A DNA stretch of 64,000 bases from an uncultured Draconibacterium sp. GTDB taxonomy: Bacteria; Bacteroidota; Bacteroidia; Bacteroidales; Prolixibacteraceae. Shown here in pieces: positions 1 through 64,000 of the stretch. The stretch is taken from the NCBI RefSeq assembly GCF_913060805.1, contig NZ_CAJXTC010000001.1:62001-126000 (forward strand), in the 5' to 3' direction. The first letter of the stretch is position 1. Every line of letters starts with the position of its first letter. A model generated the notes under the pieces. The model did no database searches. It saw only the letters and a program-made list of their open reading frames with translations, and had not been told where the DNA came from. The position numbers were made by a program, and so were the translations under genes.

Positions 1-2
1 AA

Positions 3-638
3 TTGCTGTCGTTTGCACAAAGCCTCGATGCCCTGCTTGCACCGCTGGGCGAAACCATTTCTGTTATTTACGATCCGTTTAAACATGCTCTGGTGGTATG
101 TGTCGAAACTTCGGCCAGTGCCATTGCCAAGCAGGTGGCACAGCAACAAACCGAAGCCCTGGGGGCTGCCGACCTGAAACGCGATAACCTCTTTCGTGGG
201 GTAAAATACATAACCCAGGCCTACCTGTTGCACCCCGATGCGGAAAAACAGGAAGCTGCTGTTGAGGTGGAAAAAGTAATTGCCAAAGTGGGCTGGCACC
301 TTAACCGCGAGGGGTACGATGAACAGTCGGCACTAATGAAAACCCTGTTAAAAGAGCTTACTGGTAAACAAGCTGCACGTGTGGCACTGTTGGGCATGAC
401 TGAATATGTTGATTTGCTAAATACTTCGCAAACCGAATTTGATGTTTTGCGCCAGGAACAGCTCGACCATAATACCGAAATGGAACAAATTAGTTCGATG
501 ACAGCCGTGCGCGGTGATTTGGAACAAGCCATAAAAGACCTGCTTGAAATCCTTCCGGGTTACTACCGAATGACCAATAATGAAACGCTTGGAACAGTGC
601 TTCCGAAAATAAAAGAACTGATCGACCGCACGGTATAG
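3..638 (+). CDS. DUF6261 family protein, 5'-truncated
   Basis: The reading frame is open to the first bases of the window, so the first visible codon (TTG) is unlikely to be the true start; perhaps 20-40 N-terminal residues are missing. The 211 visible residues are mostly helical and lack a signal peptide or membrane segment. The stretch ending KRDNLFRGVKYI (about residues 58-70) matches my recollection of DUF6261, a Bacteroidota family with no known function. The gene converges on the OstA-like gene and is followed by a strong terminator and then a 42-base tandem array. Family assignment is by recall. Confidence 0.7.
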   Translation: MLSFAQSLDALLAPLGETISVIYDPFKHALVVCVETSASAIAKQVAQQQTEALGAADLKRDNLFRGVKYITQAYLLHPDAEKQEAAVEVEKVIAKVGWHLNREGYDEQSALMKTLLKELTGKQAARVALLGMTEYVDLLNTSQTEFDVLRQEQLDHNTEMEQISSMTAVRGDLEQAIKDLLEILPGYYRMTNNETLGTVLPKIKELIDRTV

Positions 639-668
639 TAGGCAGTTGCAGTAATCAGTTTCCAGTAA

Positions 669-713
669 AAAAAAGATTCCATCTCTGCAAAAAAGATGGA
701 ATCTTTTGTTTTT
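669..713 (+). terminator. Rho-independent terminator of the DUF6261 gene
   Basis: A 14-base perfect stem (671-684 pairing with 694-707) with a 9-base loop is followed by a T-rich run. It lies about 30 bases after the stop codon at 638. The A-run before the stem means it could also work on the minus strand. Confidence 0.85.
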
Positions 714-789
714 AGTAAAACCTTCAAGTGTCTTAAAGACCTTGAAGCATTAATAAAATGCCAAAAACACGTAAAGCACTGAAATATAA

Positions 790-1041
790 GTTCTAGCAGA
801 TCTGCGGCTAACAACTTTTTCCTCAGAATTGCCAGCCGCAATTCTGCAAGAGCCAACCTTTCGCGTAGGTTTTGCTCCTGCAACTCAGCGAGAGCTTACT
901 TTTTCCGTAAGAAATGCTCCTGCAAATCAGCGAGAAGGAAACTTTTACAAAAGCTTGGCTCTTGCAGTTCTGCGACTGGCAACTTTTTGAGTCGGGCAGG
1001 TTCGTGCAAAACTGTATTTGGAAACTTTAGTTCGAATAACG
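790..1041. repeat. Degenerate 42-base tandem repeat array, about six units
   Basis: Six consecutive units start at 790, 832, 874, 916, 958 and 1000, each exactly 42 bases. The best units (874, 916, 958) share a GCTC-TGCA--TC-GCGA core followed by a AACTTTTT-like segment. On the minus strand the period is 14 codons and reads as AELQEQ-LR-RLAL-like units, but one frame-breaking stop lies inside the array. It therefore looks like a minisatellite or the relic of a repetitive protein, not a functioning gene. It fills the gap between two convergent genes. Nothing else is recognised in 714-1155 except word repeats near the end. Confidence 0.75.
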
Positions 1042-1109
1042 ATCTACGCAATTTTGTGGGAAGGGATGTTCCGGTGTTACAAAATCTTTACTGCGCTGCA
1101 GAATGACAG

Positions 1110-1155
1110 CATCCTTGCATCCAGTATCTAGTATCCAGTATCCAGCACCCAGCGA
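1110..1155. repeat. Intergenic word repeat (ATCCAGTATC-type)
   Basis: ATCCAGTATC-like words occur three times in direct succession, ending just before the stop codon of the OstA-like gene. Related words recur at about 11544-11562, in reverse orientation at 34400-34430, and at 46490-46515. Upstream (about 1080-1110) is a CTGCGCTGCAGAATGACAG word of the kind often seen in dispersed bacterial intergenic repeats. No coding sense. Confidence 0.5.
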
Positions 1156-2745
1156 CTATTGACCAGTGACTTCTTCTGTTGCCTCTTCCTCAATCACCTC
1201 TTTCTTCTCAGGTCTCCAGAAAATATCTTTTTTCGAAAGCGGACGAAGTTTTATTTTCCATTCGAAACCGGGCAGCGTTTTTTCGCTATCTTCCAGTTTC
1301 AGAATCGGTTTTAACTGTCCTTCGGGTTGTTTTTGGAAAGCAATTGCATCAATCTTTCCGTCTTTAAATCGAATACCAATATTGCTGCTTTCGGCTCTGT
1401 TTAATCCTATAATAGCCTCTTTGTCGCGGGCATAATACAGTGTTTGCCCGTTACCGTCAACATCAATATTTCGTAGTTTGCCGTTAACAATGTAGCCGGT
1501 CATGTCCTTGCCTTTAATCTGGTCGTAGCGCCCTGAATCCTGTTTCGAAATGATGAAACTATTTTTCATCATATGCATTTCGTTGGGAGCAGTGGAATGC
1601 TGAATCATTTCAATATACTCAGCACTCAATTGGTGCTGTTCGCTCCAGATAACCGGATTGCTGTGCAATTGAACCAGCGAATCTTTAGTGAAATACATCA
1701 ATGAATCGCAAAGTCCCTGTATATCTGTTCTGAAAAAGCGTACGCCATAGTAAGCCATTACAATATTTTCGCCGTCAATAGTGTCAGGGATACTTTTTAA
1801 GGTGTCGGCATGCATGAACAGGCTGTCGGTTTCGTTGTACGAAATAAAAACTGCCGAATCGGTGGCCGTTGCTGTTTCTTTTGCTTCGTTGTAGATTACC
1901 TTGTTTCCCTGAATAATGGTGCGGTTCTCATAATCTTCAATGTGAACGTTTCCTTCGGCATAGCCATCGCCATTTTCTTTGTTGTAGCTGATTTGTTTGG
2001 CCGTTAAAAGTTGTGTTTCGTTATACACGCGTGGCATTTCTTTCAGATCAGCTTCGCCGGTTTGGGTGTTGTACCAACCGTCTTCGGCATAAAGTGTATT
2101 CACCGAATCGCGAATGGTAGTTGGCCCTTTAAAAAAGATCACCTCAGTTTGCGTATTATAGCGCAGGTCTTCGCTGTTAATCGTGTATTTATCGGAGTAG
2201 CCAACAACGCTGTCGGTAAAATGTGCTTCGTTATTGTCGAGGTAATATTGCCCAACTTTACTGGTAAGCGTGTTGGTGCTGTCAACAATCTTCCCGAAAC
2301 AATCGTAGTAACCAACATTGAGGTTCATGTCGTAATCCAGCGTGTCGGTGTAAAGCGTAACTTCGGTATTCACCAGCTTTACATTGTTTATGGCCTGTGC
2401 AAAACTGCGGTCGCCATCGTAATAAACTTTTCGTGCATACAAGTGCAGCGTGTCGCCCTGGTTAATGTGTACGTTGCCAAAAGCATCTACGCGGTTCGAT
2501 CCTTCGTAGGTGTAGGCACTGTCGCAATACATTAAAATATCTTCATGACGGATGATTACGTCATTAACCAGACGTTGAGCATTGGCAACGTTCTCACTTT
2601 GTTCCAAGGTCTCCGCCTGCAAAATCTCCACACGTTTTTTTTCCTGCGAAAATCCGTTTGTGGCTACAAACAGAAGGAACAGGAAGAAAATTGCCGGGGT
2701 AAATTTGCGCAAAGTGGCGCTGCTATAAAAACGGTAAAAAGGCAT
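1156..2745 (-). CDS. OstA/LptA-like organic solvent tolerance protein
   Basis: A 529-residue secreted protein with a hydrophobic N-terminal segment (about residues 16-33) ending near a FSQ signal-peptidase site. The body is a long run of short beta-strand repeats around words such as DAFGNVHINQGDTLHLYA and GYAEGNVHIEDYENRT, typical of the OstA/LptA beta-jellyroll that carries lipopolysaccharide from inner to outer membrane. Bacteroidota often have such OstA-like proteins in place of canonical LptA. The C-terminus is acidic (EEEATEEVTGQ). Its ATG overlaps the stop of the upstream MoxR gene by one base (TAATG), implying translational coupling. It is the last gene of the envelope block. Confidence 0.85.
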   Translation of the reverse strand: MPFYRFYSSATLRKFTPAIFFLFLLFVATNGFSQEKKRVEILQAETLEQSENVANAQRLVNDVIIRHEDILMYCDSAYTYEGSNRVDAFGNVHINQGDTLHLYARKVYYDGDRSFAQAINNVKLVNTEVTLYTDTLDYDMNLNVGYYDCFGKIVDSTNTLTSKVGQYYLDNNEAHFTDSVVGYSDKYTINSEDLRYNTQTEVIFFKGPTTIRDSVNTLYAEDGWYNTQTGEADLKEMPRVYNETQLLTAKQISYNKENGDGYAEGNVHIEDYENRTIIQGNKVIYNEAKETATATDSAVFISYNETDSLFMHADTLKSIPDTIDGENIVMAYYGVRFFRTDIQGLCDSLMYFTKDSLVQLHSNPVIWSEQHQLSAEYIEMIQHSTAPNEMHMMKNSFIISKQDSGRYDQIKGKDMTGYIVNGKLRNIDVDGNGQTLYYARDKEAIIGLNRAESSNIGIRFKDGKIDAIAFQKQPEGQLKPILKLEDSEKTLPGFEWKIKLRPLSKKDIFWRPEKKEVIEEEATEEVTGQ

Positions 2746-3713
2746 TAAAGCAATTTGTCGATGATTTCGTCGATTGAAATATTTTCAGCTTCGGCTTTGT
2801 AGTTTTTAATAATCCGGTGCCTCAGAATTGATGGAGCAACGGCTTTTACATCCTCAATGTCGGGCGAATATTTTCCACGCAAAGCAGCATGTGTTTTCGC
2901 TCCCAATACGAGGTACTGCGATGCACGTGGTCCGGCACCCCATTTCAAGTACTGGTTACTAATTTCTGCCGCATTTTCATTCTCCGGACGGGTTTTTGCC
3001 GCCAGTGTAACTGCATAACGCAACACGTTGTCGTTGACCGGAATTTTACGAATCAGATCCTGATAATACAAAATCTCTTTACCTGAAATAACCGGTTTTA
3101 ACTCGGTGTTTTGTATGGTAGTTGTATTTTTTACGATGGTAATTTCGTCTTCCAGTTTTGGATAATCGAGCCACACCGAAAACATAAAACGGTCGAGCTG
3201 CGCCTCGGGCAGGGGATAGGTTCCTTCCTGCTCGATCGGGTTTTGCGTTGCCAAAACAAAAAATGGTTTGTCCAACTCAAAGTGCTGTCCGGCAGCAGTA
3301 ACCGATTGTTCCTGCATGGCTTCCAGCAATGCCGATTGCGTTTTTGGTGGCGTACGGTTAATTTCGTCGGCCAGAATAATATTGGCAAACAATGGCCCGC
3401 GAATGAATTTAAAATTACGTTCGTTGTCAAGAATTTCTGTACCGATAATATCCGATGGCATTAAATCGGGCGTAAACTGAATACGGTTGTAGTTTAGCCC
3501 CAATATTTTTGCAATGGTAGTAACCAGCAGTGTTTTCGCCAGCCCGGGAACACCGATCAGCAAAACATGACCACGGCTAAACAACGATATCAATACCTGT
3601 TCTATAATTTCATCCTGGCCATAGATTACGGTTGTAATTTCTTTTTTCAGGTCTTTAAATTTGGCCTGAAGTGCATCTAAGGCTTCAACGTCGTTTTTAA
3701 AATTCATAAACAA
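2745..3713 (-). CDS. MoxR family AAA+ ATPase
   Basis: A 322-residue cytoplasmic AAA+ protein with a Walker A variant GVPGLAKT (about residue 55), Walker B ILADEINR with the PPKTQSALLEAMQE sequence that defines MoxR proteins, sensor motif FVLATQNP, and a C-terminal lid domain. MoxR ATPases act as chaperone-like factors that often help membrane or metal-dependent VWA proteins mature. No VWA partner is adjacent; the nearest BatA-like protein is almost 48 kb away. The gene lies 14 bases downstream of the surA-like gene and overlaps the OstA-like gene by one base, so it belongs to the same transcript. Confidence 0.93.
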   Translation of the reverse strand: MFMNFKNDVEALDALQAKFKDLKKEITTVIYGQDEIIEQVLISLFSRGHVLLIGVPGLAKTLLVTTIAKILGLNYNRIQFTPDLMPSDIIGTEILDNERNFKFIRGPLFANIILADEINRTPPKTQSALLEAMQEQSVTAAGQHFELDKPFFVLATQNPIEQEGTYPLPEAQLDRFMFSVWLDYPKLEDEITIVKNTTTIQNTELKPVISGKEILYYQDLIRKIPVNDNVLRYAVTLAAKTRPENENAAEISNQYLKWGAGPRASQYLVLGAKTHAALRGKYSPDIEDVKAVAPSILRHRIIKNYKAEAENISIDEIIDKLL

Positions 3714-3727
3714 AAATTCGTGGGTTA

Positions 3728-5071
3728 TTATTTAATCCAGTTATCGAAATTAAAGTTGCAGTTAGCATAAGTTCTGTCGATACGGATATAGGTTTGCGAC
3801 TGGCGCTCGGCAATCCATTCTTCCAAAACCTGTTCTTTCTTTTTCGCCAGGTACAATTCGGCAAGCGTTTGGTAATCGTCTTGCAAGTTGGCCTTGTGCG
3901 AATCAATTTTCTTCAACAGCTTAATAACTTTATAAACCTCTTGCTGGTTTTCCATATCAATGGTTTCAAACGGATCTGAAATCTCGTTAAGGTTCATTTT
4001 GGTGATGATCTTACTTACATCGGCATCCACCTCTTCAATCGAAAATTTCGACGACATCGTATTGGCGTTAATGGCAATACCACCGTTGTTACGGGTGTTT
4101 TTATCGTACGAGAACATTTGAGCTGCCTGTTCAAACGAAATTTCATCGGTGCGAATCAGGTTGGCTAAACTGTCGAGGCGATCGTAAGCTTCTTCTTTTG
4201 CATCAACCGAAATTTTTGGTTTCATCAAAATATGGCGGGTTTGGATTTTACCACCTTGTTTGTCTACCAATTGAATAATATGGTAACCAAAGGCACTTTT
4301 TACAACGTTCGATACTTTATCACCTTTCAGGTTAAAAGCTGCTGAAGCGTAGGCGGGATCAAGTTGTGCACGGCCTGAATAGTTAATAACTCCACCATCT
4401 TTTGCCGATGGACCTTCAGAGTAAATTACGGCCATTGCTGCAAAGCTCGAACCGTTTTCAATACGTTTTTTAATCTCACGCAATTTTGCTTTTACGCGGT
4501 TTTCCTCTTCCAAATCAACTTGCGGCTGAACAGTAATTTGTGCATACTCGTATTGCGTAGGAATAGTAGGAATTTCATCGTTGCTTAAGTTGCGGTAGTT
4601 GTATCGCACTTCCGATGGAGTTACCGTTACATTCTCAACAATTTTCGAGCGCATTTGCTGGCTCAACAACTGCTCGCGAATGGCTTCCTGCATGTCGGCT
4701 TTAATACTTGCAATTGGTTTGTTGAAGTAGGTTTCAACAGCGCTTTCGGTACCAAAGTGTTGCAGGTACATTTGCAACTGCGCATCCATTTGCTGGTTTA
4801 CCTGGCTGGGTGTTACCGATATTAAGGTATCGAGTTCGGCTTCGGCAACCAGTAGTTTGTTAATCAAAAAATCTTCCAGAATCTCGCATTTCATATCTCC
4901 TTCAGAGGTAATTCCCTGCGCTTGCTGGTTAATGTTCATGTTTTCGATGTCCGATTTCAAAATAACGTTACCACCAACCACGGCTACAATTTGGTCGATA
5001 ACCTTATCCTGAGCATTTGCTCCGGTAAGTACCGCAAGCATTAGCATCATTGTTACAAAAATTCTAGTCAT
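3728..5071 (-). CDS. SurA-type periplasmic peptidyl-prolyl isomerase
   Basis: From ATG at 5071 it is a 447-residue secreted protein with a clean signal peptide (MTRIFVTMMLMLAVLTGANAQ). A longer frame from 5101 adds ten polar residues ahead of the signal peptide and overlaps the upstream gene, so the inner start is preferred. Domains in order are a SurA N-terminal chaperone region (about 25-160), one parvulin/PpiC domain with GGVINYSGRAQL and SAFGYHIIQL (about 165-275), and a second beginning at QTRHILM (about 280-380). SurA-type chaperones escort beta-barrel proteins to the outer membrane. It is the third of three consecutive genes of this class. Confidence 0.9.
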   Translation of the reverse strand: MTRIFVTMMLMLAVLTGANAQDKVIDQIVAVVGGNVILKSDIENMNINQQAQGITSEGDMKCEILEDFLINKLLVAEAELDTLISVTPSQVNQQMDAQLQMYLQHFGTESAVETYFNKPIASIKADMQEAIREQLLSQQMRSKIVENVTVTPSEVRYNYRNLSNDEIPTIPTQYEYAQITVQPQVDLEEENRVKAKLREIKKRIENGSSFAAMAVIYSEGPSAKDGGVINYSGRAQLDPAYASAAFNLKGDKVSNVVKSAFGYHIIQLVDKQGGKIQTRHILMKPKISVDAKEEAYDRLDSLANLIRTDEISFEQAAQMFSYDKNTRNNGGIAINANTMSSKFSIEEVDADVSKIITKMNLNEISDPFETIDMENQQEVYKVIKLLKKIDSHKANLQDDYQTLAELYLAKKKEQVLEEWIAERQSQTYIRIDRTYANCNFNFDNWIK

Positions 5072-5093
5072 CTTATTTTCATTAATTTGTTTC

Positions 5094-5945
5094 CTATTCA
5101 TATATTCTGAATTTCTTTTGTCTCACACCTTCTGTGTAAATATTTTCCTCAATTTCTTTTAAGAACTTGATCTTGCGCTGATTCAGGATCAGATTCTTGA
5201 TGTTCTCCCGAACAAATTCAATCGGAGCCAGGTCGTTACTTAGCTTGAAATCATGAATGCTGACAATATAGTAATAATTTGAATCATTCATTTCATACAG
5301 CTTGTTCCGCGTCAGAAAGGTCTCGGGATCGTCCACTTTTTCCGGAAAGTTCTTTTCCAGCACCTGGAAACTTATCCATTCGTCGGCCGATATGTTTACT
5401 TTCTTGGCGTATTGCCCGCAATAATCGCGAAGTTCGTCAATCCCTTCGGGCGAAGTGTCGGCAATCAACGATTTTACCAGATCAGGATCGGCCAAATCGC
5501 CCGGAATCATTACAAACGTTGCTTTTACAATGCTGTTGTTCAGGTTGAAATTTGCCGGATTACTGTTGTAGAATTCTTCAATCTGCTGGTCGGTAACAAC
5601 AGTGTCCATACGTTGCCTGATCAGCTCGTTTTTGTATTTGTAAATAATCAGAGAGTTGCGATATTCTTCAATTTCGTTACGAAGGTCTTTTTGCTCGTCG
5701 CTCAGGTTTTCATCGGCCTTTTGAATCAGCAACTCCTGCTTAACCCATTTGTCGATGTAATTCTGGCTCATCGAGATACTGTCTTCTCTGCTGATTCCTT
5801 TGGGCAGAATTTCTTCCACCTTAGATTTGTAAAGCACTTTTTCTCCAACACTGGCAACCGGCTCATCGCTAATGTCCGACGAGCATGCGGCAAGAGCAAT
5901 TGCCAATGCAACGATAAAACCATATGTGAGTTGCCGTTTAAACAC
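5094..5945 (-). CDS. SurA-N-like lipoprotein without a clear parvulin domain
   Basis: A 283-residue protein with a lipoprotein signal (lipobox LAAC, cysteine at residue 21), so probably anchored in the periplasmic face of a membrane. The middle resembles a SurA/PpiC N-terminal chaperone region, including YIDKWVKQELLIQKADE. The parvulin hallmarks seen in the two neighbours (the GYHII strand and the GG-YF loop) are missing. It may therefore be a chaperone without isomerase activity. Its start overlaps the end of the 5938-7836 gene by eight bases, so the two are translated together. Confidence 0.75.
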   Translation of the reverse strand: MFKRQLTYGFIVALAIALAACSSDISDEPVASVGEKVLYKSKVEEILPKGISREDSISMSQNYIDKWVKQELLIQKADENLSDEQKDLRNEIEEYRNSLIIYKYKNELIRQRMDTVVTDQQIEEFYNSNPANFNLNNSIVKATFVMIPGDLADPDLVKSLIADTSPEGIDELRDYCGQYAKKVNISADEWISFQVLEKNFPEKVDDPETFLTRNKLYEMNDSNYYYIVSIHDFKLSNDLAPIEFVRENIKNLILNQRKIKFLKEIEENIYTEGVRQKKFRIYE

Positions 5946-7836
5946 CTTCGATGGAATTTAGCAGTTTTTTATCCACTTTAACCTTGTACTTGCGGCGCAA
6001 TTCCTTTATCCACTGTTCTTCCAGGTGGTCCTGGTAATCCGATATAAAAAGGCCGCGCGCTTCATCCAGCGTTTTTGGTTCCGGTTCAATTTTGTCGCCA
6101 CGAACAAAAGTGGTGGCGCTGTCAAAATCTTCCGGGTCTTTGCCATTCCAAACGTAATAATCCACAATCGGATTTTGGGCTTCTTCCCAGGCACCGGTTT
6201 CAATAGTAATGAGTTCTTCGCCATTGGCATTTATGTGTGCGAGTACTTCTTCGGCATTCATGCCGGCACCAAAAAGGTTTTCAGCTTCTTCGCGAACCGA
6301 CACATCTTTGCAGGTAATTATATGACCTTTAAAACGGTCGCCCCATAGGTGTTTGTCCTTGTCTTTTTGGTAGAATTCTTCCAAACCCGCAGTGTCTTGT
6401 GCTGCATAGTTCCATATTTTATCCTGCGAAATATTGAACAGCAAAATGCCGTCGTGGTATTCGTTCATCAGGTAGCGGAACTCGGGGTATTTCTCTTCCA
6501 GTTTTGAGTCTTCCAAATTGGTGATCTCATCGCTTACCCAATCGTTGTATACCGAACGATAGGAGCCAACTTTAATATTTTTTCGTGCAACAAACGCGGA
6601 AAGTTCGTCTGCGCCATAGCTTTTATTGTCGATAGTGAAGAATGTATCTTCAGGTAAAGAAGAATTGCCCGCAATGTTTAGCTCTGCTAATTTTGCTTTG
6701 GCAGTTTCGTTTTCCGTGAAGTTGTATTCTTTTTTCAGTTTCTCAACAAATACTTTTTTCCCCGATGCCAGTCGTGTAGCATCTTTTTTTATCTGACTTT
6801 CAATCGATGCACGGGCTTCTTCGAAAGGAGGAACCGGGCGTGCACTTAGTCGTTTGATAATGTGGTAGCCAAAAGGCGTTTCCACAGGTTTCGAAATATC
6901 GCCATCGTTTTTCAGTGCAAATGCCGGATCAGAAAATTCCTTTACGATCCTGCCAGCCGAAAACCAGGGCATTTCGCCACCACGAACGGCAGAGCGCCGG
7001 TCCTGCGATTCGTTTTTAGCCATTTCAGCAAAATCAGCACCATCGAGCAGTAAATGGTAGATGGAGTCGATGGCAGTTTTTGCTTTTGCCTTTTCCTCGG
7101 GAGTGGCATTCCTGGCCACGTTTTTCATGATATGGGCAACCTGTAATTCTCCTTTGTTGGGGCGTGTATCGAGCACCTTAATCAGGTGGTAACCAAAGTC
7201 GGTGCGCACCGGATCGGAAACTTCTCCAACAGGCGTGTTAAAGGCAGCATCTTCAAAAGGTGCCACCATAGTAAACGCCGAAAAATAATTCAGGTGGCCT
7301 TTGTTTGTTTGCGCCGAAGGATCTTCCGAGTATTCCACCGCCGCATCTTCAAAAGGTTTCCCGGCAATTATCTGGTTTCGAATGTCCGTTATTTTATCGA
7401 GTACCTGCTGTTCTTCTTTCGCCGACGCATTTTCATCTACACGCAACAAAATATGACTGGCGTCAACTTCCAGTTTCATGCGGCGGTAAAGTTCCTCTAC
7501 CTGGTGCTCGTTAAATTCAATATCGGTAAGATAAGGCGCTGCAATCTCTTTCCGGTAACCGGCCAGTTCATTAATGAAAGCCTGGCTGGTATCCATTCCT
7601 AAGTTCTCAGCTTCAGTAACTTTTAGCTTAAAGTTAATGAACAGATCGAGGTATTCTTTGGGTGTTTTTCTATCGGCATCGGAATACAGATTGTTGTTGT
7701 TCTTGTTGTAAATGTATTCAAATTCATCTTTGGTAACCTCGTGGTGCTCAATCGTTAACAACACCTCGGAAGGTTGTGCCACAGCCTGTAACGTAATGAC
7801 AAGAAAAAGAACCAACGAAAAGAAAATTCTGTTCAT
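5938..7836 (-). CDS. Periplasmic peptidyl-prolyl isomerase with two PpiC domains
   Basis: Starting at ATG 7836 gives 632 residues with signal peptide MNRIFFSLVLFLVITLQAVAQ; the longer frame from 7878 would place 14 polar residues ahead of it. Two complete parvulin domains follow each other: SHILLRVD to TDFGYHLIKVL (about residues 120-225) and AHIMKNV to TPFGYHIIKRL (about 230-345). The C-terminal half is a long alpha-helical region without a recognised domain. It probably folds outer-membrane proteins, together with the next two genes. It lies 85 bases downstream of guaB and may be read from the guaB promoter. Confidence 0.9.
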   Translation of the reverse strand: MNRIFFSLVLFLVITLQAVAQPSEVLLTIEHHEVTKDEFEYIYNKNNNNLYSDADRKTPKEYLDLFINFKLKVTEAENLGMDTSQAFINELAGYRKEIAAPYLTDIEFNEHQVEELYRRMKLEVDASHILLRVDENASAKEEQQVLDKITDIRNQIIAGKPFEDAAVEYSEDPSAQTNKGHLNYFSAFTMVAPFEDAAFNTPVGEVSDPVRTDFGYHLIKVLDTRPNKGELQVAHIMKNVARNATPEEKAKAKTAIDSIYHLLLDGADFAEMAKNESQDRRSAVRGGEMPWFSAGRIVKEFSDPAFALKNDGDISKPVETPFGYHIIKRLSARPVPPFEEARASIESQIKKDATRLASGKKVFVEKLKKEYNFTENETAKAKLAELNIAGNSSLPEDTFFTIDNKSYGADELSAFVARKNIKVGSYRSVYNDWVSDEITNLEDSKLEEKYPEFRYLMNEYHDGILLFNISQDKIWNYAAQDTAGLEEFYQKDKDKHLWGDRFKGHIITCKDVSVREEAENLFGAGMNAEEVLAHINANGEELITIETGAWEEAQNPIVDYYVWNGKDPEDFDSATTFVRGDKIEPEPKTLDEARGLFISDYQDHLEEQWIKELRRKYKVKVDKKLLNSIEGV

Positions 7837-7921
7837 TTTACACCATCGGTTTATATTTGAACAACTCTGTTTGAGCAAATTGCGATTGTTTTACACCCAT
7901 TCGGGCAAAAGCAGCCCGCGC

Positions 7922-9403
<1,482 letters not shown>

Positions 9404-9428
9404 CTATTTTAATGTTTTTATTAAAGCG

Positions 9429-9436
9429 CAAAACTA
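9429..9436 (-). promoter_or_regulatory. Probable guaB promoter -7 element
   Basis: On the minus strand this reads TAGTTTTG, an exact match to the Bacteroidota -7 consensus TAnnTTTG, about 32 bases before the guaB ATG. No good TTTG -33 box is seen at the usual distance. Confidence 0.55.
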
Positions 9437-9533
9437 CAAAAAAATAGTGGACCTGAACCGATTTATTTCGGCTGTAGCTACTTTTGAAGAATAAAAATTG
9501 TTAAAGGTTAAAATGATTTCTTAATTTGTATTA

Positions 9534-11438
9534 ATGGAAGACTTCAGGCAGATACTTACCCGCTATTGGGGCTACCCCGAATTCCGGCCGCTGCAGCTCG
9601 AAATTATTGAGTCTGTTGCAGCGGGTAACGATACGCTTGGATTAATGCCAACCGGCGGCGGGAAATCCATAACCTTTCAGGTGTATTCGCTGGCACATGA
9701 AGGCATTTGTGTGGTGGTTACACCGCTGATCGCTTTAATGAAAGACCAGGTGGAAAACCTTAACCGGAAAGGGATAAAAGCACTGGCTGTACACAGCGGA
9801 ATGTCGGCACGCGAGATAAAACTAACGCTCGACAACGCTGTTTGGGGCAATTACAAGTTTTTGTATGTATCGCCGGAACGTTTGAATTCTCAGCGTTTTG
9901 TGGAGCGGCTGGAGCAAATGAAAGTTAACTTGTTAACCGTTGACGAAGCGCACTGTATCTCGCAGTGGGGCTACGATTTTCGCCCCAGTTATTTAGGCAT
10001 TATAAAAGTGCGCGAACTGCTGCCCAAAGTAAAAATTTTGGCTTTAACCGCAACCGCTACGCCAAAGGTGGCCGATGATATTCAGGACAAGTTGGGTTTC
10101 AAAGAGAAGAATTTGTTAAAAATGTCTTTTCACCGCGAAAACCTGAGTTACCTGGTGCGGCATGTCGAAAATAAAACCGGGTACCTGCTCGATACGCTGA
10201 AAAAAAGTAAAGGCGCGGGAGTAGTTTATGTTCGCAGCCGAAAAGCCACCCGCGAAATTGCCGATGAATTGAAGCAAAACGGAGTTTCGGCCGATTATTA
10301 CCACGCCGGTTTGGGAAATATTGTGCGAAGCTCGCGGCAAGACGACTGGCTGACCGGAAGAACACGTGTGATTGTTGCTACCAATGCTTTTGGAATGGGA
10401 ATCGACAAAGCCAACGTTCGTTTTGTAATTCATATCGATGCGCCCGATTCGCTGGAAGCCTATTACCAGGAAGCGGGTAGGGCAGGCCGCGATGGGAAAA
10501 AGTCGGCAGCGGTACTATTATATAATAATGCCGATACCACAAAGCTGAAAAAGCACATCTCAACATCGTTTCCTGAAACCGATAATATAAAGCGTATTTA
10601 CGATTCGTTGTGTAACTATTTTCAGGTTGCGGTGGGCCACGGAAAAGGACAGGTGCGCGAGTTTAGTTTACAGGGATTTGCGCAGGCCTACAAGTTTCAG
10701 CAGGCGATGGTTTATAATAGTCTGAAGATTTTGCAGCGCCAGGAATACCTTGAATTTACAGAGCAGGTTGACAGTCCGTCGCGGATCTATTTCCCGATTT
10801 CGCGCGATGAATTGTACAAATTTCAGGTGGCCAACGCCAAGCTCGACGATTTTATAAAGTTGCTTTTGCGCTCGTACACCGGTCTGTTTAGCGGTTATGT
10901 GTCGGTTGATGAAGAGCTGCTTTCGAAACGTTCAGGGCTCAATCGCGATCAGGTGTACAATTACCTAAAACACCTGCGCCAGTCGAAAGTGATTGATTAT
11001 GTGCCGAAAAGTCAAACACCATTTATATACTTCACGAAAGAGCGTGTGCACATCGATCGCCTGAAAATATCGAAAGAGAATTACGATCTGCGGAAAAAGG
11101 ACTACACCGAAAAAATTGAGTCGGTAATTCATTATGCCACCGATTCGGCTACTTGCCGCAGCCAGATTCTACTTCAATATTTTGGCGAAAGCGATGCAGC
11201 GCCTTGTGGCACCTGCGATATTTGTAAAGCCAAACAGGCATTTGCACTCAGCGATTACGAATTTGGCACGGTTAGTAAACGGGTGCAAAAATTGTTGGCT
11301 GATCCTTGCACGTATGAAAATCTCTTGTTCAAACTCCAGGGCGATCAACAAAAAATGCGCGAAATAGTAAAGTGGCTGGTCGATAACAAAAAAATAATCT
11401 ACCGCGTTGATAACTTGCTGGAGTGGAGGGAGTCGTAA
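9534..11438 (+). CDS. recQ: ATP-dependent DNA helicase RecQ
   Basis: A 634-residue superfamily 2 helicase that unwinds DNA 3' to 5' in recombination and replication repair. Visible motifs are Walker A MPTGGGKS, the DEAH box in DEAHCISQWGYDFRP, TATATPKV, GMGIDKANVRFVIH and the QEAGRAGRDG arginine-finger motif. The RQC zinc-binding region includes CRSQILLQYFGE with CGTCDIC (about residues 545-570), followed by a winged helix. No HRDC domain is present; the last 60 residues are a short divergent tail. It is divergent from guaB with a 136-base gap. Confidence 0.97.
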   Translation: MEDFRQILTRYWGYPEFRPLQLEIIESVAAGNDTLGLMPTGGGKSITFQVYSLAHEGICVVVTPLIALMKDQVENLNRKGIKALAVHSGMSAREIKLTLDNAVWGNYKFLYVSPERLNSQRFVERLEQMKVNLLTVDEAHCISQWGYDFRPSYLGIIKVRELLPKVKILALTATATPKVADDIQDKLGFKEKNLLKMSFHRENLSYLVRHVENKTGYLLDTLKKSKGAGVVYVRSRKATREIADELKQNGVSADYYHAGLGNIVRSSRQDDWLTGRTRVIVATNAFGMGIDKANVRFVIHIDAPDSLEAYYQEAGRAGRDGKKSAAVLLYNNADTTKLKKHISTSFPETDNIKRIYDSLCNYFQVAVGHGKGQVREFSLQGFAQAYKFQQAMVYNSLKILQRQEYLEFTEQVDSPSRIYFPISRDELYKFQVANAKLDDFIKLLLRSYTGLFSGYVSVDEELLSKRSGLNRDQVYNYLKHLRQSKVIDYVPKSQTPFIYFTKERVHIDRLKISKENYDLRKKDYTEKIESVIHYATDSATCRSQILLQYFGESDAAPCGTCDICKAKQAFALSDYEFGTVSKRVQKLLADPCTYENLLFKLQGDQQKMREIVKWLVDNKKIIYRVDNLLEWRES

Positions 11439-11680
11439 GTTTAAAGGCAAAAGTTTCAAGGCAAAAGGCAAAAGGCAAAAGGCAAAAGTTGAGGACGGTT
11501 TAACCGGACGAAATCCCGGCCGAAGCGTCGGGAACAAAAGTTGCAGTATCCAGTCCCAGTTCTCAGTCGGCAGTTTTACAGTTTAGCAATTTTTCAATTT
11601 TACAATCTTTCCCGAAAAAGCTCAGTTCCCAACAGCAGTCTGCGGCCAACTTCTGACTTCAATCTTCGAGCTTCCAACTC
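11439..11680. repeat. Intergenic word repeats, GGCAAAAG run and a CCCGACGC palindrome
   Basis: Directly after recQ the unit GGCAAAA repeats about five times (11443-11485). Next comes a hairpin word CCCGGCCGAAGCGTCGGG (11514-11531) that recurs in similar form at 46548-46567, then CAGTATCCAG-type words, then a segment 11559-11605 whose reverse complement closely matches 41393-41430. The last part resembles 42755-42795. No coding potential is visible. Confidence 0.55.
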
Positions 11681-11681
11681 T

Positions 11682-11714
11682 TTTGTTCTGTCTTAAAAAT
11701 CTTTACTACTTTTG
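11682..11714 (+). promoter_or_regulatory. Bacteroidota-type promoter of the DUF5063 operon
   Basis: TTTG at 11682-11685 and TACTTTTG at 11707-11714 match the -33 and -7 elements of the Bacteroidota primary sigma factor, with a 21-base spacer. The likely start of transcription is around 11720, about 30 bases before the ATG at 11750. Confidence 0.7.
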
Positions 11715-11749
11715 CAGCAGTTTTATTATTGGGGAAATTAGGTGTGAGT

Positions 11750-12355
11750 ATGGATCAGATCGTATATTCAAAAAACGTAGTTGAATTTGTAACAGTGGCT
11801 AATGAGTACTGTTCTACCATCGAAAATGTTTCGCATCTTACTGCAGAAGAAAATCTTGCAAAGCTGCAAAAGTTGCTGCCATTGCTCTATTTGAAAGCTT
11901 CGGTTGTTGAGAAGATTGAAATGGTAATGGACGAGGAACTGGAGAAGTTTGTAAACGAGCTCGACTACAATATGCTGCATCAGAAATGGTTGCAACTGTT
12001 GGGCGAGAACGATGGTTTTTACGAGGTTTTCGATCCCAATATTCAGTTTGGAGAAGAAACTGTGCGTGCAAGTGTTTCCGAAAATCTGCTCGATATTTAC
12101 CAGGATCTGAAGGATTGTATCACGAATTACAGCATTGGTAACGAAGAAGTAATGAACGATGCAATTTCGGAGTGTATATATCATTTCGAGGAGTTCTGGG
12201 GGCAGCAGCTGGTGAACGTTATGCGTGCGGTACACATGCTGGTTTACAGTGGTGTCGATTTTTCGGCAGAAAGTAGTAATGAAGAAGTGGTTCCCGGAAA
12301 AGGAAATCCCGAGTGGCTGGATAAATTTTGGGGAACCGATCAAGAAGAGGAATAA
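11750..12355 (+). CDS. DUF5063 domain-containing protein
   Basis: ATG at 11750 (MDQIVYSKNVVEFVTVANEY) gives 201 residues; the longer frame begins at a TTG inside the promoter leader. Acidic and alpha-helical, with no signal peptide or membrane segment. The N-terminal VVEFVTVANEYCSTIE stretch and the overall length fit DUF5063, a family of unknown function found next to RNase D-like exonucleases in Bacteroidota as I recall. Its TAA is followed directly by the exonuclease ATG with no gap, so the two are almost certainly cotranscribed and may act together. Confidence 0.8.
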   Translation: MDQIVYSKNVVEFVTVANEYCSTIENVSHLTAEENLAKLQKLLPLLYLKASVVEKIEMVMDEELEKFVNELDYNMLHQKWLQLLGENDGFYEVFDPNIQFGEETVRASVSENLLDIYQDLKDCITNYSIGNEEVMNDAISECIYHFEEFWGQQLVNVMRAVHMLVYSGVDFSAESSNEEVVPGKGNPEWLDKFWGTDQEEE

Positions 12356-12928
12356 ATGTTTAAAGAAAAAATATCAAACGAAGAATTGACGGAGCTGCCT
12401 TTAAAACGTTTTGAAGGCCAGATCATTTTAGTCGATTCGCTGCAAAAGGTAAAATATGCCATTGAAGAGCTCAACGGAGCAACGATAATTGGCTTTGATA
12501 CCGAGACAAAACCATCGTTTAAAAAAGGCGTGGTAAACAAAGTGGCTTTGCTGCAATTGTCGACCAAAAACAAGGCTTTTTTATTCCGCATTAACCGCAT
12601 TGGTTTGCCACGCGAAATCGTGGAATTACTGGCCAATGAAAAGGTAATTAAACCGGGTGTTGCTATCCGCGACGATATTAAAGGTTTACAGGAATTTGTT
12701 CCTTTTAAACCGGGTGGTTTTGTAGAATTACAGGACGAGGCTAAAGAAATGGGAATTCAGAATTTCAGTCTGAAAAAACTGACGGCCATTGCCTGTGGTT
12801 TCCGCATCTCAAAAGGACAGCAGCTTACCAATTGGGAAGCCAGCGAGTTAACAGAAGCACAACAATATTATGCAGCTACCGACGCGTGGGCTGCATTGGA
12901 AATTTTCGAGAACTTTTCAAAAAATTAG
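12356..12928 (+). CDS. 3'-5' exonuclease domain protein (RNase D-like)
   Basis: A 190-residue single-domain DEDD exonuclease. The first acidic pair is in IGFDTETKPSF (about residues 43-53) and the last acidic residue in YYAATDAWAALEIF near the C-terminus, of the DEDDy type. It lacks the HRDC domains of full RNase D, so it is more like the stand-alone exonuclease domains found widely in bacteria. Likely substrate is RNA or DNA 3' ends, not determinable here. It abuts the DUF5063 gene upstream and the methyltransferase gene two bases downstream, which suggests an RNA-processing operon. Confidence 0.9.
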   Translation: MFKEKISNEELTELPLKRFEGQIILVDSLQKVKYAIEELNGATIIGFDTETKPSFKKGVVNKVALLQLSTKNKAFLFRINRIGLPREIVELLANEKVIKPGVAIRDDIKGLQEFVPFKPGGFVELQDEAKEMGIQNFSLKKLTAIACGFRISKGQQLTNWEASELTEAQQYYAATDAWAALEIFENFSKN

Positions 12929-12930
12929 AG

Positions 12931-14121
12931 ATGGCAAAAGAGTTTGTCAAAGTTGTATTAAAGTCGGGTAAAGACCAGTCATTACTGCGTTTTCACCCAT
13001 GGGTATTCTCCGGAGCCATTAAAAAAATGTATGGTACGCCTGCTGAAGGCGACCTTGTAAAAGTGTATTCCAACAAAGACCAGTTTTTGGGAATTGGCCA
13101 CTATCAGGTGGGATCGATTGCCATTCGTATTGTGTCGTTCGAGGAAATTGAACCGGATTACGATTTCTGGAAAAGCAAAATAGAAAGTGCCTGGAACCTG
13201 CGCAAAATGACGGGTTTCGACAATAATCCGGAAACCAATGTTTTTCGTTTGATCCACGCCGAAGGTGACGGAATGCCGGGCCTGATCGTTGATTTCTACA
13301 ACGGAACAGCGGTGATGCAGATGCACTCTATTGGCATGTACCTTATTCGCGAAGAGCTGGTGAAAGCCCTGCAGGAAGTGATGGGCGACAAGTTAAAAGC
13401 GATTTACAATAAAAGCGAAAAAACACTGCCGTTTAAAGCCGATGTAAAATCGGAAGACGGCTACTTGTTTGGATCAGAATCGGAAACTGAAGTTAAAGAA
13501 TACGGCCTGCGTTTTAAAGTTGACTGGGAAAAAGGACAAAAGACCGGATTTTTTGTCGACCAGCGCGAAAACCGTAAACTGGTGCAAGACTACTCAAAAG
13601 GCCGCGATGTGCTGAACATGTTTTGTTACACCGGTGGTTTTTCGTTTTATGCCATGCAGGGAGATGCCAAATCAGTGCACTCTGTTGATGCGTCGGCAAA
13701 AGCGATCGACCTGACTGATGAAAATGTGGAACTGAATTTTCCGGGAGATAAACGCCATAAATCGACAGTGATTGATGGTTTTGAATACCTGAAAGAAATT
13801 CAGGATAAGTATGATCTGATCATCCTTGACCCGCCTGCATTTGCAAAACACCGCAAAACCTTGCCTCAGGCATTAAAAGGTTACAAACGAATAAATACCC
13901 GCGCTTTCGAGCAGATTCGTAAGGGCGGAATCCTGTTTACTTTCTCCTGCTCGCAAGTGGTGTCGAAAGAGAAATTCAGGGAAGCCGTTTTCTCAGCAGC
14001 AGCAATTGCCGGACGTAACGTTCGAATTCTGCATCAAATGAGTCAACCGGTTGATCACCCGGTGAATATTTACCACCCTGAAAGTGAATACCTGAAAGGG
14101 CTGGTTTTGTATGTGGAATAG
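12931..14121 (+). CDS. Class I SAM-dependent rRNA methyltransferase, RlmI-like
   Basis: The true start is ATG at 12931 (MAKEFVKVVLKSGKD), two bases after the exonuclease stop; the frame also extends upstream through the exonuclease gene, but that part is out-of-frame nonsense. The 396-residue protein has an N-terminal PUA domain (about 1-75), then a Rossmann methyltransferase with DVLNMFCYTGGFSFYAM as the SAM loop and LDPPAFAKHRK as the catalytic DPPxF motif, and SCSQVVSKEKF near the C-terminus. RlmI methylates C5 of a cytosine in 23S rRNA (m5C1962 in E. coli). Exact target here is inferred. Confidence 0.92.
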   Translation: MAKEFVKVVLKSGKDQSLLRFHPWVFSGAIKKMYGTPAEGDLVKVYSNKDQFLGIGHYQVGSIAIRIVSFEEIEPDYDFWKSKIESAWNLRKMTGFDNNPETNVFRLIHAEGDGMPGLIVDFYNGTAVMQMHSIGMYLIREELVKALQEVMGDKLKAIYNKSEKTLPFKADVKSEDGYLFGSESETEVKEYGLRFKVDWEKGQKTGFFVDQRENRKLVQDYSKGRDVLNMFCYTGGFSFYAMQGDAKSVHSVDASAKAIDLTDENVELNFPGDKRHKSTVIDGFEYLKEIQDKYDLIILDPPAFAKHRKTLPQALKGYKRINTRAFEQIRKGGILFTFSCSQVVSKEKFREAVFSAAAIAGRNVRILHQMSQPVDHPVNIYHPESEYLKGLVLYVE

Positions 14122-14213
14122 GAAAGAGCAAGGCAAAAGTAAAAAGTTAAAAGGCAAAAGGATTGTAAGAGAATGAGTTATTGAGGTAGAACTTTGTGTT
14201 AAAATATAATTAC

Positions 14214-14927
14214 ATGAAAATGCAAGAACTAACAAACAAGTATAACACCCAGCTGGAAGAAAAAACGATTGTAGAAAAACTGCAATTTCTGGTTGAACAG
14301 CATCCTGATAAAGTGGTTTTTACCACCAGTTTTGGTTACGAAGACCAGGTAATTACCGACATAATTTTTAAGAACGACCTGCCGATTAAAGTAGTTACTT
14401 TAGATACAGGCCGTTTATTTCCGGAAACCTACAAAGTATATCGCAGTACGCTCGAAAAATACAACAAGCCGATTAAAGCCTACTTCCCGCCAACCGAAGA
14501 AGTGGAAAAACTGTTGGATGAAAAAGGACCCTTCAGTTTTTACGAGTCGTTGGAAAACCGCAAAGAGTGTTGTTACATTCGCAAGGTAATTCCGTTAAAA
14601 CGTGCCTTGAAAGGAAACGAGATTTGGATTACCGGATTACGTGCTTCGCAAAGTGATAACCGCAGCGACATGAAATTCTTTGAGTACGATGCTGGAAACG
14701 ACATCGTAAAATTCAATCCGCTAATGGAGTGGAGCCTGGAAGAAACTATCGACTGGGTAAAAAAATACAACGTACCTTACAATGTGCTGCACGACAAAGG
14801 TTTTGTTAGCATTGGTTGTCAGCCATGTACACGTGCTATCCAACCGGGCGAAGATTTCCGTGCCGGACGCTGGTGGTGGGAGCAAGGCTCTGGAAAAGAA
14901 TGCGGTTTGCACTCGGTTAAAAAATAG
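14214..14927 (+). CDS. cysH: Phosphoadenylyl/adenylyl-sulfate reductase (assimilatory)
   Basis: From ATG 14214 (a second ATG follows at 14220) it is about 237 residues. The PP-loop-type fold shows TTSFGYEDQVI and LDTGRLFPETY. Two cysteine pairs, CCYIRKV and GCQPCTRA, ligate a [4Fe-4S] cluster, and the C-terminal ECGLH carries the catalytic cysteine. The cluster cysteines mark the APS-reducing type over the cluster-free PAPS-only type. It converts APS to sulfite for cysteine synthesis. No other sulfate-assimilation gene is adjacent. A strong terminator follows 24 bases after the stop. Confidence 0.93.
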   Translation: MKMQELTNKYNTQLEEKTIVEKLQFLVEQHPDKVVFTTSFGYEDQVITDIIFKNDLPIKVVTLDTGRLFPETYKVYRSTLEKYNKPIKAYFPPTEEVEKLLDEKGPFSFYESLENRKECCYIRKVIPLKRALKGNEIWITGLRASQSDNRSDMKFFEYDAGNDIVKFNPLMEWSLEETIDWVKKYNVPYNVLHDKGFVSIGCQPCTRAIQPGEDFRAGRWWWEQGSGKECGLHSVKK

Positions 14928-14950
14928 ATTTTAATCAAATTCATATATAA

Positions 14951-14976
14951 GGCACGAAGTTTTTCGTGCCTTTTTT
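14951..14976 (+). terminator. Rho-independent terminator of cysH
   Basis: An 8-base perfect stem GGCACGAA / TTCGTGCC with a 4-base loop is followed by six T residues, 24 bases after the cysH stop codon. Confidence 0.93.
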
Positions 14977-15015
14977 GTTGCCTAATGGTATGGTAATTTT
15001 TCAATCCCGCTTTTA

Positions 15016-15107
15016 TTTCCCCTCCTGCCAGGAGGGGTGTCAGCGATATGAGATTTTAAGTTGGATGATTAATATGGTTTCGCTGACGGGGTGGTTGCCG
15101 GATAAAA
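15016..15107. repeat. REP-like double-hairpin element, copy 1
   Basis: Two inverted repeats in a row: CCCCTCCT-gcc-AGGAGGGG (15019-15037) and GTCAGCGA ... TCGCTGAC (15039-15046 with 15080-15087), followed by GGGGTGGTT. About 90 bases are nearly identical, in the same orientation, to 16094-16185. The two copies flank the glycine-rich lipoprotein gene. The tail also has a short inverted repeat (15118-15133). Confidence 0.85.
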
Positions 15108-15164
15108 TGAATAACCACGCGAAAGGATTCGCGAGGCAACAAGGGCAACGAGAATAGTTTCCAA

Positions 15165-15977
15165 TCACAAAGCAACCTTAAACCACGAAGAAATTGCAGC
15201 TGATGAGCTCGCACCGGTTGGGTGTTGCTGCATGCCTTTCATCTGGCCTCCACGACCGCCTCCACGACCTACACCGCCAGACATTCCTCCCATTCCGCCA
15301 CCCGAGCCTCTTCCTCTTCCCGAACCGGAATAATTTGACATCGATCCACTTCCTTTCACGGTAGGTACAGAACTTCCGGTTTCCAGTCCTGCCGAAAAAG
15401 TACGATCTCCCGCAACGGGTATTTCTTTTAGCGGCATTTGCAACTCCAAAACTAGCTCGTTGTATTCGTTGCTTGTAAAATTAACTTCGATAGCATACAG
15501 GTGCGGACTACGGAAAAATGTAAATTCCTCGCCGTTGGCATCCCATGTAACTTTTTTCAGTGTACTGTTTATGGCTGCGGCCATATTCCCGTTCATACCC
15601 GGCTCCTGAGTTGGTCTGCCTTGTAAATTTTGCCGGTTCAACTGATCGGTAGACCGTTCAATTTTAAGTGCATACTTTTTACTTTTCTTGCCTTGCGGGT
15701 CGAAATACAGGTTTAGCCCGCCTCGCATAATTCGCGGGTAACTGTTCCGGTCGCTCAGAGTAGCTGTAAAAAAGAAGTTGGTATCGTTCACCGCCACGCC
15801 ATAACGGATATTATTTTTCTCGTCGAAATGATTAGTTGGAATAGTTGAAAAATCAGGTGAGGGTTTTCCTGAAAGATCCTGGCTATGGTAAACCGGAAGT
15901 TTGGCACACGACAACGAAAATAAGGCAAGAAAAATGTAGCCGATCATCTTTCCTGATCGCTTGTAAAGTAGATTCAT
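15165..15977 (-). CDS. Lipoprotein with glycine/arginine-rich C-terminus, unknown function
   Basis: ATG 15977 (MNLLYKRSGKMIGYIF) gives a 270-residue protein with a basic n-region and lipobox SLSC; the frame extends further upstream but without a plausible leader, and ATG 15947 is an alternative start. The middle (about 35-215) looks beta-rich, with GGLNLYFDPQGKKSKKYALKIERS reminiscent of carbohydrate-binding or DOMON-like folds, but I do not recognise it. The last 70 residues are low-complexity (GRGRGSGGGMGGMSGGVGRG). It stands alone between two copies of a REP-like element, on the strand opposite to cysH. Confidence 0.75.
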   Translation of the reverse strand: MNLLYKRSGKMIGYIFLALFSLSCAKLPVYHSQDLSGKPSPDFSTIPTNHFDEKNNIRYGVAVNDTNFFFTATLSDRNSYPRIMRGGLNLYFDPQGKKSKKYALKIERSTDQLNRQNLQGRPTQEPGMNGNMAAAINSTLKKVTWDANGEEFTFFRSPHLYAIEVNFTSNEYNELVLELQMPLKEIPVAGDRTFSAGLETGSSVPTVKGSGSMSNYSGSGRGRGSGGGMGGMSGGVGRGGGRGGQMKGMQQHPTGASSSAAISSWFKVAL

Positions 15978-16093
15978 GAATTGCAATTTTGTATAATTAA
16001 AACCAATGTTTTCAGAATTAGACACAGCTTTGAATCTAAACTTGCACCGCAAATTCATTTTATTTTTAATGTAACAGAACATTACTTCACAGA

Positions 16094-16185
16094 TTTCCCC
16101 TCCTTGCAGGAGGGGTGTCAGCGATATAAGATTTTAATTTGGATGATAAATCTGCTTTCGCTGACGGGGTGGTTTCCGGTAAAAT
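16094..16185. repeat. REP-like double-hairpin element, copy 2
   Basis: Same structure and orientation as 15016-15107: CCCCTCCT-tgc-AGGAGGGG (16097-16115), GTCAGCGA at 16117-16124 paired with TCGCTGAC at 16158-16165, then GGGGTGGTTT. The loop between the arms of the second hairpin differs at only a few bases from copy 1. Confidence 0.85.
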
Positions 16186-16217
16186 AAACAAGCACGCGAT
16201 GGAATCACGCGGTTGCA

Positions 16218-16252
16218 GGGGGAGATTGCTTCGCTACGCTCGCCATGACTTG
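16218..16252. repeat. Dispersed intergenic word (GAGATTGCTTCGCTACGCTC type)
   Basis: This stretch resembles the short GATTGCTTCGC...GCAATGAC palindromic repeat that I know from many bacterial genomes, where it translates as HCERSEAIS-like nonsense. Here the second half is slightly altered. It follows REP copy 2 with about 30 bases between. Confidence 0.55.
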
Positions 16253-16397
16253 TAATACAGAAGGACAAACGTAGCGGACAGGAAAGATTCGTGCCGGGAT
16301 TAAATAAGTAATTGTCCGCTGCCGATTTAAAACCACAAAAAATGCGATTGCAAAGAAGGAACGACTGAAGCAATATTTGCCAATCTCCCTTTTATTC

Positions 16398-16466
16398 CCC
16401 CTTCGCCAAGGGGTATTCGTCCTCCTTTTTGAAAAGGAGGTGTCCGTCGGTAGACGGACGGAGGAT
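16398..16466. repeat. REP-like element with the same design but different arms
   Basis: CCCCTT/AAGGGG (16398-16413), then CCTCCTTTT / AAAAGGAGG (16421-16440), TG, then GTCCGTC-ggta-GACGGAC (16442-16459) and GGAGGATT. The order of parts (pyrimidine-rich hairpin, TG, GTC...GAC hairpin, G-rich tail) is the same as in the two copies upstream, while the arm sequences have changed together. The rest of the gap from 16253 to 16524 shows no gene. Confidence 0.7.
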
Positions 16467-16524
16467 TGAGATCTTAAAACATGGTGCGGAAATACAATTT
16501 ACTATTAGCAGACATCGTAAAAAA

Positions 16525-16559
16525 AAGTCCCGATCGACAACCAATGTCAACCGGGACTT
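16525..16559 (-). terminator. Terminator of the porin/FMN-binding operon
   Basis: Stem AAGTCCCG / CGGGACTT (16525-16532 with 16552-16559) enclosing about 19 bases; read on the minus strand it ends in a run of eight or nine T. It lies about 30 bases past the FMN-binding gene stop. Confidence 0.85.
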
Positions 16560-16589
16560 AAAACGTATATAATGTATAACTTTTGCTAT

Positions 16590-17150
16590 TTATAGCTGTA
16601 GCTTTTTCAGCAGTGCTGTTTTGTTTTCCACATCAGCGGTAATGGCATATACCGAGATGGTGGCACCTGAAATGGCATCGATGTTTTTATCCACTTTCAA
16701 CGAGTCGGAGCCATTAAAACCGATGAATTGTTTTAGCCAGCCTTTGGCGGTAATTTCGTAACCGTGAGTAGCCTGGTAGTTAAATACTTTAACGGCCTGC
16801 ACGGTTTTGTGCGCATCGAATAAAATGTAATAATCAAAGTATTCCGAATCGAGTGTTGTTGGTGATTCGTGCTCTGCGGAGCATCCTCCGGCCCGGCAGC
16901 TGTTCACGCGACCAATGTAAATGTACCGGTATTCGTTCTCGTTATTTTTAGTAACCAGGAAGTATTTGCCGTTTGAAGTACAAGCATCTTTGGGAAGGGT
17001 AAGTTCTTCAACACCCGTCAGTTCTTCGATTCCCGATTTCTCAAGTGTCTTTACCAATGCTTTTGGCTGAAAATCCACATCGCTTTGGGCAAAAGCCAAA
17101 CTCGCACTCAATAAAGTGACAAATAATAATATTCCTGCTTTGATTCTCAT
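16590..17150 (-). CDS. Secreted FMN-binding domain protein
   Basis: A 186-residue protein with signal peptide ending SLAFAQ. The C-terminal part holds DAISGATISVYAIT (about residues 158-171), the SGAT-type motif to which FMN is covalently attached in NqrC, RnfG and related extracytoplasmic flavoproteins. Upstream is a cysteine-bearing region SCRAGGCSAEH (about 79-90) that could bind a cofactor or metal. It probably passes electrons in the periplasm. It follows the porin gene by 11 bases, in one operon. A flavin-transferring ApbE is not in the window. Confidence 0.85.
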   Translation of the reverse strand: MRIKAGILLFVTLLSASLAFAQSDVDFQPKALVKTLEKSGIEELTGVEELTLPKDACTSNGKYFLVTKNNENEYRYIYIGRVNSCRAGGCSAEHESPTTLDSEYFDYYILFDAHKTVQAVKVFNYQATHGYEITAKGWLKQFIGFNGSDSLKVDKNIDAISGATISVYAITADVENKTALLKKLQL

Positions 17151-17161
17151 AAGACTGCGGT

Positions 17162-18364
17162 TTAAAACATTACGCCAATTCCGGCACTAAACGTTTTTGC
17201 GTAGGTATCGGTGGCAGCATTTTTAACAAACTGGATATCGGTTTTTACCACCGCTCCTTTTGTTAATGCCAACGTAAGTCCTGTTGTTATGGCAGTTTTC
17301 TCGTACGATGCGTTTTTAACAATATTGTTTTCTACCGAACTGTGTGTATTCAAAAACTCGTAGCGCACAAATGGTGTCAGTTGCAACTCGGTGTCAACCG
17401 TGCGGAAAACATTGTAAGCAGCCTCGGCGTAATACCCGATCATAGCGCTTCCCACATCGTTCAGGCTTCCGTCGGTGGCAGTAAAGGCATTGTACTCATC
17501 GGTATTCGATAAGCTGGCATAGTACAACTGACCACGCAGCTGAATTCCGCTTATTGAATAACGGGCATCCAGTCCGAGCATTGAAATGCCAACTACCGAC
17601 GAATCGGCCATGGCAACTGCGGCGTCATCATCTTTGTCGATACCATCGTACAGTTTACTTTGTGTGTTTCCGAAGTAGCCCGATAAGCCCAGGTTCAATC
17701 CCCTGATTCCGAAATATTCGATCTTACCCGCAAAATTTGGTGCACTAACATACGACTCAGCTCCTTTTTGGCGGCCGCTGCGCATTCCTTTTGCACCACT
17801 TAGTTTGGCCGAACCATCGTAACCGTTAAAGCCGTTCATCACGTAAGCCTGGTATTTTAACGATGCCGGCAGAATAGTTCCGGTAACTCCAAAACCAATT
17901 TCGCGCCAGGTGGTTGGCGTAATCGTGTTGTCAACCAGTGGGCGTTCAACACCGTTAAACGTTGTGGGCTCGTGGTATTCGTTAATAATCCCCATTGGAA
18001 CCAGCATTAACCCGCCTCTGAAATTAATCGCGTTGTTCAGTTTGTATTGCAAAAAAGCCTGCTCTACATAAACCTCTTTCACATGCTCGTATTCAATTTC
18101 GGTGATAAACTGTGTTTTTTCGTTAAAGTTATACCCCAGTAACATCACCACGCGGTGCACATCGAGTTTGCCATTGTTGTAAGTATCGCCCGACAAAGGT
18201 TGGTTGTAGTGTACTTCGCCGTAACCGCCAATCAGCAATTTGCTGTTTTGGGTTAAAAGATTATCGGCCGAGTTATTGTATTGATTGAGGGTATTGTCGT
18301 TGTCTTGTGCGAAAGCCAAAATGCCTGCGCTAACCAATAATAATGATAGTAATAGTTTCTTCAT
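17162..18364 (-). CDS. Outer-membrane beta-barrel porin
   Basis: ATG 18364 gives 400 residues with signal peptide MKKLLLSLLLVSAGILAFAQ. The body alternates amphipathic strands: LLIGGYGEVHYNQ near the N-terminus, EYEHVKEVYVEQAFLQYKL, GGLMLVPMGIINEYHEP, and a final strand ending in F (SAGIGVMF). The GYGE...HR and EQAFLQY features fit phosphate-selective-porin-like or autotransporter-type barrels common in Bacteroidota; substrate unknown. It is the first gene of a two-gene operon with the FMN-binding protein. A -7 element and an operator-like palindrome lie upstream. Confidence 0.85.
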   Translation of the reverse strand: MKKLLLSLLLVSAGILAFAQDNDNTLNQYNNSADNLLTQNSKLLIGGYGEVHYNQPLSGDTYNNGKLDVHRVVMLLGYNFNEKTQFITEIEYEHVKEVYVEQAFLQYKLNNAINFRGGLMLVPMGIINEYHEPTTFNGVERPLVDNTITPTTWREIGFGVTGTILPASLKYQAYVMNGFNGYDGSAKLSGAKGMRSGRQKGAESYVSAPNFAGKIEYFGIRGLNLGLSGYFGNTQSKLYDGIDKDDDAAVAMADSSVVGISMLGLDARYSISGIQLRGQLYYASLSNTDEYNAFTATDGSLNDVGSAMIGYYAEAAYNVFRTVDTELQLTPFVRYEFLNTHSSVENNIVKNASYEKTAITTGLTLALTKGAVVKTDIQFVKNAATDTYAKTFSAGIGVMF

Positions 18365-18397
18365 GATCTTTGATAAAGTAGTTAAACGTTCACTCTG

Positions 18398-18451
18398 CAA
18401 AACTACCTTGAAGACATGAGGTGTGAAATCCCATAAAATGGTGATTTTATG
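18398..18451 (-). promoter_or_regulatory. Porin operon promoter with 20-base palindromic operator
   Basis: The minus strand reads TAGTTTTG (18398-18405), a perfect -7 element 34 bases before the porin ATG. Upstream at 18432-18451 is CATAAAAT-ggtg-ATTTTATG, an exact 8+4+8 inverted repeat centred about 50 bases before the expected transcription start. That position suits an activator of the CRP/FNR family, which is an inference. Confidence 0.6.
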
Positions 18452-18582
18452 TGTATGGAACTACTACTTGTGGTGATGGGGGAAAGATAACGTTGCTATG
18501 CCCGTAAGTTAGGGGGAGCTACTAAATCAATCTAAGCAGCCATGCGAATGGGTTCGCGCGGAAGCTGTAAAGCATTTGATGT

Positions 18583-19158
18583 CTATCGTTTTACAAACCG
18601 ATCAGAAATCATTTTACTGAAAACGACATCATCTTTTTCTGTTAGAATATTAATGTCGATCTGCCACTCGGAGTCACTTATTTTTTCACCTTTAATACAT
18701 CCCGAAGTGATTGGTATATAACCGGGTGAAACCATAGAAATACTTCCGTACATGGCATGTGCTCTTTTTAGGTCGTTACCACTGATCAGAAATTCTTCTT
18801 TGTCGGAAGGCACTTCAAAAACCACCGCTATTTCAAATTGGCCGTCAAGAGGAGGTGGTGGTAACGTGTCGTAATCTCCAATGGAATCTGGTATTCCCCA
18901 ATATCCGGAATGTTGATACCTGAAAACAGTTTTGCTACCTTCCTGAATATAGGCAATGGTATAGTTATCCACCTCTTCATAAGTATTAATTTCCGAGTTT
19001 GTATAAAATGACATGTTAAGGCGCCCCACTTCGGGGACTGGCTCAGGTTCAAAATAAGGATTCTCGTCGATGCAGTTCTCTCCGGTATGGCCATCGTGGC
19101 AGCCGAAGTTAAAGGCAAGTATAGCAAATATTGCAGTTATAAAACTTAGTCTTTTCAT
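18583..19158 (-). CDS. Putative lipoprotein, unknown function
   Basis: A 191-residue protein with a hydrophobic leader ending FNFGC, a plausible lipobox. A short C-G-H-x-G-E-N-C stretch (residues 20-29) follows, reminiscent of an EGF-like turn but too short to be one. The rest is beta-rich with no recognised domain. Its start lies three bases after the RDD gene, at the end of a four-gene membrane cluster. Confidence 0.75.
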   Translation of the reverse strand: MKRLSFITAIFAILAFNFGCHDGHTGENCIDENPYFEPEPVPEVGRLNMSFYTNSEINTYEEVDNYTIAYIQEGSKTVFRYQHSGYWGIPDSIGDYDTLPPPPLDGQFEIAVVFEVPSDKEEFLISGNDLKRAHAMYGSISMVSPGYIPITSGCIKGEKISDSEWQIDINILTEKDDVVFSKMISDRFVKR

Positions 19159-19160
19159 AG

Positions 19161-19769
19161 CTATTTTTTCTTTTCTTTTTTAACAACAATTACACGTGTT
19201 TTTGATAGGCGGTCGTGCCAGCCGCGTTGCGATTCAAAGAGGAATGAAAAAGCTTCGAACGGAATAAAGCGGCAAATAGAACGCAGTAAAATGGTTGAAA
19301 AATTCGGTTGTTCGCCATCCATTGTAACCACTTTTGTACCGGTAATAAATTTAGCAATTGTGCGGCCTGTAGTGGCTTCCAGAATTACAAAATACATGTA
19401 GTAGTTCAAGAGAATCCAGAAGTAAAGTAAAAAGGTATTGCCGATAATGCTGTCGACAATTCCCGGAGCTGCAATCTCCAACGCAACTCCCAGTGTAAAG
19501 AATAGTACTAATATGAAGATGTAGATAAAAATCCAGTCGATAATGTAGTTAGCAAAACGTTTGCCTGTGCCGGCCGAACCTCTTTCCAATGCGTTGAATT
19601 TATCGCGGGCGGCTATTTCCTGTTTTGCCTGTGGATCTTCTCTAAAATGCGGGCAGCTTTCTTCAAAATCGGCAGCCTTGCCGCTGATGTTGCAAATAAG
19701 CCCCTCTTGCAAGCTCATTTGTTTATTTTCACAAATCTTGCAGAATTTCAGGCGTTCCTCTCTGGTCAT
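19161..19769 (-). CDS. RDD family membrane protein with N-terminal cysteine-rich region
   Basis: A 202-residue protein. The N-terminus has CKIC (10-13), CNISG (26-30) and CPHF (39-42), looking like a small metal-binding zinc-ribbon. RDD features follow: GKRFANYIIDWIFIYIF (arginine then aspartate in the first membrane helix), a second helix, TTGRTIAKFITGTKVV and SICRFIPFEAFSFLF. RDD proteins are small membrane proteins, some implicated in ion exchange. It sits between a 51-residue membrane peptide gene (4 bases upstream) and the lipoprotein gene (2 bases downstream). Confidence 0.9.
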   Translation of the reverse strand: MTREERLKFCKICENKQMSLQEGLICNISGKAADFEESCPHFREDPQAKQEIAARDKFNALERGSAGTGKRFANYIIDWIFIYIFILVLFFTLGVALEIAAPGIVDSIIGNTFLLYFWILLNYYMYFVILEATTGRTIAKFITGTKVVTMDGEQPNFSTILLRSICRFIPFEAFSFLFESQRGWHDRLSKTRVIVVKKEKKK

Positions 19770-19773
19770 GGTT

Positions 19774-19929
19774 TTATTGTTTTGTGTCGGAATTATTGAT
19801 CTTTTTCAACTCCTGCAAAATTTCTTTCTGAAGATCGATAATATCAGTTATTCGTAGCATCCAGGCGCCAATTGCACGTAACACTAAAGCGCTAACAGCG
19901 ATTACAAGTACGGGTATTAAAATTTCCAT
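19774..19929 (-). CDS. Small membrane protein of 51 residues
   Basis: ATG at 19929 and TAA at 19774-19776 enclose a 51-residue reading frame: one hydrophobic helix (MEILIPVLVIAVSALVLRA) and then a charged amphipathic tail (LQKEILQELKKINN) that could form a short coiled coil. It lies 18 bases after the previous small gene and 4 bases before the RDD gene, on the same strand. The tight packing and the helix-plus-tail design are the reasons to accept it despite its length. Function unknown. Confidence 0.7.
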   Translation of the reverse strand: MEILIPVLVIAVSALVLRAIGAWMLRITDIIDLQKEILQELKKINNSDTKQ

Positions 19930-19947
19930 TATTTGATAAAGTTTGAG

Positions 19948-20145
19948 TTATAACTGTTTGTTGAGTTCAGCCTTTCGTTGGAAGTAAGTTTTCAGAAAAC
20001 TCAAAATATTTAGCGTAAATCCTAAAAAGGTTAATCCGCCGGCTATTAATTGCATTCTTCCCGAATCGGGATTTTCTACGGTTAAAACTATTCCCGTAAC
20101 CAGGACTATAAGGCTTAAAATGTAAATTGAAATGTTTGTTTTCAT
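19948..20145 (-). CDS. Small two-helix membrane protein
   Basis: A 65-residue protein with two hydrophobic segments (about residues 5-22 and 32-52) separated by a polar turn VENPDSGRM, and a basic C-terminal tail. No family recognised. It begins the cluster that continues with the 51-residue peptide, the RDD protein and the lipoprotein, and follows the T9SS cargo gene by 19 bases, so it might share that gene's transcript. Confidence 0.65.
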   Translation of the reverse strand: MKTNISIYILSLIVLVTGIVLTVENPDSGRMQLIAGGLTFLGFTLNILSFLKTYFQRKAELNKQL

Positions 20146-20164
20146 TTTGTGGGTCTTTAAAAGG

Positions 20165-21346
20165 TTATTTAATTACTATTGGTTTGCTAATTCTTTGATC
20201 ATTTTGTGTCAGAACTACGGTATAAGTGCCAGCGGTACAATCTGATAAATCGACGTCGATAATTTTACTTTCGGACGGTTCAATACTCATTTTACGGATA
20301 AGCTGACCCATACTGTCGACAATTCTTAATTGTGCTTTGGATTGTGTTTCCTTCAGTTTGATTTTAAATCTTCCGTTGTTTGGATTCGGATAAATGGTAA
20401 ATTCTGAACCCGTTGCGATTTCTTCTAGAGCTACCGCGGTATTAACATCTCCCTGAACAGTTATAAAAACAATAGCCTCTGCGCATTCCGGCATACAAGG
20501 GATACCATCATCACAAATCGTATATCGAAAAATATCCGGCCCAACATAATCTTCATCAGGGGTGTAAGTAATGGTACCGGTTTGCGTATTAATTAAAACA
20601 TTTCCGTGACTAGGTCCGGTAAGTACGTTGAGGGACTCAAGATTGAGATTGGATTTTAAATCGTAATCGTTAGCTGTAACCACAATGTCGATTGCCGTAT
20701 TTATGTTAGTCGTAGCCGAGTCATTTTGAACGTTAGGCGCAGTGTTGTGATGCACATAAATATATTCGACCGCGGTAGCTGTATTTCCGCAGCGATCGCT
20801 GAGTTGGTAGGTTCTTTCGTAAATTATTAAATCTTCTGAATCAATTGTGATCTGACTGAGAAGAGCAATTTTGATGGTGGAATCCAGTGAGCAGTTGTCA
20901 GTAATTGCGTTTCCCTCTGCCTGGTATTCCAAAACGTCAGAAACGCTAGAATAAACGGGGAAGGTGTTGCAACAGCTACAATATTTATCGGGAAGAATCA
21001 ACAAGGGAGCAGTGATATCCTGAATTACATATTGAAGCGAACAGCTTGCCGTATCGCCGTTTGTGTTGATGATGAAGTAACTGCGTGTAATGGTTTCAGG
21101 GCAGGTATTCCCATCGCTGATGTCGGAAAAACCAAAAGTATCAATGTCGTAAGTGGAACTGTAAGCACCACCGGCAGCAATAAATTCTTCGAGGTTGCTA
21201 TAAGAGGGGAGTTCCTCATCACATTCAATGACTGTAGCCGATAATCCACTGCAATCAATACTGAATGTTACGGATTGCCCAACAGCATTAAGGCTCACCA
21301 GATTTCCAAGGAAAATGACTGCACTCAGGAGAGATATTAGTTTCAT
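20165..21346 (-). CDS. T9SS-secreted protein with cadherin-like domain
   Basis: A 393-residue protein with a signal peptide (about 1-23). The first half is cysteine-rich and resembles HYR/Ig-like cell-surface repeats. A cadherin-like or bacterial Ig domain follows (about 205-300: VVTANDYDLKSN ... GTITYTPDEDYVGPDIFRYTICD). The C-terminal 80 residues are a type IX secretion type A sorting domain, with FTIYPNPNNGRFKI, then AGTYTVVL and final SKPIVIK. It is expected to be exported through the outer membrane and anchored or released. Role probably adhesive or structural; substrate unknown. Confidence 0.88.
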   Translation of the reverse strand: MKLISLLSAVIFLGNLVSLNAVGQSVTFSIDCSGLSATVIECDEELPSYSNLEEFIAAGGAYSSTYDIDTFGFSDISDGNTCPETITRSYFIINTNGDTASCSLQYVIQDITAPLLILPDKYCSCCNTFPVYSSVSDVLEYQAEGNAITDNCSLDSTIKIALLSQITIDSEDLIIYERTYQLSDRCGNTATAVEYIYVHHNTAPNVQNDSATTNINTAIDIVVTANDYDLKSNLNLESLNVLTGPSHGNVLINTQTGTITYTPDEDYVGPDIFRYTICDDGIPCMPECAEAIVFITVQGDVNTAVALEEIATGSEFTIYPNPNNGRFKIKLKETQSKAQLRIVDSMGQLIRKMSIEPSESKIIDVDLSDCTAGTYTVVLTQNDQRISKPIVIK

Positions 21347-21630
21347 GGTGGTTATAGTTTAAAGATTAATAGAAGGTTTTTATTGTTAATGTATGTGTAT
21401 CAATCTTTTTTCTCGTTTTCCTGGGGTCTATCCAACGCTACGAATCTTTTCTGTGACCGGGTAAGGAGTTTTAAAAATAACATTTGTTTACATAAAATAA
21501 AAATATTAAGGCAAAAGTTATAAGGAGAAAGTACAAAGTCATTAGCCACTATCCGCGAGATAGAGGGGATTCGAGGACTCATTTACCCAATAACCCAATC
21601 ACTCATTCACTAATTCTATCATTCACTAAC
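21347..21630. repeat. Intergenic region with ACTCATTCACTAA-type word repeats
   Basis: No gene is visible. The last 60 bases (about 21585-21645) are built of ACTCATTCACTAAT / ATCATTCACTAACTC words that run slightly into the end of the next gene, and 21505-21535 has a GGCAAAAG-type word. Similar ACTCATTCACTCA words occur at 23630-23660. Confidence 0.4.
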
Positions 21631-22848
21631 TCAATACTCACTAACCTTGTCAACTTTCAGTTGGCGCATAGCTTCGCCTTCCGTAAGTTTGTAACTTATT
21701 TGTCGTGTGCCGCCGGTTGGGTTGGCATTGCTGTCGCCATCGTTATACATCGGGAAACGTTGCACCAGTCGGTTCTCCACCACTGCAAATTCGTCGTGGC
21801 CCATATAACCTTTGTTTAGTTCGGCGTTTTCTGCTACCGGTGGAAAGTTTACCATACTCATCGACTTTAAATTATTCACCGAAAAAGCATGCACCTTACC
21901 GTAACTTCCGCTGCCATCCGATTGTGTGTACACAAATAATTCGGGCGATCCGTCGGCATTCAGGTCTTCCACTTCTGCACCTGTTACCCGCGAACCGATA
22001 ATTTCAAAGGTTTCGTTGTAATCGTTTGGCAGACCAAAAGTTGTTACTGTGAAAGTATTTATGTCGTTTTTTCGAATAGACGAAACAGTAAAACCAACGC
22101 CCTGTAAGCTTAAAATCTGGATAAACGATGTTTGGTCGATTTGGCTGGCATCGAGCGGCTCATCAATTTTTTTATAGCTACCGGCAAAAGTGGCTCCTCC
22201 TGAACAGAAGAAGTACAGCATATTTTCGTCGGCCTTGTTTTTCGTGGAAATGGTGATGGAATCGTTGGAAAAAGTGTAAACGATGGTCTTTCCGTCATTC
22301 ACCGATTCGTACGTGTTATCGTCGGTTTTAAAAGCTTGTGCATCAAACGAGCAGGTTGGCTTTTTCTTGTCAGCCCGCGAACGTACCGATACGTTAATGG
22401 AATTGTTGGCGCCTTCTTTTACGCTCACCGCTACCCAGTCGTATCCCTCGTGGCGTATGGCATAAGTGTCGTCAACGTAATTGCCGAATATTGATTGTTC
22501 CGGATTTTCTGCGAGTAGTCCTTGTGTGATGATTTCATCGCCTTTATAAAAGGTAAAAGCTTTTCCTTTCGACCAAAAAACATTACCCTCGTCATCGACA
22601 TAACGTTCGCCACTTGCTGTCCGAACACGATCCATCGTATATGTTTTATTGTGCGCTACATCTTTTAACCGAATTCCGCTTTCGGTGTATTGAAGTTCAA
22701 AATTGTAGCTTTTGTCGGCAGAGACGAAATTGAATGTTTCGCCTGATTCAGCCGGCACTGGAGTGGTTTGGTTTTGTTGTTTCTGGTTATTACAACTTAT
22801 TAGTGAGAGGATAATGAGGGCAATAAATAGAGTGTATTTTGTTTTCAT
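21631..22848 (-). CDS. Lipoprotein with MliC-like and PliI-like lysozyme-inhibitor domains
   Basis: A 405-residue lipoprotein (lipobox LISC, cysteine 19). Residues about 37-110 resemble MliC/PliC inhibitors of c-type lysozyme: YTMDRVRTASGERY followed by FWSKGKAFTF. Residues about 240-405 resemble PliI inhibitors of i-type (invertebrate) lysozyme: EVEDLNADGSPELFVYTQ, the SGSY loop (313-316) and GHDEFAVVENRLVQRFPMY then NPTGGTRQISYKL. A middle module (about 130-235, with FCSGGATFAGSY) is not recognised. Taken together it probably protects peptidoglycan from host or grazer lysozymes of more than one type. It stands alone. Confidence 0.75.
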   Translation of the reverse strand: MKTKYTLFIALIILSLISCNNQKQQNQTTPVPAESGETFNFVSADKSYNFELQYTESGIRLKDVAHNKTYTMDRVRTASGERYVDDEGNVFWSKGKAFTFYKGDEIITQGLLAENPEQSIFGNYVDDTYAIRHEGYDWVAVSVKEGANNSINVSVRSRADKKKPTCSFDAQAFKTDDNTYESVNDGKTIVYTFSNDSITISTKNKADENMLYFFCSGGATFAGSYKKIDEPLDASQIDQTSFIQILSLQGVGFTVSSIRKNDINTFTVTTFGLPNDYNETFEIIGSRVTGAEVEDLNADGSPELFVYTQSDGSGSYGKVHAFSVNNLKSMSMVNFPPVAENAELNKGYMGHDEFAVVENRLVQRFPMYNDGDSNANPTGGTRQISYKLTEGEAMRQLKVDKVSEY

Positions 22849-23122
22849 AATTTGTCTGACTTATTAATTCAATTGGCTTGTTGAAAATAAGAATTGTTTG
22901 GCTGGAATAAAAGGATTATGGGAAGAATGTGAAGGCAAAAGGCAAAAGTAAAAAGGCAAAAGTATTTGCGAGCCACGAGTTGCCGGAGAAGCAATCTCGA
23001 AAGGTACAGATTTATGCAATGCTGTTTTTATGGCCCGAGTGACCAATGAATAATTGTAACATTTAAGCGATAAAAACGTGAAAGCATATGTCGCGGAAGT
23101 GTAAATCGTAATTGATTTTTAA

Positions 23123-23401
23123 ATGGCAGTAAATAAGAAGTCAAACGCGCCCAAAATTATTTTTATCTTGTCGATGGTAGTGGTCGTTTACTGGACGGTA
23201 GTTACACAGCTCAATCTGTCGGGAATTAAAAATTTCGACGTGGTTTTCGAAATTTTATGGCTGCCGATGCTGGCAGGATTGTTCGGACTGCTTATAACCA
23301 CATTGGTGCTGACTATAATTAAAAAATTCAACCTTCGATCGCTGTATCTGTATTCTTTTTTGATTTTGCTTGCTGCCATTCTCTGGTTTACGTTTGGGTA
23401 G
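23123..23401 (+). CDS. Small three-helix membrane protein
   Basis: A 92-residue protein: basic start MAVNKKSNAPK, then three hydrophobic segments (about 12-29, 41-63 and 70-91). No family recognised. It stands alone on the plus strand, between a word-repeat region (22910-22960) and the phospholipase gene. Confidence 0.65.
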   Translation: MAVNKKSNAPKIIFILSMVVVVYWTVVTQLNLSGIKNFDVVFEILWLPMLAGLFGLLITTLVLTIIKKFNLRSLYLYSFLILLAAILWFTFG

Positions 23402-23757
23402 AAAGGCTGCAGCTGGTCGGTGGAATTGGTTCCTAATTACCTTCAAAACTTTAAACTTATCAGAATGCGGCGCATGGTAGTTACATCTTTCTGATCCGTT
23501 TTTGCAGATGCGCCTGGTAACCTTTGATCATTACCTTCTGCCAAAATCAAATCCCTAATGGATTGTTCCCATTGCAATAGTTAAGTTTCCCGGCAAAGGA
23601 GGAACGACCGAAATAAACTGGCAAAAACCCATTCACTCAAAAACTCATTTACTAAATCCGACCTTCTCTCCAACTGTTAAAAGATGTTATCCAAACAGCG
23701 GGAAGATGAGGCAAAGCATGCTGTTATTGCCTATCTTCGTAGAGTAAACACCAAATA
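23402..23757. other. Intergenic stretch without a gene
   Basis: No credible reading frame. It contains a GGAACGACCGAA word (about 23605-23617) related to one at 16359-16370, an ACTCATTCACTCA-type word run (about 23628-23660) and, near 23728-23740, a weak -7 look-alike (TATCTTCG) that could serve the phospholipase gene. Confidence 0.4.
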
Positions 23758-24663
23758 ATGAAAATATCACTAACGCTACTGCTTGTGGGCCTGTTACTTG
23801 CGGGCCACAACTCTTTTGCGCAGGAACTTTTTGGGCAGGCTGAAAACACTTTGGCTGATCACTGGGATCTTGGTAGTCATGAAAATGATGACAAAGATTT
23901 GTTTGTAATCCGCACCTATAAACCGGTTTATGTATTGGCGGCCAAAGTGTCGAACAATGTAAACCGTATGCCACACAGCGCCAATCCCGACCGAAATATT
24001 GATGAACCTGTTCCGCTGAATAGAACGGAGCAGATGTTTCAGTTGAGCTTGAAAACAAAAGTTTTAAATGATGTTTTTGGAGGCGAACAAGGAGGCGATG
24101 TTTGGGTGGGGTATACGCAGGCATCGTTTTGGCAGGTGTTTAACACCGATTTGTCGCGCCCTTTTCGCGAAACAAATTACGAACCTGAAGCGATGTTTAT
24201 TCTTCCGGTAAGGTACAGGCTATTTGGAATGGATGGCGTTTTTGTGGGACTAGGTTTTAATCATCAGAGCAATGGCCGTGCAAATCCACTGTCGCGCAGC
24301 TGGAACCGTATTGTGGCACAGGTGGCCATGGAGGGGAAACATACAGCGGTAGTATTTAAACCGTGGTGGCGTTTACCAGAATCAGATGAAAAGGACGATA
24401 ATCCCGGGATTGAGAATTACCTGGGGCGCAGTGAGTTATTGCTCACCTGGGGAAAGGGAATTCATGCGGTTAATTGCACCGCTCGTCATAGTCTTCGTTT
24501 TGGCGATAATAACCGTGGAAGTATCCGATTTGCTTATTCCATAAAAATTATTGATAATCTGCGATTTCGGGCACAGGTATTTTCGGGCTATGGCGAAAGT
24601 ATGATCGATTATAACCACCGGCAAACGGTTGTTGGTTTTGGACTTTCGCTGGTGGAATGGTAG
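23758..24663 (+). CDS. pldA: Outer-membrane phospholipase A
   Basis: A 301-residue beta-barrel with signal peptide ending SFAQ. The OMPLA active site is intact: GFNHQSNGR gives His169 and Ser171, and SRSWNR gives Asn183, with the same spacing as the E. coli triad His142/Ser144/Asn156. The final strand ends in a hydrophobic-aromatic pattern (VGFGLSLVEW). It hydrolyses phospholipids that reach the outer leaflet, so it keeps lipid asymmetry. It is monocistronic. Confidence 0.93.
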   Translation: MKISLTLLLVGLLLAGHNSFAQELFGQAENTLADHWDLGSHENDDKDLFVIRTYKPVYVLAAKVSNNVNRMPHSANPDRNIDEPVPLNRTEQMFQLSLKTKVLNDVFGGEQGGDVWVGYTQASFWQVFNTDLSRPFRETNYEPEAMFILPVRYRLFGMDGVFVGLGFNHQSNGRANPLSRSWNRIVAQVAMEGKHTAVVFKPWWRLPESDEKDDNPGIENYLGRSELLLTWGKGIHAVNCTARHSLRFGDNNRGSIRFAYSIKIIDNLRFRAQVFSGYGESMIDYNHRQTVVGFGLSLVEW

Positions 24664-24901
24664 GGGAGAACAAGTCAAAAGTAAAAAGGTAAAAGGCAAA
24701 AGTTGAGAACAGCTGTCATCTCGACGAGGTACGAGGAGAGATCTGTTTCAAGGTTGGAGCTACAAGCACTTACTAACTCAATCTCTTATCAATCTTATTT
24801 AATCTGCATCAATCTAATCCAAGTTTGAAATAGGAAGTTGGTAAATAAGCAATAGGAAATCTCAGAATTGCTGTATTTACTTATTTGGTTCATCAATCTT
24901 T
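24664..24901. repeat. Intergenic word repeats and CATCTCGACGAGG-type repeat
   Basis: 24673-24706 carries AAAAGGCAAAAG-type words. 24717-24752 reads GTCATCTCGACGAGGTACGA followed by GGAGAGATCT, like the dispersed TCATTTCGACGA...GAGAAATCT repeat known from Bacteroidota. 24770-24825 has AATCT-based words (CAATCT, TAATCTGCATCAATCT). No gene. Confidence 0.5.
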
Positions 24902-25516
24902 CTACTCTTCCTTATGCGTCAACCGCGGCAAGGCAATGTTAAAACGGATGGCGAGTAGACGTATTGCGATAATGGAAGATACTGTTGCTGTTTCGCAAAT
25001 CACTTCGGATACGCCCAATCTGCTGAGTAAAAGGTAAACCAGTGCTCCGGCAATACAGGCTGTGGCATAAATCTCGCGGTGAAAGATCAGTGGTACTTCG
25101 TTACACAGAATATCGCGAATAACACCTCCCACAACTGCCGACGACAGTCCCATCAATACCGCCATCGACGGATCGATATTAAAGAGCAAGGCCTTTTTTA
25201 ATCCCAGCAAGGTAAACGTGGCAATTCCAATGGTATCGAAAAGAAAAAGGGTGCGTTTTAGTTTCAGTACATGACGGCGGAAAATTATGGTTACCACAAC
25301 CGCGGCAATAATCATCCAGAAATAATTGTTGTTTTGCATCCATGCCACGGGTGTGTCGCCCAGCATCAGGTCGCGAATGGTACCGCCACCAATGGCAGTG
25401 ACAAAACCAATTACGGTAGCGCCAAAAAAGTCGAGGCGCTTGTCGGCGGCAGTCAGCGTGCCGCTTATCGCAAAAACAAATGTCCCGATATAATCAAACC
25501 AGAGTAAAAGATCCAT
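24902..25516 (-). CDS. Trimeric intracellular cation (TRIC) channel family protein
   Basis: ATG 25516 (MDLLLWFDYIGTFVFAISG) gives 204 residues; the longer frame adds four residues before it. Seven hydrophobic segments come in two homologous halves, each with the TRIC/UPF0126 glycine motif: AIGGGTIRDLMLGDTPVAW (about 42-61) and AVVGGVIRDILCNEVPLIF (about 130-149). Bacterial homologues conduct potassium or sodium across the inner membrane. It is followed by no close downstream gene and starts 23 bases after the pentapeptide-repeat gene end. Confidence 0.93.
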   Translation of the reverse strand: MDLLLWFDYIGTFVFAISGTLTAADKRLDFFGATVIGFVTAIGGGTIRDLMLGDTPVAWMQNNNYFWMIIAAVVVTIIFRRHVLKLKRTLFLFDTIGIATFTLLGLKKALLFNIDPSMAVLMGLSSAVVGGVIRDILCNEVPLIFHREIYATACIAGALVYLLLSRLGVSEVICETATVSSIIAIRLLAIRFNIALPRLTHKEE

Positions 25517-25538
25517 GCTGCAAAACAACAAAAAATAA

Positions 25539-26105
25539 TTAATCCACCTTAATGTTGTACTTACTTAATAGTCCGGGAAGCATGTCGAGCGAAAAATGGG
25601 CACCAGCCAGCTGGTTTTGCTCCGGATTGAGGTAAAGGTTGATGGAATTACGCAAATCGGCCTTTTGTAAGTTTGTGAAGTTGAATATCGATCCGGCCAG
25701 ATCGCATTCCGAAAATATGGCTTTTGTAAGCTCTGTTTCGCTAAAATCTACTTCGTGCATAGTACAGCGGGTAAAGCGTGTACCTTTTATTTTTAGTTGG
25801 TAGAACGATGAATAATTGAGCATACACCCTTCAAAACTGAATTCGAGCAAAAAGGGATTACATTCATCAAATTGCAGCCCGATGAGTTTACAGTTTTTAA
25901 AACACACATTCTTAAAAGCAGTGTTGGTAATTTTTGTGTTGCTAAAATCACAGTTCTCAAAATTACACTCTTCGAAACTGTAACTACTCAGGTCGGCAGA
26001 GGAAAAAATACAATCGGTAAAATTACAGTTTTCGTAGTCGGCTTGTTCCAGCCCTTTTTCTGAGAAATCCTCGTTTTTAAAATCTTTATCGGTAATGTAG
26101 TTCAT
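25539..26105 (-). CDS. Pentapeptide repeat protein
   Basis: A 188-residue protein made of A(D/N)LXX-like five-residue repeats from about residue 15 to 165: FKNEDFSEKGLEQADYENCNFTDC and onward, with many F and C at the central inward-facing position. It is expected to form a square beta-helix. Qnr-type members mimic DNA and protect gyrase, but nothing here shows that role. Its ATG overlaps the stop of the VOC gene by four bases (ATGA), so both are made from one transcript. Confidence 0.92.
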   Translation of the reverse strand: MNYITDKDFKNEDFSEKGLEQADYENCNFTDCIFSSADLSSYSFEECNFENCDFSNTKITNTAFKNVCFKNCKLIGLQFDECNPFLLEFSFEGCMLNYSSFYQLKIKGTRFTRCTMHEVDFSETELTKAIFSECDLAGSIFNFTNLQKADLRNSINLYLNPEQNQLAGAHFSLDMLPGLLSKYNIKVD

Positions 26106-26482
26106 TTATTTTTTTCAAATTCTATTAATTCGATTGGCGCGCCATTATGTTCTATCATTGCCACCCTTATTCCTTCTGCGGGTGGATTTGGAGGAGTGAT
26201 AACCTTTAAGTTGCGGGTGCCCAGTTCATGGTCAAGATCTTCCACTTCAAATGCCAGATGGGGCACTTTTTGAATCAGCGGATGGATCGGACTGTCTTTT
26301 TCGAAACGCATCCATTCCACACCAAAAGGACTTGTTGGAAAACCTGAATGGAAAAACTTAAACTGAGCTAAGTATTTTTCGTCAGGCATTTTCTCGTTGG
26401 TTGGAATTCCCAGGTGATGGTATTTCCAGCCCCACTCAACAATTGCCTGTGGCAATTCATGTTCCTGTCGTATTTTATTCAT
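26102..26482 (-). CDS. VOC superfamily (glyoxalase-fold) protein
   Basis: ATG 26482 (MNKIRQEHELPQAI) gives 126 residues; upstream residues in the longer frame lie within the preceding gene. It has one paired beta-alpha-beta-beta-beta unit, with HHLGIPT near the start and a C-terminal IELIEFEK strand with the usual metal-ligand glutamate. Substrate cannot be told. It begins one base after the galactanase stop and overlaps the pentapeptide gene, so the three may form one operon. Confidence 0.85.
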   Translation of the reverse strand: MNKIRQEHELPQAIVEWGWKYHHLGIPTNEKMPDEKYLAQFKFFHSGFPTSPFGVEWMRFEKDSPIHPLIQKVPHLAFEVEDLDHELGTRNLKVITPPNPPAEGIRVAMIEHNGAPIELIEFEKNK

Positions 26483-26483
26483 T

Positions 26484-27545
26484 TTAGTGGCGCGTAAAGC
26501 GGTCGAAAACTTCAATTACAGGCTGCACGTTTCCATCGGCATCAAAATAGGTGCGGTAACCAAAACCTTTGTTTTCCACTGCCGGTTCCCACCAGAAAAC
26601 GCCGGTTCCCAGACCATTGGGAACATTCAGCACCACGCGGTTCACTTCCTCCAGAAACTGGCGCTGTCCTTCGGGCGACTCTGCAAATGGTGCGGGTTTG
26701 TCGATGTATTCGGCCGGTGCAAAGTTGTAGGCGGCTTCTACCACAATAACTTCTTTTTGGTAGGCATGTGCCATAAAGTTTAACGTTTCGCGTAAATCGA
26801 GAATCGATCCATGCCACCACGGATAATACGATTGTCCCATTACATCAAAATCCACTCCGTATGAAAGGAGCTTGTCGAACCAGTATTTGGTGAATTCTTT
26901 ATCGCCGCCTTTATCAATGTGGATCATAATCTGCGGACAAGGATTATTGCCACAACTGGCATAAACACCATTAATTCCGGCTTGAATCAGTTCCGCAAGG
27001 TTATCCCAGTTTTCGGGCAGTTTGCCATCGGGCCAAAGCATGCCGTTACTAATTTCGTTGCCCACCTGCACCATGTCGGGGAAAACGCCGGCTTCGCGAA
27101 AAGCGATCATGGTTTGTCGGGTGTATTCGTAAACCGAATCAACCAAAATTTCGTGCGAAAGCCCTTCCCACGCTTTTGGGATAAACTGTTTTCCGGGATC
27201 GGCCCAGGTGTCGGAATAATGGTAGTCGAGCAAAAATTTAAATCCATGCTCTTTTGCCATTTGCGCCGTGGCAATGGTATATTCCAAATTGTTGGGAAGT
27301 TGTGTGGGCGTGTGGAAAAGTCGCAAACGAATCCAGTTGTAGCCGTGATCTTTGAATATTTCAATACCTTTTTTCGCTTTGCCATTTTCTTTAAACTCAA
27401 AACCATTGTCTTCGGCTTCTTTTAAAAACGAAAGGTCGGCACCAACGGCATATTCCTGTGCTTTTGTATCGAAACTGAACAATACAATTAAAAAAAGCAC
27501 TGTCAGAAAAGTAGATCTTAATAAGTATAGTTTTGATGATTGCAT
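26484..27545 (-). CDS. Arabinogalactan endo-beta-1,4-galactanase (GH53)
   Basis: A 353-residue secreted enzyme with a signal peptide to about residue 29. GH53 hallmarks: VGADLSFL near the start, FLLDYHYSDTWADPGKQ (105-120), the acid/base glutamate in VGNEISNGMLWPDGK (Glu164) and the nucleophile in VIVVEAAY (Glu270), then GVFWWEPA. It cuts beta-1,4-galactan side chains of type I arabinogalactan or pectin. No SusC/SusD pair or other glycosidase is nearby, so it is not in a typical polysaccharide utilisation locus. It is the first gene before the VOC protein. Confidence 0.95.
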   Translation of the reverse strand: MQSSKLYLLRSTFLTVLFLIVLFSFDTKAQEYAVGADLSFLKEAEDNGFEFKENGKAKKGIEIFKDHGYNWIRLRLFHTPTQLPNNLEYTIATAQMAKEHGFKFLLDYHYSDTWADPGKQFIPKAWEGLSHEILVDSVYEYTRQTMIAFREAGVFPDMVQVGNEISNGMLWPDGKLPENWDNLAELIQAGINGVYASCGNNPCPQIMIHIDKGGDKEFTKYWFDKLLSYGVDFDVMGQSYYPWWHGSILDLRETLNFMAHAYQKEVIVVEAAYNFAPAEYIDKPAPFAESPEGQRQFLEEVNRVVLNVPNGLGTGVFWWEPAVENKGFGYRTYFDADGNVQPVIEVFDRFTRH

Positions 27546-27579
27546 GGTAGTATATTTTGTTGGTTTCAGCAGCTTAAAG

Positions 27580-28026
27580 TTACTCGATTTCTACGACTTC
27601 AATAGTTCTTCCCATAAAAGTTACTTTATCGCCGACACTTTTGTTGTGCAGCGCTTTGCCAATGGGGGAGGCCAGCGAAATACAAAAACAGCTTTTGCCA
27701 TCCACGTCAATTTTGCCAAGGGCTGTTGCAATGAAATACAGATTTATGCCGTCGGAAACCAGGCTGCCAAATTCCACTTTATCAAACTTTTTCTTTACGT
27801 CGATATTTTCCAACTCGGTTTTTAGCATTTCGGCTTTGTGCAACTGAACACGGTTTTTCTCCACTTCCTGTTGCATTAATGTGCGGCCGGTTTCATACTT
27901 GTCGCCAACGCTACTTTTTGTTTCGCTGTCGCGCGACTCTTTAGCCGATGCAATAGCCATTTGTGCCGTTTCGATCCGTTCATCGATCAGCGCCATAATT
28001 TTTGTATAAAGCTTTTCTTTGGTCAT
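27580..28026 (-). CDS. GreA/GreB family transcription elongation factor
   Basis: ATG 28026 gives 148 residues (the longer frame begins at a TTG). The N-terminal coiled coil runs to about residue 75, followed by a FKBP-like C-terminal domain with SPIGKALHNKSVGDKVTF, the GreA/GreB signature. The domain between is more diverged than in GreA, and the acidic tip of the coiled coil is not obvious, so it may be one of the Gre-like factors with altered function. It lies between the kinase and the galactanase. Confidence 0.88.
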   Translation of the reverse strand: MTKEKLYTKIMALIDERIETAQMAIASAKESRDSETKSSVGDKYETGRTLMQQEVEKNRVQLHKAEMLKTELENIDVKKKFDKVEFGSLVSDGINLYFIATALGKIDVDGKSCFCISLASPIGKALHNKSVGDKVTFMGRTIEVVEIE

Positions 28027-28084
28027 TTCGTTAAAAACAACCAAAGATAAAAAGCTTAACTGTTATGTTATGCGTTGGATATAA

Positions 28085-29215
28085 CTATTTAGGAAGTTGA
28101 ATATAAAAAGTTGTTCCGGCATCTTCGGAACTGGTAAAGCCAACTTGGCCTTTCAGGTGTTTTTCGCCAAATAATTTCATACAATAGGTACCCAAACCAC
28201 GTCCTTGTCCTTTGGTTGAATAAAAACGTTTGAACAGCTGATCTTTTACTTTGTCGGGTACAAGGCTGTTATTATGAACAGATAGTTCGATGAAATTTTC
28301 ACTTTCCTTACACGAAAGAGTTATTGTATCGTGCTGAACATTCATTTCAATGGCATTCTTGATCATATTACCAAGAATACGTCGGATTAAAACAAGGTCG
28401 GTTGTAATTGTGCAGTCGGTAGAATCCATGCTGATATGAATAGGTTTGCCCGTATTCAGTTCATGTTTTGCATAGGTTCTTTGCAGGTCGGTAAGAAGTG
28501 CACGGCTGTTAACTTCTCTTAGTTGCAATTGAAGTTCACCTCTTTCTGCTGCACTCAATTCGCGCTGCGCCTGTATTTCTTCAATCAGGTTTTGCGAAGC
28601 ATCTGCAATCGTTTCGGCGATATCTTTTAATTGTTCAGGATCATCAACCTCTTTAAGAATGGAAGATAGTCCGGATATGGCTCCTGCACTGTTTAAAATA
28701 TCGTGAATAAAAATGCGTTCCAGCGATTTTCTTCTTTTATCGGCGCTGATGTCGTTTACTGAAAATATGGTTAGTTTTTCTCCGTCGAGATCCAATGGGT
28801 TTGCTGTAACCTCAAGATCCAGTGCATCATTTTCGAGGGTAAGTATCTGGCATTCTTTTGTTGAACGTTTTCCTTTTTGCGATTCCAGAATGGCATTCAC
28901 CGCTCCACACGATTTACAGGCATCGGTAGTTCCGCATCCTGTAACCGATTTGAATGCATTGGCGCAATTAAATGTTTCTCCCGGGCGTTTTCCAATTAGT
29001 GGGTCATGATTCAGCTGTTTACAAAACTCCTTGTAACTGTTGTTGGCATAAACTACCTGGCGGTGTTTGTTTAAAATAATCACCATTTGCGAAATCGATT
29101 CCACAAAATTCACCAGTTGTTTATTTTCAAGGATTGTTTTGAATTGGCTTTCAAGCTGCCCGTTTGTATAACGTGTTGCCGGAGCATAGCTTGTTAAGGT
29201 TTGTTCTTCAAGCAT
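28085..29215 (-). CDS. PAS-domain sensor histidine kinase with cysteine-rich PAS insert
   Basis: A 376-residue soluble kinase. A PAS domain (about 40-150) contains C87-like FNCANAF and then GCGTTDACKSCGAV, four or five cysteines that could bind a metal or a redox cofactor. The H-box is RIFIHDILNSAGAISG (about residue 170), followed by NMIKNAIEM (N-box) and GRGLGTYCMKLFG (G-box) in the ATPase domain. No membrane segment. No response regulator adjoins it, so its partner is elsewhere. The PAS cysteine motif suggests sensing of oxygen or redox state, which is inference. Confidence 0.88.
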   Translation of the reverse strand: MLEEQTLTSYAPATRYTNGQLESQFKTILENKQLVNFVESISQMVIILNKHRQVVYANNSYKEFCKQLNHDPLIGKRPGETFNCANAFKSVTGCGTTDACKSCGAVNAILESQKGKRSTKECQILTLENDALDLEVTANPLDLDGEKLTIFSVNDISADKRRKSLERIFIHDILNSAGAISGLSSILKEVDDPEQLKDIAETIADASQNLIEEIQAQRELSAAERGELQLQLREVNSRALLTDLQRTYAKHELNTGKPIHISMDSTDCTITTDLVLIRRILGNMIKNAIEMNVQHDTITLSCKESENFIELSVHNNSLVPDKVKDQLFKRFYSTKGQGRGLGTYCMKLFGEKHLKGQVGFTSSEDAGTTFYIQLPK

Positions 29216-29367
29216 GTGTACGTCCTTTCAATAAATGGTTTGCGTGCTAAAAATACTATTCCTTTAGTAGATAATCAAGTGTTTTGCCCTGAAATTTAGT
29301 TAATTAATAGTGATTTTATATAATGAATATTAGGGGTTTAGCTGCCAATGGTCTGGTTTTATTAGAT

Positions 29368-29404
29368 AAAAGGGCTGAATCAATTATCGATTCAGCCCTT
29401 TTTG
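29368..29404. terminator. Bidirectional terminator between the kinase and satP genes
   Basis: A 12-14 base perfect stem (29368-29381 with 29389-29402), AAAAGGGCTGAATC / GATTCAGCCCTTTT, flanked by A-run and T-run on the two sides. It lies just after the end of the minus-strand acetate transporter gene (stop at 29417). Confidence 0.88.
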
Positions 29405-29416
29405 TATGCTAAAATG

Positions 29417-29989
29417 CTAGTTTGCTTTTTTTGCCCATGCTGTACCCAACGGAAGAACTGTTTTTCCGGCGAGGTCGTTGATAATGATGGCTGCCATCAT
29501 ATACCAGGCCGACAATGCACAGAAGATAAGCTCGTAACCGGCAACAACATTCATTTTTGGGTTACCGAAGTGGCCGATAACCAGGAGAATAAAACCGATC
29601 TCGAGCAAAATAAAAGTAATGGCCATTGCTTTGTGTACATAAAACGATGCTGCCATTAAAATGCAAGTATATAATGCCCAGGCTACCAGGTACCAACCTA
29701 CATCGGTGTGCGATGCTGCGTAAATGTTAAAGTGGTTCAGTAACCAAATAATTCCGAGGCCAATCCAAAACGAACCGTAAGCAACAAAGGCACTGAATCC
29801 GAAATTATTGCCAACTTTTTGTTCCATAAATCCGGCGATCATTTGTGCCAGCCCGCCAAAAATTAAACCCATGGACAACACCGGGCCAATGCCTAAAAGT
29901 CCAATGTTGTGAATTTGCAGTAAAAGGGTAGTTAATCCGAAACCGGCCAAGCCTACAACTGCCGGATTTCCAATTTTTTGAGTACTCAT
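29417..29989 (-). CDS. satP: GPR1/FUN34/YaaH family acetate/succinate transporter
   Basis: A 190-residue protein with six hydrophobic helices. The N-terminal NPAVVGLAGFGLTTLL is the NPAPLGL-type motif of the SatP family, and the mid-region GSFWIGLGIIWLLNHF is also typical. Members are proton symporters or channels for acetate and succinate. It lies upstream of a strong terminator and downstream (on the same strand) of the pnt operon terminator, so it has its own promoter. Confidence 0.9.
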   Translation of the reverse strand: MSTQKIGNPAVVGLAGFGLTTLLLQIHNIGLLGIGPVLSMGLIFGGLAQMIAGFMEQKVGNNFGFSAFVAYGSFWIGLGIIWLLNHFNIYAASHTDVGWYLVAWALYTCILMAASFYVHKAMAITFILLEIGFILLVIGHFGNPKMNVVAGYELIFCALSAWYMMAAIIINDLAGKTVLPLGTAWAKKAN

Positions 29990-30125
29990 TCTTAAATGTT
30001 TAAATAGTTGAAATTTTGAGCCTGCGAAAATAGGATTTCAGTATGAAGAGCTGGCGTTTCATTAATTTTAGATAAACGGTTTAATGTTTTATTGATTTAA
30101 GAGCGACGGGAAGCGAGAGGGGCAA

Positions 30126-30163
30126 AAGCAAAAAATGCCACCCCTTAAAAAGAGATGGCATTT
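30126..30163 (-). terminator. Terminator of the pntAA-pntAB-pntB operon
   Basis: Inverted repeat AAATGCCA / TGGCATTT (30133-30140 with 30156-30163); read on the minus strand the stem is followed by a T-rich run. It lies about 20 bases past the pntB stop at 30185. Confidence 0.8.
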
Positions 30164-30184
30164 AAAATTATCGTATTGTAAATC

Positions 30185-31606
30185 TTACATGCTCTTAATC
30201 TCATTTACCAGGCTCGTAATCGATTTCTTGGCGTCGCCAAACAACATGCGTGTTTTGTCGTTAAAGAACAGGAAGTTTTCGATACCTGCATAACCTTTAC
30301 CCATACCACGTTTCATGATAATGATATTTTTCGCCAGGTGCGCATCAATGATCGGCATACCGTAGATCGGACTTCCCGGATCGTCATAAGCGGCGGGATT
30401 TACCACATCGTTGGCACCAACCACAATTGCCACATCAACATTTGGCATATCCGGATTAATGTCGTCCATTTCTACCAGTTGTTCGTAAGGCACATCTGCT
30501 TCTGCCAGTAAAACATTCATGTGTCCGGGCATACGACCGGCAACCGGATGAATGGCGTATTTTACTTCAACGCCTTTACTTTCCAGCAGCGAATCAAGCT
30601 CGTGAGCAATGTGTTGCGCCTGTGCTACGGCCAAACCATATCCCGGAATAATTACTACTTTTTGTGAGTAGCTCAACAAAACAGCCGCGTCACTCAATGT
30701 AATTTCCTTAATACTTCCCTGAACATCAGCATGGCTTGCACCACCGCCACCAAATGCTCCAATTATCACGTTGATCAGAGATCGGTTCATTGCTTTACAC
30801 ATTTGCAGCGTAAGAATGGTTCCGGCGGCTCCAACGAGTATACCACCAAGAATCATAGCTTCGTTCTGATAGATAAAACCTGCCATCGCAGCTGCAATAC
30901 CTGTCAGCGAGTTCAGTAATGAAATAACCACCGGCATATCGGCGCCACCAATTGGCATCACAAAACTAACACCGTAAACGATGCTTAATACCAGTAGTCC
31001 GTAAACAAGGCATGAAACGGTTGTTTGATCGAATCCGCCAAATAATACCAGCAGGATGATGACAACAATCAACAGCATAAAAAACAGGTTCAGGTAGGTC
31101 ATAAATTTGGCAAAAATATCACCCACTTTTCCATCCAGTTTACCATAGGCAACCATACTACCACTAAAGGCAATACTACCTACAACCAAACCGAGCAAGG
31201 TTACCAAAAGCGCCTGATTCGGAGCTTTTGTGAACTCGATTAAAGCCACAGCCGCTGATGCCGCACCTCCGGTAGCATTAAAGAACGATACCATTTGGGG
31301 CATGGCCGTCATTTTTACTTTTCGGGCCATTACGGTTCCAACAACTGCACCGGCTGCAATAATCAGGATTACCGCTGCTGCATTAGCCAAAGAAATTCCT
31401 TCGCCGGCAGCATCTTTATTTAAAAGCAAGGTGGTGATCATCGGAAGGATCATACCCGAGGCAGCCCAGAAATTTCCTTTTCGGGCGGTGGCAGGATTAC
31501 TTTCCAGTTTCAGCCCGATAACAAACATAATGGCTGAAAGAAGATAACTGTATTCCAGAACAACTTGTCCCGGCATTAATGTATTTAGTAAAATCATAGC
31601 GTTCAT
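30185..31606 (-). CDS. pntB: NAD(P) transhydrogenase subunit beta
   Basis: A 473-residue protein with eight to nine membrane helices in the first 270 residues and a C-terminal NADP(H)-binding domain with VIIPGYGLAVAQAQHIAHEL (about 318-337), HPVAGRMPGHMNVLLAEA and GANDVVNPAA. It forms the proton channel and NADPH site of proton-translocating transhydrogenase, which makes NADPH from NADH. It starts two bases after the pntAB stop; all three pnt genes form one operon. Confidence 0.97.
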   Translation of the reverse strand: MNAMILLNTLMPGQVVLEYSYLLSAIMFVIGLKLESNPATARKGNFWAASGMILPMITTLLLNKDAAGEGISLANAAAVILIIAAGAVVGTVMARKVKMTAMPQMVSFFNATGGAASAAVALIEFTKAPNQALLVTLLGLVVGSIAFSGSMVAYGKLDGKVGDIFAKFMTYLNLFFMLLIVVIILLVLFGGFDQTTVSCLVYGLLVLSIVYGVSFVMPIGGADMPVVISLLNSLTGIAAAMAGFIYQNEAMILGGILVGAAGTILTLQMCKAMNRSLINVIIGAFGGGGASHADVQGSIKEITLSDAAVLLSYSQKVVIIPGYGLAVAQAQHIAHELDSLLESKGVEVKYAIHPVAGRMPGHMNVLLAEADVPYEQLVEMDDINPDMPNVDVAIVVGANDVVNPAAYDDPGSPIYGMPIIDAHLAKNIIIMKRGMGKGYAGIENFLFFNDKTRMLFGDAKKSITSLVNEIKSM

Positions 31607-31608
31607 CG

Positions 31609-31914
31609 TTATTTTTTCTTCTTTTTAAACATTTCGAGCATGCGGTCTGTAACAACAAATCCTCCGGCCACGTTAAGCGTAGCCATAAACAGGGCAATTG
31701 CGCCCAGTATCCACTCGAAAGTAGATGAAGCGTGACCAACAAGGATAATTCCTCCGATAATAATTACACCGCTAATTGCATTGGCTCCCGACATAAGGGG
31801 AGTGTGCAATACCGATGGAACGTTGGAAATTACCTCGAATCCAAGAAATATCGATAACACTATAATGAATATCGCATCTTTATTTTCGGTTAAAAAAGTT
31901 AATATACTTTCCAT
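31609..31914 (-). CDS. NAD(P) transhydrogenase subunit alpha, part 2 (membrane)
   Basis: A 101-residue membrane subunit with four hydrophobic helices and the PLMSGANAISGVIIIGG motif (about 38-54). Alpha is split into two proteins in many bacteria; this is the membrane half and the next gene upstream is the NAD-binding half. It is 11 bases from pntAA and 2 bases from pntB. Confidence 0.96.
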   Translation of the reverse strand: MESILTFLTENKDAIFIIVLSIFLGFEVISNVPSVLHTPLMSGANAISGVIIIGGIILVGHASSTFEWILGAIALFMATLNVAGGFVVTDRMLEMFKKKKK

Positions 31915-31925
31915 AATTGATTCAT

Positions 31926-33056
31926 TTATTTGGTTTCGATAACTGATTTAACACGTTCGTTGTAAATCTCTTTTGCATGTGTAATGCAGGTTCCTTTTAC
32001 AATATCGTCTTCAAAATTCAGGTTGAGTTCGCCTTCTTCTCCAATCATCAACTTCATGAAATTCAATACGTTTTTCCCGAACATGCGACTTGCATCAACC
32101 GGTTTTTGTGCCGGGTAGTTGGATTGTCCGATTATCGAAACACCTTTGTATTCAACAATCTCGTCGTTTTTGGTGAGTTCGCAGTTTCCGCCCGTCGATG
32201 CAGCCAGGTCGATAATTACCGATCCCGGTTTCATGGCATCAACAGCTTCTTTTGGAATAAGTAGCGGTGCTTTGCGTCCCGGAATCTGTGCGGTACAGAT
32301 CACCACATTCGATTTGGCTGCCACCTCATTGATTTTATCCTGCTGTTTCTTTTTATATTCTTCGGTTTGTTCCACTGCATACCCGCCGGCAGCTTTGTCT
32401 TCGGTTGCGCCTTCAACTTCAACAAACTTACCGCCAAGACTCATTACCTCTTCTTTTACCGCCGAGCGTACATCGAAAACCTGTACCTGTGCACCCAGTT
32501 TTCGCGAGGTTGCAATGGCTTGTAATCCTGCAACACCGGCACCCAGAATAAGCACATTAGCCGGACGAATGGTACCGGCGGCTGTCATAAACATAGGGAA
32601 AAATGTAGGCAGTTTTGCCGCCGCCTCCAACACAGCCATGTAGCCCGAAACCGTTGCCATCGACGACAAAATGTCCATCGCTTGTGCACGGGTTGTTCGC
32701 GGAATCAGATCGAGACTAAACGTTGTGATACCCTTGTCGAGGAAAGTTTTTACCAGCGCAGTATCCCAAAGCGGGTTGAAAGCGCTAATCCAAACCTGAG
32801 AATCTTTAATTCTTCCAGTGTCTCCTTCAGCGGGTGGCTGAATTTGCAGCAGAACTTCGGCTTTGGCAAACACATCGTCGCGCGAAACTGTTTTTGCTCC
32901 AACGGCTTCGTAGTCGGCGTCGGATGCAAATGCTGTTTCTCCGGCTCCCTGTTCAACTAGTACCTCAACTTTCAGGTCGGTAAAAGCTTTAACGGTTTCC
33001 GGAAGTAAAGCGACACGTGTTTCTTTACCGTGTTCCTTTAATAATCCAAGAATCAT
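31926..33056 (-). CDS. pntA: NAD(P) transhydrogenase subunit alpha, part 1 (NAD-binding)
   Basis: A 376-residue cytoplasmic protein of the alanine dehydrogenase/PntA family: KETRVALLPETV near the N-terminus, RTTRAQAMDILSSMATVSGY (about 120), the Rossmann motif VLILGAGVAGLQAIATSRKLGA (about 168-190) and PGSVIIDLAASTGGN. First gene of the operon. No canonical -7 element was found in the 240-base gap upstream; a weak TAGATTTA match lies near the start. Confidence 0.96.
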   Translation of the reverse strand: MILGLLKEHGKETRVALLPETVKAFTDLKVEVLVEQGAGETAFASDADYEAVGAKTVSRDDVFAKAEVLLQIQPPAEGDTGRIKDSQVWISAFNPLWDTALVKTFLDKGITTFSLDLIPRTTRAQAMDILSSMATVSGYMAVLEAAAKLPTFFPMFMTAAGTIRPANVLILGAGVAGLQAIATSRKLGAQVQVFDVRSAVKEEVMSLGGKFVEVEGATEDKAAGGYAVEQTEEYKKKQQDKINEVAAKSNVVICTAQIPGRKAPLLIPKEAVDAMKPGSVIIDLAASTGGNCELTKNDEIVEYKGVSIIGQSNYPAQKPVDASRMFGKNVLNFMKLMIGEEGELNLNFEDDIVKGTCITHAKEIYNERVKSVIETK

Positions 33057-33297
33057 AAATTTTTATTTAGATAGTTATTTTGTAAATCTATAAAATATAA
33101 TTGACCGTGTGCGTTCACGAAATAGTCTATTATTATGATCTATAACAGCTTTTTCTGTAGCACAGTTCACATAACTCTCTAATTTATTGAACTATTTTGA
33201 TGCCCGCCTGCTCTAAAAAAGGCTGAAGAGTCTTGTATTACCGCGTTTCAGTAAAATTGGCTGAAAAATACACGAACGGAAAAGTGAAATCCCGTTT

Positions 33298-33942
33298 TTA
33301 TGAATTTATCCCAAACAAATCGAATGGTGGTTTTATAAATTGCTCGTTGAATAAAAAGTAGGTAAGAACGATAAAAGCCGCAAATCCTAAAACGATAATT
33401 AAATGTGACCAGTTTGTTTTCTGAATATCGTGGCGTGATTTTATATCGCAAACTTCACCCGGACAATACTGAACCTTTTCTTTAAAAAGTAACGGATAGA
33501 TTTTACATCCGAGACAAATACCAAACACTGCTTCGAAGAATAAAAATACAAGACATATCATGCAAATTATACCTGTTATAGGGCTGTATGAATTTACGAT
33601 AACTGCCAAAACTAGCATCGTAGTCGCCAGCCCAATACCAACCTTCCACGCAAATTTCTTCTGGCGTGCTCCAACATATTCGGGTGTTTGGTTACGCACG
33701 ATCCAACGTCCGAGAATCAATGTTGGTGCATATTTTGGATTGATCAACACGCGGATTAGCATGTCAGTGAGGAAAACAACAATGGCATATTTTAAGGGTG
33801 TAAAATTACCTTGCGTAGCCTGTTGAATGGAAATAAACATCAACATAAATAACATACCTGCTGCGGCGCGAATTTCTCTTTCATTTAAAACCGGGATGGT
33901 GTAACCCTGAACGTTTTCTCCGAATTGAACGATCTTACTCAT
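33298..33942 (-). CDS. DUF4395 family membrane protein
   Basis: A 214-residue protein with a short soluble N-terminus (VNEREIRAAAGMLF region) and about five hydrophobic helices. A cysteine-containing segment GICLGCKIYPLLFKEKVQYCPGEVC (about 160-182) could bind a metal or form disulfides. DUF4395 is of unknown function and in some genomes is next to thiol or sulfur-transfer proteins. It precedes the pnt operon on the same strand with a 241-base gap, so probably has a separate transcript. Confidence 0.87.
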   Translation of the reverse strand: MSKIVQFGENVQGYTIPVLNEREIRAAAGMLFMLMFISIQQATQGNFTPLKYAIVVFLTDMLIRVLINPKYAPTLILGRWIVRNQTPEYVGARQKKFAWKVGIGLATTMLVLAVIVNSYSPITGIICMICLVFLFFEAVFGICLGCKIYPLLFKEKVQYCPGEVCDIKSRHDIQKTNWSHLIIVLGFAAFIVLTYFLFNEQFIKPPFDLFGINS

Positions 33943-34116
33943 TTTGCTGAATTAATTAGTTAATAGTTGTCTTTCTTTTTTGTAGAATAACGGCAATATA
34001 ACAAAACGACTATTAATAGGTTTAAACAAACAAGGTCGTTAACATGCTGTTGACCTCAATAGAATGGATTACGGAAGGGAAATAGGGGAGAAATGATGGT
34101 TGAAAAAGGGATACGA

Positions 34117-34362
34117 TTATGCTTTTTTAACTGTTTCAACATAAAGTTTTTCCACCTTCTCGCGCGCCCAAGGCGTTTTGCGTAAAAACTTCAGGCTCGA
34201 CTTTAAGCTGGGATTATTCCTGAAGGAATTGATATGGATAATATCTCCCAGTTCGTCCCAGCCGTAGTAACTAACGAGGTACACTAAAATAGCCTCAAGA
34301 GTTTTCCCGTGAAGCGGATTGTTCGGTTGCTTTTCCGGTGTTTTATGTGCATTTTTTTCCAT
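34117..34362 (-). CDS. VF530-family (DUF2132) small DNA-binding protein
   Basis: An 81-residue protein: [28 protein letters not shown] then [28 protein letters not shown], the whole VF530/DUF2132 signature. A structure of this family showed a helical fold with DNA-binding features, as I recall, and the name VF530 is its PDB-era designation. Cytoplasmic; role unknown. Isolated between DUF4395 and selD on the minus strand. Confidence 0.92.
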
Positions 34363-34456
34363 AATTACTGAGACTTTTGTTGAATTGTTGAACGAGAAAC
34401 TGATGCTTGATGCTGGATTCTGGATACTGTGACTGATAACTGCAACTACAAGAAAT

Positions 34457-35503
34457 TTACACTACTGTAATAAGTTGTTCCTGTTTTTCAGTTAATTGTC
34501 CGAATGGAGTTGCCTGAATGTTGAATTTTGCCAGACAAGCTTCCACTTCGGCAAGTGCTTCCGGTTCAACTGCCAACAACAGACCACCACTGGTTTGCGG
34601 ATCGCATAGTATATTTTTGTAGCTGTCTTTTTTCATTGAAACATGATGCCCGTAACTGTCCCAGTTGCGTAGTGTACCGCCCGGAATACAATCCTGTTCC
34701 AGGTACGGTTTCAGCATTGGCAAAGTAGGTATTTTATCATGTTCAATGTGAGCCGACAAATTACTGCCTTCGCACATTTCGGTGAGGTGACCCAGCAATC
34801 CAAAACCGGTTACATCGGTCATGGCTTTAACGCCAGCTATTTTTGCCAGTTCAAAACCGGGAGTATTTAACTGACACATTAAATCGGGTGCTGTTTGTTC
34901 GTGCTCGCTTGCCAAAACACCTTTTTTCTGAGCAGTGGTTAAAATGCCAACGCCCAATGGTTTGGTCAAAAGCAACTGGCAACCTTTAGTGGCAGTGTCG
35001 TTTTGTTTGATGTTTTTCAAATCAACCTGTCCGGTAACTGCCAACCCGAAAATTGGTTCCGGACTGTCGATACTGTGACCGCCGGCCAAACTTATTCCTA
35101 CTTCTTTACAAACCTGACGACCGCCTTCAACAACTTCGCGTGCAATTTCAGGAGCCAGTTTATTTATTGGCCAACCCAAAATGGCAATGGCCAAAATGGG
35201 TTTTCCGCCCATGGCAAAAACATCGCTAATGGCGTTGGTGGCGGCAATTCGTCCAAAAGTAAACGGATCGTCAACAATGGGCATAAAAAAGTCGGTGGTG
35301 CTGATGATTGCGGTGCCGTTTCCTAAATCAAGAACGGCAGCATCGTCACGACTGTCGTTACCAACCAAAAGATTCGGTTGAAGTCCCATGTCAAGTTTAG
35401 TCTCCAAAATGGTACTTAAAACTTTAGGCGAAATCTTGCAGCCACACCCTGCTCCGTGGCTATACTGGGTGAGCTTTATATTTTTTATTTCTGATGGATT
35501 CAT
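34457..35503 (-). CDS. selD: Selenide, water dikinase
   Basis: A 348-residue enzyme that makes selenophosphate from selenide and ATP. The start [16 protein letters not shown] (14-29) matches E. coli SelD closely: Cys20 and Lys23 occupy the catalytic positions, and this is the cysteine form, not a selenocysteine form. [20 protein letters not shown] and [19 protein letters not shown] are other ATP/metal motifs. Its first 44 bases overlap the end of selU on the same strand, so the pair is translated together. Confidence 0.97.
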
Positions 35504-36518
35504 AAAATTTAATAATTGCCTTACTAATAACTTCGGGAGAAATGGAGTCCCACATGAGGGTGAAAACCTCCTGGTGATCCCTGTTGCGTAGCCCCCTCAG
35601 GTAATATTTGTCGTAATACAAAAGGCATATTTTTGCCACTTCGTATAGTTCGTTTCTTTCGAGATGTTCCAGTGCATTTTTGGTATTTAACCCTCCCAGT
35701 CGTTTTTTTATTCGAAGAATGGAATCTTGCAGCATGGCTTTATCTGCATCCGAATAATCACGAACTAAAAACTCCGCTCTTTCTTCCAACGCAATATCAA
35801 GGAAAACCACCGGATGACTCCGCATGTTCTCAAAAAAGTTCATGGGAATATTAACCAAACCAATACGATGACTTTCGTCTTCAATCCAAATATTTTTGCT
35901 GTAATCCAGGTCTTTCCATTCCCAAAACAGGTTGTTCTCAAACTGCTCGATGGTGGGTTGTTTGCCGTCACCAATACGCCCGAAAGCCGAACCTTTGTGG
36001 TTGGCCAGTCCTTCCAAATCAATAATTTGTTCGCCCAGCTCTTTCAGTGCATATAAAATATGTGTTTTTCCGCTGCCGGTATAACCACCCAAAATACAAA
36101 TTTGTGCTTCGGTTTTAAACGATTCCAAGGCATGGTTTCGGAAAGCTTTGTAGCCACCCGTTATCACATAAACTTTCGAAAAACCGTTGTCGGAAAGGTG
36201 TTGGGCAAACGACTTCGAGCGCATTCCGCCGCGCCAGCAATGCACCGCAATTACTCCATCCGGAGCTAACTTTCGCGATTCTGAAATAAACCATTCCAAC
36301 TTTGGAGTAACGTATTTGTAACCCAACTCAATGGCTTTCTCTTTTGATTGCTGAACATACACCGTTCCCACAGCTGCCCGCTCATCATTAGAGAATAACG
36401 GAATGCTAAATGCTCCCGGTATGTGCCCTTTTTCGTACTCGCCCGGCGAGCGAACATCAACGAGCGAAACCGATTCGGCCAGTTCTATATATTCTGAAAT
36501 ACTGATCTCCTGTAACAT
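35460..36518 (-). CDS. selU: tRNA 2-selenouridine synthase (MnmH type)
   Basis: A 352-residue two-domain enzyme. The N-terminal rhodanese domain (about 1-130) carries the catalytic cysteine in [12 protein letters not shown]. The C-terminal P-loop domain has [13 protein letters not shown] (about 142-154). It replaces sulfur by selenium in the wobble base mnm5s2U of some tRNAs, using selenophosphate from SelD. It is the first gene of a selU-selD pair. The ATG lies only a few bases from a good -7 element, so the transcript may be nearly leaderless. Confidence 0.95.
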
Positions 36519-36523
36519 GACGA

Positions 36524-36546
36524 CAAAGTTATTTATTCGGCGAATA
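36524..36546 (-). promoter_or_regulatory. selU-selD promoter with flanking palindrome
   Basis: The minus strand reads TAACTTTG (36524-36531), an exact TAnnTTTG element only five bases before the selU ATG, with palindrome TATTCG-g-CGAATA (36534-36546) immediately upstream. A start of transcription at or near the ATG would give a leaderless message. Confidence 0.5.
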
Positions 36547-36661
36547 TTTTGGGAAAAGAATGCGCATAATGTTAAAAAGTAGTTAGTAAGTATTGATTTG
36601 GCGGGTATAACCCAAAAGTTAAATTAACGTAATGGTGGTATAATTACAAAGCTAAACCGTT

Positions 36662-37885
36662 ATGAATGAAACGTTAAAAGAGAAGATCAAACAATTTGTT
36701 TTACAAGATGTAAATGAAACGAAAGTAAGTGCCGTTTCCGATTCCTTTTGGCAGGGATTAAAAAATACGGGCACCGAACTTTGGCTCGACACCGGCGATA
36801 TGGAAGAAGCCGAAAAAAACTGGTCAGCCGAAATGACTGCTTTAACCACCAATAACACCTTGGTGAACAAAGAAATCCAGAAAGGAATTTACGACGATTT
36901 TGTTGAGCAGGCGGTTAAAATTGTAAAAGACCTGCCAATTGAAGAACAAATTGTTGAGATTGCATTTATTTTGAATGCACGACACGGTATTCGGCTGGCC
37001 AAAAAGTTTGGTGGCTTTGTAAGTGTTGAACTGCATACCAACACTGCGTATGATTTTGAAGCCATTGTTGATTATGGATTGCGCTATTTTTCCATCTGCC
37101 CCGATCAGTTTATCGTGAAGGTTCCATACACAGCAACCGGTTTATTGGGCGCACGAAAACTTCGGGAGTTGGGAGTGAAAATAAACTTTACACTTGAATT
37201 CTCGGCCCGGCAGAATGCAATGGTGGCAGCCATTACAAAACCCAATTATTGCAACGTATTTTTAGGTAGAATTGGAGCCTACATAAAAGATAACGAACTG
37301 GGAAGCGGCAGCGGAGCAGGCGAGCGAACAGTTATCTCAACACAACATATTGTTACCGAATTAACCAAAAACAATACAACCCCAACCAAATTAATTGCAG
37401 CCAGTTTGCGCAATTATTCGCAGCTCGATTCTCTGGCCGGAACCGATGTTTACACCATGCCTACAAAAGTGGCTGCCGACGGAAAAATCAACATGGATGG
37501 CAATTTTCAATCAAAGCTGAACGAAGTTTATCCGGTAGATTTAACCGACGATGCCGCCAACTATTTCCCTGAAAAATTATGGGAAGTGAGCGAAAAAGAA
37601 CTGGAACTGGCCAAAAGCCTGGATGCCAATCTTCCAAAAAATGAAAACGAGCTGATCGATCGGGTGCACGAAGCAGGTTGTGGTGATTTGTTTCCCTACC
37701 TCAGCGAAAAAGATTATAAACTGATTGCTGACGATGGGAAAATTCCAAATCATCAGCGTTGGGCGCAGCGTATTGCCAGCGGCGAACTGGCTATCGATAC
37801 TTTACTAAACCTGGCGGGGTTGGCGAGTTTTACAGCCGATCAGGCTGCGCTAGACGACCGTGTCAGAAGAATAATTGGTGGCTAA
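36662..37885 (+). CDS. Transaldolase-like family protein
   Basis: A 407-residue protein with a TIM-barrel of the transaldolase class: ELWLDTGDMEEAEKNW (about 40), TTNNTLVNKEI (about 60), the Schiff-base lysine in FIVKVPYTATGLLGAR (about 157-172) and INFTLEFSARQNAMVAA. It is longer than classical TalA/TalB or Tal-C (about 215-340 residues) because of an extended C-terminal region (about 305-407). It likely transfers dihydroxyacetone units between sugar phosphates in the pentose phosphate pathway; the exact substrate is not certain. Confidence 0.85.
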   Translation: MNETLKEKIKQFVLQDVNETKVSAVSDSFWQGLKNTGTELWLDTGDMEEAEKNWSAEMTALTTNNTLVNKEIQKGIYDDFVEQAVKIVKDLPIEEQIVEIAFILNARHGIRLAKKFGGFVSVELHTNTAYDFEAIVDYGLRYFSICPDQFIVKVPYTATGLLGARKLRELGVKINFTLEFSARQNAMVAAITKPNYCNVFLGRIGAYIKDNELGSGSGAGERTVISTQHIVTELTKNNTTPTKLIAASLRNYSQLDSLAGTDVYTMPTKVAADGKINMDGNFQSKLNEVYPVDLTDDAANYFPEKLWEVSEKELELAKSLDANLPKNENELIDRVHEAGCGDLFPYLSEKDYKLIADDGKIPNHQRWAQRIASGELAIDTLLNLAGLASFTADQAALDDRVRRIIGG

Positions 37886-37908
37886 TTAGAGCTTGCCAGA
37901 AAACTCAG

Positions 37909-38037
37909 CTATTTCTTTGTCTTTGATAAGAACGCGTCAAAGGCAAGGCTTTCGACGGTTTGGAAATCAGGGAGTTTACTTTCGTAATCGACCGTTTTCA
38001 AACCGAGAGTAACGCAGCATTTGGCGTTTTCTTGCAA
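37909..38037 (-). pseudogene. 42-residue open frame, possible gene relic
   Basis: Downstream of the M20 gene on the same strand a frame opens after a TAG and from TTG 38037 reads LQENAKCCVTLGLKTVDYES ... LSKTKK to a TAG at 37909-37911. It looks protein-like in composition but has no ATG and no matched upstream part. GGTTTG and CAAACC segments within it are inverted repeats (near 37950-37960 and 37992-38003), so an RNA hairpin or dispersed element is the alternative. I do not recognise it. Confidence 0.35.
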
Positions 38038-38044
38038 AGACTAA

Positions 38045-39091
38045 TTACAGCTTTAGTTCTTCCAGCAATTCAATGTAGCGTTCAATCCCCGCGATAATTT
38101 CACTTTTGTGAATGTATTCGTCGGCAGTGTGAGATCGTGCCGAATCACCAGGACCCATTTTAACAGATAGAAAAGGAATAATAGCCTGGTCGGAAGTGGT
38201 TGGAGAACCGTATGTATTTATTCCTTTTTCCTTTACCAATTTTGCAAACGGGTGATGTGACGAAATACCCGATGAGTTTAATCGAACAGATCGTGGTTTA
38301 ACTTCCGATTCGATGTGTTGACCGATAATTTCAGCGGCTTCTTTGTTGGTGTAATGTTCGTTTGTACGCACATCAACCACAAAATGACAAAGGTCGGGAA
38401 CAACGTTGTGCTGTGTGCCGGCCTCAATTTGTGTAACCGAAAGTTTTACTTTTCCGAGAACATCTGAAACTTTTTCGAACTCAAAGTTGCGCAGCTTTTC
38501 GATGTCATCCATCGCTTTGTACAATGCATTTTCGCCTTCTTCACGTGCCGCGTGACCAGATTTTCCGTGGGCATAACAATCCAACACCAGCAAGCCTTTT
38601 TCGGCTATGGCTAGTTCCATCTTTGTGGGCTCGCCGATTATGGCAAAATCGATAGGTGATATCTCAGGTATTACGATTTCCATTCCGCGTCGTCCCGAAA
38701 TTTCTTCTTCGGCAGTTGCAGCATAAACCAGGTTGTAAGGGAGGTCTTCGCGTTCGTAAAAATGCACAAAGGTTGCCAGAAGCGAAACCAGCGGACCACC
38801 GGCATCGTTGCTCCCCAACCCAAATAATACATCGCCTTCTTCAATGGGCGAAAACGGATCTTTGGTGTAGCCTTTCGCCGGACGAACTGTATCGATATGC
38901 GAGTCGAGCAGAATGGTTGGCTTTTCTTCCGAATAATATTTATTATACGCCCAGGTGTTATTGTCCTTGGTTTTATATGTTATACCTTCCTTCTCGAGAA
39001 AAGCACGCATTACAGCGGCTGCATTTTCTTCCTCTTTACTAAACGACTGCGTAGCGATCAGCGTTTTTAACAGTTCGATGTATTTCTCCAT
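38045..39091 (-). CDS. M20 family ArgE/DapE-type deacylase
   Basis: A 348-residue zinc hydrolase. Metal-binding motifs are LLDSHIDTVRPAKGY (His, about residue 65), GLGSNDAGGPLVSLLA (Asp, about 93-108) and the catalytic EEE in AATAEEEISGRRGME (about 125-140). C-terminal GPGDSARSHTADEYI holds the last histidine ligand. The SNDAGG sequence and length fit the Bacteroidota group used for removing the acyl group from N-acyl-ornithine or N-acyl-citrulline in arginine synthesis. Function as ArgE is inferred; no other arg genes are adjacent. Confidence 0.85.
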   Translation of the reverse strand: MEKYIELLKTLIATQSFSKEEENAAAVMRAFLEKEGITYKTKDNNTWAYNKYYSEEKPTILLDSHIDTVRPAKGYTKDPFSPIEEGDVLFGLGSNDAGGPLVSLLATFVHFYEREDLPYNLVYAATAEEEISGRRGMEIVIPEISPIDFAIIGEPTKMELAIAEKGLLVLDCYAHGKSGHAAREEGENALYKAMDDIEKLRNFEFEKVSDVLGKVKLSVTQIEAGTQHNVVPDLCHFVVDVRTNEHYTNKEAAEIIGQHIESEVKPRSVRLNSSGISSHHPFAKLVKEKGINTYGSPTTSDQAIIPFLSVKMGPGDSARSHTADEYIHKSEIIAGIERYIELLEELKL

Positions 39092-39225
39092 AGTTTACTT
39101 GTTGCAACGCTGCAAAAGTGGGAAAAAAAACAGAAATTCTGACTTTGTGTGTAGTTGAAACATTTTATCAATTTAAGAAAGTTATGGTTTACAGTCGGAA
39201 ACAGTTACGTGGATTATTTCCCCCG

Positions 39226-39499
39226 TTTTTTGCGCTAATGCCCTAAGGGGCTCAAGATGTGCCCCCATATTTTTGCTTTGCGCCCCAAGGGGATCATGAT
39301 GTGCCCCCAGGGGCGCGGCTTTCGAAAACAGGGGCACGTTTCACGCCCCCGTGTGATTGTTTTGAGAAAACAGGGGCACGCTTTGCGCCCCAAGGGGATT
39401 GCACTTCGAAAACGGGGGATCATCGTGTGCCCCTCGGGGCGAGGCTTGTACAGACAGGGGATTATTACGTGCCCCTGGGGGATGATTCTTCGCCCCTGG
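39226..39499. repeat. 21/42-base tandem array of GGGG-N10-GCCCC boxes
   Basis: Seven boxes of exactly GGGG-10 bases-GCCCC occur at 39247, 39289, 39331, 39373, 39415, 39457 and 39478. The first six are exactly 42 bases apart; extra GGGG at 39310, 39394, 39436 fill a 21-base register. GC content is well above the surrounding genome. The 10-base spacers vary while the boxes stay fixed. Three reading frames stay open across it, as expected from a period that is a multiple of three, so those open frames are not evidence of a gene. It lies in the divergent gap between the M20 and M48 genes, ending about 70 bases before the M48 start. Confidence 0.85.
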
Positions 39500-39568
39500 C
39501 TTTTTTGATACACGGAAAACCTTAATCTTATGTTATATTTGTGCCTCACAAATTGAAACAAAGCAGTT

Positions 39569-40807
39569 ATGCACGAAATACTTTTCTGGATCATTATCGG
39601 AATTCTTGTTGTTGATTTTATCTTCGAAAAATACCTGTCGTACCTGAATACAACGACCATGAGCGACACTATTCCCGAGGAAGTGAAAGGTATTTACGAC
39701 GAAGAAAAATACAAAAAGCAGCAGGCCTACCAGCGCGAAAATCATCGTTTCGGAATTTTAACCAGCAGCTTTAGCATGGTAATTACTTTAGCTATGTTTC
39801 TGTTTTATGGTTTTGCACTGGTAAATGGCTGGGCGTGGAGTTTTACCGGAAATGCCATTCTTGCAGCGCTTATTTTTTTCGGAATCATCATGTTTGCTTC
39901 CGATATTATAAATATCCCTTTCGAAATTTACGACACTTTTAAAATTGAGGAGAAATACGGTTTTAACAAAACCACACCCAAAATATTTGTTCTTGACAAG
40001 GTGAAAGGCTGGCTGGTTAGCGCACTAATCGGTGGTGGTTTGCTGGCACTGATTATTTTTATCTATCAGTTAACCGGTGAGATGTTCTGGATTTATGCCT
40101 GGCTTGTAGTTTCGGCGTTTTCCATTTTTATGGCCATGTTTTATTCCAACCTGATTGTGCCGCTGTTTAATAAACAAACACCGCTTGAAGAGGGCGAATT
40201 GCGCGATGCAATAAGTGCTTTTGCGCAGAAAGTAGGATTTAAACTGGATAACATTTTTGTAATCGACGGATCAAAACGATCTACAAAAGCCAATGCATAT
40301 TTTACCGGTTTGGGAGCAAAAAAACGAATCGTACTTTACGATACTTTGATAAATGATCTGAATACCGAAGAGCTGGTAGCTGTTTTGGCGCACGAAATAG
40401 GTCACAACAAAAAGAAACACGTGGTGCAGGGATTGTTGATTGGTTTGGTACAAACGGCTATTGTTTTGTTTGTTTTTGGTTTGCTTATCGACAGTCCGGT
40501 TTTAAGTGCCGCTCTTGGAGTTGAAGAACCTAATTTTCATATCGGTATGGTGGCTTTTGGTGTGTTATATTCGCCCATTTCGTTTTTTACCGGTATTTTT
40601 ATGAATATCCTCTCGCGGAAAAACGAATACCAGGCTGACCGTTTTGCTGCCGAAAACTATAAACCGGAGGCGCTGGCATCGGCATTAAAAAAGCTGTCGA
40701 TCAATAACCTGAGTAATTTAACACCACATAAAACCTTTGTGTTCTTTCATTACTCGCACCCAACTTTACTGCAGCGTTTGGCGTTTTTAAAGTCATTTGA
40801 AAAATAA
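39569..40807 (+). CDS. M48 family metallopeptidase (Ste24/CAAX-type)
   Basis: A 412-residue integral membrane protease. The N-terminal Peptidase_M48_N region has several helices and the FEIYDTFKIEEKYGFNKTTP motif (about 115-133). The zinc site is HEIGHNKKKH (about 273-282) and the third ligand is in NEYQADRFAAE (about 352). It belongs to the Ste24 group, which cleaves misfolded or prenylated-like substrates at membranes in eukaryotes; in bacteria a quality-control role is likely. It begins about 70 bases downstream of the GC-box array. Confidence 0.93.
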   Translation: MHEILFWIIIGILVVDFIFEKYLSYLNTTTMSDTIPEEVKGIYDEEKYKKQQAYQRENHRFGILTSSFSMVITLAMFLFYGFALVNGWAWSFTGNAILAALIFFGIIMFASDIINIPFEIYDTFKIEEKYGFNKTTPKIFVLDKVKGWLVSALIGGGLLALIIFIYQLTGEMFWIYAWLVVSAFSIFMAMFYSNLIVPLFNKQTPLEEGELRDAISAFAQKVGFKLDNIFVIDGSKRSTKANAYFTGLGAKKRIVLYDTLINDLNTEELVAVLAHEIGHNKKKHVVQGLLIGLVQTAIVLFVFGLLIDSPVLSAALGVEEPNFHIGMVAFGVLYSPISFFTGIFMNILSRKNEYQADRFAAENYKPEALASALKKLSINNLSNLTPHKTFVFFHYSHPTLLQRLAFLKSFEK

Positions 40808-40982
40808 AAGAAGTTCTCGCAAAGGCGCTAAGACGCGAAGGGAAAGTTTCAAATTTCAGGTTGAAATAGCTTGGCAGATTAATTTAAGCAGTAGAGCATT
40901 TACGCATTAAAGCATTCCGTTTCTCAACGCTCAACCCAAATCAATCTTGCCTCAATCTTTCTAAATCAATCTCCCTCAATCC
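40808..40982. repeat. Intergenic region with a CGCAAAGGCGCTAAGACGC repeat
   Basis: 40818-40840 matches the CGCAAAGGCGCAAAGACGC-type element found in many bacterial genomes as a dispersed intergenic repeat. 40917-40982 is built from CAATC / TCAATCT words. The convergent genes on each side end here; no gene seen. Confidence 0.5.
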
Positions 40983-41330
40983 TTAAAGGTTCACAACCTT
41001 ATCCGCAACTTTCTGGAAATGCATAATGTCGACCATGGTTCCGGGAATGCCAACTTCTACGTTGTCCAACAACTGGAAATGATTCAGGCAAGTTTTGCAA
41101 GCCACCAGTTTTACACCTTTTTCGGCGAGTTGTCTAAGTGGTTCAAGGGCTTCAGAGCCGGTGCAAATGAGTTTTACGCCTTCGTTGTAAAACGTGATTA
41201 CTTTTGGTAGTTCTTCTTCCTCGCAAAGTAAAGTCAGGTAGTTTTTTACCAGTAATTGTCCGAGTTCATCATTACCCGATCCCATTCCGTTGCGGGTTAT
41301 CTGTATGAGTGTATTTTTGAATGAATTCAT
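40983..41330 (-). CDS. YedF-like sulfurtransferase/selenium metabolism protein (DsrE domain)
   Basis: A 115-residue protein matching the C-terminal DsrE-like half of YedF, a family defined by its link to selenium use. LIQITRNGMGSGNDELGQLLVKNYL, FYNEGVKLICTGSEALEPL and the conserved CKTCLNHF (about 78-85) are all visible. The N-terminal SirA/TusA half of full YedF is missing. It lies some 4.5 kb from selU and selD, consistent with a selenium function but on a separate transcript. Exact biochemical role is unproven. Confidence 0.85.
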   Translation of the reverse strand: MNSFKNTLIQITRNGMGSGNDELGQLLVKNYLTLLCEEEELPKVITFYNEGVKLICTGSEALEPLRQLAEKGVKLVACKTCLNHFQLLDNVEVGIPGTMVDIMHFQKVADKVVNL

Positions 41331-41501
41331 TTGTGTTTTTTATTGTTTGCACAAAAGTAATTGAAATTATGTTCGAATGTAGAAAACTGATAAATTGTGC
41401 AATTGTAAAACTGCTGACTGAGACTGAGACTTTTCCTTTCTACTTTATCCTTTTGCCTTTTATATTGTTAATTTTGCTTTTCGGAAAAATAGATTGAAAA
41501 A

Positions 41502-42749
41502 ATGAAAGCAGAAATAATTACCATTGGCGATGAAATACTGATTGGGCAGATTGTTGATACCAACTCGGCCTGGATGGGCGAACAGTTTAACCTGAACGGT
41601 ATTGAAATTTACCAGATAACTTCGGTTCACGACGATCACGATCATATAATGCGAGCTATTAAAAGCGCAGAACAACATGCCGATTTGGTGGTAATTACCG
41701 GTGGACTTGGTCCGACAAAGGACGATATTACCAAACACACCCTTTGCGAGTATTTCAATACCAAACTTGTTTTTCATCAGCCCACGCTTGATACCATCGT
41801 TGAGCGATTTAAACATCGCGGGATTGATATGAATAAATTGAACCGCGATCAGGCGATGTTGCCCGAATCCTGCACCATTTTACCCAACAAAATGGGAACC
41901 GCTCCGGGAATGTGGTTCGAAAAGAACGATACCATTTTTGTGTCGATGCCGGGTGTGCCTTTTGAAATGAAATACCTGGTGGAGTTTGAGCTGCTGCCGC
42001 GACTACGCAATACCGGGCGAACAAAAGCAATTTACCATAAAACAGTGTTGACGCAGGGAGTTCCAGAATCGATGCTGGCAGAACGAATAGCTGATTGGGA
42101 AGATGCTTTGCCTACTAATATTAAATTGGCTTATTTACCTAATCCAATGGCGGTGCGATTGCGGCTTTCTGCAATTGGAGACGATGTTGAAGTGTTGAAA
42201 AGCGATGTGGAGGGTGAAATAGATAAGCTGAAAAAAATAATTCCTGAAGCCATTTTTGGCTATAACACCGAAACTATGTCGGAAGTGATTGGCCGGCAAT
42301 TAGTTCTTCAGAACAAAAAAATGGCTGTTGCCGAAAGTTGCACCGGTGGTTATATTTCACATCTTATAACTTCGGTTTCCGGAAGTTCTGAATACTATAA
42401 TGGTTCAGTTACATCTTATTCCAACGAAATGAAAGAGCATTTGCTGGGAGTCAGTCGCGAGAACCTGGAAAAATATGGTGCCGTTAGTGAGCAGGTGGCT
42501 CGCGAAATGGTTGAAGGCGTAAAACGGGTGATGAATGCCGATTATGCCGTGGCAACCACAGGAATTGCCGGACCAACAGGAGGCACTGAAGAAAAGCCTG
42601 TTGGAACAGTGTGGATCGCTGTTTCAGGGCCTGAAAAAACTTTCGTGAAAAAGTTCACTTTTGTTGGCGATCAGCGCGACCGGAATATTGTGCGCTCCGG
42701 ACAAACGGCACTGCAATTGCTGCGAAGAATGGTACTTGGCGAGCTATAA
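41502..42749 (+). CDS. cinA: CinA family protein (NMN amidohydrolase)
   Basis: A 415-residue two-domain protein. The N-terminal MoCF-like domain (about 1-170) has IITIGDEILIGQIVDTNSAW and VITGGLGPTKDDITK. The C-terminal amidohydrolase domain (about 255-415) has AESCTGGYISHLITSVSGSS and ATTGIAGPTGGTEEKPVGTVW. It salvages nicotinamide mononucleotide by deamidation in the NAD cycle and is historically named for competence. It stands alone upstream of the AsmA gene. Confidence 0.95.
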   Translation: MKAEIITIGDEILIGQIVDTNSAWMGEQFNLNGIEIYQITSVHDDHDHIMRAIKSAEQHADLVVITGGLGPTKDDITKHTLCEYFNTKLVFHQPTLDTIVERFKHRGIDMNKLNRDQAMLPESCTILPNKMGTAPGMWFEKNDTIFVSMPGVPFEMKYLVEFELLPRLRNTGRTKAIYHKTVLTQGVPESMLAERIADWEDALPTNIKLAYLPNPMAVRLRLSAIGDDVEVLKSDVEGEIDKLKKIIPEAIFGYNTETMSEVIGRQLVLQNKKMAVAESCTGGYISHLITSVSGSSEYYNGSVTSYSNEMKEHLLGVSRENLEKYGAVSEQVAREMVEGVKRVMNADYAVATTGIAGPTGGTEEKPVGTVWIAVSGPEKTFVKKFTFVGDQRDRNIVRSGQTALQLLRRMVLGEL

Positions 42750-42825
42750 TTTCCGACTTCGGGCTTCCGTCTTTAATCTTCCAACTTTTTAACAACTTCT
42801 AACGTTCTTAAACGTTCTAATGATG

Positions 42826-42833
42826 TATTTTTG
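42826..42833 (+). promoter_or_regulatory. Promoter -7 element of the AsmA gene
   Basis: TATTTTTG fits TAnnTTTG, 20 bases before the AsmA ATG at 42853. Two direct copies of AACGTTCT lie about 10-25 bases upstream of it. No clear -33 TTTG. Confidence 0.5.
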
Positions 42834-42852
42834 AATCAGAAAACAGAAAAAT

Positions 42853-45342
42853 ATGAAACGAATAATCGTAATTATACTCATCGTAATTGTAGTGCTGATT
42901 GGTGCAGTTTTGGCAATTCCGGTGTTCTTCAAACAAAACATTCTAAATACGGCAAAAACCACGCTCAATAAACAAATGAATGCTGAGGTTGAATTTGCCG
43001 ATCTTAAACTTTCACTGTTTAAAAATTTCCCCAAAGTTACTGTCGATTTGCAGGATGTGATGATAAAAGGGAAAGGGGAGTTTGCGCAGGATACGTTGCT
43101 GAATGTTCCGCGTTTTGCAGCCACAATGAATTTGTCTTCGCTTTTTAGTTCCGACCGCAGCATCGAGGAAATTATTCTTGAAAAACCATCGCTGAACCTG
43201 GTTGTTGCTGAATCAGGCAATGTAAACTGGGATGTTGCACCGGCCTCCGGTTCGTCAGAAAAGAAAAGTACAACAACAGCCGATGCCGAAGAATTTCAAC
43301 TGGCGTTGGAAAATATTGAGATGAACGGCGCGCGCCTGATCTACAGCGATAAACTGGCCAATATGCGTGCTGATTTGGAAGACATCAACCTGGATATTTC
43401 GGGCGAAATGTTTGGCAATACCACGCAACTGAACATTACGGGAGTGGTTAGCAACCTTACTTATTCGATGGAAGGAGTTACCTATGTTTCGAATACTTCG
43501 CTGGATCTGAAAACCTTACTCGATGTTGATTTCGAGTCGATGCTGTTTACGATTGTCGAAAGTGAGTTGCTGGTAAATCGTTTGCCACTTGAGTTGAGCG
43601 GCGATTTCAGCGTGCCCAACGACACTACATTTCTGAATCTTCAGCTAAAAACAAAAGCCTCGGATTTCGAGAACTTTTTGGCGCTGGTACCCAAAGATTA
43701 TGAGGAATATTTAAAAGACATTACAACAACCGGTTCTGCAACAATTTCGGGAGGAGTTTCCGGGTATTATATCGATGAGGATTACCCGAAAATCGACCTG
43801 CAGGTTAAAGTAGATAATGGCCATTTTAAGTATGCCGAAATGCCCGAGGAAATCAAAAATATCAGTGCCGAAATGCTGATCGGCAAACCGCAGGGTGATC
43901 TTGATTTGTTGAAAATAAACATCAATAAAGCACATGCCGAAATACGAAACAACCCGGTTGATTTGACATTGAAGATTTCGAATCCGGTGAGTGATCCATT
44001 ATTCGATGGCGCATTTGTTGGAAAAGTAAATCTTGACCATTTAAAAGATGCACTGCCAATGGACAGCGTAAATATCTCCGGAATAATTGATGCGAATTTA
44101 TTTGCCAACGGTCGTTACTCGGATGTGGAAGCAGAAGCTTACGATAAAATAAAATCGGATGGTGTAGTGCTGTTGAACAACTTTGTTTACGATTCGCCCA
44201 ATCTTACTCAGCAGGTGGTAATTCCTTCGGGACAATTGGACTTTTCGCCGCAGGATATTAACCTCGGAAATTTCACGTTGAAAGTTGGTGAAAGCGATTT
44301 CCGTTTATCGGGAAAAGTAAGTAATTACCTGAATTACGTGATGAAAGACGGCGTGTTAAAAGGAAACCTGCAGTTGAATTCAAACTACGTAAACTTAAAC
44401 GAGTTGCTTCGTTTGCAGGTTATGGAAGAAGAAGCTGAGCAAAGTTCAGAATCAGCCGATGCAGAACAAGAACTGGAAACACTGGCTTTTGATGTACCCG
44501 AAAATATAGATATTACATTCCGTTCAACCATAAATCGCGCTGTTTTTAACCGGATTCCGATTACTGCGATAAAAGGAGAAGTGAGGGCGGAGGATAAAAA
44601 ACTGATCCTAGACGGACTGGACATGAATATGCTGGATGGAAAAATGACGATGAACGGATCGTACGAAAATACCGCTCAAAATCAACCATTATTTGATTTT
44701 GGTTTTGATATTTCCAGGTTCGATATTCCAACCATGTACCATACGGTTGCCGGTTTCCGGAAATTGATTCCGGGTGCGGGAAATAGTACCGGAAAATTGA
44801 GCACAAGTCTGGGGATGAAAGGCCGCCTGAGTCCGCAACTGAAGCTGATTACTGCAACGACAAACGGGAAAGGATCGTTCAGTACCAATAATGTTGAAAT
44901 TAAAGATTCGCCATTGTTTAACCAACTGAGCGGGATTCTGAAAAAGGAAAAACTTCGGAACGTAACTGTCGGTGATTTTACAGCAAACTTAACAGTTGAA
45001 GATGGCAGTTTGTTGCTTCGTCCGTTTACCACAAAAGTGATTGGTCAGGAGACAACTATCAGTGGAAGTTTGAATGCCGAAAGTTTGCTCGATATGCGAT
45101 TGGATTTTAACGTTCAGCGCGAAATGTTTGGTCCCGATATTCAAAAAATACTGGCTGTATTGCCGGGAAATGAGAAGATTACCATGTTGCCGGCCGGAGT
45201 TGTTTTGAAAGGACCTGTTGGCGATGCAAAAGTAAATCTTGATTTAAGTGCTACGCAAAAAGCGGTTACCGATGCCACAAAAGACGATCTGAAAAATTCG
45301 TTGAATAAACTGGGCGACGGTCTTAAAAAACTATTCAAATAA
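42853..45342 (+). CDS. AsmA family outer-membrane biogenesis protein
   Basis: An 829-residue protein with one N-terminal membrane anchor (IIVIILIVIVVLIGAVLAIPVFF) and the AsmA N-terminal signature (LNKQMNAEVEFADLKLSLFKNFPKVTVDLQDVMI). The rest is long beta-strand repeats with a C-terminal AsmA domain (about 620-800, FGFDISRFDIP and GKLSTSLGMKGRLSP). AsmA-like proteins are thought to bridge the envelope and move phospholipids to the outer membrane. The C-terminus is rich in lysine (LNKLGDGLKKLFK). A hairpin follows the stop. Confidence 0.93.
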   Translation: MKRIIVIILIVIVVLIGAVLAIPVFFKQNILNTAKTTLNKQMNAEVEFADLKLSLFKNFPKVTVDLQDVMIKGKGEFAQDTLLNVPRFAATMNLSSLFSSDRSIEEIILEKPSLNLVVAESGNVNWDVAPASGSSEKKSTTTADAEEFQLALENIEMNGARLIYSDKLANMRADLEDINLDISGEMFGNTTQLNITGVVSNLTYSMEGVTYVSNTSLDLKTLLDVDFESMLFTIVESELLVNRLPLELSGDFSVPNDTTFLNLQLKTKASDFENFLALVPKDYEEYLKDITTTGSATISGGVSGYYIDEDYPKIDLQVKVDNGHFKYAEMPEEIKNISAEMLIGKPQGDLDLLKININKAHAEIRNNPVDLTLKISNPVSDPLFDGAFVGKVNLDHLKDALPMDSVNISGIIDANLFANGRYSDVEAEAYDKIKSDGVVLLNNFVYDSPNLTQQVVIPSGQLDFSPQDINLGNFTLKVGESDFRLSGKVSNYLNYVMKDGVLKGNLQLNSNYVNLNELLRLQVMEEEAEQSSESADAEQELETLAFDVPENIDITFRSTINRAVFNRIPITAIKGEVRAEDKKLILDGLDMNMLDGKMTMNGSYENTAQNQPLFDFGFDISRFDIPTMYHTVAGFRKLIPGAGNSTGKLSTSLGMKGRLSPQLKLITATTNGKGSFSTNNVEIKDSPLFNQLSGILKKEKLRNVTVGDFTANLTVEDGSLLLRPFTTKVIGQETTISGSLNAESLLDMRLDFNVQREMFGPDIQKILAVLPGNEKITMLPAGVVLKGPVGDAKVNLDLSATQKAVTDATKDDLKNSLNKLGDGLKKLFK

Positions 45343-45345
45343 TAG

Positions 45346-45373
45346 GTGCCTCCAACCGGTTTAAAGCCGGTGT
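45346..45373 (+). terminator. Hairpin downstream of the AsmA gene
   Basis: An imperfect palindrome CCAACCGGTTTAAAGCCGGT followed by GTTGGA forms a hairpin directly after the AsmA stop, then AT-rich DNA. A second inverted repeat, TTATTCC-GG-GATT paired with AATCCTCCGAATAA, spans 45402-45450. Either could terminate or stabilise the transcript. The T-run is weak, so a REP-type role is equally likely. Confidence 0.5.
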
Positions 45374-45522
45374 TGGAACTTTATAATCCGAATACCTTTT
45401 GTTTATTCCGGGGGATTTGTTGCATAATATTCGGTAATCCTCCGAATAAAAACAGAAAAATGCGTATTTTGCCGACGCAAATTTGCTGGGTAACCAGACA
45501 GCATTATCAATTGAATTATTAA

Positions 45523-46326
45523 ATGACAGACAAAGTAGTTGTAATTACCGGAGCTTCGTCAGGAATTGGAAAAGCATTGGCCCAAAAGTATGCAGCAGAG
45601 GGTTTTAACCTGGTGTTGGCTGCGCGTAGAATTGAGCGTTTGGAGGCGCTGAAAGAAAAACTTTCCAATGTTGAAGTTTTGCCGGTACAAACTGATGTCT
45701 CGAATGAAGAGGATTGCAAGCATTTGATCGATAAAGCGATCGAGCGATTCGGAAAAATCAATATTCTTATTAATAATGCGGGAATTTCGATGCGGGCGGT
45801 ACTCGAAGACGTTGAAACCGAAGTTTTACGAAGGGTGATGGACGTGAACTATTGGGGAACCGTTTACTGCACCAAATATGCATTGCCGTATTTGTTGGAA
45901 CAAAAAGGTTCTGTTGTTGGTGTGATCTCAACGGGTGGTTACATTGGCTTGCCCGGTCGTACAGGTTACTCTTCATCAAAGTTTGCTGTACGCGGATTTT
46001 TAGATACACTTCGGGTTGAATACCTGCGCGCAGGATTGCACGTATTGGTTGTGGCACCCGGATTTACAGCTTCAGAAATTCGTGAAACAGCGCTGGTTGC
46101 CGATGGAAGTCAGCAAGGAAAAACACCACGCAACGAAAACAAAATGATGTCGGCCGAGCGTTGTGCATCAATTATGTATCGTGCCATTAAAAACCGCCGA
46201 CGAAAAATGATCGTTTCGTTCTGGGATGGAAAAGTGATCGTACTTGTGGCCAAACTTTGGGCATGGGTGGTTGACCAGATTCTTTATGCCGTTTTCAAAA
46301 ACGAACCCGATTCGCCATTGAGATAG
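45523..46326 (+). CDS. Short-chain dehydrogenase/reductase (SDR)
   Basis: A 267-residue classical SDR: dinucleotide motif TGASSGIGKALA (about 8-19), NNAGISM (about 84-90) and active-site YSSSK (about 148-152) after STGG. The last 50 residues are basic and hydrophobic (RRRKMIVSFWDGKVIVLVAKLWAWVVDQILYAVF) and may bind the membrane, as in some fatty or lipid keto-reductases. Substrate unknown. It lies alone between the AsmA hairpin and the ahp region. Confidence 0.93.
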   Translation: MTDKVVVITGASSGIGKALAQKYAAEGFNLVLAARRIERLEALKEKLSNVEVLPVQTDVSNEEDCKHLIDKAIERFGKINILINNAGISMRAVLEDVETEVLRRVMDVNYWGTVYCTKYALPYLLEQKGSVVGVISTGGYIGLPGRTGYSSSKFAVRGFLDTLRVEYLRAGLHVLVVAPGFTASEIRETALVADGSQQGKTPRNENKMMSAERCASIMYRAIKNRRRKMIVSFWDGKVIVLVAKLWAWVVDQILYAVFKNEPDSPLR

Positions 46327-46580
46327 TTTTTAGCTGCGAGCGGTTAACTGCTAGCTACGAGTTACGAGTTACGAGCCACTAGCTTCGAGAATCCAATATC
46401 AAGGCAAAAGTAAAAAGGCAAAAGTGATTCCTGTGTTGAGTTGGGAGTTACCTGATATGAGTTGCCAGTTGCGAGTATCTAGCATCGAGAATCCAGTATC
46501 CAATATCCAGTTGAGCGAAGCGAATTGAAAATCGGCAGCAGCCAAATCCCGACCGGAAGCGTCGGGGCATCCCGAAACAA
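46327..46580. repeat. Intergenic word repeats (ACGAGTT, AATCCAGTATCC, GGCAAAAG, CCCGACGC)
   Basis: About 250 bases without a gene. ACGAGTT words repeat three times (about 46356-46377), GGCAAAAG at about 46402-46425, ATCCAGTATCC words at about 46488-46512 and CCCGACC-GGAAGC-GTCGGGG (46548-46567), which is the same word as at 11514-11531. Every word here has relatives in the other intergenic gaps of this window. Confidence 0.5.
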
Positions 46581-46605
46581 AAAAATCCCGACAAAATGCC
46601 GGGAT
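46578..46605 (-). terminator. Terminator of ahpF
   Basis: Stem ATCCCG / CGGGAT (46585-46590 with 46600-46605), plus flanking C/G pairs; read on the minus strand it is followed by a run of seven T. It lies 40 bases after the ahpF stop at 46646. Confidence 0.88.
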
Positions 46606-46645
46606 AAATTAAAAACGAAAATGTATAACTGTTAATTATCAGTTG

Positions 46646-48205
46646 TTAATTCTGAACCAATTTATTTTTAATCTTGTCTTCAAAGGCTGAGAGGGCAGCT
46701 TTCGATCCTTCGCCCATGGCAATAACGATTTGTTTGTAAGGAACTACCGAAACATCTCCGGCAGCATAAACTCCCGCTTGTTTTGTGCGGCAATGAGCGT
46801 CGATCTCAATTTCTCCCATTCGGTTGGTATCAACCACTTCGGAGAATACTTTACTGTTGGCTTGCAATCCGATCTGAACAAATACGCCATCAGTAGTAAT
46901 TGTTTCTGTTTTTTCTGTTTCTCTGTTTTTGTATTCCAATGCGATAACTTTGTTACCATCGCCGTTGATGGCCATAGTTTGCGCACTGGTTTGAATTTTT
47001 ACATTCGGTAATGTCTTTAGTTTGTCTTGCAAAACCTGGTCGCCTTTTAGCTCATCCATAAACTCAAGCACGGTAACTTCCGATGCAATTGAGGAGAGGT
47101 CGATGGCAGCTTCCAACCCGGAGTTTCCTCCACCCACGACAACTACTTTTTTGCCTTTATAGAATGGTCCGTCGCAGTGTGTGCAGAAAGCTACTCCTGA
47201 ACCGATATATTCATTTTCACCGGGAACGCCCAAACGTCTCCAGCTGGCACCTGTGGCAATTATTAGGGCAGGAGTTTTAAATGTTTCGTTCAGCGATGTT
47301 TGTACTTCTTTCAGTCCGTCTTTTACGCTGACGTTTTCAACGCGACGGTTTTCAAGAACATCGATCGGGTAATCTTTTAAGTGGCTCATTAAATCGGCCG
47401 AAAGTTTTGTACCGGTAGTTTGTGGTATCGAAATCATATTTTCGATTGAAACGGTTTCGTTTAGCTGTCCGCCAACTTTTTCGGCAACCAGCGCCACTGA
47501 AAATCCTTTTCGTGCTGAATAAACCGCAGCAGATACACCGGCAGGTCCGCCGCCAACGACAACAACATCATATTCTTTTTCAACGGGTGCGCTTGTAAGA
47601 GGTTCTGATCCTACTTTATCTTCCAGTTTTGACAGCAGTTCTCCAATTGATGATCGTCCAACGTGTAATTGTTCTCCATTGACATAAACCGTTGGAACAG
47701 CTTGTATTCCTAACGCTTCAACTTCTTCCTTGTTTATTTGTCCGTCAACAATTTCGTGACGAATATTGGGATTTATCAGCGTTAAAACATTCAGTGCCTG
47801 AACCACTTCAGGGCAGTTGGTACAGGTTAGCGAAATGTAACTTTTTAATACAATCTCGCCTTTCAATCCTTTAATCTGGTTGGCAACCGCTTCGTCTGGC
47901 AGGTTTTTGCCAATGCCATCGAGGTTTAAAATTGCGGTTAGCAACGATGGAAATTCGTGTCCGTTTGGTATTGCACGAAAAATAATGTTAGTGGGTAAAT
48001 CGTTTTTTAAGATGGTAAATTCCAGCCCTGTTCCTTTTTCTACAGTAACATCAATTTTTTTGGATGTTGATGAAACGTCATCCAACAAGCCAATTAGCTG
48101 GGCTTTGTCAGGATGAGAATTTGCAACTGCAACCTGAAAGGTGTAATTGTTTTTTAGCGGGCTGAAAACTTCTTGTAATTTATCTTTTATGGCTTGTTGT
48201 AACAT
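46646..48205 (-). CDS. ahpF: Alkyl hydroperoxide reductase subunit F
   Basis: A 519-residue flavoprotein. The N-terminal tandem thioredoxin-fold region has CTNCPEV (about 129-135). The thioredoxin-reductase-like part has the FAD motif [15 protein letters not shown] (about 215), redox motif CTHCDGPF (about 345) and NAD motif [15 protein letters not shown]. It passes electrons from NADH to AhpC. It follows ahpC by 72 bases on the same strand and is presumably cotranscribed, ending in a strong terminator. Confidence 0.97.
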
Positions 48206-48277
48206 GACTTTGGTAAGTTGAAGGAGCAGCTAAAATGCTGCTCCTGATTTTTTAAGTTTCTTTTTTTGAGACGTTTA

Positions 48278-48841
48278 TTAGATCACACCAACAAGGTCGA
48301 TGCTTGGCTCTAATGTTTTCTGTCCTTCTTCCCATTTTGCAGGACAAACTTCCGATGGGTGCTCAGCAACAAACTGCAGTGCTTTCAAACGGCGAAGCAG
48401 CTCATCTGCATTTCTACCAACGTTTCCGGCAACAACTTCGTAAGCAACAATCTCGCCTTGTGGATTTACAATAAAAGTTCCGCGCTCGGCCAAACCTGCT
48501 TCTTCAATCATTACATCAAATCCGCGGGCCAAAACGCCTGTTGGATCGGCCAACATCGGGTAGTTGATTTTTTTGATCGTTTCTGAAGTGTCGTGCCATG
48601 CTTTGTGAACAAAGTGTGTATCAGTTGACACCGAGTAAATCTCGGCACCGGTAGCTTTAAATTCTGCGTACTTGTTTGCCAGGTCTTCCAATTCGGTAGG
48701 ACACACGAAGGTGAAGTCGGCAGGGTAGAAGAAAAAGATCGACCATTTACCCAATACATCTTCTTTTTTTACTGTTTTGAAATCGTTGTTTGCAAATGCT
48801 TGTACTTCAAAATCTACTACTTGTTTTCCAATTTGTGACAT
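48278..48841 (-). CDS. ahpC: Peroxiredoxin AhpC
   Basis: A 187-residue two-cysteine peroxiredoxin. The peroxidatic cysteine is in FYPADFTFVCPTEL (about residue 47) and the resolving cysteine in EVCPAKWEEG (about 166). It reduces hydrogen peroxide and organic peroxides with AhpF. It is divergent from oxyR over a 123-base gap with matching promoter elements and palindromes. Confidence 0.98.
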   Translation of the reverse strand: MSQIGKQVVDFEVQAFANNDFKTVKKEDVLGKWSIFFFYPADFTFVCPTELEDLANKYAEFKATGAEIYSVSTDTHFVHKAWHDTSETIKKINYPMLADPTGVLARGFDVMIEEAGLAERGTFIVNPQGEIVAYEVVAGNVGRNADELLRRLKALQFVAEHPSEVCPAKWEEGQKTLEPSIDLVGVI

Positions 48842-48894
48842 AGTTTTTTTCTTTAAATATTTAACTTATTTGTGTTTCTCTTAAATTTCTGTTG

Positions 48895-48961
48895 CAAACA
48901 TAATGCGAGTGATTGTATTAATCAAACAGATAAAATGTATATTTGTATTGATAAAATCAAT
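48895..48961. promoter_or_regulatory. ahpC/oxyR divergent promoters and OxyR-like operators
   Basis: ahpC promoter (minus): -7 TATGTTTG at 48895-48902 and -33 TTTG at 48923-48926, spacer 20. oxyR promoter (plus): -7 TATATTTG at 48938-48945. Two inverted repeats are present: TGATT-N5-AATCA at 48910-48924, over the ahpC -33 region, and ATTGAT-aaa-ATCAAT at 48947-48961, just downstream of the oxyR -7. These fit the ATTG/CAAT half-sites used by LysR regulators. That OxyR binds them is inference. Confidence 0.65.
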
Positions 48962-48964
48962 ATT

Positions 48965-49888
48965 ATGACATTGCAACAATTGGAATACATTCTGGCGGTG
49001 AATAAATACAGGCATTTTGTAACTGCATCGAAACAATGCGGGGTTACGCAACCCACATTAAGTACGATGATACAAAAGCTGGAAGCCGAGCTGGAAGTTG
49101 ATATTTTTGATCGGTCGAAACATCCGATAGAGCCAACTGCACTTGGCAAAAAGATTATAGAACAGGCTGAACGGTCGATAAAAGAGATTCGGAAAATCGG
49201 TGAATTGGTATGGAATGAAACCGATTCTTTAAGTGGATCGTTACATGTTGGTGTTATTCCAACTTTGGCCAATTATTTGGTGCCTCGGTTTATTAAATCG
49301 TTTGGCGAAAGTTGTCCAACCGTGCAACTTACCATATCGGAGATGAATACGGCAACGCTTATTGATACGCTTAAAAAAGATCGGATAGATATGTTTATTG
49401 CGGCTACTCCGCTTGATGAACCCGACTTTTTGGAGATCCCTCTGTTTTACGAACGCTTTTATGCCTACTTCGCTGCCGATCATCCGCTGAAAGATGTTCC
49501 GCTGAATCCTACAAATATGCCACAAGAGAAATTGTGGGTGCTGGAAGAAGGCCACTGTTTGCGCGACCAGGTTTTTAATTTCTGTACCACCAAACTGCCG
49601 TACAATCATATTTTTGAAGCCGGAAGTATTGATACGCTGGTACGAATTGTTGATTTAAATGGTGGCTATACTTTAATACCCGAATTGCATTTGCCTTTGT
49701 TAAGCGATGAGCAACGCAAAAATGTACGTGAAATAAAAGATCCACCGGCTATTCGTGAGGTGTCGATAGTTATTCATAAGAACTTTGTGAAAGAGCGTAT
49801 CATTAATGCCGTTGGCGATGCGTTTAAAACAATTATCCCGGATGAAATGATTGACGAGCGTTTGAAGAAATTTGCGATTCGTTTGTAA
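48965..49888 (+). CDS. oxyR: Hydrogen peroxide-inducible LysR regulator OxyR
   Basis: ATG 48965 (MTLQQLEYILAVNKYRHF) gives 307 residues; the upstream part of the frame lies in the promoter. N-terminal winged helix with QCGVTQPTLSTMIQKLEAEL. The sensing cysteines are Cys198 and Cys207 in EEGHCLRDQVFNFC, the same spacing as E. coli Cys199-Cys208, so peroxide sensing by disulfide formation is expected. It is divergent from ahpC-ahpF, its likely target, and has palindromes between the two promoters. It converges with rocD over a strong terminator. Confidence 0.95.
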   Translation: MTLQQLEYILAVNKYRHFVTASKQCGVTQPTLSTMIQKLEAELEVDIFDRSKHPIEPTALGKKIIEQAERSIKEIRKIGELVWNETDSLSGSLHVGVIPTLANYLVPRFIKSFGESCPTVQLTISEMNTATLIDTLKKDRIDMFIAATPLDEPDFLEIPLFYERFYAYFAADHPLKDVPLNPTNMPQEKLWVLEEGHCLRDQVFNFCTTKLPYNHIFEAGSIDTLVRIVDLNGGYTLIPELHLPLLSDEQRKNVREIKDPPAIREVSIVIHKNFVKERIINAVGDAFKTIIPDEMIDERLKKFAIRL

Positions 49889-49899
49889 AGTATAGTTAT

Positions 49900-49932
49900 A
49901 GTGATACCCTCACTCCGAGTGAGAGTATCACT
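49900..49932. terminator. Bidirectional terminator between oxyR and rocD
   Basis: A 15-base stem with one mismatch and a 3-base loop CCG: 49900-49914 paired with 49918-49932, beginning AGTGATAC and ending GTATCACT. It lies 11 bases after the oxyR stop and 10 before the rocD stop, so it serves both convergent genes. Confidence 0.88.
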
Positions 49933-49942
49933 ATTTTATGGA

Positions 49943-51166
49943 TCAAACTTCAAATTTTTTCAAAGTAGTTTTAATGATTTCAATCGCTTCCATTAATTGC
50001 TCTTCGGTAATTACCAAAGGAGGTGTAAAGCGAATGATATGTTCGTGTGTTGGCTTTGCAATCAGTCCGTTTTCTTTTAACGCCAAACAAACATCCCAGG
50101 CTGTTTTTCCGTTGGTTGGTTTTATAGCGACTGCATTTAACAGTCCTTTGCCGCGTACTATCTCAATCAACGGAGAATCGATTGCACGCATTTCTTCGCG
50201 GAATATTTTGCCCAGTCGCTCTGCATTTTCTATCAGTCCTTCTTCCTGAATTACATCAAGCGCAGCCATGGCAACTTTTCCTGCAATCGGGTTTCCACCG
50301 TAAGTGCTGCCATGCTCACCGGGTTTTATGGTCAGCATAATTTCGTCGTCGGCCAGTACACACGATACCGGGTAAATTCCGCCCGAAACAGCTTTCCCCA
50401 ACACCAAAATATCGGGGCGAACATCTTCATGATCGCAAGCCAGCATTTTTCCCGTGCGTGCAATCCCGGTTTGGATTTCGTCGGCCACAAACAACACATT
50501 ATATTTTTTACACAACTCACTGGCTTTTTTCAGGTAGCCGTCTTCCGGAACGTAAACGCCTGCTTCTGCTTGAATAGGCTCAACAAGGAACCCTGCCACA
50601 TTTGGATCCTGCAACTCTTTTTCAAGTCGATCAATATCGTTGTACGGAATATTCACAAAACCCGGGGTGTAAGGTCCGTAGTGACTGTAGGCATCCGGAT
50701 CGCTCGACATGGAAATGATGGTGATGGTGCGCCCGTGGAAATTACCGTCGCAAACCACAATTTTGGCTTCGTTGCTTGGTATTCCTTTAACTTTATAAGC
50801 CCACTTGCGAATTAGTTTTAACGCTGTTTCATCGGCTTCGGCACCCGAGTTCATCGGCAACATTTTATCGTAACCAAACAATTTGGTCATATACTCTTCC
50901 CATTCTCCCAGCACGTCGTTATAAAATGCTCTCGATGTTAATGCCAGCGTTTTTGCTTGTTCGGTAAGTGCATCAATAATTTTTGGGTGACAGTGGCCCT
51001 GGTTTACAGCCGAATACGCCGCAAGAAAATCGAAATACCTTTTACCCTCAACATCCCATACAAATACGCCTTCGCCTTTCGAGAGCACAACCGGCAGCGG
51101 ATGGTAATTGTGGGCGCCAAATTTATCCTCTTTGGCCATGTAGTCTGCAGAACTTAATTTAGTCAT
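49943..51166 (-). CDS. rocD: Ornithine aminotransferase
   Basis: A 407-residue PLP enzyme of class III. The start [41 protein letters not shown] and the [15 protein letters not shown] (about 240) motif are typical of ornithine delta-aminotransferase; the PLP lysine is in LGKAVSGG (about 270). It turns ornithine and 2-oxoglutarate into glutamate-semialdehyde and glutamate. It could also serve in arginine catabolism. It stands alone, opposite to oxyR. Confidence 0.93.
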
Positions 51167-51284
51167 AGTGTGTCGTTTAATTTTAATGCAGAAATACGAT
51201 TTTTGCGCCGAAAAAGCAACGGGAGTGGTGGTGTTAAAAAGCAGTGAGAAAAATCAGCTATTTGGGCTGATATGAGTGTTTCTC

Positions 51285-53339
51285 CTATTTCCAGAAACGT
51301 GCGATGAGCACCTCGCAAAGAATAAAGAACAATGCCAGCAATAAACACCATTTCCATAGTTGACGACCATTCTGAATGTCGTCGAATATTTCTGAAAAAT
51401 TTCGGTCAACTTCTTCAATAACCGTTGCATTGCTTAGCTGATTGGTTTGCAGTCGGGTGTTGATTTCGTTGGTTTGGAAATAACGCAAATCCGATTCTAA
51501 ACGATTGTAATTAAACGCCATTGATGCAATGGTGTTATCGTCGTTTTCAATCAGGTAATGACCGTCGGTAGTTATTTGCTCGCCAAACTCGAGGCGTATA
51601 TTTCTGCCGTTTATATTTTTTACAGGAATAAATTTATCGCCTGTTCCGGCATGCTCGATTTCGATGGACGAGTTTAGATCAACAGTAAGGTTTCTGGGAA
51701 GGTTGATATAGCTGTTTTTACCAACAATGAATGACATTTCCTGCTTGGGTAAACTATTCAGAACAATATTATAAAGCGTTGGTACAAACAACACATCGCG
51801 GGCAAACGACTCGTTTTTTTGCGATAACGGAAATGCAAATACCCACACTTTGCCGTCCTGGTAATTAAGCTGCGAAAGTGCTTTGTCTCCATTTTGAAAT
51901 GCCAGCAGTGTGTGTTCATCGGTTTGCATGGTTTGAGCAAAACGGAAGTGACCATTAACTTGTGGCAAAACCGGATTTTCTTCCCGCTTTTTAAAAACAT
52001 CGGCATAAAACTTATTCTCGTAATCAATTGCAGAAATATCTTGTTTTGTGGAATCGATACGAGCCATCCGATTGGCTCCAAAAGTTCCCAGCAATCGGTT
52101 AGCGGCACTCATGTCATTTATCCATTTCGGAAACAAAACTACTGAAGTTCCGCCGCTTACAACAGATTCCAGCTCGTTTAACAGGCCGCTTGAGAAATTA
52201 TCAATGTTCAGCAAAAATATGGTGTTGTAGTCGCTCAATCGGTTGGCTTGCAGGTTTTGCCGGTTCATTTCGTCGAGCACCACGTAATCGTCATTATTGA
52301 ATAAGGCGCGTAAATAATTCAGGCCTTCCTGCGAATCGGCAGCATCGGTGAAAAGTGCCAGTGCTTTTAATTTCGGCTCAACAAAATAGCTGATGTACCA
52401 ATTGTTATCGTGCGTAAACGGATAATCGGTAATCTCAATTTTTCCCAATTGCGATCCACTGCTTGTATTGTTGTATTTCAGGTTGGCAATAATTTCGTTT
52501 TGCGCCACAACGGAGAAATTGGTAATCGATTTTATCGAATCGTTCAGAAACAGCTTCAAAGGCAAATTTTGGTAATTCTGGTTTGAGCTGTTTTTAATCC
52601 GCACGAACATATTTTCTTCCTGTCCCAAACGGTGAGCCGGATATTCCACCCAGCACGAATCGATATAAAGATTGGCAACTTCGTTAGGAACCAACGGCAG
52701 GTAATAGCTGAAAATTCCGTTGTCCGAGAAATTATCGATGTCGGTAATACTGCGCTGAAAATCGGAAATAAAGTACAGGTTTTTATCAGCTTCGTTTTCG
52801 TCCATTTCGCTGGCAAAGCGGTTGTAAATAATCGAGAGCGGCACCACGGTCGGGCTGGCCTGAATTCCTGAAACCTGCTGAATAAACTGTTCCTTATTAA
52901 AAATATGCTGGTGTTTCGGATTTAAATCGTTGGTAAATAACCTGAATTTTGTTCCGGGAGGGTAGGCCATACAAATTTCGAGGGCTTTGTTGCGCGCCAC
53001 TTCCAGTAGCTGTCCCTGTTCCGAGAGCGCATTCATCGAAAATGAATTGTCGATGTAAACGGCTACCAACTGTTTGCTTTGTTTCTGGGCATCGTTGTTG
53101 GTAGGAATAAACGGTTGGGCAAACGCAAAAACCAGGAAAATTAGGGTAAGAATTCGTGCGGCAAGAAGGAGTAATTGTTTTAGTCTCGATTTTTTTTTCG
53201 ATTCTTTTTTGATGTCCTTTAAAAAACTGACGTTGCTAAAATACACGGTTTTGTAGCGCTTGAAGCTAAACAAGTGTATCAAAATTGGAATGGCAACTGC
53301 CAGTAGTGCAAACAAAAATGTTGGATAAAGAAACTTCAT
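51285..53339 (-). CDS. BatA-domain membrane protein with VWA domain
   Basis: A 684-residue membrane protein. The N-terminal BatA domain has FLYPTFLFALLAVAIPILIHLFSFKRYKTVYFSNVSFL with a second hydrophobic helix (LLLLAARILTLIFLVFAFAQPF). A VWA domain follows with the MIDAS start VAVYIDNSFSMNA (about 91-103). The long middle (about 240-650) is periplasmic beta-rich, and a final helix (WKWCLLLALFFILCEVLIARFW) anchors the C-terminus. The Bacteroidota Bat proteins are linked to aerotolerance. A MoxR partner lies elsewhere in the window. Confidence 0.9.
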   Translation of the reverse strand: MKFLYPTFLFALLAVAIPILIHLFSFKRYKTVYFSNVSFLKDIKKESKKKSRLKQLLLLAARILTLIFLVFAFAQPFIPTNNDAQKQSKQLVAVYIDNSFSMNALSEQGQLLEVARNKALEICMAYPPGTKFRLFTNDLNPKHQHIFNKEQFIQQVSGIQASPTVVPLSIIYNRFASEMDENEADKNLYFISDFQRSITDIDNFSDNGIFSYYLPLVPNEVANLYIDSCWVEYPAHRLGQEENMFVRIKNSSNQNYQNLPLKLFLNDSIKSITNFSVVAQNEIIANLKYNNTSSGSQLGKIEITDYPFTHDNNWYISYFVEPKLKALALFTDAADSQEGLNYLRALFNNDDYVVLDEMNRQNLQANRLSDYNTIFLLNIDNFSSGLLNELESVVSGGTSVVLFPKWINDMSAANRLLGTFGANRMARIDSTKQDISAIDYENKFYADVFKKREENPVLPQVNGHFRFAQTMQTDEHTLLAFQNGDKALSQLNYQDGKVWVFAFPLSQKNESFARDVLFVPTLYNIVLNSLPKQEMSFIVGKNSYINLPRNLTVDLNSSIEIEHAGTGDKFIPVKNINGRNIRLEFGEQITTDGHYLIENDDNTIASMAFNYNRLESDLRYFQTNEINTRLQTNQLSNATVIEEVDRNFSEIFDDIQNGRQLWKWCLLLALFFILCEVLIARFWK

Positions 53340-53380
53340 GCCGGTTTTTCGTTGTGTCTATTTTGTTGGGACAACAGTTT

Positions 53381-54358
53381 TTATTCGTTTTTAAAAATAG
53401 CAATTTCTTTTTCGCCGCTTGATTTTATGTAACCGCGAAACATTCCGCTGGTGTTAAATTCCATGGCAATATTACCATCAGCATCAACACCAATAACGCC
53501 GCCGGTGCCTTCAAGTTCGCTCAGTTTGTCGATTTCTTTTTTACAGGCTTCAGTAACACTCAGGTTTTGGTATTCCATCATAGCCGAAATATCGCGTGCA
53601 AAACCCAGCCGAATGTAATATTCGCCATGACCGGTGCACGAAACAGCGCATGTTTTATTGTTGGCGTAAGTGCCCGCTCCAATAATTGGAGAGTCGCCAA
53701 TTCGGCCAAATTTTTTGTTGGTCATTCCGCCGGTTGATGTTCCCGCGCACAAATTTCCGTACGTATCGAGAACAGCACATCCAACCGTTCCGGTATTGTC
53801 TTTTTGAGTACGCTCGCGTTCGTGTTTCAATAAACTTTGCAGCGACTGGTAACGGCGCTCGGTATAAAAATATTTATTGGGAACGATTTCAAGTCCCTGT
53901 TGTTTGGCAAACTCCGATGCCCCTTTGCCGCTCAGCATTACATGTTCCGAGTTTACCATCACTTCGCGTGCCGCATTTATCGGGTTTTTAATATCCTGCA
54001 CACCGGCAACAGCTCCGGCATTTAGTCTTTTGCCTTCCATTATGGAGGCATCCAGCTCGTTTACTCCGTCGTGTGTAAATACGGCTCCTTTGCCGGCATT
54101 AAAAAGCGGCGAGTTTTCCATCACGTTAATAACTTTCACCACAACATCGGTAGCTGCAGCGCCATCTTTTAGCATTTGTTCGCCTAACTCAAGCGCTTCG
54201 TTCAACTTGGCTTTGTACTCGGCGCGGGCCTCTTCATTCATTTTGTCTTTCGACATAACGCCGGCTCCTCCGTGAATAACAATGGCGTATTTCTGAGCAT
54301 GAACAGAGAGTAAACCTGCCACGAAAAACAGGGCGAGAAATAAAGTTCGTTTTAACAT
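53381..54358 (-). CDS. Isoaspartyl peptidase/L-asparaginase (Ntn hydrolase)
   Basis: ATG 54358 gives 325 residues with a signal peptide ending VHAQ; the longer frame begins at a TTG. The family fold shows IVIHGGAGVMSKD at the start and the autocleavage nucleophile threonine in DNTGTVGCAVLDTYGNLCAGTSTGGMTNK (about residue 193). It releases aspartate from isoaspartyl peptides or asparagine. The signal peptide suggests a periplasmic location, usual for the Bacteroidota type. It lies between the BatA gene and a divergent MerR gene. Confidence 0.93.
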   Translation of the reverse strand: MLKRTLFLALFFVAGLLSVHAQKYAIVIHGGAGVMSKDKMNEEARAEYKAKLNEALELGEQMLKDGAAATDVVVKVINVMENSPLFNAGKGAVFTHDGVNELDASIMEGKRLNAGAVAGVQDIKNPINAAREVMVNSEHVMLSGKGASEFAKQQGLEIVPNKYFYTERRYQSLQSLLKHERERTQKDNTGTVGCAVLDTYGNLCAGTSTGGMTNKKFGRIGDSPIIGAGTYANNKTCAVSCTGHGEYYIRLGFARDISAMMEYQNLSVTEACKKEIDKLSELEGTGGVIGVDADGNIAMEFNTSGMFRGYIKSSGEKEIAIFKNE

Positions 54359-54453
54359 AGTGTGCAATTTCTTACAAAAATGACATAAAATTTAAAATGC
54401 TGAAGCATTCAATCTACATTCTTTTAAAAATTAATTTATGCAGCAATATATTA

Positions 54454-54488
54454 TAATTTTGTTTATTATTTGTAGTTTTAAGCTTAAA
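54454..54488 (+). promoter_or_regulatory. Promoter and operator region of the MerR gene
   Basis: TAATTTTG at 54454-54461 matches the TAnnTTTG element, and the perfect 12-base palindrome TTTAAGCTTAAA is at 54477-54488, 67-78 bases before the ATG at 54555. The palindrome could bind the MerR protein itself, which is inference. Confidence 0.45.
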
Positions 54489-54554
54489 CAAAAAACCTGT
54501 TGCCGATGTTGTTAAGATAGTTTATATACGCATGACAACATAATTTCCAGAGAA

Positions 54555-55433
54555 ATGAAAACAGAAGGATATTCAATAAAAGATTTGGAGACCTTATCGG
54601 GTATTAAGGCGCACACCATACGAATTTGGGAGAAAAGGTATGATTTGCTGAAGCCTGAACGAACCGATACAAATATTAGGTATTACACCGACGATGATTT
54701 GAAACGAATGTTGAATGTTTCGTTATTGGTGCGCAATGGGTACAAAATTTCGAAAGTTGCTGCCTGGCAAGAAGACGACATAAAACAAACCGTGCTTGAT
54801 GTTGCAAAAACAAAAAAGTCTGAAGAAGGTTATGTCGATCAGCTTTTACTTTTTATGGTAAATTTTGATAATGTTGGTTTTACAGCGCAGGTTAACGAGA
54901 TTATTGAAAAATACGGTCTTGAAGAGGCCATGCAAAATATTTTCTTCGCCTTATTCGAGCGCATTGGCACTTTCTGGCAGGTTGGTTCAATTTTCCCGGC
55001 GCAGGAACATTACATCACCAGTTTTATTCGCCAGAAGATTATTGCAGCTATTGATGCGCATGGAATTACCAATACGAAGCAAAAGACCATTCTGCTTTAT
55101 CTTCCTGAGGAGGAATTACACGAACTGAGTTTGTTGTTTTATTCGTATCTGGCTTTAACGGCGGGGTACAATGTAATTTATTTGGGGCAGTTTGTGCCGT
55201 TTGACGATCTTGAAAAACTTCGGTCTCATGTGGAGCTGGATTTTATTTTTACCGCATTTATCAGTCCGATTCAAAAAGAAGATCTGGAAAATTACCTGGA
55301 GAAATTAAAAGAATTATATCAGCACCAAAAGGTGTTTATAACCGGTTGGCAGGTGAAAGAACATACTCCGAAATTGCCCCGGAATTTTAAGGTAGTTAAA
55401 GATTATCGTGAGTTTAAAAAGTACCTCGGATAA
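54555..55433 (+). CDS. MerR family regulator with B12-photoreceptor-like C-terminal domain
   Basis: A 292-residue regulator. MerR helix-turn-helix region 1-70 (YSIKDLETLSGIKAHTIRIWEKRY). The rest fits the B12-binding-2 and B12-binding modules. Trp141 with nine residues to Glu151-His152 (W-x9-EH) and Glu187-x-His189 are the residues that in CarH/LitR photoreceptors sandwich and ligate adenosylcobalamin; only the ExHxxG glycine is replaced by serine. It may therefore bind cobalamin and respond to light. No carotenoid or photolyase gene adjoins it. An autoregulatory palindrome lies upstream. Confidence 0.85.
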   Translation: MKTEGYSIKDLETLSGIKAHTIRIWEKRYDLLKPERTDTNIRYYTDDDLKRMLNVSLLVRNGYKISKVAAWQEDDIKQTVLDVAKTKKSEEGYVDQLLLFMVNFDNVGFTAQVNEIIEKYGLEEAMQNIFFALFERIGTFWQVGSIFPAQEHYITSFIRQKIIAAIDAHGITNTKQKTILLYLPEEELHELSLLFYSYLALTAGYNVIYLGQFVPFDDLEKLRSHVELDFIFTAFISPIQKEDLENYLEKLKELYQHQKVFITGWQVKEHTPKLPRNFKVVKDYREFKKYLG

Positions 55434-55443
55434 GGTGCTGAAA

Positions 55444-55656
55444 TTAATCGGGATAGTGGTTTTTGTGTTTACTCGTGGCAAAAACATTCACCCAAATCAG
55501 AAATAACAATAGCAAAAGCAATATGGCTATCGATGTGTAGATAATAATCGTGTAAAGTCTTTGATTATCAAATGCTATTGGAAAAAACAGGACTATCGAT
55601 GTTAGAACAGTAACCACGCCAACAACGGTCCCTACGTTATTTTTTAAGATTTTCAT
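55444..55656 (-). CDS. Small two-helix membrane protein with strong Shine-Dalgarno
   Basis: A 70-residue protein with two hydrophobic segments (about residues 9-28 and 34-55) and a polar tail. Unknown family. The start is unusually well marked by AAGGAGGGG about three bases before the ATG, rare in Bacteroidota. It converges on the MerR gene with ten bases between. Confidence 0.65.
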   Translation of the reverse strand: MKILKNNVGTVVGVVTVLTSIVLFFPIAFDNQRLYTIIIYTSIAILLLLLLFLIWVNVFATSKHKNHYPD

Positions 55657-55847
55657 TTCCCCTCCTTGTATGATTTACAATTTAAGGAAAATAACAACTT
55701 AAGTCAATCAAAAACAGTAAAATAAACTTTTGTTTTATCACCATGCTATTAACAATCTCAAATGGGTAAGAGCTTGCCCAAATTGTAATTGTACACGAGA
55801 TTTCCTGAAAATGTTATGGGGGAAGAGTTTTGAGTGTTTCACGGATA

Positions 55848-56363
55848 CTATTTTTCTTCGGAAGAGGTGTTGGCTTCCAGTGTCATTCCGGGGTAAAGAC
55901 TGAAACGTTTTACATCGGTGGTGAAAATTTCAATCATTTCATCATCATCGCTTTGCGGTGTATTGCTGAAATACAGATTATAGGCGGCATGCATGGGAAC
56001 CATTACTTTGCAGTTCAATTTTGGAGGAATACGAATATCCATGAAGTCGCAGTAATTTTGGTTGTCCCAAACCAAATCAGTCAACATATTCACGTAAATC
56101 GTGTCGTTTGTTGGGTTTATCAGCTTAAGCTTTTTAAATTGTTGGTCAGAGGGCACATATTCTACTTCGCATTCCAACATCGCGCCAACAAAAGCACTTC
56201 CAATTCCCACCATTATCTCACCAACAACATTTCCTCCGTGCGTTGAAATCAATTCTTTTTGTCGCTCGTAACTCGATTTATCATAAATGTATTTGGGGCT
56301 CGAGCAGCTTTGAAAAAGTAGAAGGATGCTTAAAATCAGCAGATATGGTAGGCGTTTTTTCAT
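55848..56363 (-). CDS. Lipoprotein, unknown function
   Basis: A 171-residue protein with lipobox LFQSC (cysteine 20) and a beta-rich body without a recognised domain. Cysteine in ECEVEYVP and two in NYCDFMDIRIPPKLNC might be structural. It is divergent from the outer-membrane barrel gene with about 145 bases between. The 190 bases downstream show no gene. Confidence 0.75.
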   Translation of the reverse strand: MKKRLPYLLILSILLLFQSCSSPKYIYDKSSYERQKELISTHGGNVVGEIMVGIGSAFVGAMLECEVEYVPSDQQFKKLKLINPTNDTIYVNMLTDLVWDNQNYCDFMDIRIPPKLNCKVMVPMHAAYNLYFSNTPQSDDDEMIEIFTTDVKRFSLYPGMTLEANTSSEEK

Positions 56364-56507
56364 GGTTAATTTGTTTTGTAAGTTGATTTAGCAATTTTCG
56401 TGCCTCATTTTCCGCCGAAAAGGTTCGGGCATATTCATAAAAACTCCGTATACTTGAAACAGAATTTTAACGTTATAATCAAAACACTAAACAAAAACAC
56501 AATAGTT

Positions 56508-57098
56508 ATGAAACGACTACTTTTTGCTTCTCTCTTTGTTTTAATCGCATCAATTGGTTTTGCCCAGCCAGTTTTCGACTTGGGGGTGAAAGCCGGTATG
56601 CATTACTCAAACATGAGTCTTGACGGGGAATTTGATCTGAGTTCAGATGCTATTACAAAAGTACACTGGGGCGCATTTGGCCGCGTTGGATTTAATCGGC
56701 TGTATATTCAGCCCGAAGTTTATTTTAGTAAAAAAGGTGGCGATCTGTCGTATGAACCTCTTAGCTTAGCAGGTGGTTTCGATTACAAAAACGTAGATGT
56801 ACCTGTTCTTTTAGGATACAAACTGGTAAAAAGCTCTATGATCGATTTTCGGGTTATGGCCGGACCGGTATTTAGTTTTGTAACCGATGCCAATTACCCC
56901 AACGAGCTTGATCCTTATTTGCACGATGAGTTTTTTAACAAGCATTTATTTGGGGTGCAATACGGTTTGGGTGTTGATGTTTTATTCTTTACGCTTGATG
57001 CCCGCATGGAACACTCCAGCAAAATTTACGATGATCCGGATTTGATTAACGGAAATTCAACATCGTTTATACTCACGCTAGGTTTTAAAATATTGTAA
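56508..57098 (+). CDS. Outer-membrane beta-barrel protein (PorT-like)
   Basis: ATG 56508 (MKRLLFASLFVLIASIGFAQ) gives 196 residues; the upstream frame has no leader. A signal peptide is followed by eight-strand barrel features: VFDLGVKAGMHYSNMSL, GAFGRVGFNRLYIQPEVYFSKKGGDLSY, and a final strand SFILTLGFKIL. The family includes PorT-like and OmpX-like barrels, with varied roles. It is followed by a strong terminator. Confidence 0.88.
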   Translation: MKRLLFASLFVLIASIGFAQPVFDLGVKAGMHYSNMSLDGEFDLSSDAITKVHWGAFGRVGFNRLYIQPEVYFSKKGGDLSYEPLSLAGGFDYKNVDVPVLLGYKLVKSSMIDFRVMAGPVFSFVTDANYPNELDPYLHDEFFNKHLFGVQYGLGVDVLFFTLDARMEHSSKIYDDPDLINGNSTSFILTLGFKIL

Positions 57099-57110
57099 CT
57101 ACGATACAAA

Positions 57111-57140
57111 AGGCTTCGATTTTTTCGAAGCCTTTTTTTT
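57111..57140 (+). terminator. Rho-independent terminator of the PorT-like gene
   Basis: A nine-base perfect stem AGGCTTCGA / TCGAAGCCT (57111-57119 with 57125-57133) with a loop of T, followed by seven more T, 13 bases after the stop. Confidence 0.95.
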
Positions 57141-57200
57141 ACCTTATTGATAAACGTTTTCTGACTGTTAGAACGTGTTTATATATATATCAATTGGAAT

Positions 57201-58214
57201 TCAATGAACCAACTCTTTTTTCAGAATTGCTTTTATTTCTCCCATTTGGCTTTCGGTGAGTGCCCCAAACTCTAAAGCACCGGCATTTTCTTCTACCTGT
57301 TCTACTGTTTTAAATCCCGGAATTGGAATGGTTCGTTTGTTTTTACCCCATATCCACGACAGGGCTCCCTGTGCCAGTGTGCGGCCATCGCTTCTTAGAA
57401 TATCGCCAATGGCTTCAAGTTCTTTCAGAAGCGTTGCCTTTGGTTTTCCTTCTTCGAAGAACATATAATATTCATCCCCCAAAAGATGTATTATTGAGCG
57501 ACAGTCATCATCGGCCACGATGGATTGGTCGTTGTATTTTCCGGTAAGAACGCCCATTGCCAGTGGCCCGCGGTTAATGCTGGCCAGCTTTCGGTCTTTG
57601 CAGAGTTTTAGGATTTTTTTGTTGCCCACAAATACATTCAGTTCGTGCTGAACGGCTATGCAGTTATCTCCATCGGCGAAAAAAGCGGCACGTTCTTCAT
57701 CGTCGGTGCTCCAACCGTAACCTCTTATTTTTCCTTCTTGTACCAGGTCTTCCAGCGTGTCGCGAACAAGTCCTGCAGCTTCGAGGTTTAGATTGGCAAT
57801 GTGCAGCTGGTATAAATCGATGTAATCGGTTTTCAGGCGCGCAAGACTGCTTTCCAACGCTTTTCGGGTGTATTCAGATGTTACTTTTGTGCCCATTACT
57901 GCTTCTCGCGTTTTGGGATTATAACCCATGCCAAATTTCGTGGCAATCACTAATTTATCGCGACGGCCTTTAATGACCTGCGAAATTAATTTCTCGGAAT
58001 GGCCCGCACCATAAACATCGGCTGTGTCGATAAAATTGATGCCCATTTCAATTCCTTTTTTCAAGGCTCGTATCGATTCCGCATCGTCTACTTTTCCCCA
58101 GCCAAGCGGCAAAGATTGAAGATTTGTTGGTCCTCCAATGGCCCAGCAGCCCAGTCCCATGGCACTTACTTCAATACCCGAATGTCCCAGTTTTCTTTTA
58201 AAATTGTTTTCCAT
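57201..58214 (-). CDS. Aldo/keto reductase
   Basis: A 337-residue NADPH-dependent oxidoreductase. The catalytic tetrad has Asp and Tyr in FIDTADVYGAGHSE (about 56-69), Lys in LVIATKFGMGYNP (about 92), and His in DLYQLHIANLNLEA (about 140). The C-terminal NADPH-binding SWIWGKNKRTIPIPGFKTVEQVEENA is intact. Substrate unknown. It stands alone, with about 60 bases to the PorT terminator. Confidence 0.94.
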   Translation of the reverse strand: MENNFKRKLGHSGIEVSAMGLGCWAIGGPTNLQSLPLGWGKVDDAESIRALKKGIEMGINFIDTADVYGAGHSEKLISQVIKGRRDKLVIATKFGMGYNPKTREAVMGTKVTSEYTRKALESSLARLKTDYIDLYQLHIANLNLEAAGLVRDTLEDLVQEGKIRGYGWSTDDEERAAFFADGDNCIAVQHELNVFVGNKKILKLCKDRKLASINRGPLAMGVLTGKYNDQSIVADDDCRSIIHLLGDEYYMFFEEGKPKATLLKELEAIGDILRSDGRTLAQGALSWIWGKNKRTIPIPGFKTVEQVEENAGALEFGALTESQMGEIKAILKKELVH

Positions 58215-58387
58215 AATTCAAGCTTTAATTTGATACATATTCCACTTCGTTATCAGGTTGTATAATTGTACCTGCTTTTATTTTCGTGATATTTATCCTG
58301 GAATTTATCATCAACGCTTACACCTTTATCCATGAATATGGTAACCGGTTTTATCACAAAATGGGGAATAAACAGGGCGAATAAGAA

Positions 58388-58822
58388 TCAGAAAACTGTG
58401 TGTTCCACGTTTTCTTCATTCATAACATCGCTCAATGTCCAAAAATGCACATCGCCGGCAGTAACCTTAAAAATTTCGCTAATAGGCTCCAGATCATAAC
58501 CTGAGATATCGTCCAGGTAGAGGCGTTCTTCGTGTAATTTATGTATCATTTTCGGATCATATACAAATTCAACCGTACCTGTTAAACGCATTTGTTTGGC
58601 CTGCGCCAAATCTTTTGGATTGTTGTAAAAACAAATCTCAACTTTTGGGTTGTGGTGAAGTTGTTTCGACATGTCTTTTGGAGAGAGTGTACCGAAATAA
58701 AAACCTGTTTTATCGGCAAAATACATAAGAACTGTTCGTACCCGTGGCTGGTCGCCCTCGCAGGTTGCCAACGAGCAAACCGGGTTTGCTGTGGCGAACG
58801 AAATGTAATCATTTATATTCAT
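58388..58822 (-). CDS. Pyridoxamine 5'-phosphate oxidase family protein
   Basis: A 144-residue split-barrel FMN-binding protein: NPVCSLATCEGDQPRVRTVLMYFADKTGFYFGTLSPKDMSKQL (about 15-57) fits the general PNPOx-like fold, and EICFYNNPKDLAQAKQMRLTGTVEFV continues it. The typical residues of true PdxH are lacking, so it is probably another flavin or heme-associated member. Isolated. Confidence 0.88.
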   Translation of the reverse strand: MNINDYISFATANPVCSLATCEGDQPRVRTVLMYFADKTGFYFGTLSPKDMSKQLHHNPKVEICFYNNPKDLAQAKQMRLTGTVEFVYDPKMIHKLHEERLYLDDISGYDLEPISEIFKVTAGDVHFWTLSDVMNEENVEHTVF

Positions 58823-58940
58823 GGCTAAAGATTTTTGGTGTAAGACATAAGTTACAAAAAATCAGCATGAAATGCAAGATGTTCGAGTGCTCCGAAGACG
58901 AAAAGTTCAAGAGGTTTTACACTGCGGAAATTTCAGAATT

Positions 58941-59198
58941 TTATCCGTTTTGTTCCTTCTTTTTAAACCAGTTTACCGGGTTTAATTGCTTTTTGTATTT
59001 GGTGAACAGTTCTTTCCCAACCAACAGACCACCGGCCCAAAAAACAACTTCCATCAGTATAAAACTGGTTGTTGATGCAGCCACTTTGGTTTTGGTAGGC
59101 AAATCAAAAAACGGAATGATCAATGTGGCGGCAAAGAATACCCCTGAAAAGATCATTAAGAAAATCCCGATTTTTATCTGACTGTTTTTTCTACCCAT
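58941..59198 (-). CDS. Transporter suffix domain protein
   Basis: ATG 59198 (MGRKNSQIKIGIFLMIFSGV) gives 85 residues; the longer frame begins at a TTG. Two hydrophobic helices and the characteristic C-terminus FWAGGLLVGKELFTKYKKQLNPVNWF. This domain often forms a small separate protein or the end of transporters, as I recall. Function unknown. Isolated on the minus strand. Confidence 0.8.
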   Translation of the reverse strand: MGRKNSQIKIGIFLMIFSGVFFAATLIIPFFDLPTKTKVAASTTSFILMEVVFWAGGLLVGKELFTKYKKQLNPVNWFKKKEQNG

Positions 59199-59363
59199 AA
59201 AATCCAAAACAGCAAAAGCGGGCGATTGTTTCTTTCACTACCGATTATTAAAAACATTAAGCCATTGGTTCGCGCACTCCCAATGACTTTGTTTTTATAT
59301 ATCGGCATTTAACCAATTTGAAAATAATTCAAAATAGCTTAATCATTTTCATAATTGGTATAA

Positions 59364-60005
59364 TTATTTCTTCTGCATACTTTGTAACAGAATGGTGTAA
59401 GCATTTGGCCCTTCGTTAAAAAGCAGATCGAGGATGCTTAAATTTGGCTGGAATCCATATTTTTCCGAGAACACCTGTGTGTAGGTTTGTGGTTGAAATG
59501 CAGTATCGGGATTGTGTTTCAGTTTTGGTGAGATTCCATCGCGCAAATTGAAGGTGTTTTCAGGTACTTGCTCAAAGTCATCGGTTAAGCGGATTTTATT
59601 TTCAATCTCGAAAAAATCGCAGAGTTGCTCGTGTATTTGCTGGTTATAGTCGAGCAGGTATTTGGTTTTGCTCTCGAAAAACGGATACAATTCATCCTGG
59701 TAATACTCGAAATACGGCGACGAGTTGTAGGCAGAAACAATGGTTTGCCAGTGGGTGTGTTGCCAGTTTTCGTCGTAGGATATTTGCAGATCCTTGATCA
59801 GCACTTTTGGCCCGCGACCTTTTACCACAGGAATAACCAACGAAATTGGCCCGTTTCCTCCCAATATCTGGCAACGGTTGCGGTAGGTTTGTTTGGTGAA
59901 GTTCTCGAATTGCTCGATGTAAACTTCCGAGTGGTGTAAATAGCGTGTATAAAAGTGTACCGGAGCAAAATAGGCAGTGCTCAGTAAAAGTGCGTTGTTA
60001 TCCAT
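59364..60005 (-). CDS. WbqC family protein
   Basis: A 213-residue protein with the WbqC features: LSTAYFAPVHFYTRYL near the start, QTYRNRCQILGGNGPISLVIPV (about 39-60), VLIKDLQISYDENWQHTHWQTIVSAYNSSPYFEYYQDEL (about 69-107). The family is associated with polysaccharide or glycan synthesis; the role is not defined. It follows lapA by 2 bases, and the next genes upstream (lepB and dapB) are on the same strand, though a terminator lies between. Confidence 0.92.
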   Translation of the reverse strand: MDNNALLLSTAYFAPVHFYTRYLHHSEVYIEQFENFTKQTYRNRCQILGGNGPISLVIPVVKGRGPKVLIKDLQISYDENWQHTHWQTIVSAYNSSPYFEYYQDELYPFFESKTKYLLDYNQQIHEQLCDFFEIENKIRLTDDFEQVPENTFNLRDGISPKLKHNPDTAFQPQTYTQVFSEKYGFQPNLSILDLLFNEGPNAYTILLQSMQKK

Positions 60006-60007
60006 GT

Positions 60008-60358
60008 TTAATCTTTAAAAAAAGTATCGTCAGAATCGTCGTCATCGTCCAGCTCAATTCCTTCCGGATCGCTTTCTTCTTCCGGCTTTTGTGGATTGTC
60101 CATCTGATGCAATTCCTGCAGTTCTGAGTTGAATTTCAGCATTTGTTTGTATTCGCGTTTAACCTTCCAAAGGCGCGGATAAAAATAAAATGCCGAGATT
60201 AAATATCCCAGAAAAATACAGCTTAATAAAACCAGCACCAGCGGAGCATCTTTTATTTCCCAGAAAAATATATTGAGGGTGATGTCCATGGCATTTTGCA
60301 GGGTGAAAATTACCAGCAAAACGGCCAGAATCAGGAGAATTACAACGATTAACTGCAT
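60008..60358 (-). CDS. LapA-domain small membrane protein
   Basis: A 116-residue protein with two hydrophobic helices (about 1-19 and 40-62), the lipopolysaccharide-assembly-protein-A domain (LQNAMDITLNIFFWEIKDAPLVLVLLSCIFLGYLIS), and an acidic C-terminal tail (EEESDPEGIELDDDDDSDD). In E. coli LapA works with LapB in LPS assembly; here no LapB is adjacent. It is followed by wbqC after 2 bases. Confidence 0.85.
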   Translation of the reverse strand: MQLIVVILLILAVLLVIFTLQNAMDITLNIFFWEIKDAPLVLVLLSCIFLGYLISAFYFYPRLWKVKREYKQMLKFNSELQELHQMDNPQKPEEESDPEGIELDDDDDSDDTFFKD

Positions 60359-60393
60359 AATTGATGGTTTTCAAGTATCAATTCCGAAAGTAT

Positions 60394-60425
60394 AAAAAAA
60401 GGATAACAGTTGCCTGCTATCCTTT
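60394..60425 (-). terminator. Terminator of the dapB-lepB operon
   Basis: Stem AAAGGATA / TATCCTTT (60398-60405 with 60418-60425) with further pairing inside; read on the minus strand it ends in seven T. It lies between lepB (stop 60451) and lapA (start 60358), so lapA-wbqC needs its own promoter. Confidence 0.88.
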
Positions 60426-60450
60426 AAACGAATATAATTTGTATTAATTG

Positions 60451-61791
60451 TTAATGCACTTTGGTAAACAGACGGTTAAATCGGATGTTGGCCGGGAAAC
60501 CCTTGTCTTTATCCAGCGAAAGCCAGATAAATTTAGCTTTTCCAACCACGTGATCTTCAGGCACAAAACCCCAGTAGCGCGAGTCGGCCGAGTTGTGGCG
60601 GTTGTCACCCATCATCCAGTAATAGTCCATTTTAAACGTGTAGCTTGTGGCTACTTCTCCGTTAATTTTTATCTGATCGCCGTTTACTTCCAAATCGTTC
60701 GCTTCGTAAATGTCGATTATCCGTTCGTAAATTGGTAAATTATCAACGGTAAGATCGATGGTTTCTCCTTTCGATGGAATTGTTAGCGGACCAAAATTGT
60801 CAACATTCCAGGGGTAACGCTCGTCGGTTGGGAAAATAGCACGTTCCCAGTCTCCGGGTTCTTCCAACATTTTTTCAACCGAAGTAACATTGGCAAATTC
60901 TTTAATTTGTTCAGCTGCTTTTTCGGTTAGTGGCAATAAATATTGTTTGCTCGAGAAAGTATTACGGTCAGCTTCCGAAATGTGCAGTCGGTCGAGTGCT
61001 TTCGGGTTAATGGCTGTTCCGTTGGTTTCAACCAGGTAATTGTACTGAACGCCGTCGAATTTTTTCTGCTCTTCGTCGTTAACGTACAACTGACCCATTT
61101 TAATTTCGATTTTGTCGCCCGGAATTCCTACACATCGTTTAATGTAGTTTTCGCGTTTGTCAACCGGCCGCGAAATAATATCGCCAAAATGTCTTTTATC
61201 GCTCCAAACCCGGTTTCGTCCGTACGATCTAATCAACTGGTAGTAACTCTGCGTAGGTGCACCCAAAGCTACAGTGTCGCCTTCCGGAAAATGGAAAACA
61301 ACAACGTCGTTATTCTTTACATCGGTAAAACCTGCCAGCCGTTTGTATGGTCGCTGAATGGCTTCAGAGTATGATTTTCCGCCAACAATAGGCATGGTAT
61401 TGTGCACAAACGGAAACGACAGCGGTGTGTTTGGCGTTTTAGGCCCGTAAGCCGTTTTACTTACAAACAGGTAATCGCCCACCAACATCGATTTTTCCAT
61501 CGACGAAGTTGGAATGGTGTATGCTTCGATAAAAAACATACGAATAAAAGTAGCCGCAATTACCGCGAAAATAATAGCGTCGACCCATTCAACAACTTTG
61601 GTTTGTTTCCCGTTAGGCGGGTTTTTCTTTTTCCAAAATGCCCAATGTACTTTTTCGGTAATGTAGATGTCGAAAATTATGGCCAGTCCCAGAAACCAAA
61701 GGTAGCTTCCCAGCCAGATTACCCAAAGCGAGTAAAGTATTCCTACAGTGATGAATTTAAACCACTTATTTGTTAGGATCGAACGTATCAT
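60451..61791 (-). CDS. lepB: Signal peptidase I
   Basis: A 446-residue membrane-bound serine protease that removes signal peptides. N-terminal membrane helices (about 8-42) and a third near residue 72-90; catalytic serine in YTIPTSSMEKSMLVGDYLFV (Ser97) and catalytic lysine in NYIKRCVGIPGD (about 215). The last conserved part is MMGDNRHNSADSRYWGFV (about 393-410). A large insertion between, typical of Bacteroidota LepB, makes it longer than E. coli LepB (324). It follows dapB by 11 bases in an operon. Confidence 0.96.
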   Translation of the reverse strand: MIRSILTNKWFKFITVGILYSLWVIWLGSYLWFLGLAIIFDIYITEKVHWAFWKKKNPPNGKQTKVVEWVDAIIFAVIAATFIRMFFIEAYTIPTSSMEKSMLVGDYLFVSKTAYGPKTPNTPLSFPFVHNTMPIVGGKSYSEAIQRPYKRLAGFTDVKNNDVVVFHFPEGDTVALGAPTQSYYQLIRSYGRNRVWSDKRHFGDIISRPVDKRENYIKRCVGIPGDKIEIKMGQLYVNDEEQKKFDGVQYNYLVETNGTAINPKALDRLHISEADRNTFSSKQYLLPLTEKAAEQIKEFANVTSVEKMLEEPGDWERAIFPTDERYPWNVDNFGPLTIPSKGETIDLTVDNLPIYERIIDIYEANDLEVNGDQIKINGEVATSYTFKMDYYWMMGDNRHNSADSRYWGFVPEDHVVGKAKFIWLSLDKDKGFPANIRFNRLFTKVH

Positions 61792-61802
61792 TAATTCTTA
61801 TT

Positions 61803-62519
61803 TTATAATTTTAGTAAGTCTTTCATTGTCAGAATGCCTTTGTTATCAAGGCAATATTCGGCTGCCAACACGGCGCCCGATGCAAAACCTGTACGACTTT
61901 TTGCACTGTGCGTGATCTCGATAAAGTCGATTTCTGATTCGTATTTTACGGTGTGGATACCGGGTACTTGTCCAACGCGCTCCGATTTTATATTCATTTC
62001 GTTATCAGCAGGAGTTTTATCATTCACCCAACCATCTTTTGCCGGCAGGTTTTCAATGATATCTTCGGCCAAGCTGATTGCAGTTCCGCTTGGTGCATCC
62101 AGTTTTTTTGTGTGGTGAACTTCTGTCATTTCAACACCATATTCTGAACGCGGCGCCATTAATTCCGCCAGTTTTTTATTCAGCTCGAAAAACAGGTTTA
62201 CACCCACCGAAAAGTTACTTCCATAAAAAAATGTACCATCAGTTTCGGCACATTTGCTATACACTTCGTCTTTTTTATCGAGCCAGCCGGTTGTTCCGCT
62301 AACAACGGGAATGCCCGCCTCGAAACACAATTTATAATTATTTACTGCCGATGCAGGAATAGTAAATTCAATGGCAACATCGCATTTTTTGAGATTCTCT
62401 ACTGTAAGGTCGTTTTGATTATCGAGATCGATGGTGAGGCCAATTTCGTGACCGCGTGACACCGCGATTTTCTCAATTTCCTTTCCCATTCTCCCGTAGC
62501 CAATTAGTGCAATTCTCAT
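61803..62519 (-). CDS. dapB: 4-hydroxy-tetrahydrodipicolinate reductase
   Basis: A 238-residue enzyme of lysine and diaminopimelate synthesis. NAD(P) motif IALIGYGRMGKEIE (about 2-15), SGTTGWLDKK and the catalytic EVHHTKKLDAPSGTAISLAE (about 131-150, His and Lys). The shortened length (about 270 in E. coli) is usual in Bacteroidota. First gene of dapB-lepB, with a good -7 element 35 bases upstream. Confidence 0.96.
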   Translation of the reverse strand: MRIALIGYGRMGKEIEKIAVSRGHEIGLTIDLDNQNDLTVENLKKCDVAIEFTIPASAVNNYKLCFEAGIPVVSGTTGWLDKKDEVYSKCAETDGTFFYGSNFSVGVNLFFELNKKLAELMAPRSEYGVEMTEVHHTKKLDAPSGTAISLAEDIIENLPAKDGWVNDKTPADNEMNIKSERVGQVPGIHTVKYESEIDFIEITHSAKSRTGFASGAVLAAEYCLDNKGILTMKDLLKL

Positions 62520-62553
62520 TATTTTGCTGATTATCTGTTTTTAGAATAAGCCA

Positions 62554-62561
62554 CAAATATA
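62554..62561 (-). promoter_or_regulatory. Promoter -7 element of dapB-lepB
   Basis: The minus strand reads TATATTTG, a perfect TAnnTTTG element, 35 bases before the dapB ATG (62519). A -33 TTTG at the usual spacing is not evident. Confidence 0.6.
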
Positions 62562-62715
62562 AAACAATACTCAAATGTAGCCATAGTAGTTCCGCACTTA
62601 AAATTATTTCGATGAACACAAGCGGAAAAGGGGTGAACAGGGTTAACGGAAATTTAAAGCCGTGAATATTCAGATAATTGATTTTTGTCTAATTTTATCG
62701 AGATAATTGAAGGAG

Positions 62716-63549
62716 ATGAAGAATATAAAACTGGTTGCAACTGATTTGGATGGTACTTTTCTGAAAAACGACCGTACCGTTAGTGCTGCAAATATTGAGG
62801 CTTTGCACAAACTGGGCGAGAAACAGATCGTTCGGGTTGCGGCAACGGGCCGGAATTTGCAGAAAGTAAAAGATGTGTTGCAGCCCGAACTGCCTTTCGA
62901 TTATGTGGTGTTTTCGTCGGGTGCCGGAGTCTACAACTGGCAAAAAAAGGAACTAATTGCCAACCAGAATATAAAAGTGTCATCGGCAAAAAAACTGCTT
63001 ACTCATTTCGTTAAGCAAGATGTAAATTTTCATGCTTTTTACCCGGTTCCTGATAATCACAAACATTATTATTACCGCGGGAAGGACGATTGCGAGGAGT
63101 TTGAACGTTACTTTAAATTTAATGTAGCGCATGCCGAAGCTTTAAAAACCGACGATTTGCCAAAAGGTGAATTGTGCCAGTTCCTGATCATTATTAAGCA
63201 GGACGAAGAGCGGTTTAATCGTCTGAAAAAGGAGATTGAAGCCTTGTGTCCCGAGATCCGGGTTATTCGTGCATCGTCGCCAATTACGCCGGGGTTTATA
63301 TGGATTGAGGTGTTTCATCATTCGGTATCGAAAGGAAATGGTGTGAATGAAATATGCAAGCGATTGGGAATTTCGAAAGACGAAACTATGGGGCTGGGGA
63401 ACGATTACAACGATTTTGATTTGCTGGAATTTACCATGCACTCGTTTTTAACCGACAACTCGCCACACGAAATAAAAGATAAATATCCGATCATCCCGAG
63501 TAATGAAAACGATGCTTTTGCGTTTTCGGTTCGGTCGTTATTGACTTAA
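62716..63549 (+). CDS. Cof-type HAD-IIB family hydrolase
   Basis: ATG 62716 gives 277 residues; a TTG nine bases upstream opens the frame. Motif I LVATDLDGTFLKND (about 6-19), motif II in RVAATGRNLQKV, cap domain in the middle, and motif IV LGLGNDYNDFDLLEF (about 225-238) make it a Cof/YbiV-type phosphatase acting on sugar or vitamin phosphates. Substrate unknown. The following glycosyltransferase gene starts after 33 bases on the same strand. Confidence 0.93.
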   Translation: MKNIKLVATDLDGTFLKNDRTVSAANIEALHKLGEKQIVRVAATGRNLQKVKDVLQPELPFDYVVFSSGAGVYNWQKKELIANQNIKVSSAKKLLTHFVKQDVNFHAFYPVPDNHKHYYYRGKDDCEEFERYFKFNVAHAEALKTDDLPKGELCQFLIIIKQDEERFNRLKKEIEALCPEIRVIRASSPITPGFIWIEVFHHSVSKGNGVNEICKRLGISKDETMGLGNDYNDFDLLEFTMHSFLTDNSPHEIKDKYPIIPSNENDAFAFSVRSLLT

Positions 63550-63582
63550 AATCTCTCTTATTCAATCAGAAAATTCTATCCA

Positions 63583-64000
63583 GTGAAAGTTTGTGGTTTT
63601 ACATTTATCCGAAATGCCGAAAAGTTTGATTTCCCGATTATTGAAGCAATAACTTCTGTTTTGCCCATTTGCGATCATTTTGTGGTTGCCGTTGGAAAAT
63701 CGGAAGACAACACCCGAAAAATTATTGAAGACATCGATCCGGAAAAGATCAGTGTTGTTGACACGGTTTGGGATGACAAGCTGCGTGAAGGTGGCTTTGT
63801 TTATGCCGACGAAACCAATAAAGCTTTGGATGCTATTCCTGATGAATACGACTGGTGTTTTTACATTCAGGGCGATGAGGTGGTGCATGAAAAATATTTG
63901 CCGGTAATTAAAAATGCCATGGAAAACAACCTCGAACGAAAGGAAGTTGAAGGCCTGTTGTTCCGCTACCGGCATTTTTACGGGACTTACGATTATGTGG
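63583..64000 (+). CDS. Glycosyltransferase family protein, 3'-truncated
   Basis: From GTG 63583 (VKVCGFTFIRNAEKFDFPIIEAITSVLP) the frame stays open to the window end, 139 codons. FTFIRNAE, then ICDHFVVAVGKSEDNTRKIIE, and WCFYIQGDEVVHEKY (a DxE/DxD-like metal site, about 107-121) fit GT2-like transferases that act on sugars for envelope glycans. The GTG start is the first plausible start after the HAD stop in the same frame. The rest of the gene is outside the window. Confidence 0.8.
   Translation, partial: MKVCGFTFIRNAEKFDFPIIEAITSVLPICDHFVVAVGKSEDNTRKIIEDIDPEKISVVDTVWDDKLREGGFVYADETNKALDAIPDEYDWCFYIQGDEVVHEKYLPVIKNAMENNLERKEVEGLLFRYRHFYGTYDYV

Follow-up and report, generated by a model that had tools for sequence, protein, structure and literature searches.

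Plasmid iterons and other phased operator arrays place binding sites one or two helical turns apart, with the proteins bound to them aligned on one face of the DNA. In Neisseria, the dRS3 and NIME sequences have inverted ends and variable filling and are arrayed between genes; the dRS3 are 20-bp repeats separated by longer elements, not units in a contiguous 21-bp phase. Some REP sequences adjoin the gene of a dedicated protein, the RAYT, and many others are orphans. Accounts of REP, BIME and REPIN sequences present them as dispersed palindromic repeats (PMC3116915, PMC3733652), and a GTAG or CGTC tag of REP is named in the title of PMC3733652. The BrickBuilt MITE of Porphyromonas gingivalis is reported in the abstract of PMC4596501 as an intergenic tandem-repeat element with 19 copies in one strain, in which a 23-nt repeat of one sequence, without spacers, lies in leader/tail units with small inverted ends.

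The window analysed here, a stretch of 64,000 nucleotides from an uncultured Draconibacterium sp., carries an array of 21-bp units with GGGG-N10-GCCCC boxes between two genes. Among described elements BrickBuilt comes nearest to it, with a Bacteroidota host, an intergenic position and tandem repeats in common. However, its 21-bp units have variable filling where BrickBuilt has a uniform 23-nt repeat, and the abstract of PMC4596501 names neither a linked protein gene nor a family of different boxes. Unlike REP sequences with their RAYTs, the present arrays consist of head-to-tail units at two-turn phase with a palindrome that varies by module, i.e., by combination of a gene and its array, and the linked proteins are not recognised as transposases. 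The Neisseria elements differ in that they are not known to have a small-protein gene, and the iterons in that here no replication gene was recognised, many sequence families occur per genome and the contigs are of chromosomal size. The array belongs to a larger class of palindromic arrays in helical phase that has apparently not been described before; some members form modules with small-protein genes, and a literature search of open papers returned no account of such arrays. The class suggests an undescribed kind of protein-DNA system.

The array upstream of the M48 gene

The array comprises 12 contiguous units of 21 bp at 39247–39498 on the plus strand, in an order common to the copy on contig C27 of the same genome. 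Exact GGGG-N10-GCCCC boxes begin at 39247, 39289, 39331, 39373, 39415, 39457 and 39478. TTTTT replaces the 5′ box in unit 39268, the 3′ box is replaced by AAAACA, AAAACG or CAGACA in units 39310, 39394 and 39436, and unit 39352 is without either box. On the left, a degenerate edge at 39220–39246 (plus strand) carries CCCCCG, TTTTTT and GCCC in the 21-bp register and aligns with other copies; half-boxes CCCCC and GCCC occupy the 42 bp upstream of the array. Across each unit junction the sequence forms the palindrome CCCC-NN-GGGG, which recurs every 21 bp. The seven boxes stand exactly where the preliminary description placed them, as do its additional GGGG at 39310, 39394 and 39436 and GCCCC at 39282. 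The box pattern matched 10 times in the window when both strands were counted, three boxes being counted twice, whereas 100 dinucleotide shuffles of the window averaged 0.27 matches and never exceeded 4; the array is far beyond chance.

The site lies between divergent genes, an M20 peptidase gene at 38045–39091 on the minus strand (PF01546, E = 6.6e-19) and an M48 (CAAX prenyl protease-like) membrane protease gene at 39569–40807 on the plus strand (PF16491/PF01435; PF01435, E = 1.5e-37), both of which we regard as neighbours only. The right flank and M48 upstream region span 39499–39568 (plus strand), and the distance from the end of the last box (39496) to the M48 ATG (39569) is 72 bases, in agreement with the distance of about 70 bases given earlier. 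Judged by the M48 gene (98%), the organism is close to Draconibacterium sediminis. Note that the arrays yield open frames on both strands, of 83–144 aa over this one, that could be mistaken for genes.

Dispersal of the element and the M48 gap

The preliminary description had proposed a search for the box pattern in this genome and its relatives, and this search yielded a second copy in the same genome (G000:C27:950-1214, with the same unit order) and eight loci in the genus. A DNA match to the window element, hereafter family 1, was found in 15 of the 37 genomes of the genus (Draconibacterium/Maribellus), and a pair of boxes 42 bp apart in 13 of the 37 (reversed control, 0). At the family level the search matched 14 of 140 genomes, one of them outside the genus (G420), with the reversed control giving one match in another genome. 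A box pair spaced by 21 bp was found in one of 295 genomes of the order, namely the window's own (the genus contributes two of the 295). The eight loci were obtained by sorting 20 family-1 elements by their flanks, by eye. Across 164 element pairs from different loci, unit order agreed with a mean z of 2.47, with 43% of the pairs at p < 0.01, and the mean z was positive in all 28 locus pairs (lowest, 0.51). Since unit order is common to non-orthologous loci, whole elements were copied and subsequently diverged. The ordered element, of approximately 265 bp or about 12 units of 21 bp, is dispersed in the genus, and the window array is one of its copies.

The gap upstream of the M48 gene was cut out and read at 30 loci, and boxes within 700 bp upstream of the gene were counted. 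Seven boxes each were present in the window's genome (G000), G030 and G009, one in G012, whose array is contracted, and none at the remaining 26 loci. The G030 array is longer than that of G000 by exactly one 21-bp unit. Three close relatives (G013, G024 and G007) have the same neighbour across a gap without an array, G005 has a different array with AACAGG boxes every 20–21 bp, G014 has, by eye, a 42-bp repeat, and many other box-less loci have a different upstream gene. A special tie of the array to the M48 gene is thus not supported: the same ordered element occurs at many loci, three close relatives are array-free and one has a different array. The G005 array (L025:2815-3090) consists of AACAGG/CCTGTT boxes in two inverted halves, and this array family has matches in 21 of the 37 genus genomes, and one at G000:C4:7258-7411.

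Divergence of boxes and spacers

At the M48 locus, the boxes differed at 1/75, 1/63 and 0/72 positions in three pairs (0–1.6%), against 12–23% in the spacers. Between G000 and G030, 1 of 75 box sites and 26 of 132 spacer sites had changed (Fisher p = 5.7e-5). This contrast is free of search bias, as the M48 locus, alone among the loci, was found through its protein and not through the boxes. For 26 orthologous pairs from five loci taken together, divergence was 3.8% in boxes versus 28–30% in spacers, a comparison that is biased because the other loci were found by box-dependent searches. These counts exclude units of less than 21 nt as well as box positions that lack a box base, and the unit alignments with G030_c are doubtful (box divergence 5–21%, spacers 51–72%). 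The family-1 boxes are under constraint while the spacers drift. The preliminary description had held that box and two-turn spacing are kept and the filling is not, and the comparison of rates that it proposed, run here at the M48 locus, came out in its favour and against a neutral minisatellite.

At unit positions 5–14, divergence was even, with no three-base pattern as read from the table, which speaks against coding. A protein-coding heptad repeat was rejected, given no codon periodicity in family 1 and other arrays with a period of 41, which is not divisible by three.

Two-turn arrays in related genomes

A self-match scan at lags of 12–90 was run over 1.6 Mb of G013, 0.8 Mb of G034 and the window (2.46 Mb; clusters above 3000 bp were dropped). 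It found 47 intergenic periodic arrays, and those printed were mostly unrelated in sequence. The best lag was 21, 41, 42, 61, 63, 82 or 84, all multiples of 20.3–21 bp, in 36 of the 47 (binomial 2e-23, with ten of 79 lags allowed and the lag set chosen after the first G013 scan); in the data outside the lag choice, i.e., G034 and the window, 16 of 21 were phased. The phased share was 32/34 at a self-match of at least 0.55, 15/15 at 0.65 or above and 11/11 at 0.70 or above. When each sequence was shuffled once by mononucleotides within blocks of 100 bases, a total of 3 clusters resulted. Clusters inside ORFs of the actual sequence had a phased lag in 8 of 33 cases. Whole-turn spacing, by which helically phased binding arrays are recognised, thus characterises 36 of the 47 arrays, and the earlier remark that 21 bases make two turns of B-DNA gains from the recurrence of two-turn phasing across unrelated array families. 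In 365 kb around M48 from 21 named loci, mostly Prolixibacteraceae, the phased share was 3 of 13 periodic clusters, and in 59 other Bacteroidota loci (981 kb) it was 8 of 29, under the same length limit for clusters; the two-turn rule weakens with distance from these genomes.

The column consensus was palindromic at p ≤ 0.05 in 19 of the 35 arrays tested, the lag-61 array being left out. In a leave-one-out comparison of five G013/G034 array pairs, changes fell on 53 of 494 conserved, 50 of 332 middle and 69 of 274 variable columns, or on 37/393, 35/238 and 26/143, respectively, without pair 389674, whose flanks do not align. This contrast is weaker than that of family 1. Note that the AT-rich 903752 cluster is outside this sum (2/24 vs. 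4/12) but among the 36. Large gaps between paired arrays corresponded to whole units (42 and 82 bp). A young 41-bp array, G013:C1:857761-858165, with 96% self-match, has two units more than G034:C1:1863531. Phased arrays were somewhat commoner between convergent genes (12/36 vs. 70/440 gaps, p = 0.019).

Gene families adjoining the arrays

In this genome the CCCC-NN-GGGG array type adjoins a gene for a protein of 129 aa on contig C27, on its 3′ side, and it does so also in relatives; the copy before M48 is an orphan. The C27 protein belongs to a family of 106–129 aa with 17 matches in seven of eight genomes. A phased array was located 3′ of the gene at 14 of the 17 loci, from a 15-bp overlap to 241 bp beyond the match end; the exceptions were the contracted G012 locus, L347 (array 1.2 kb off) and L352. 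When the seven orthologues of locus b are counted once, 9 of 11 loci have the array, and some of the others may be mutual orthologues. As a general background, a phased array was present within 450 bp of 66 of 1916 ORFs. The reading frame is interrupted at some loci of the family.

The palindromes at these loci include CCCC-NN-GGGG, TTACC-NN-GGTAA, GTACC-NN-GGTAC and CAACC-TT-GGTTG as well as GATATCC-type, TTCCC..GGGAA, ATCTT..AAGAT and AAAACCACTTT-type sequences. By eye, close proteins have close boxes in two cases, L346 with L348 (TTACC/GGTAA and GTACC/GGTAC) and L347 with L353 (ATCTT..AGAT). Perfect dyads in six arrays of the family lie mostly, not always, at multiples of 21. The protein family was present in 13 of the 15 genus genomes with family-1 DNA versus 8 of the 22 without it (p = 0.003, uncorrected for phylogeny), and in G020 a family gene (C5:113091) lies beside a family-1 match (C5:113661). 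However, G030 has three family-1 arrays with intact boxes and no match to the protein family, and G032 has a 25-base family-1 match without the protein.

A search of the 129-aa protein against Pfam, NCBIfam, PADLOC and PHROGs returned nothing above noise and no recognisable DNA-binding domain, and no match to it was found in plasmids, phages or viral contigs. Sequence matches in the PDB were weak, and no homologues of the module proteins occurred in the 80 named M48 loci.

A DUF6261 gene, whose start lies just before the window, occupies 3–638 on the plus strand (PF19775, E = 1.3e-24). It is followed at 756–1073 by the second phased array of the window, which is unrelated in sequence to the first and has a period of 42 (lags 42 and 84, self-match 0.64) and the palindromic consensus GCTCNTGC..GCGAGAGC (column-permutation p = 0.002). 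This array is on the 3′ side of its gene, whereas the array is 5′ at the other six of the seven DUF6261 loci read; on the 5′ side of the window gene, no array was found in 741 bases before and into the window (best self-match 0.50, lag 12). DUF6261 matches numbered 29 places in six genomes, and an adjacent phased array was present at all seven loci read among these 29, two of the seven being a near-identical duplicate pair. The idea came from three loci in G013 and the window locus, and three loci in G034, G030 and G003 formed a separate test, in which the array lay upstream and began at a distance of 8 to 324 bp from the first in-frame ATG. Genes of both DUF6261 and the 106–129 aa family are thus linked to phased arrays.

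Within the order, 15 of 149 genomes have DUF6261, with 79 matches between them, of which 18 are in G129 and 15 in G118, genomes that belong to other families of the order. An AlphaFold model of the window DUF6261 protein, made without an alignment, was mostly helical with a mean pLDDT of 47.8. No DUF6261 match was found in plasmids or viral contigs, and among open papers DUF6261 is mentioned in a study of Streptococcus oralis. DUF6261 and the 129-aa family are not detectably related (profile comparison, probability 0.6%). In a further family of about 250 aa (SDRQDYDAC..), a phased array lies 3′ in three cases, G013:C1:709069, G034:C1:1695228 and G034:C1:1722485, a count that is not unbiased since the family was found through its arrays; its weak NCBIfam PQLLE match (E = 7e-5) is below the cut-off. 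At 26 of the 36 phased arrays, no such gene was recognised among the flanking ORFs, some of which were scanned against Pfam.

Interpretation of the arrays

The arrays are most likely rows of putative dyad binding sites on one helix face for an oligomerising protein, and the candidate binder is probably the module's own protein. Of the preliminary interpretation, the constraint on box and spacing and the two-turn phasing remain, while no special tie to M48 is supported. That paralogues and DUF6261 genes lie beside arrays of other sequence at the same two-turn phase supports the reading of gene and array as a module. Several observations count against it: the array side differs between families, being 3′ for the 129-aa family and 5′ at six of seven DUF6261 loci; the boxes of G030 are intact without the protein family; the 129-aa protein shows no DNA-binding domain; most phased arrays have no recognised partner gene; and the two protein families are not detectably related. 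The lower phased shares in the other loci and inside ORFs, the good folding of the strand as RNA, the weaker column contrast outside family 1 and the dyads at distances other than multiples of 21 also count against it. Weighing these, we regard it as close to an even call that the window array derives from a module of gene and array, as an orphan copy, and serves as a protein-binding row.

In the mechanism that we propose, the units of each array would act as operator-like dyads, all exposed on the same face of the helix, and a dimeric or oligomerising DNA-binding protein may assemble on them cooperatively as a nucleoprotein filament. The filament protein would most likely be encoded within the module itself or by a paralogue of its gene, with paralogues differing in the dyad they read. 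For this protein, orphan arrays such as that before M48 would be either sites bound in trans or relics. The roles considered for such a filament were topological insulation, autoregulation, chromosome organisation and spread of the module.

More broadly, and with considerable doubt, the Bacteroidota may possess an undescribed multi-family system in which small proteins (DUF6261, those of 106–129 aa, perhaps the SDRQDYDAC type and one of 248 aa) would each have their own palindrome and polymerise on its two-turn arrays, with dozens of orthogonal modules plus orphans per genome. Such a system, if true, would be a bacterial counterpart of satellite DNA and its dedicated binding proteins. An isolated repeat becomes a testable class, with many unrelated sequences, one helical rule and specific partner genes. 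Should the proteins bind the arrays, they would represent a naturally occurring collection of DNA-binding specificities, assign a role to DUF6261 and offer insight into the upkeep of satellite-like intergenic DNA in bacteria.

Alternative explanations

A structured RNA is an unlikely alternative, in which the transcribed array, a 3′ untranslated region in the 129-aa family, would fold into GGGG/CCCC helices arranged as a ladder, to which the small protein would bind. The 3′ position is indeed constant in that family, fold energies beat shuffles on both strands (z of -3.9 and -3.6; reverse strand -4.0), and RNAalifold predicted nested helices joining the TTTTTG and CGAAAA half-units; strong folding of the strands is as expected of GGGG/CCCC arrays. 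The covariation term was unfavourable in both alignments (+1.43 and +1.46), with at least one kept double change in 7 of 69 and 6 of 72 predicted pairs. One-sided changes were counted in 29 of 572 box pairs, 14 of which would keep a G-U pair, and in 29 of 496 junction pairs, whereas both-sided changes numbered 0 in either set; that no box pair changed on both sides speaks for a DNA site over an RNA stem. Moreover, a family-2 stretch folded no better than shuffles (z = -0.89), the DUF6261 arrays lie mostly upstream of the gene, and Rfam gave no match. Together with the two-turn rule, these tests favour the DNA reading.

Dispersal to many loci would also be explained by a miniature mobile element, either a MITE or a BrickBuilt-like element, whose internal repeats are transposase sites, an explanation that we consider rather improbable. 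It draws on the ordered family-1 copies at eight loci, on the presence or absence of the array at the M48 gap among relatives, and on the duplication in G013 of a 1353-bp unit of array plus DUF6261 gene at 95% identity. This unit lies at G013:C1 28553-29904 and 2183468-2184818 in opposite orientation, with the array itself 99% identical. At the borders of this one duplicated unit, neither inverted termini nor a target duplication was seen by eye, and the empty M48 sites are too diverged to place element ends. Boxes constrained in place are unlike those of a dead MITE, no transposase was recognised in the DUF6261 and 129-aa modules, and searches gave nothing in plasmids, phages and viral contigs (for DUF6261, plasmids and viral contigs); the array pattern likewise had no match in viral contigs.

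Neutral minisatellites, with a two-turn unit arising from mutational bias in slippage or template switching, are improbable. Whole units were gained or lost (21 bp between G030 and G000, 42 bp at 1016610 and the contraction in G012), and at least one array, that at G013 857761, is young. Against this stand the contrast of box and spacer in place at M48, the leave-one-out column classes of five arrays (the conserved against the variable columns, also without the pair with misaligned flanks) and the linkage to specific protein genes. The simple decaying minisatellite was rejected, as substitution is unequal between boxes and spacers.

That the arrays are substrates of Y1 transposases, as in REP/RAYT, is very improbable. 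One Y1_Tnp gene, G034:1621474, has a 42-bp array at a distance of about 70 bp, but a 21/42-bp array was present at only this one of 10 Y1_Tnp loci in three genomes and three others had a different repeat of 50–51 bp, a result that weakly refutes RAYT substrates. Among 231 family-1 units, the REP tags GTAG/CTAC and CGTC/GACG were found in 1 and 7, respectively. The 50–51 bp repeats, at L328, L334 and L335 of G000, contain small palindromes, e.g., a GTCCCGTAGGGAC-like one in L328, and are possibly a RAYT repeat of their own kind.

Intrinsically curved DNA with a mechanical role and no specific protein is the least probable explanation and was rejected for family 1. Predicted curvature, computed from wedge parameters, exceeded dinucleotide shuffles over the 36 arrays (mean z = 1.15; z > 2 in 10), but family 1 is not curved: z was -0.2 for the window array and ranged from -0.6 to 0.13 for the four further family-1 arrays that were scored.

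Other repeats in the window

Degenerate tandem repeats of heptanucleotides, with periods of 7/14 bp, occur in the window at 1117–1152, 11437–11488, 22932–22964 and 46356–46375. The first of these begins about 45 bp past the 756–1073 array, and the class is separate from that of the two-turn arrays.
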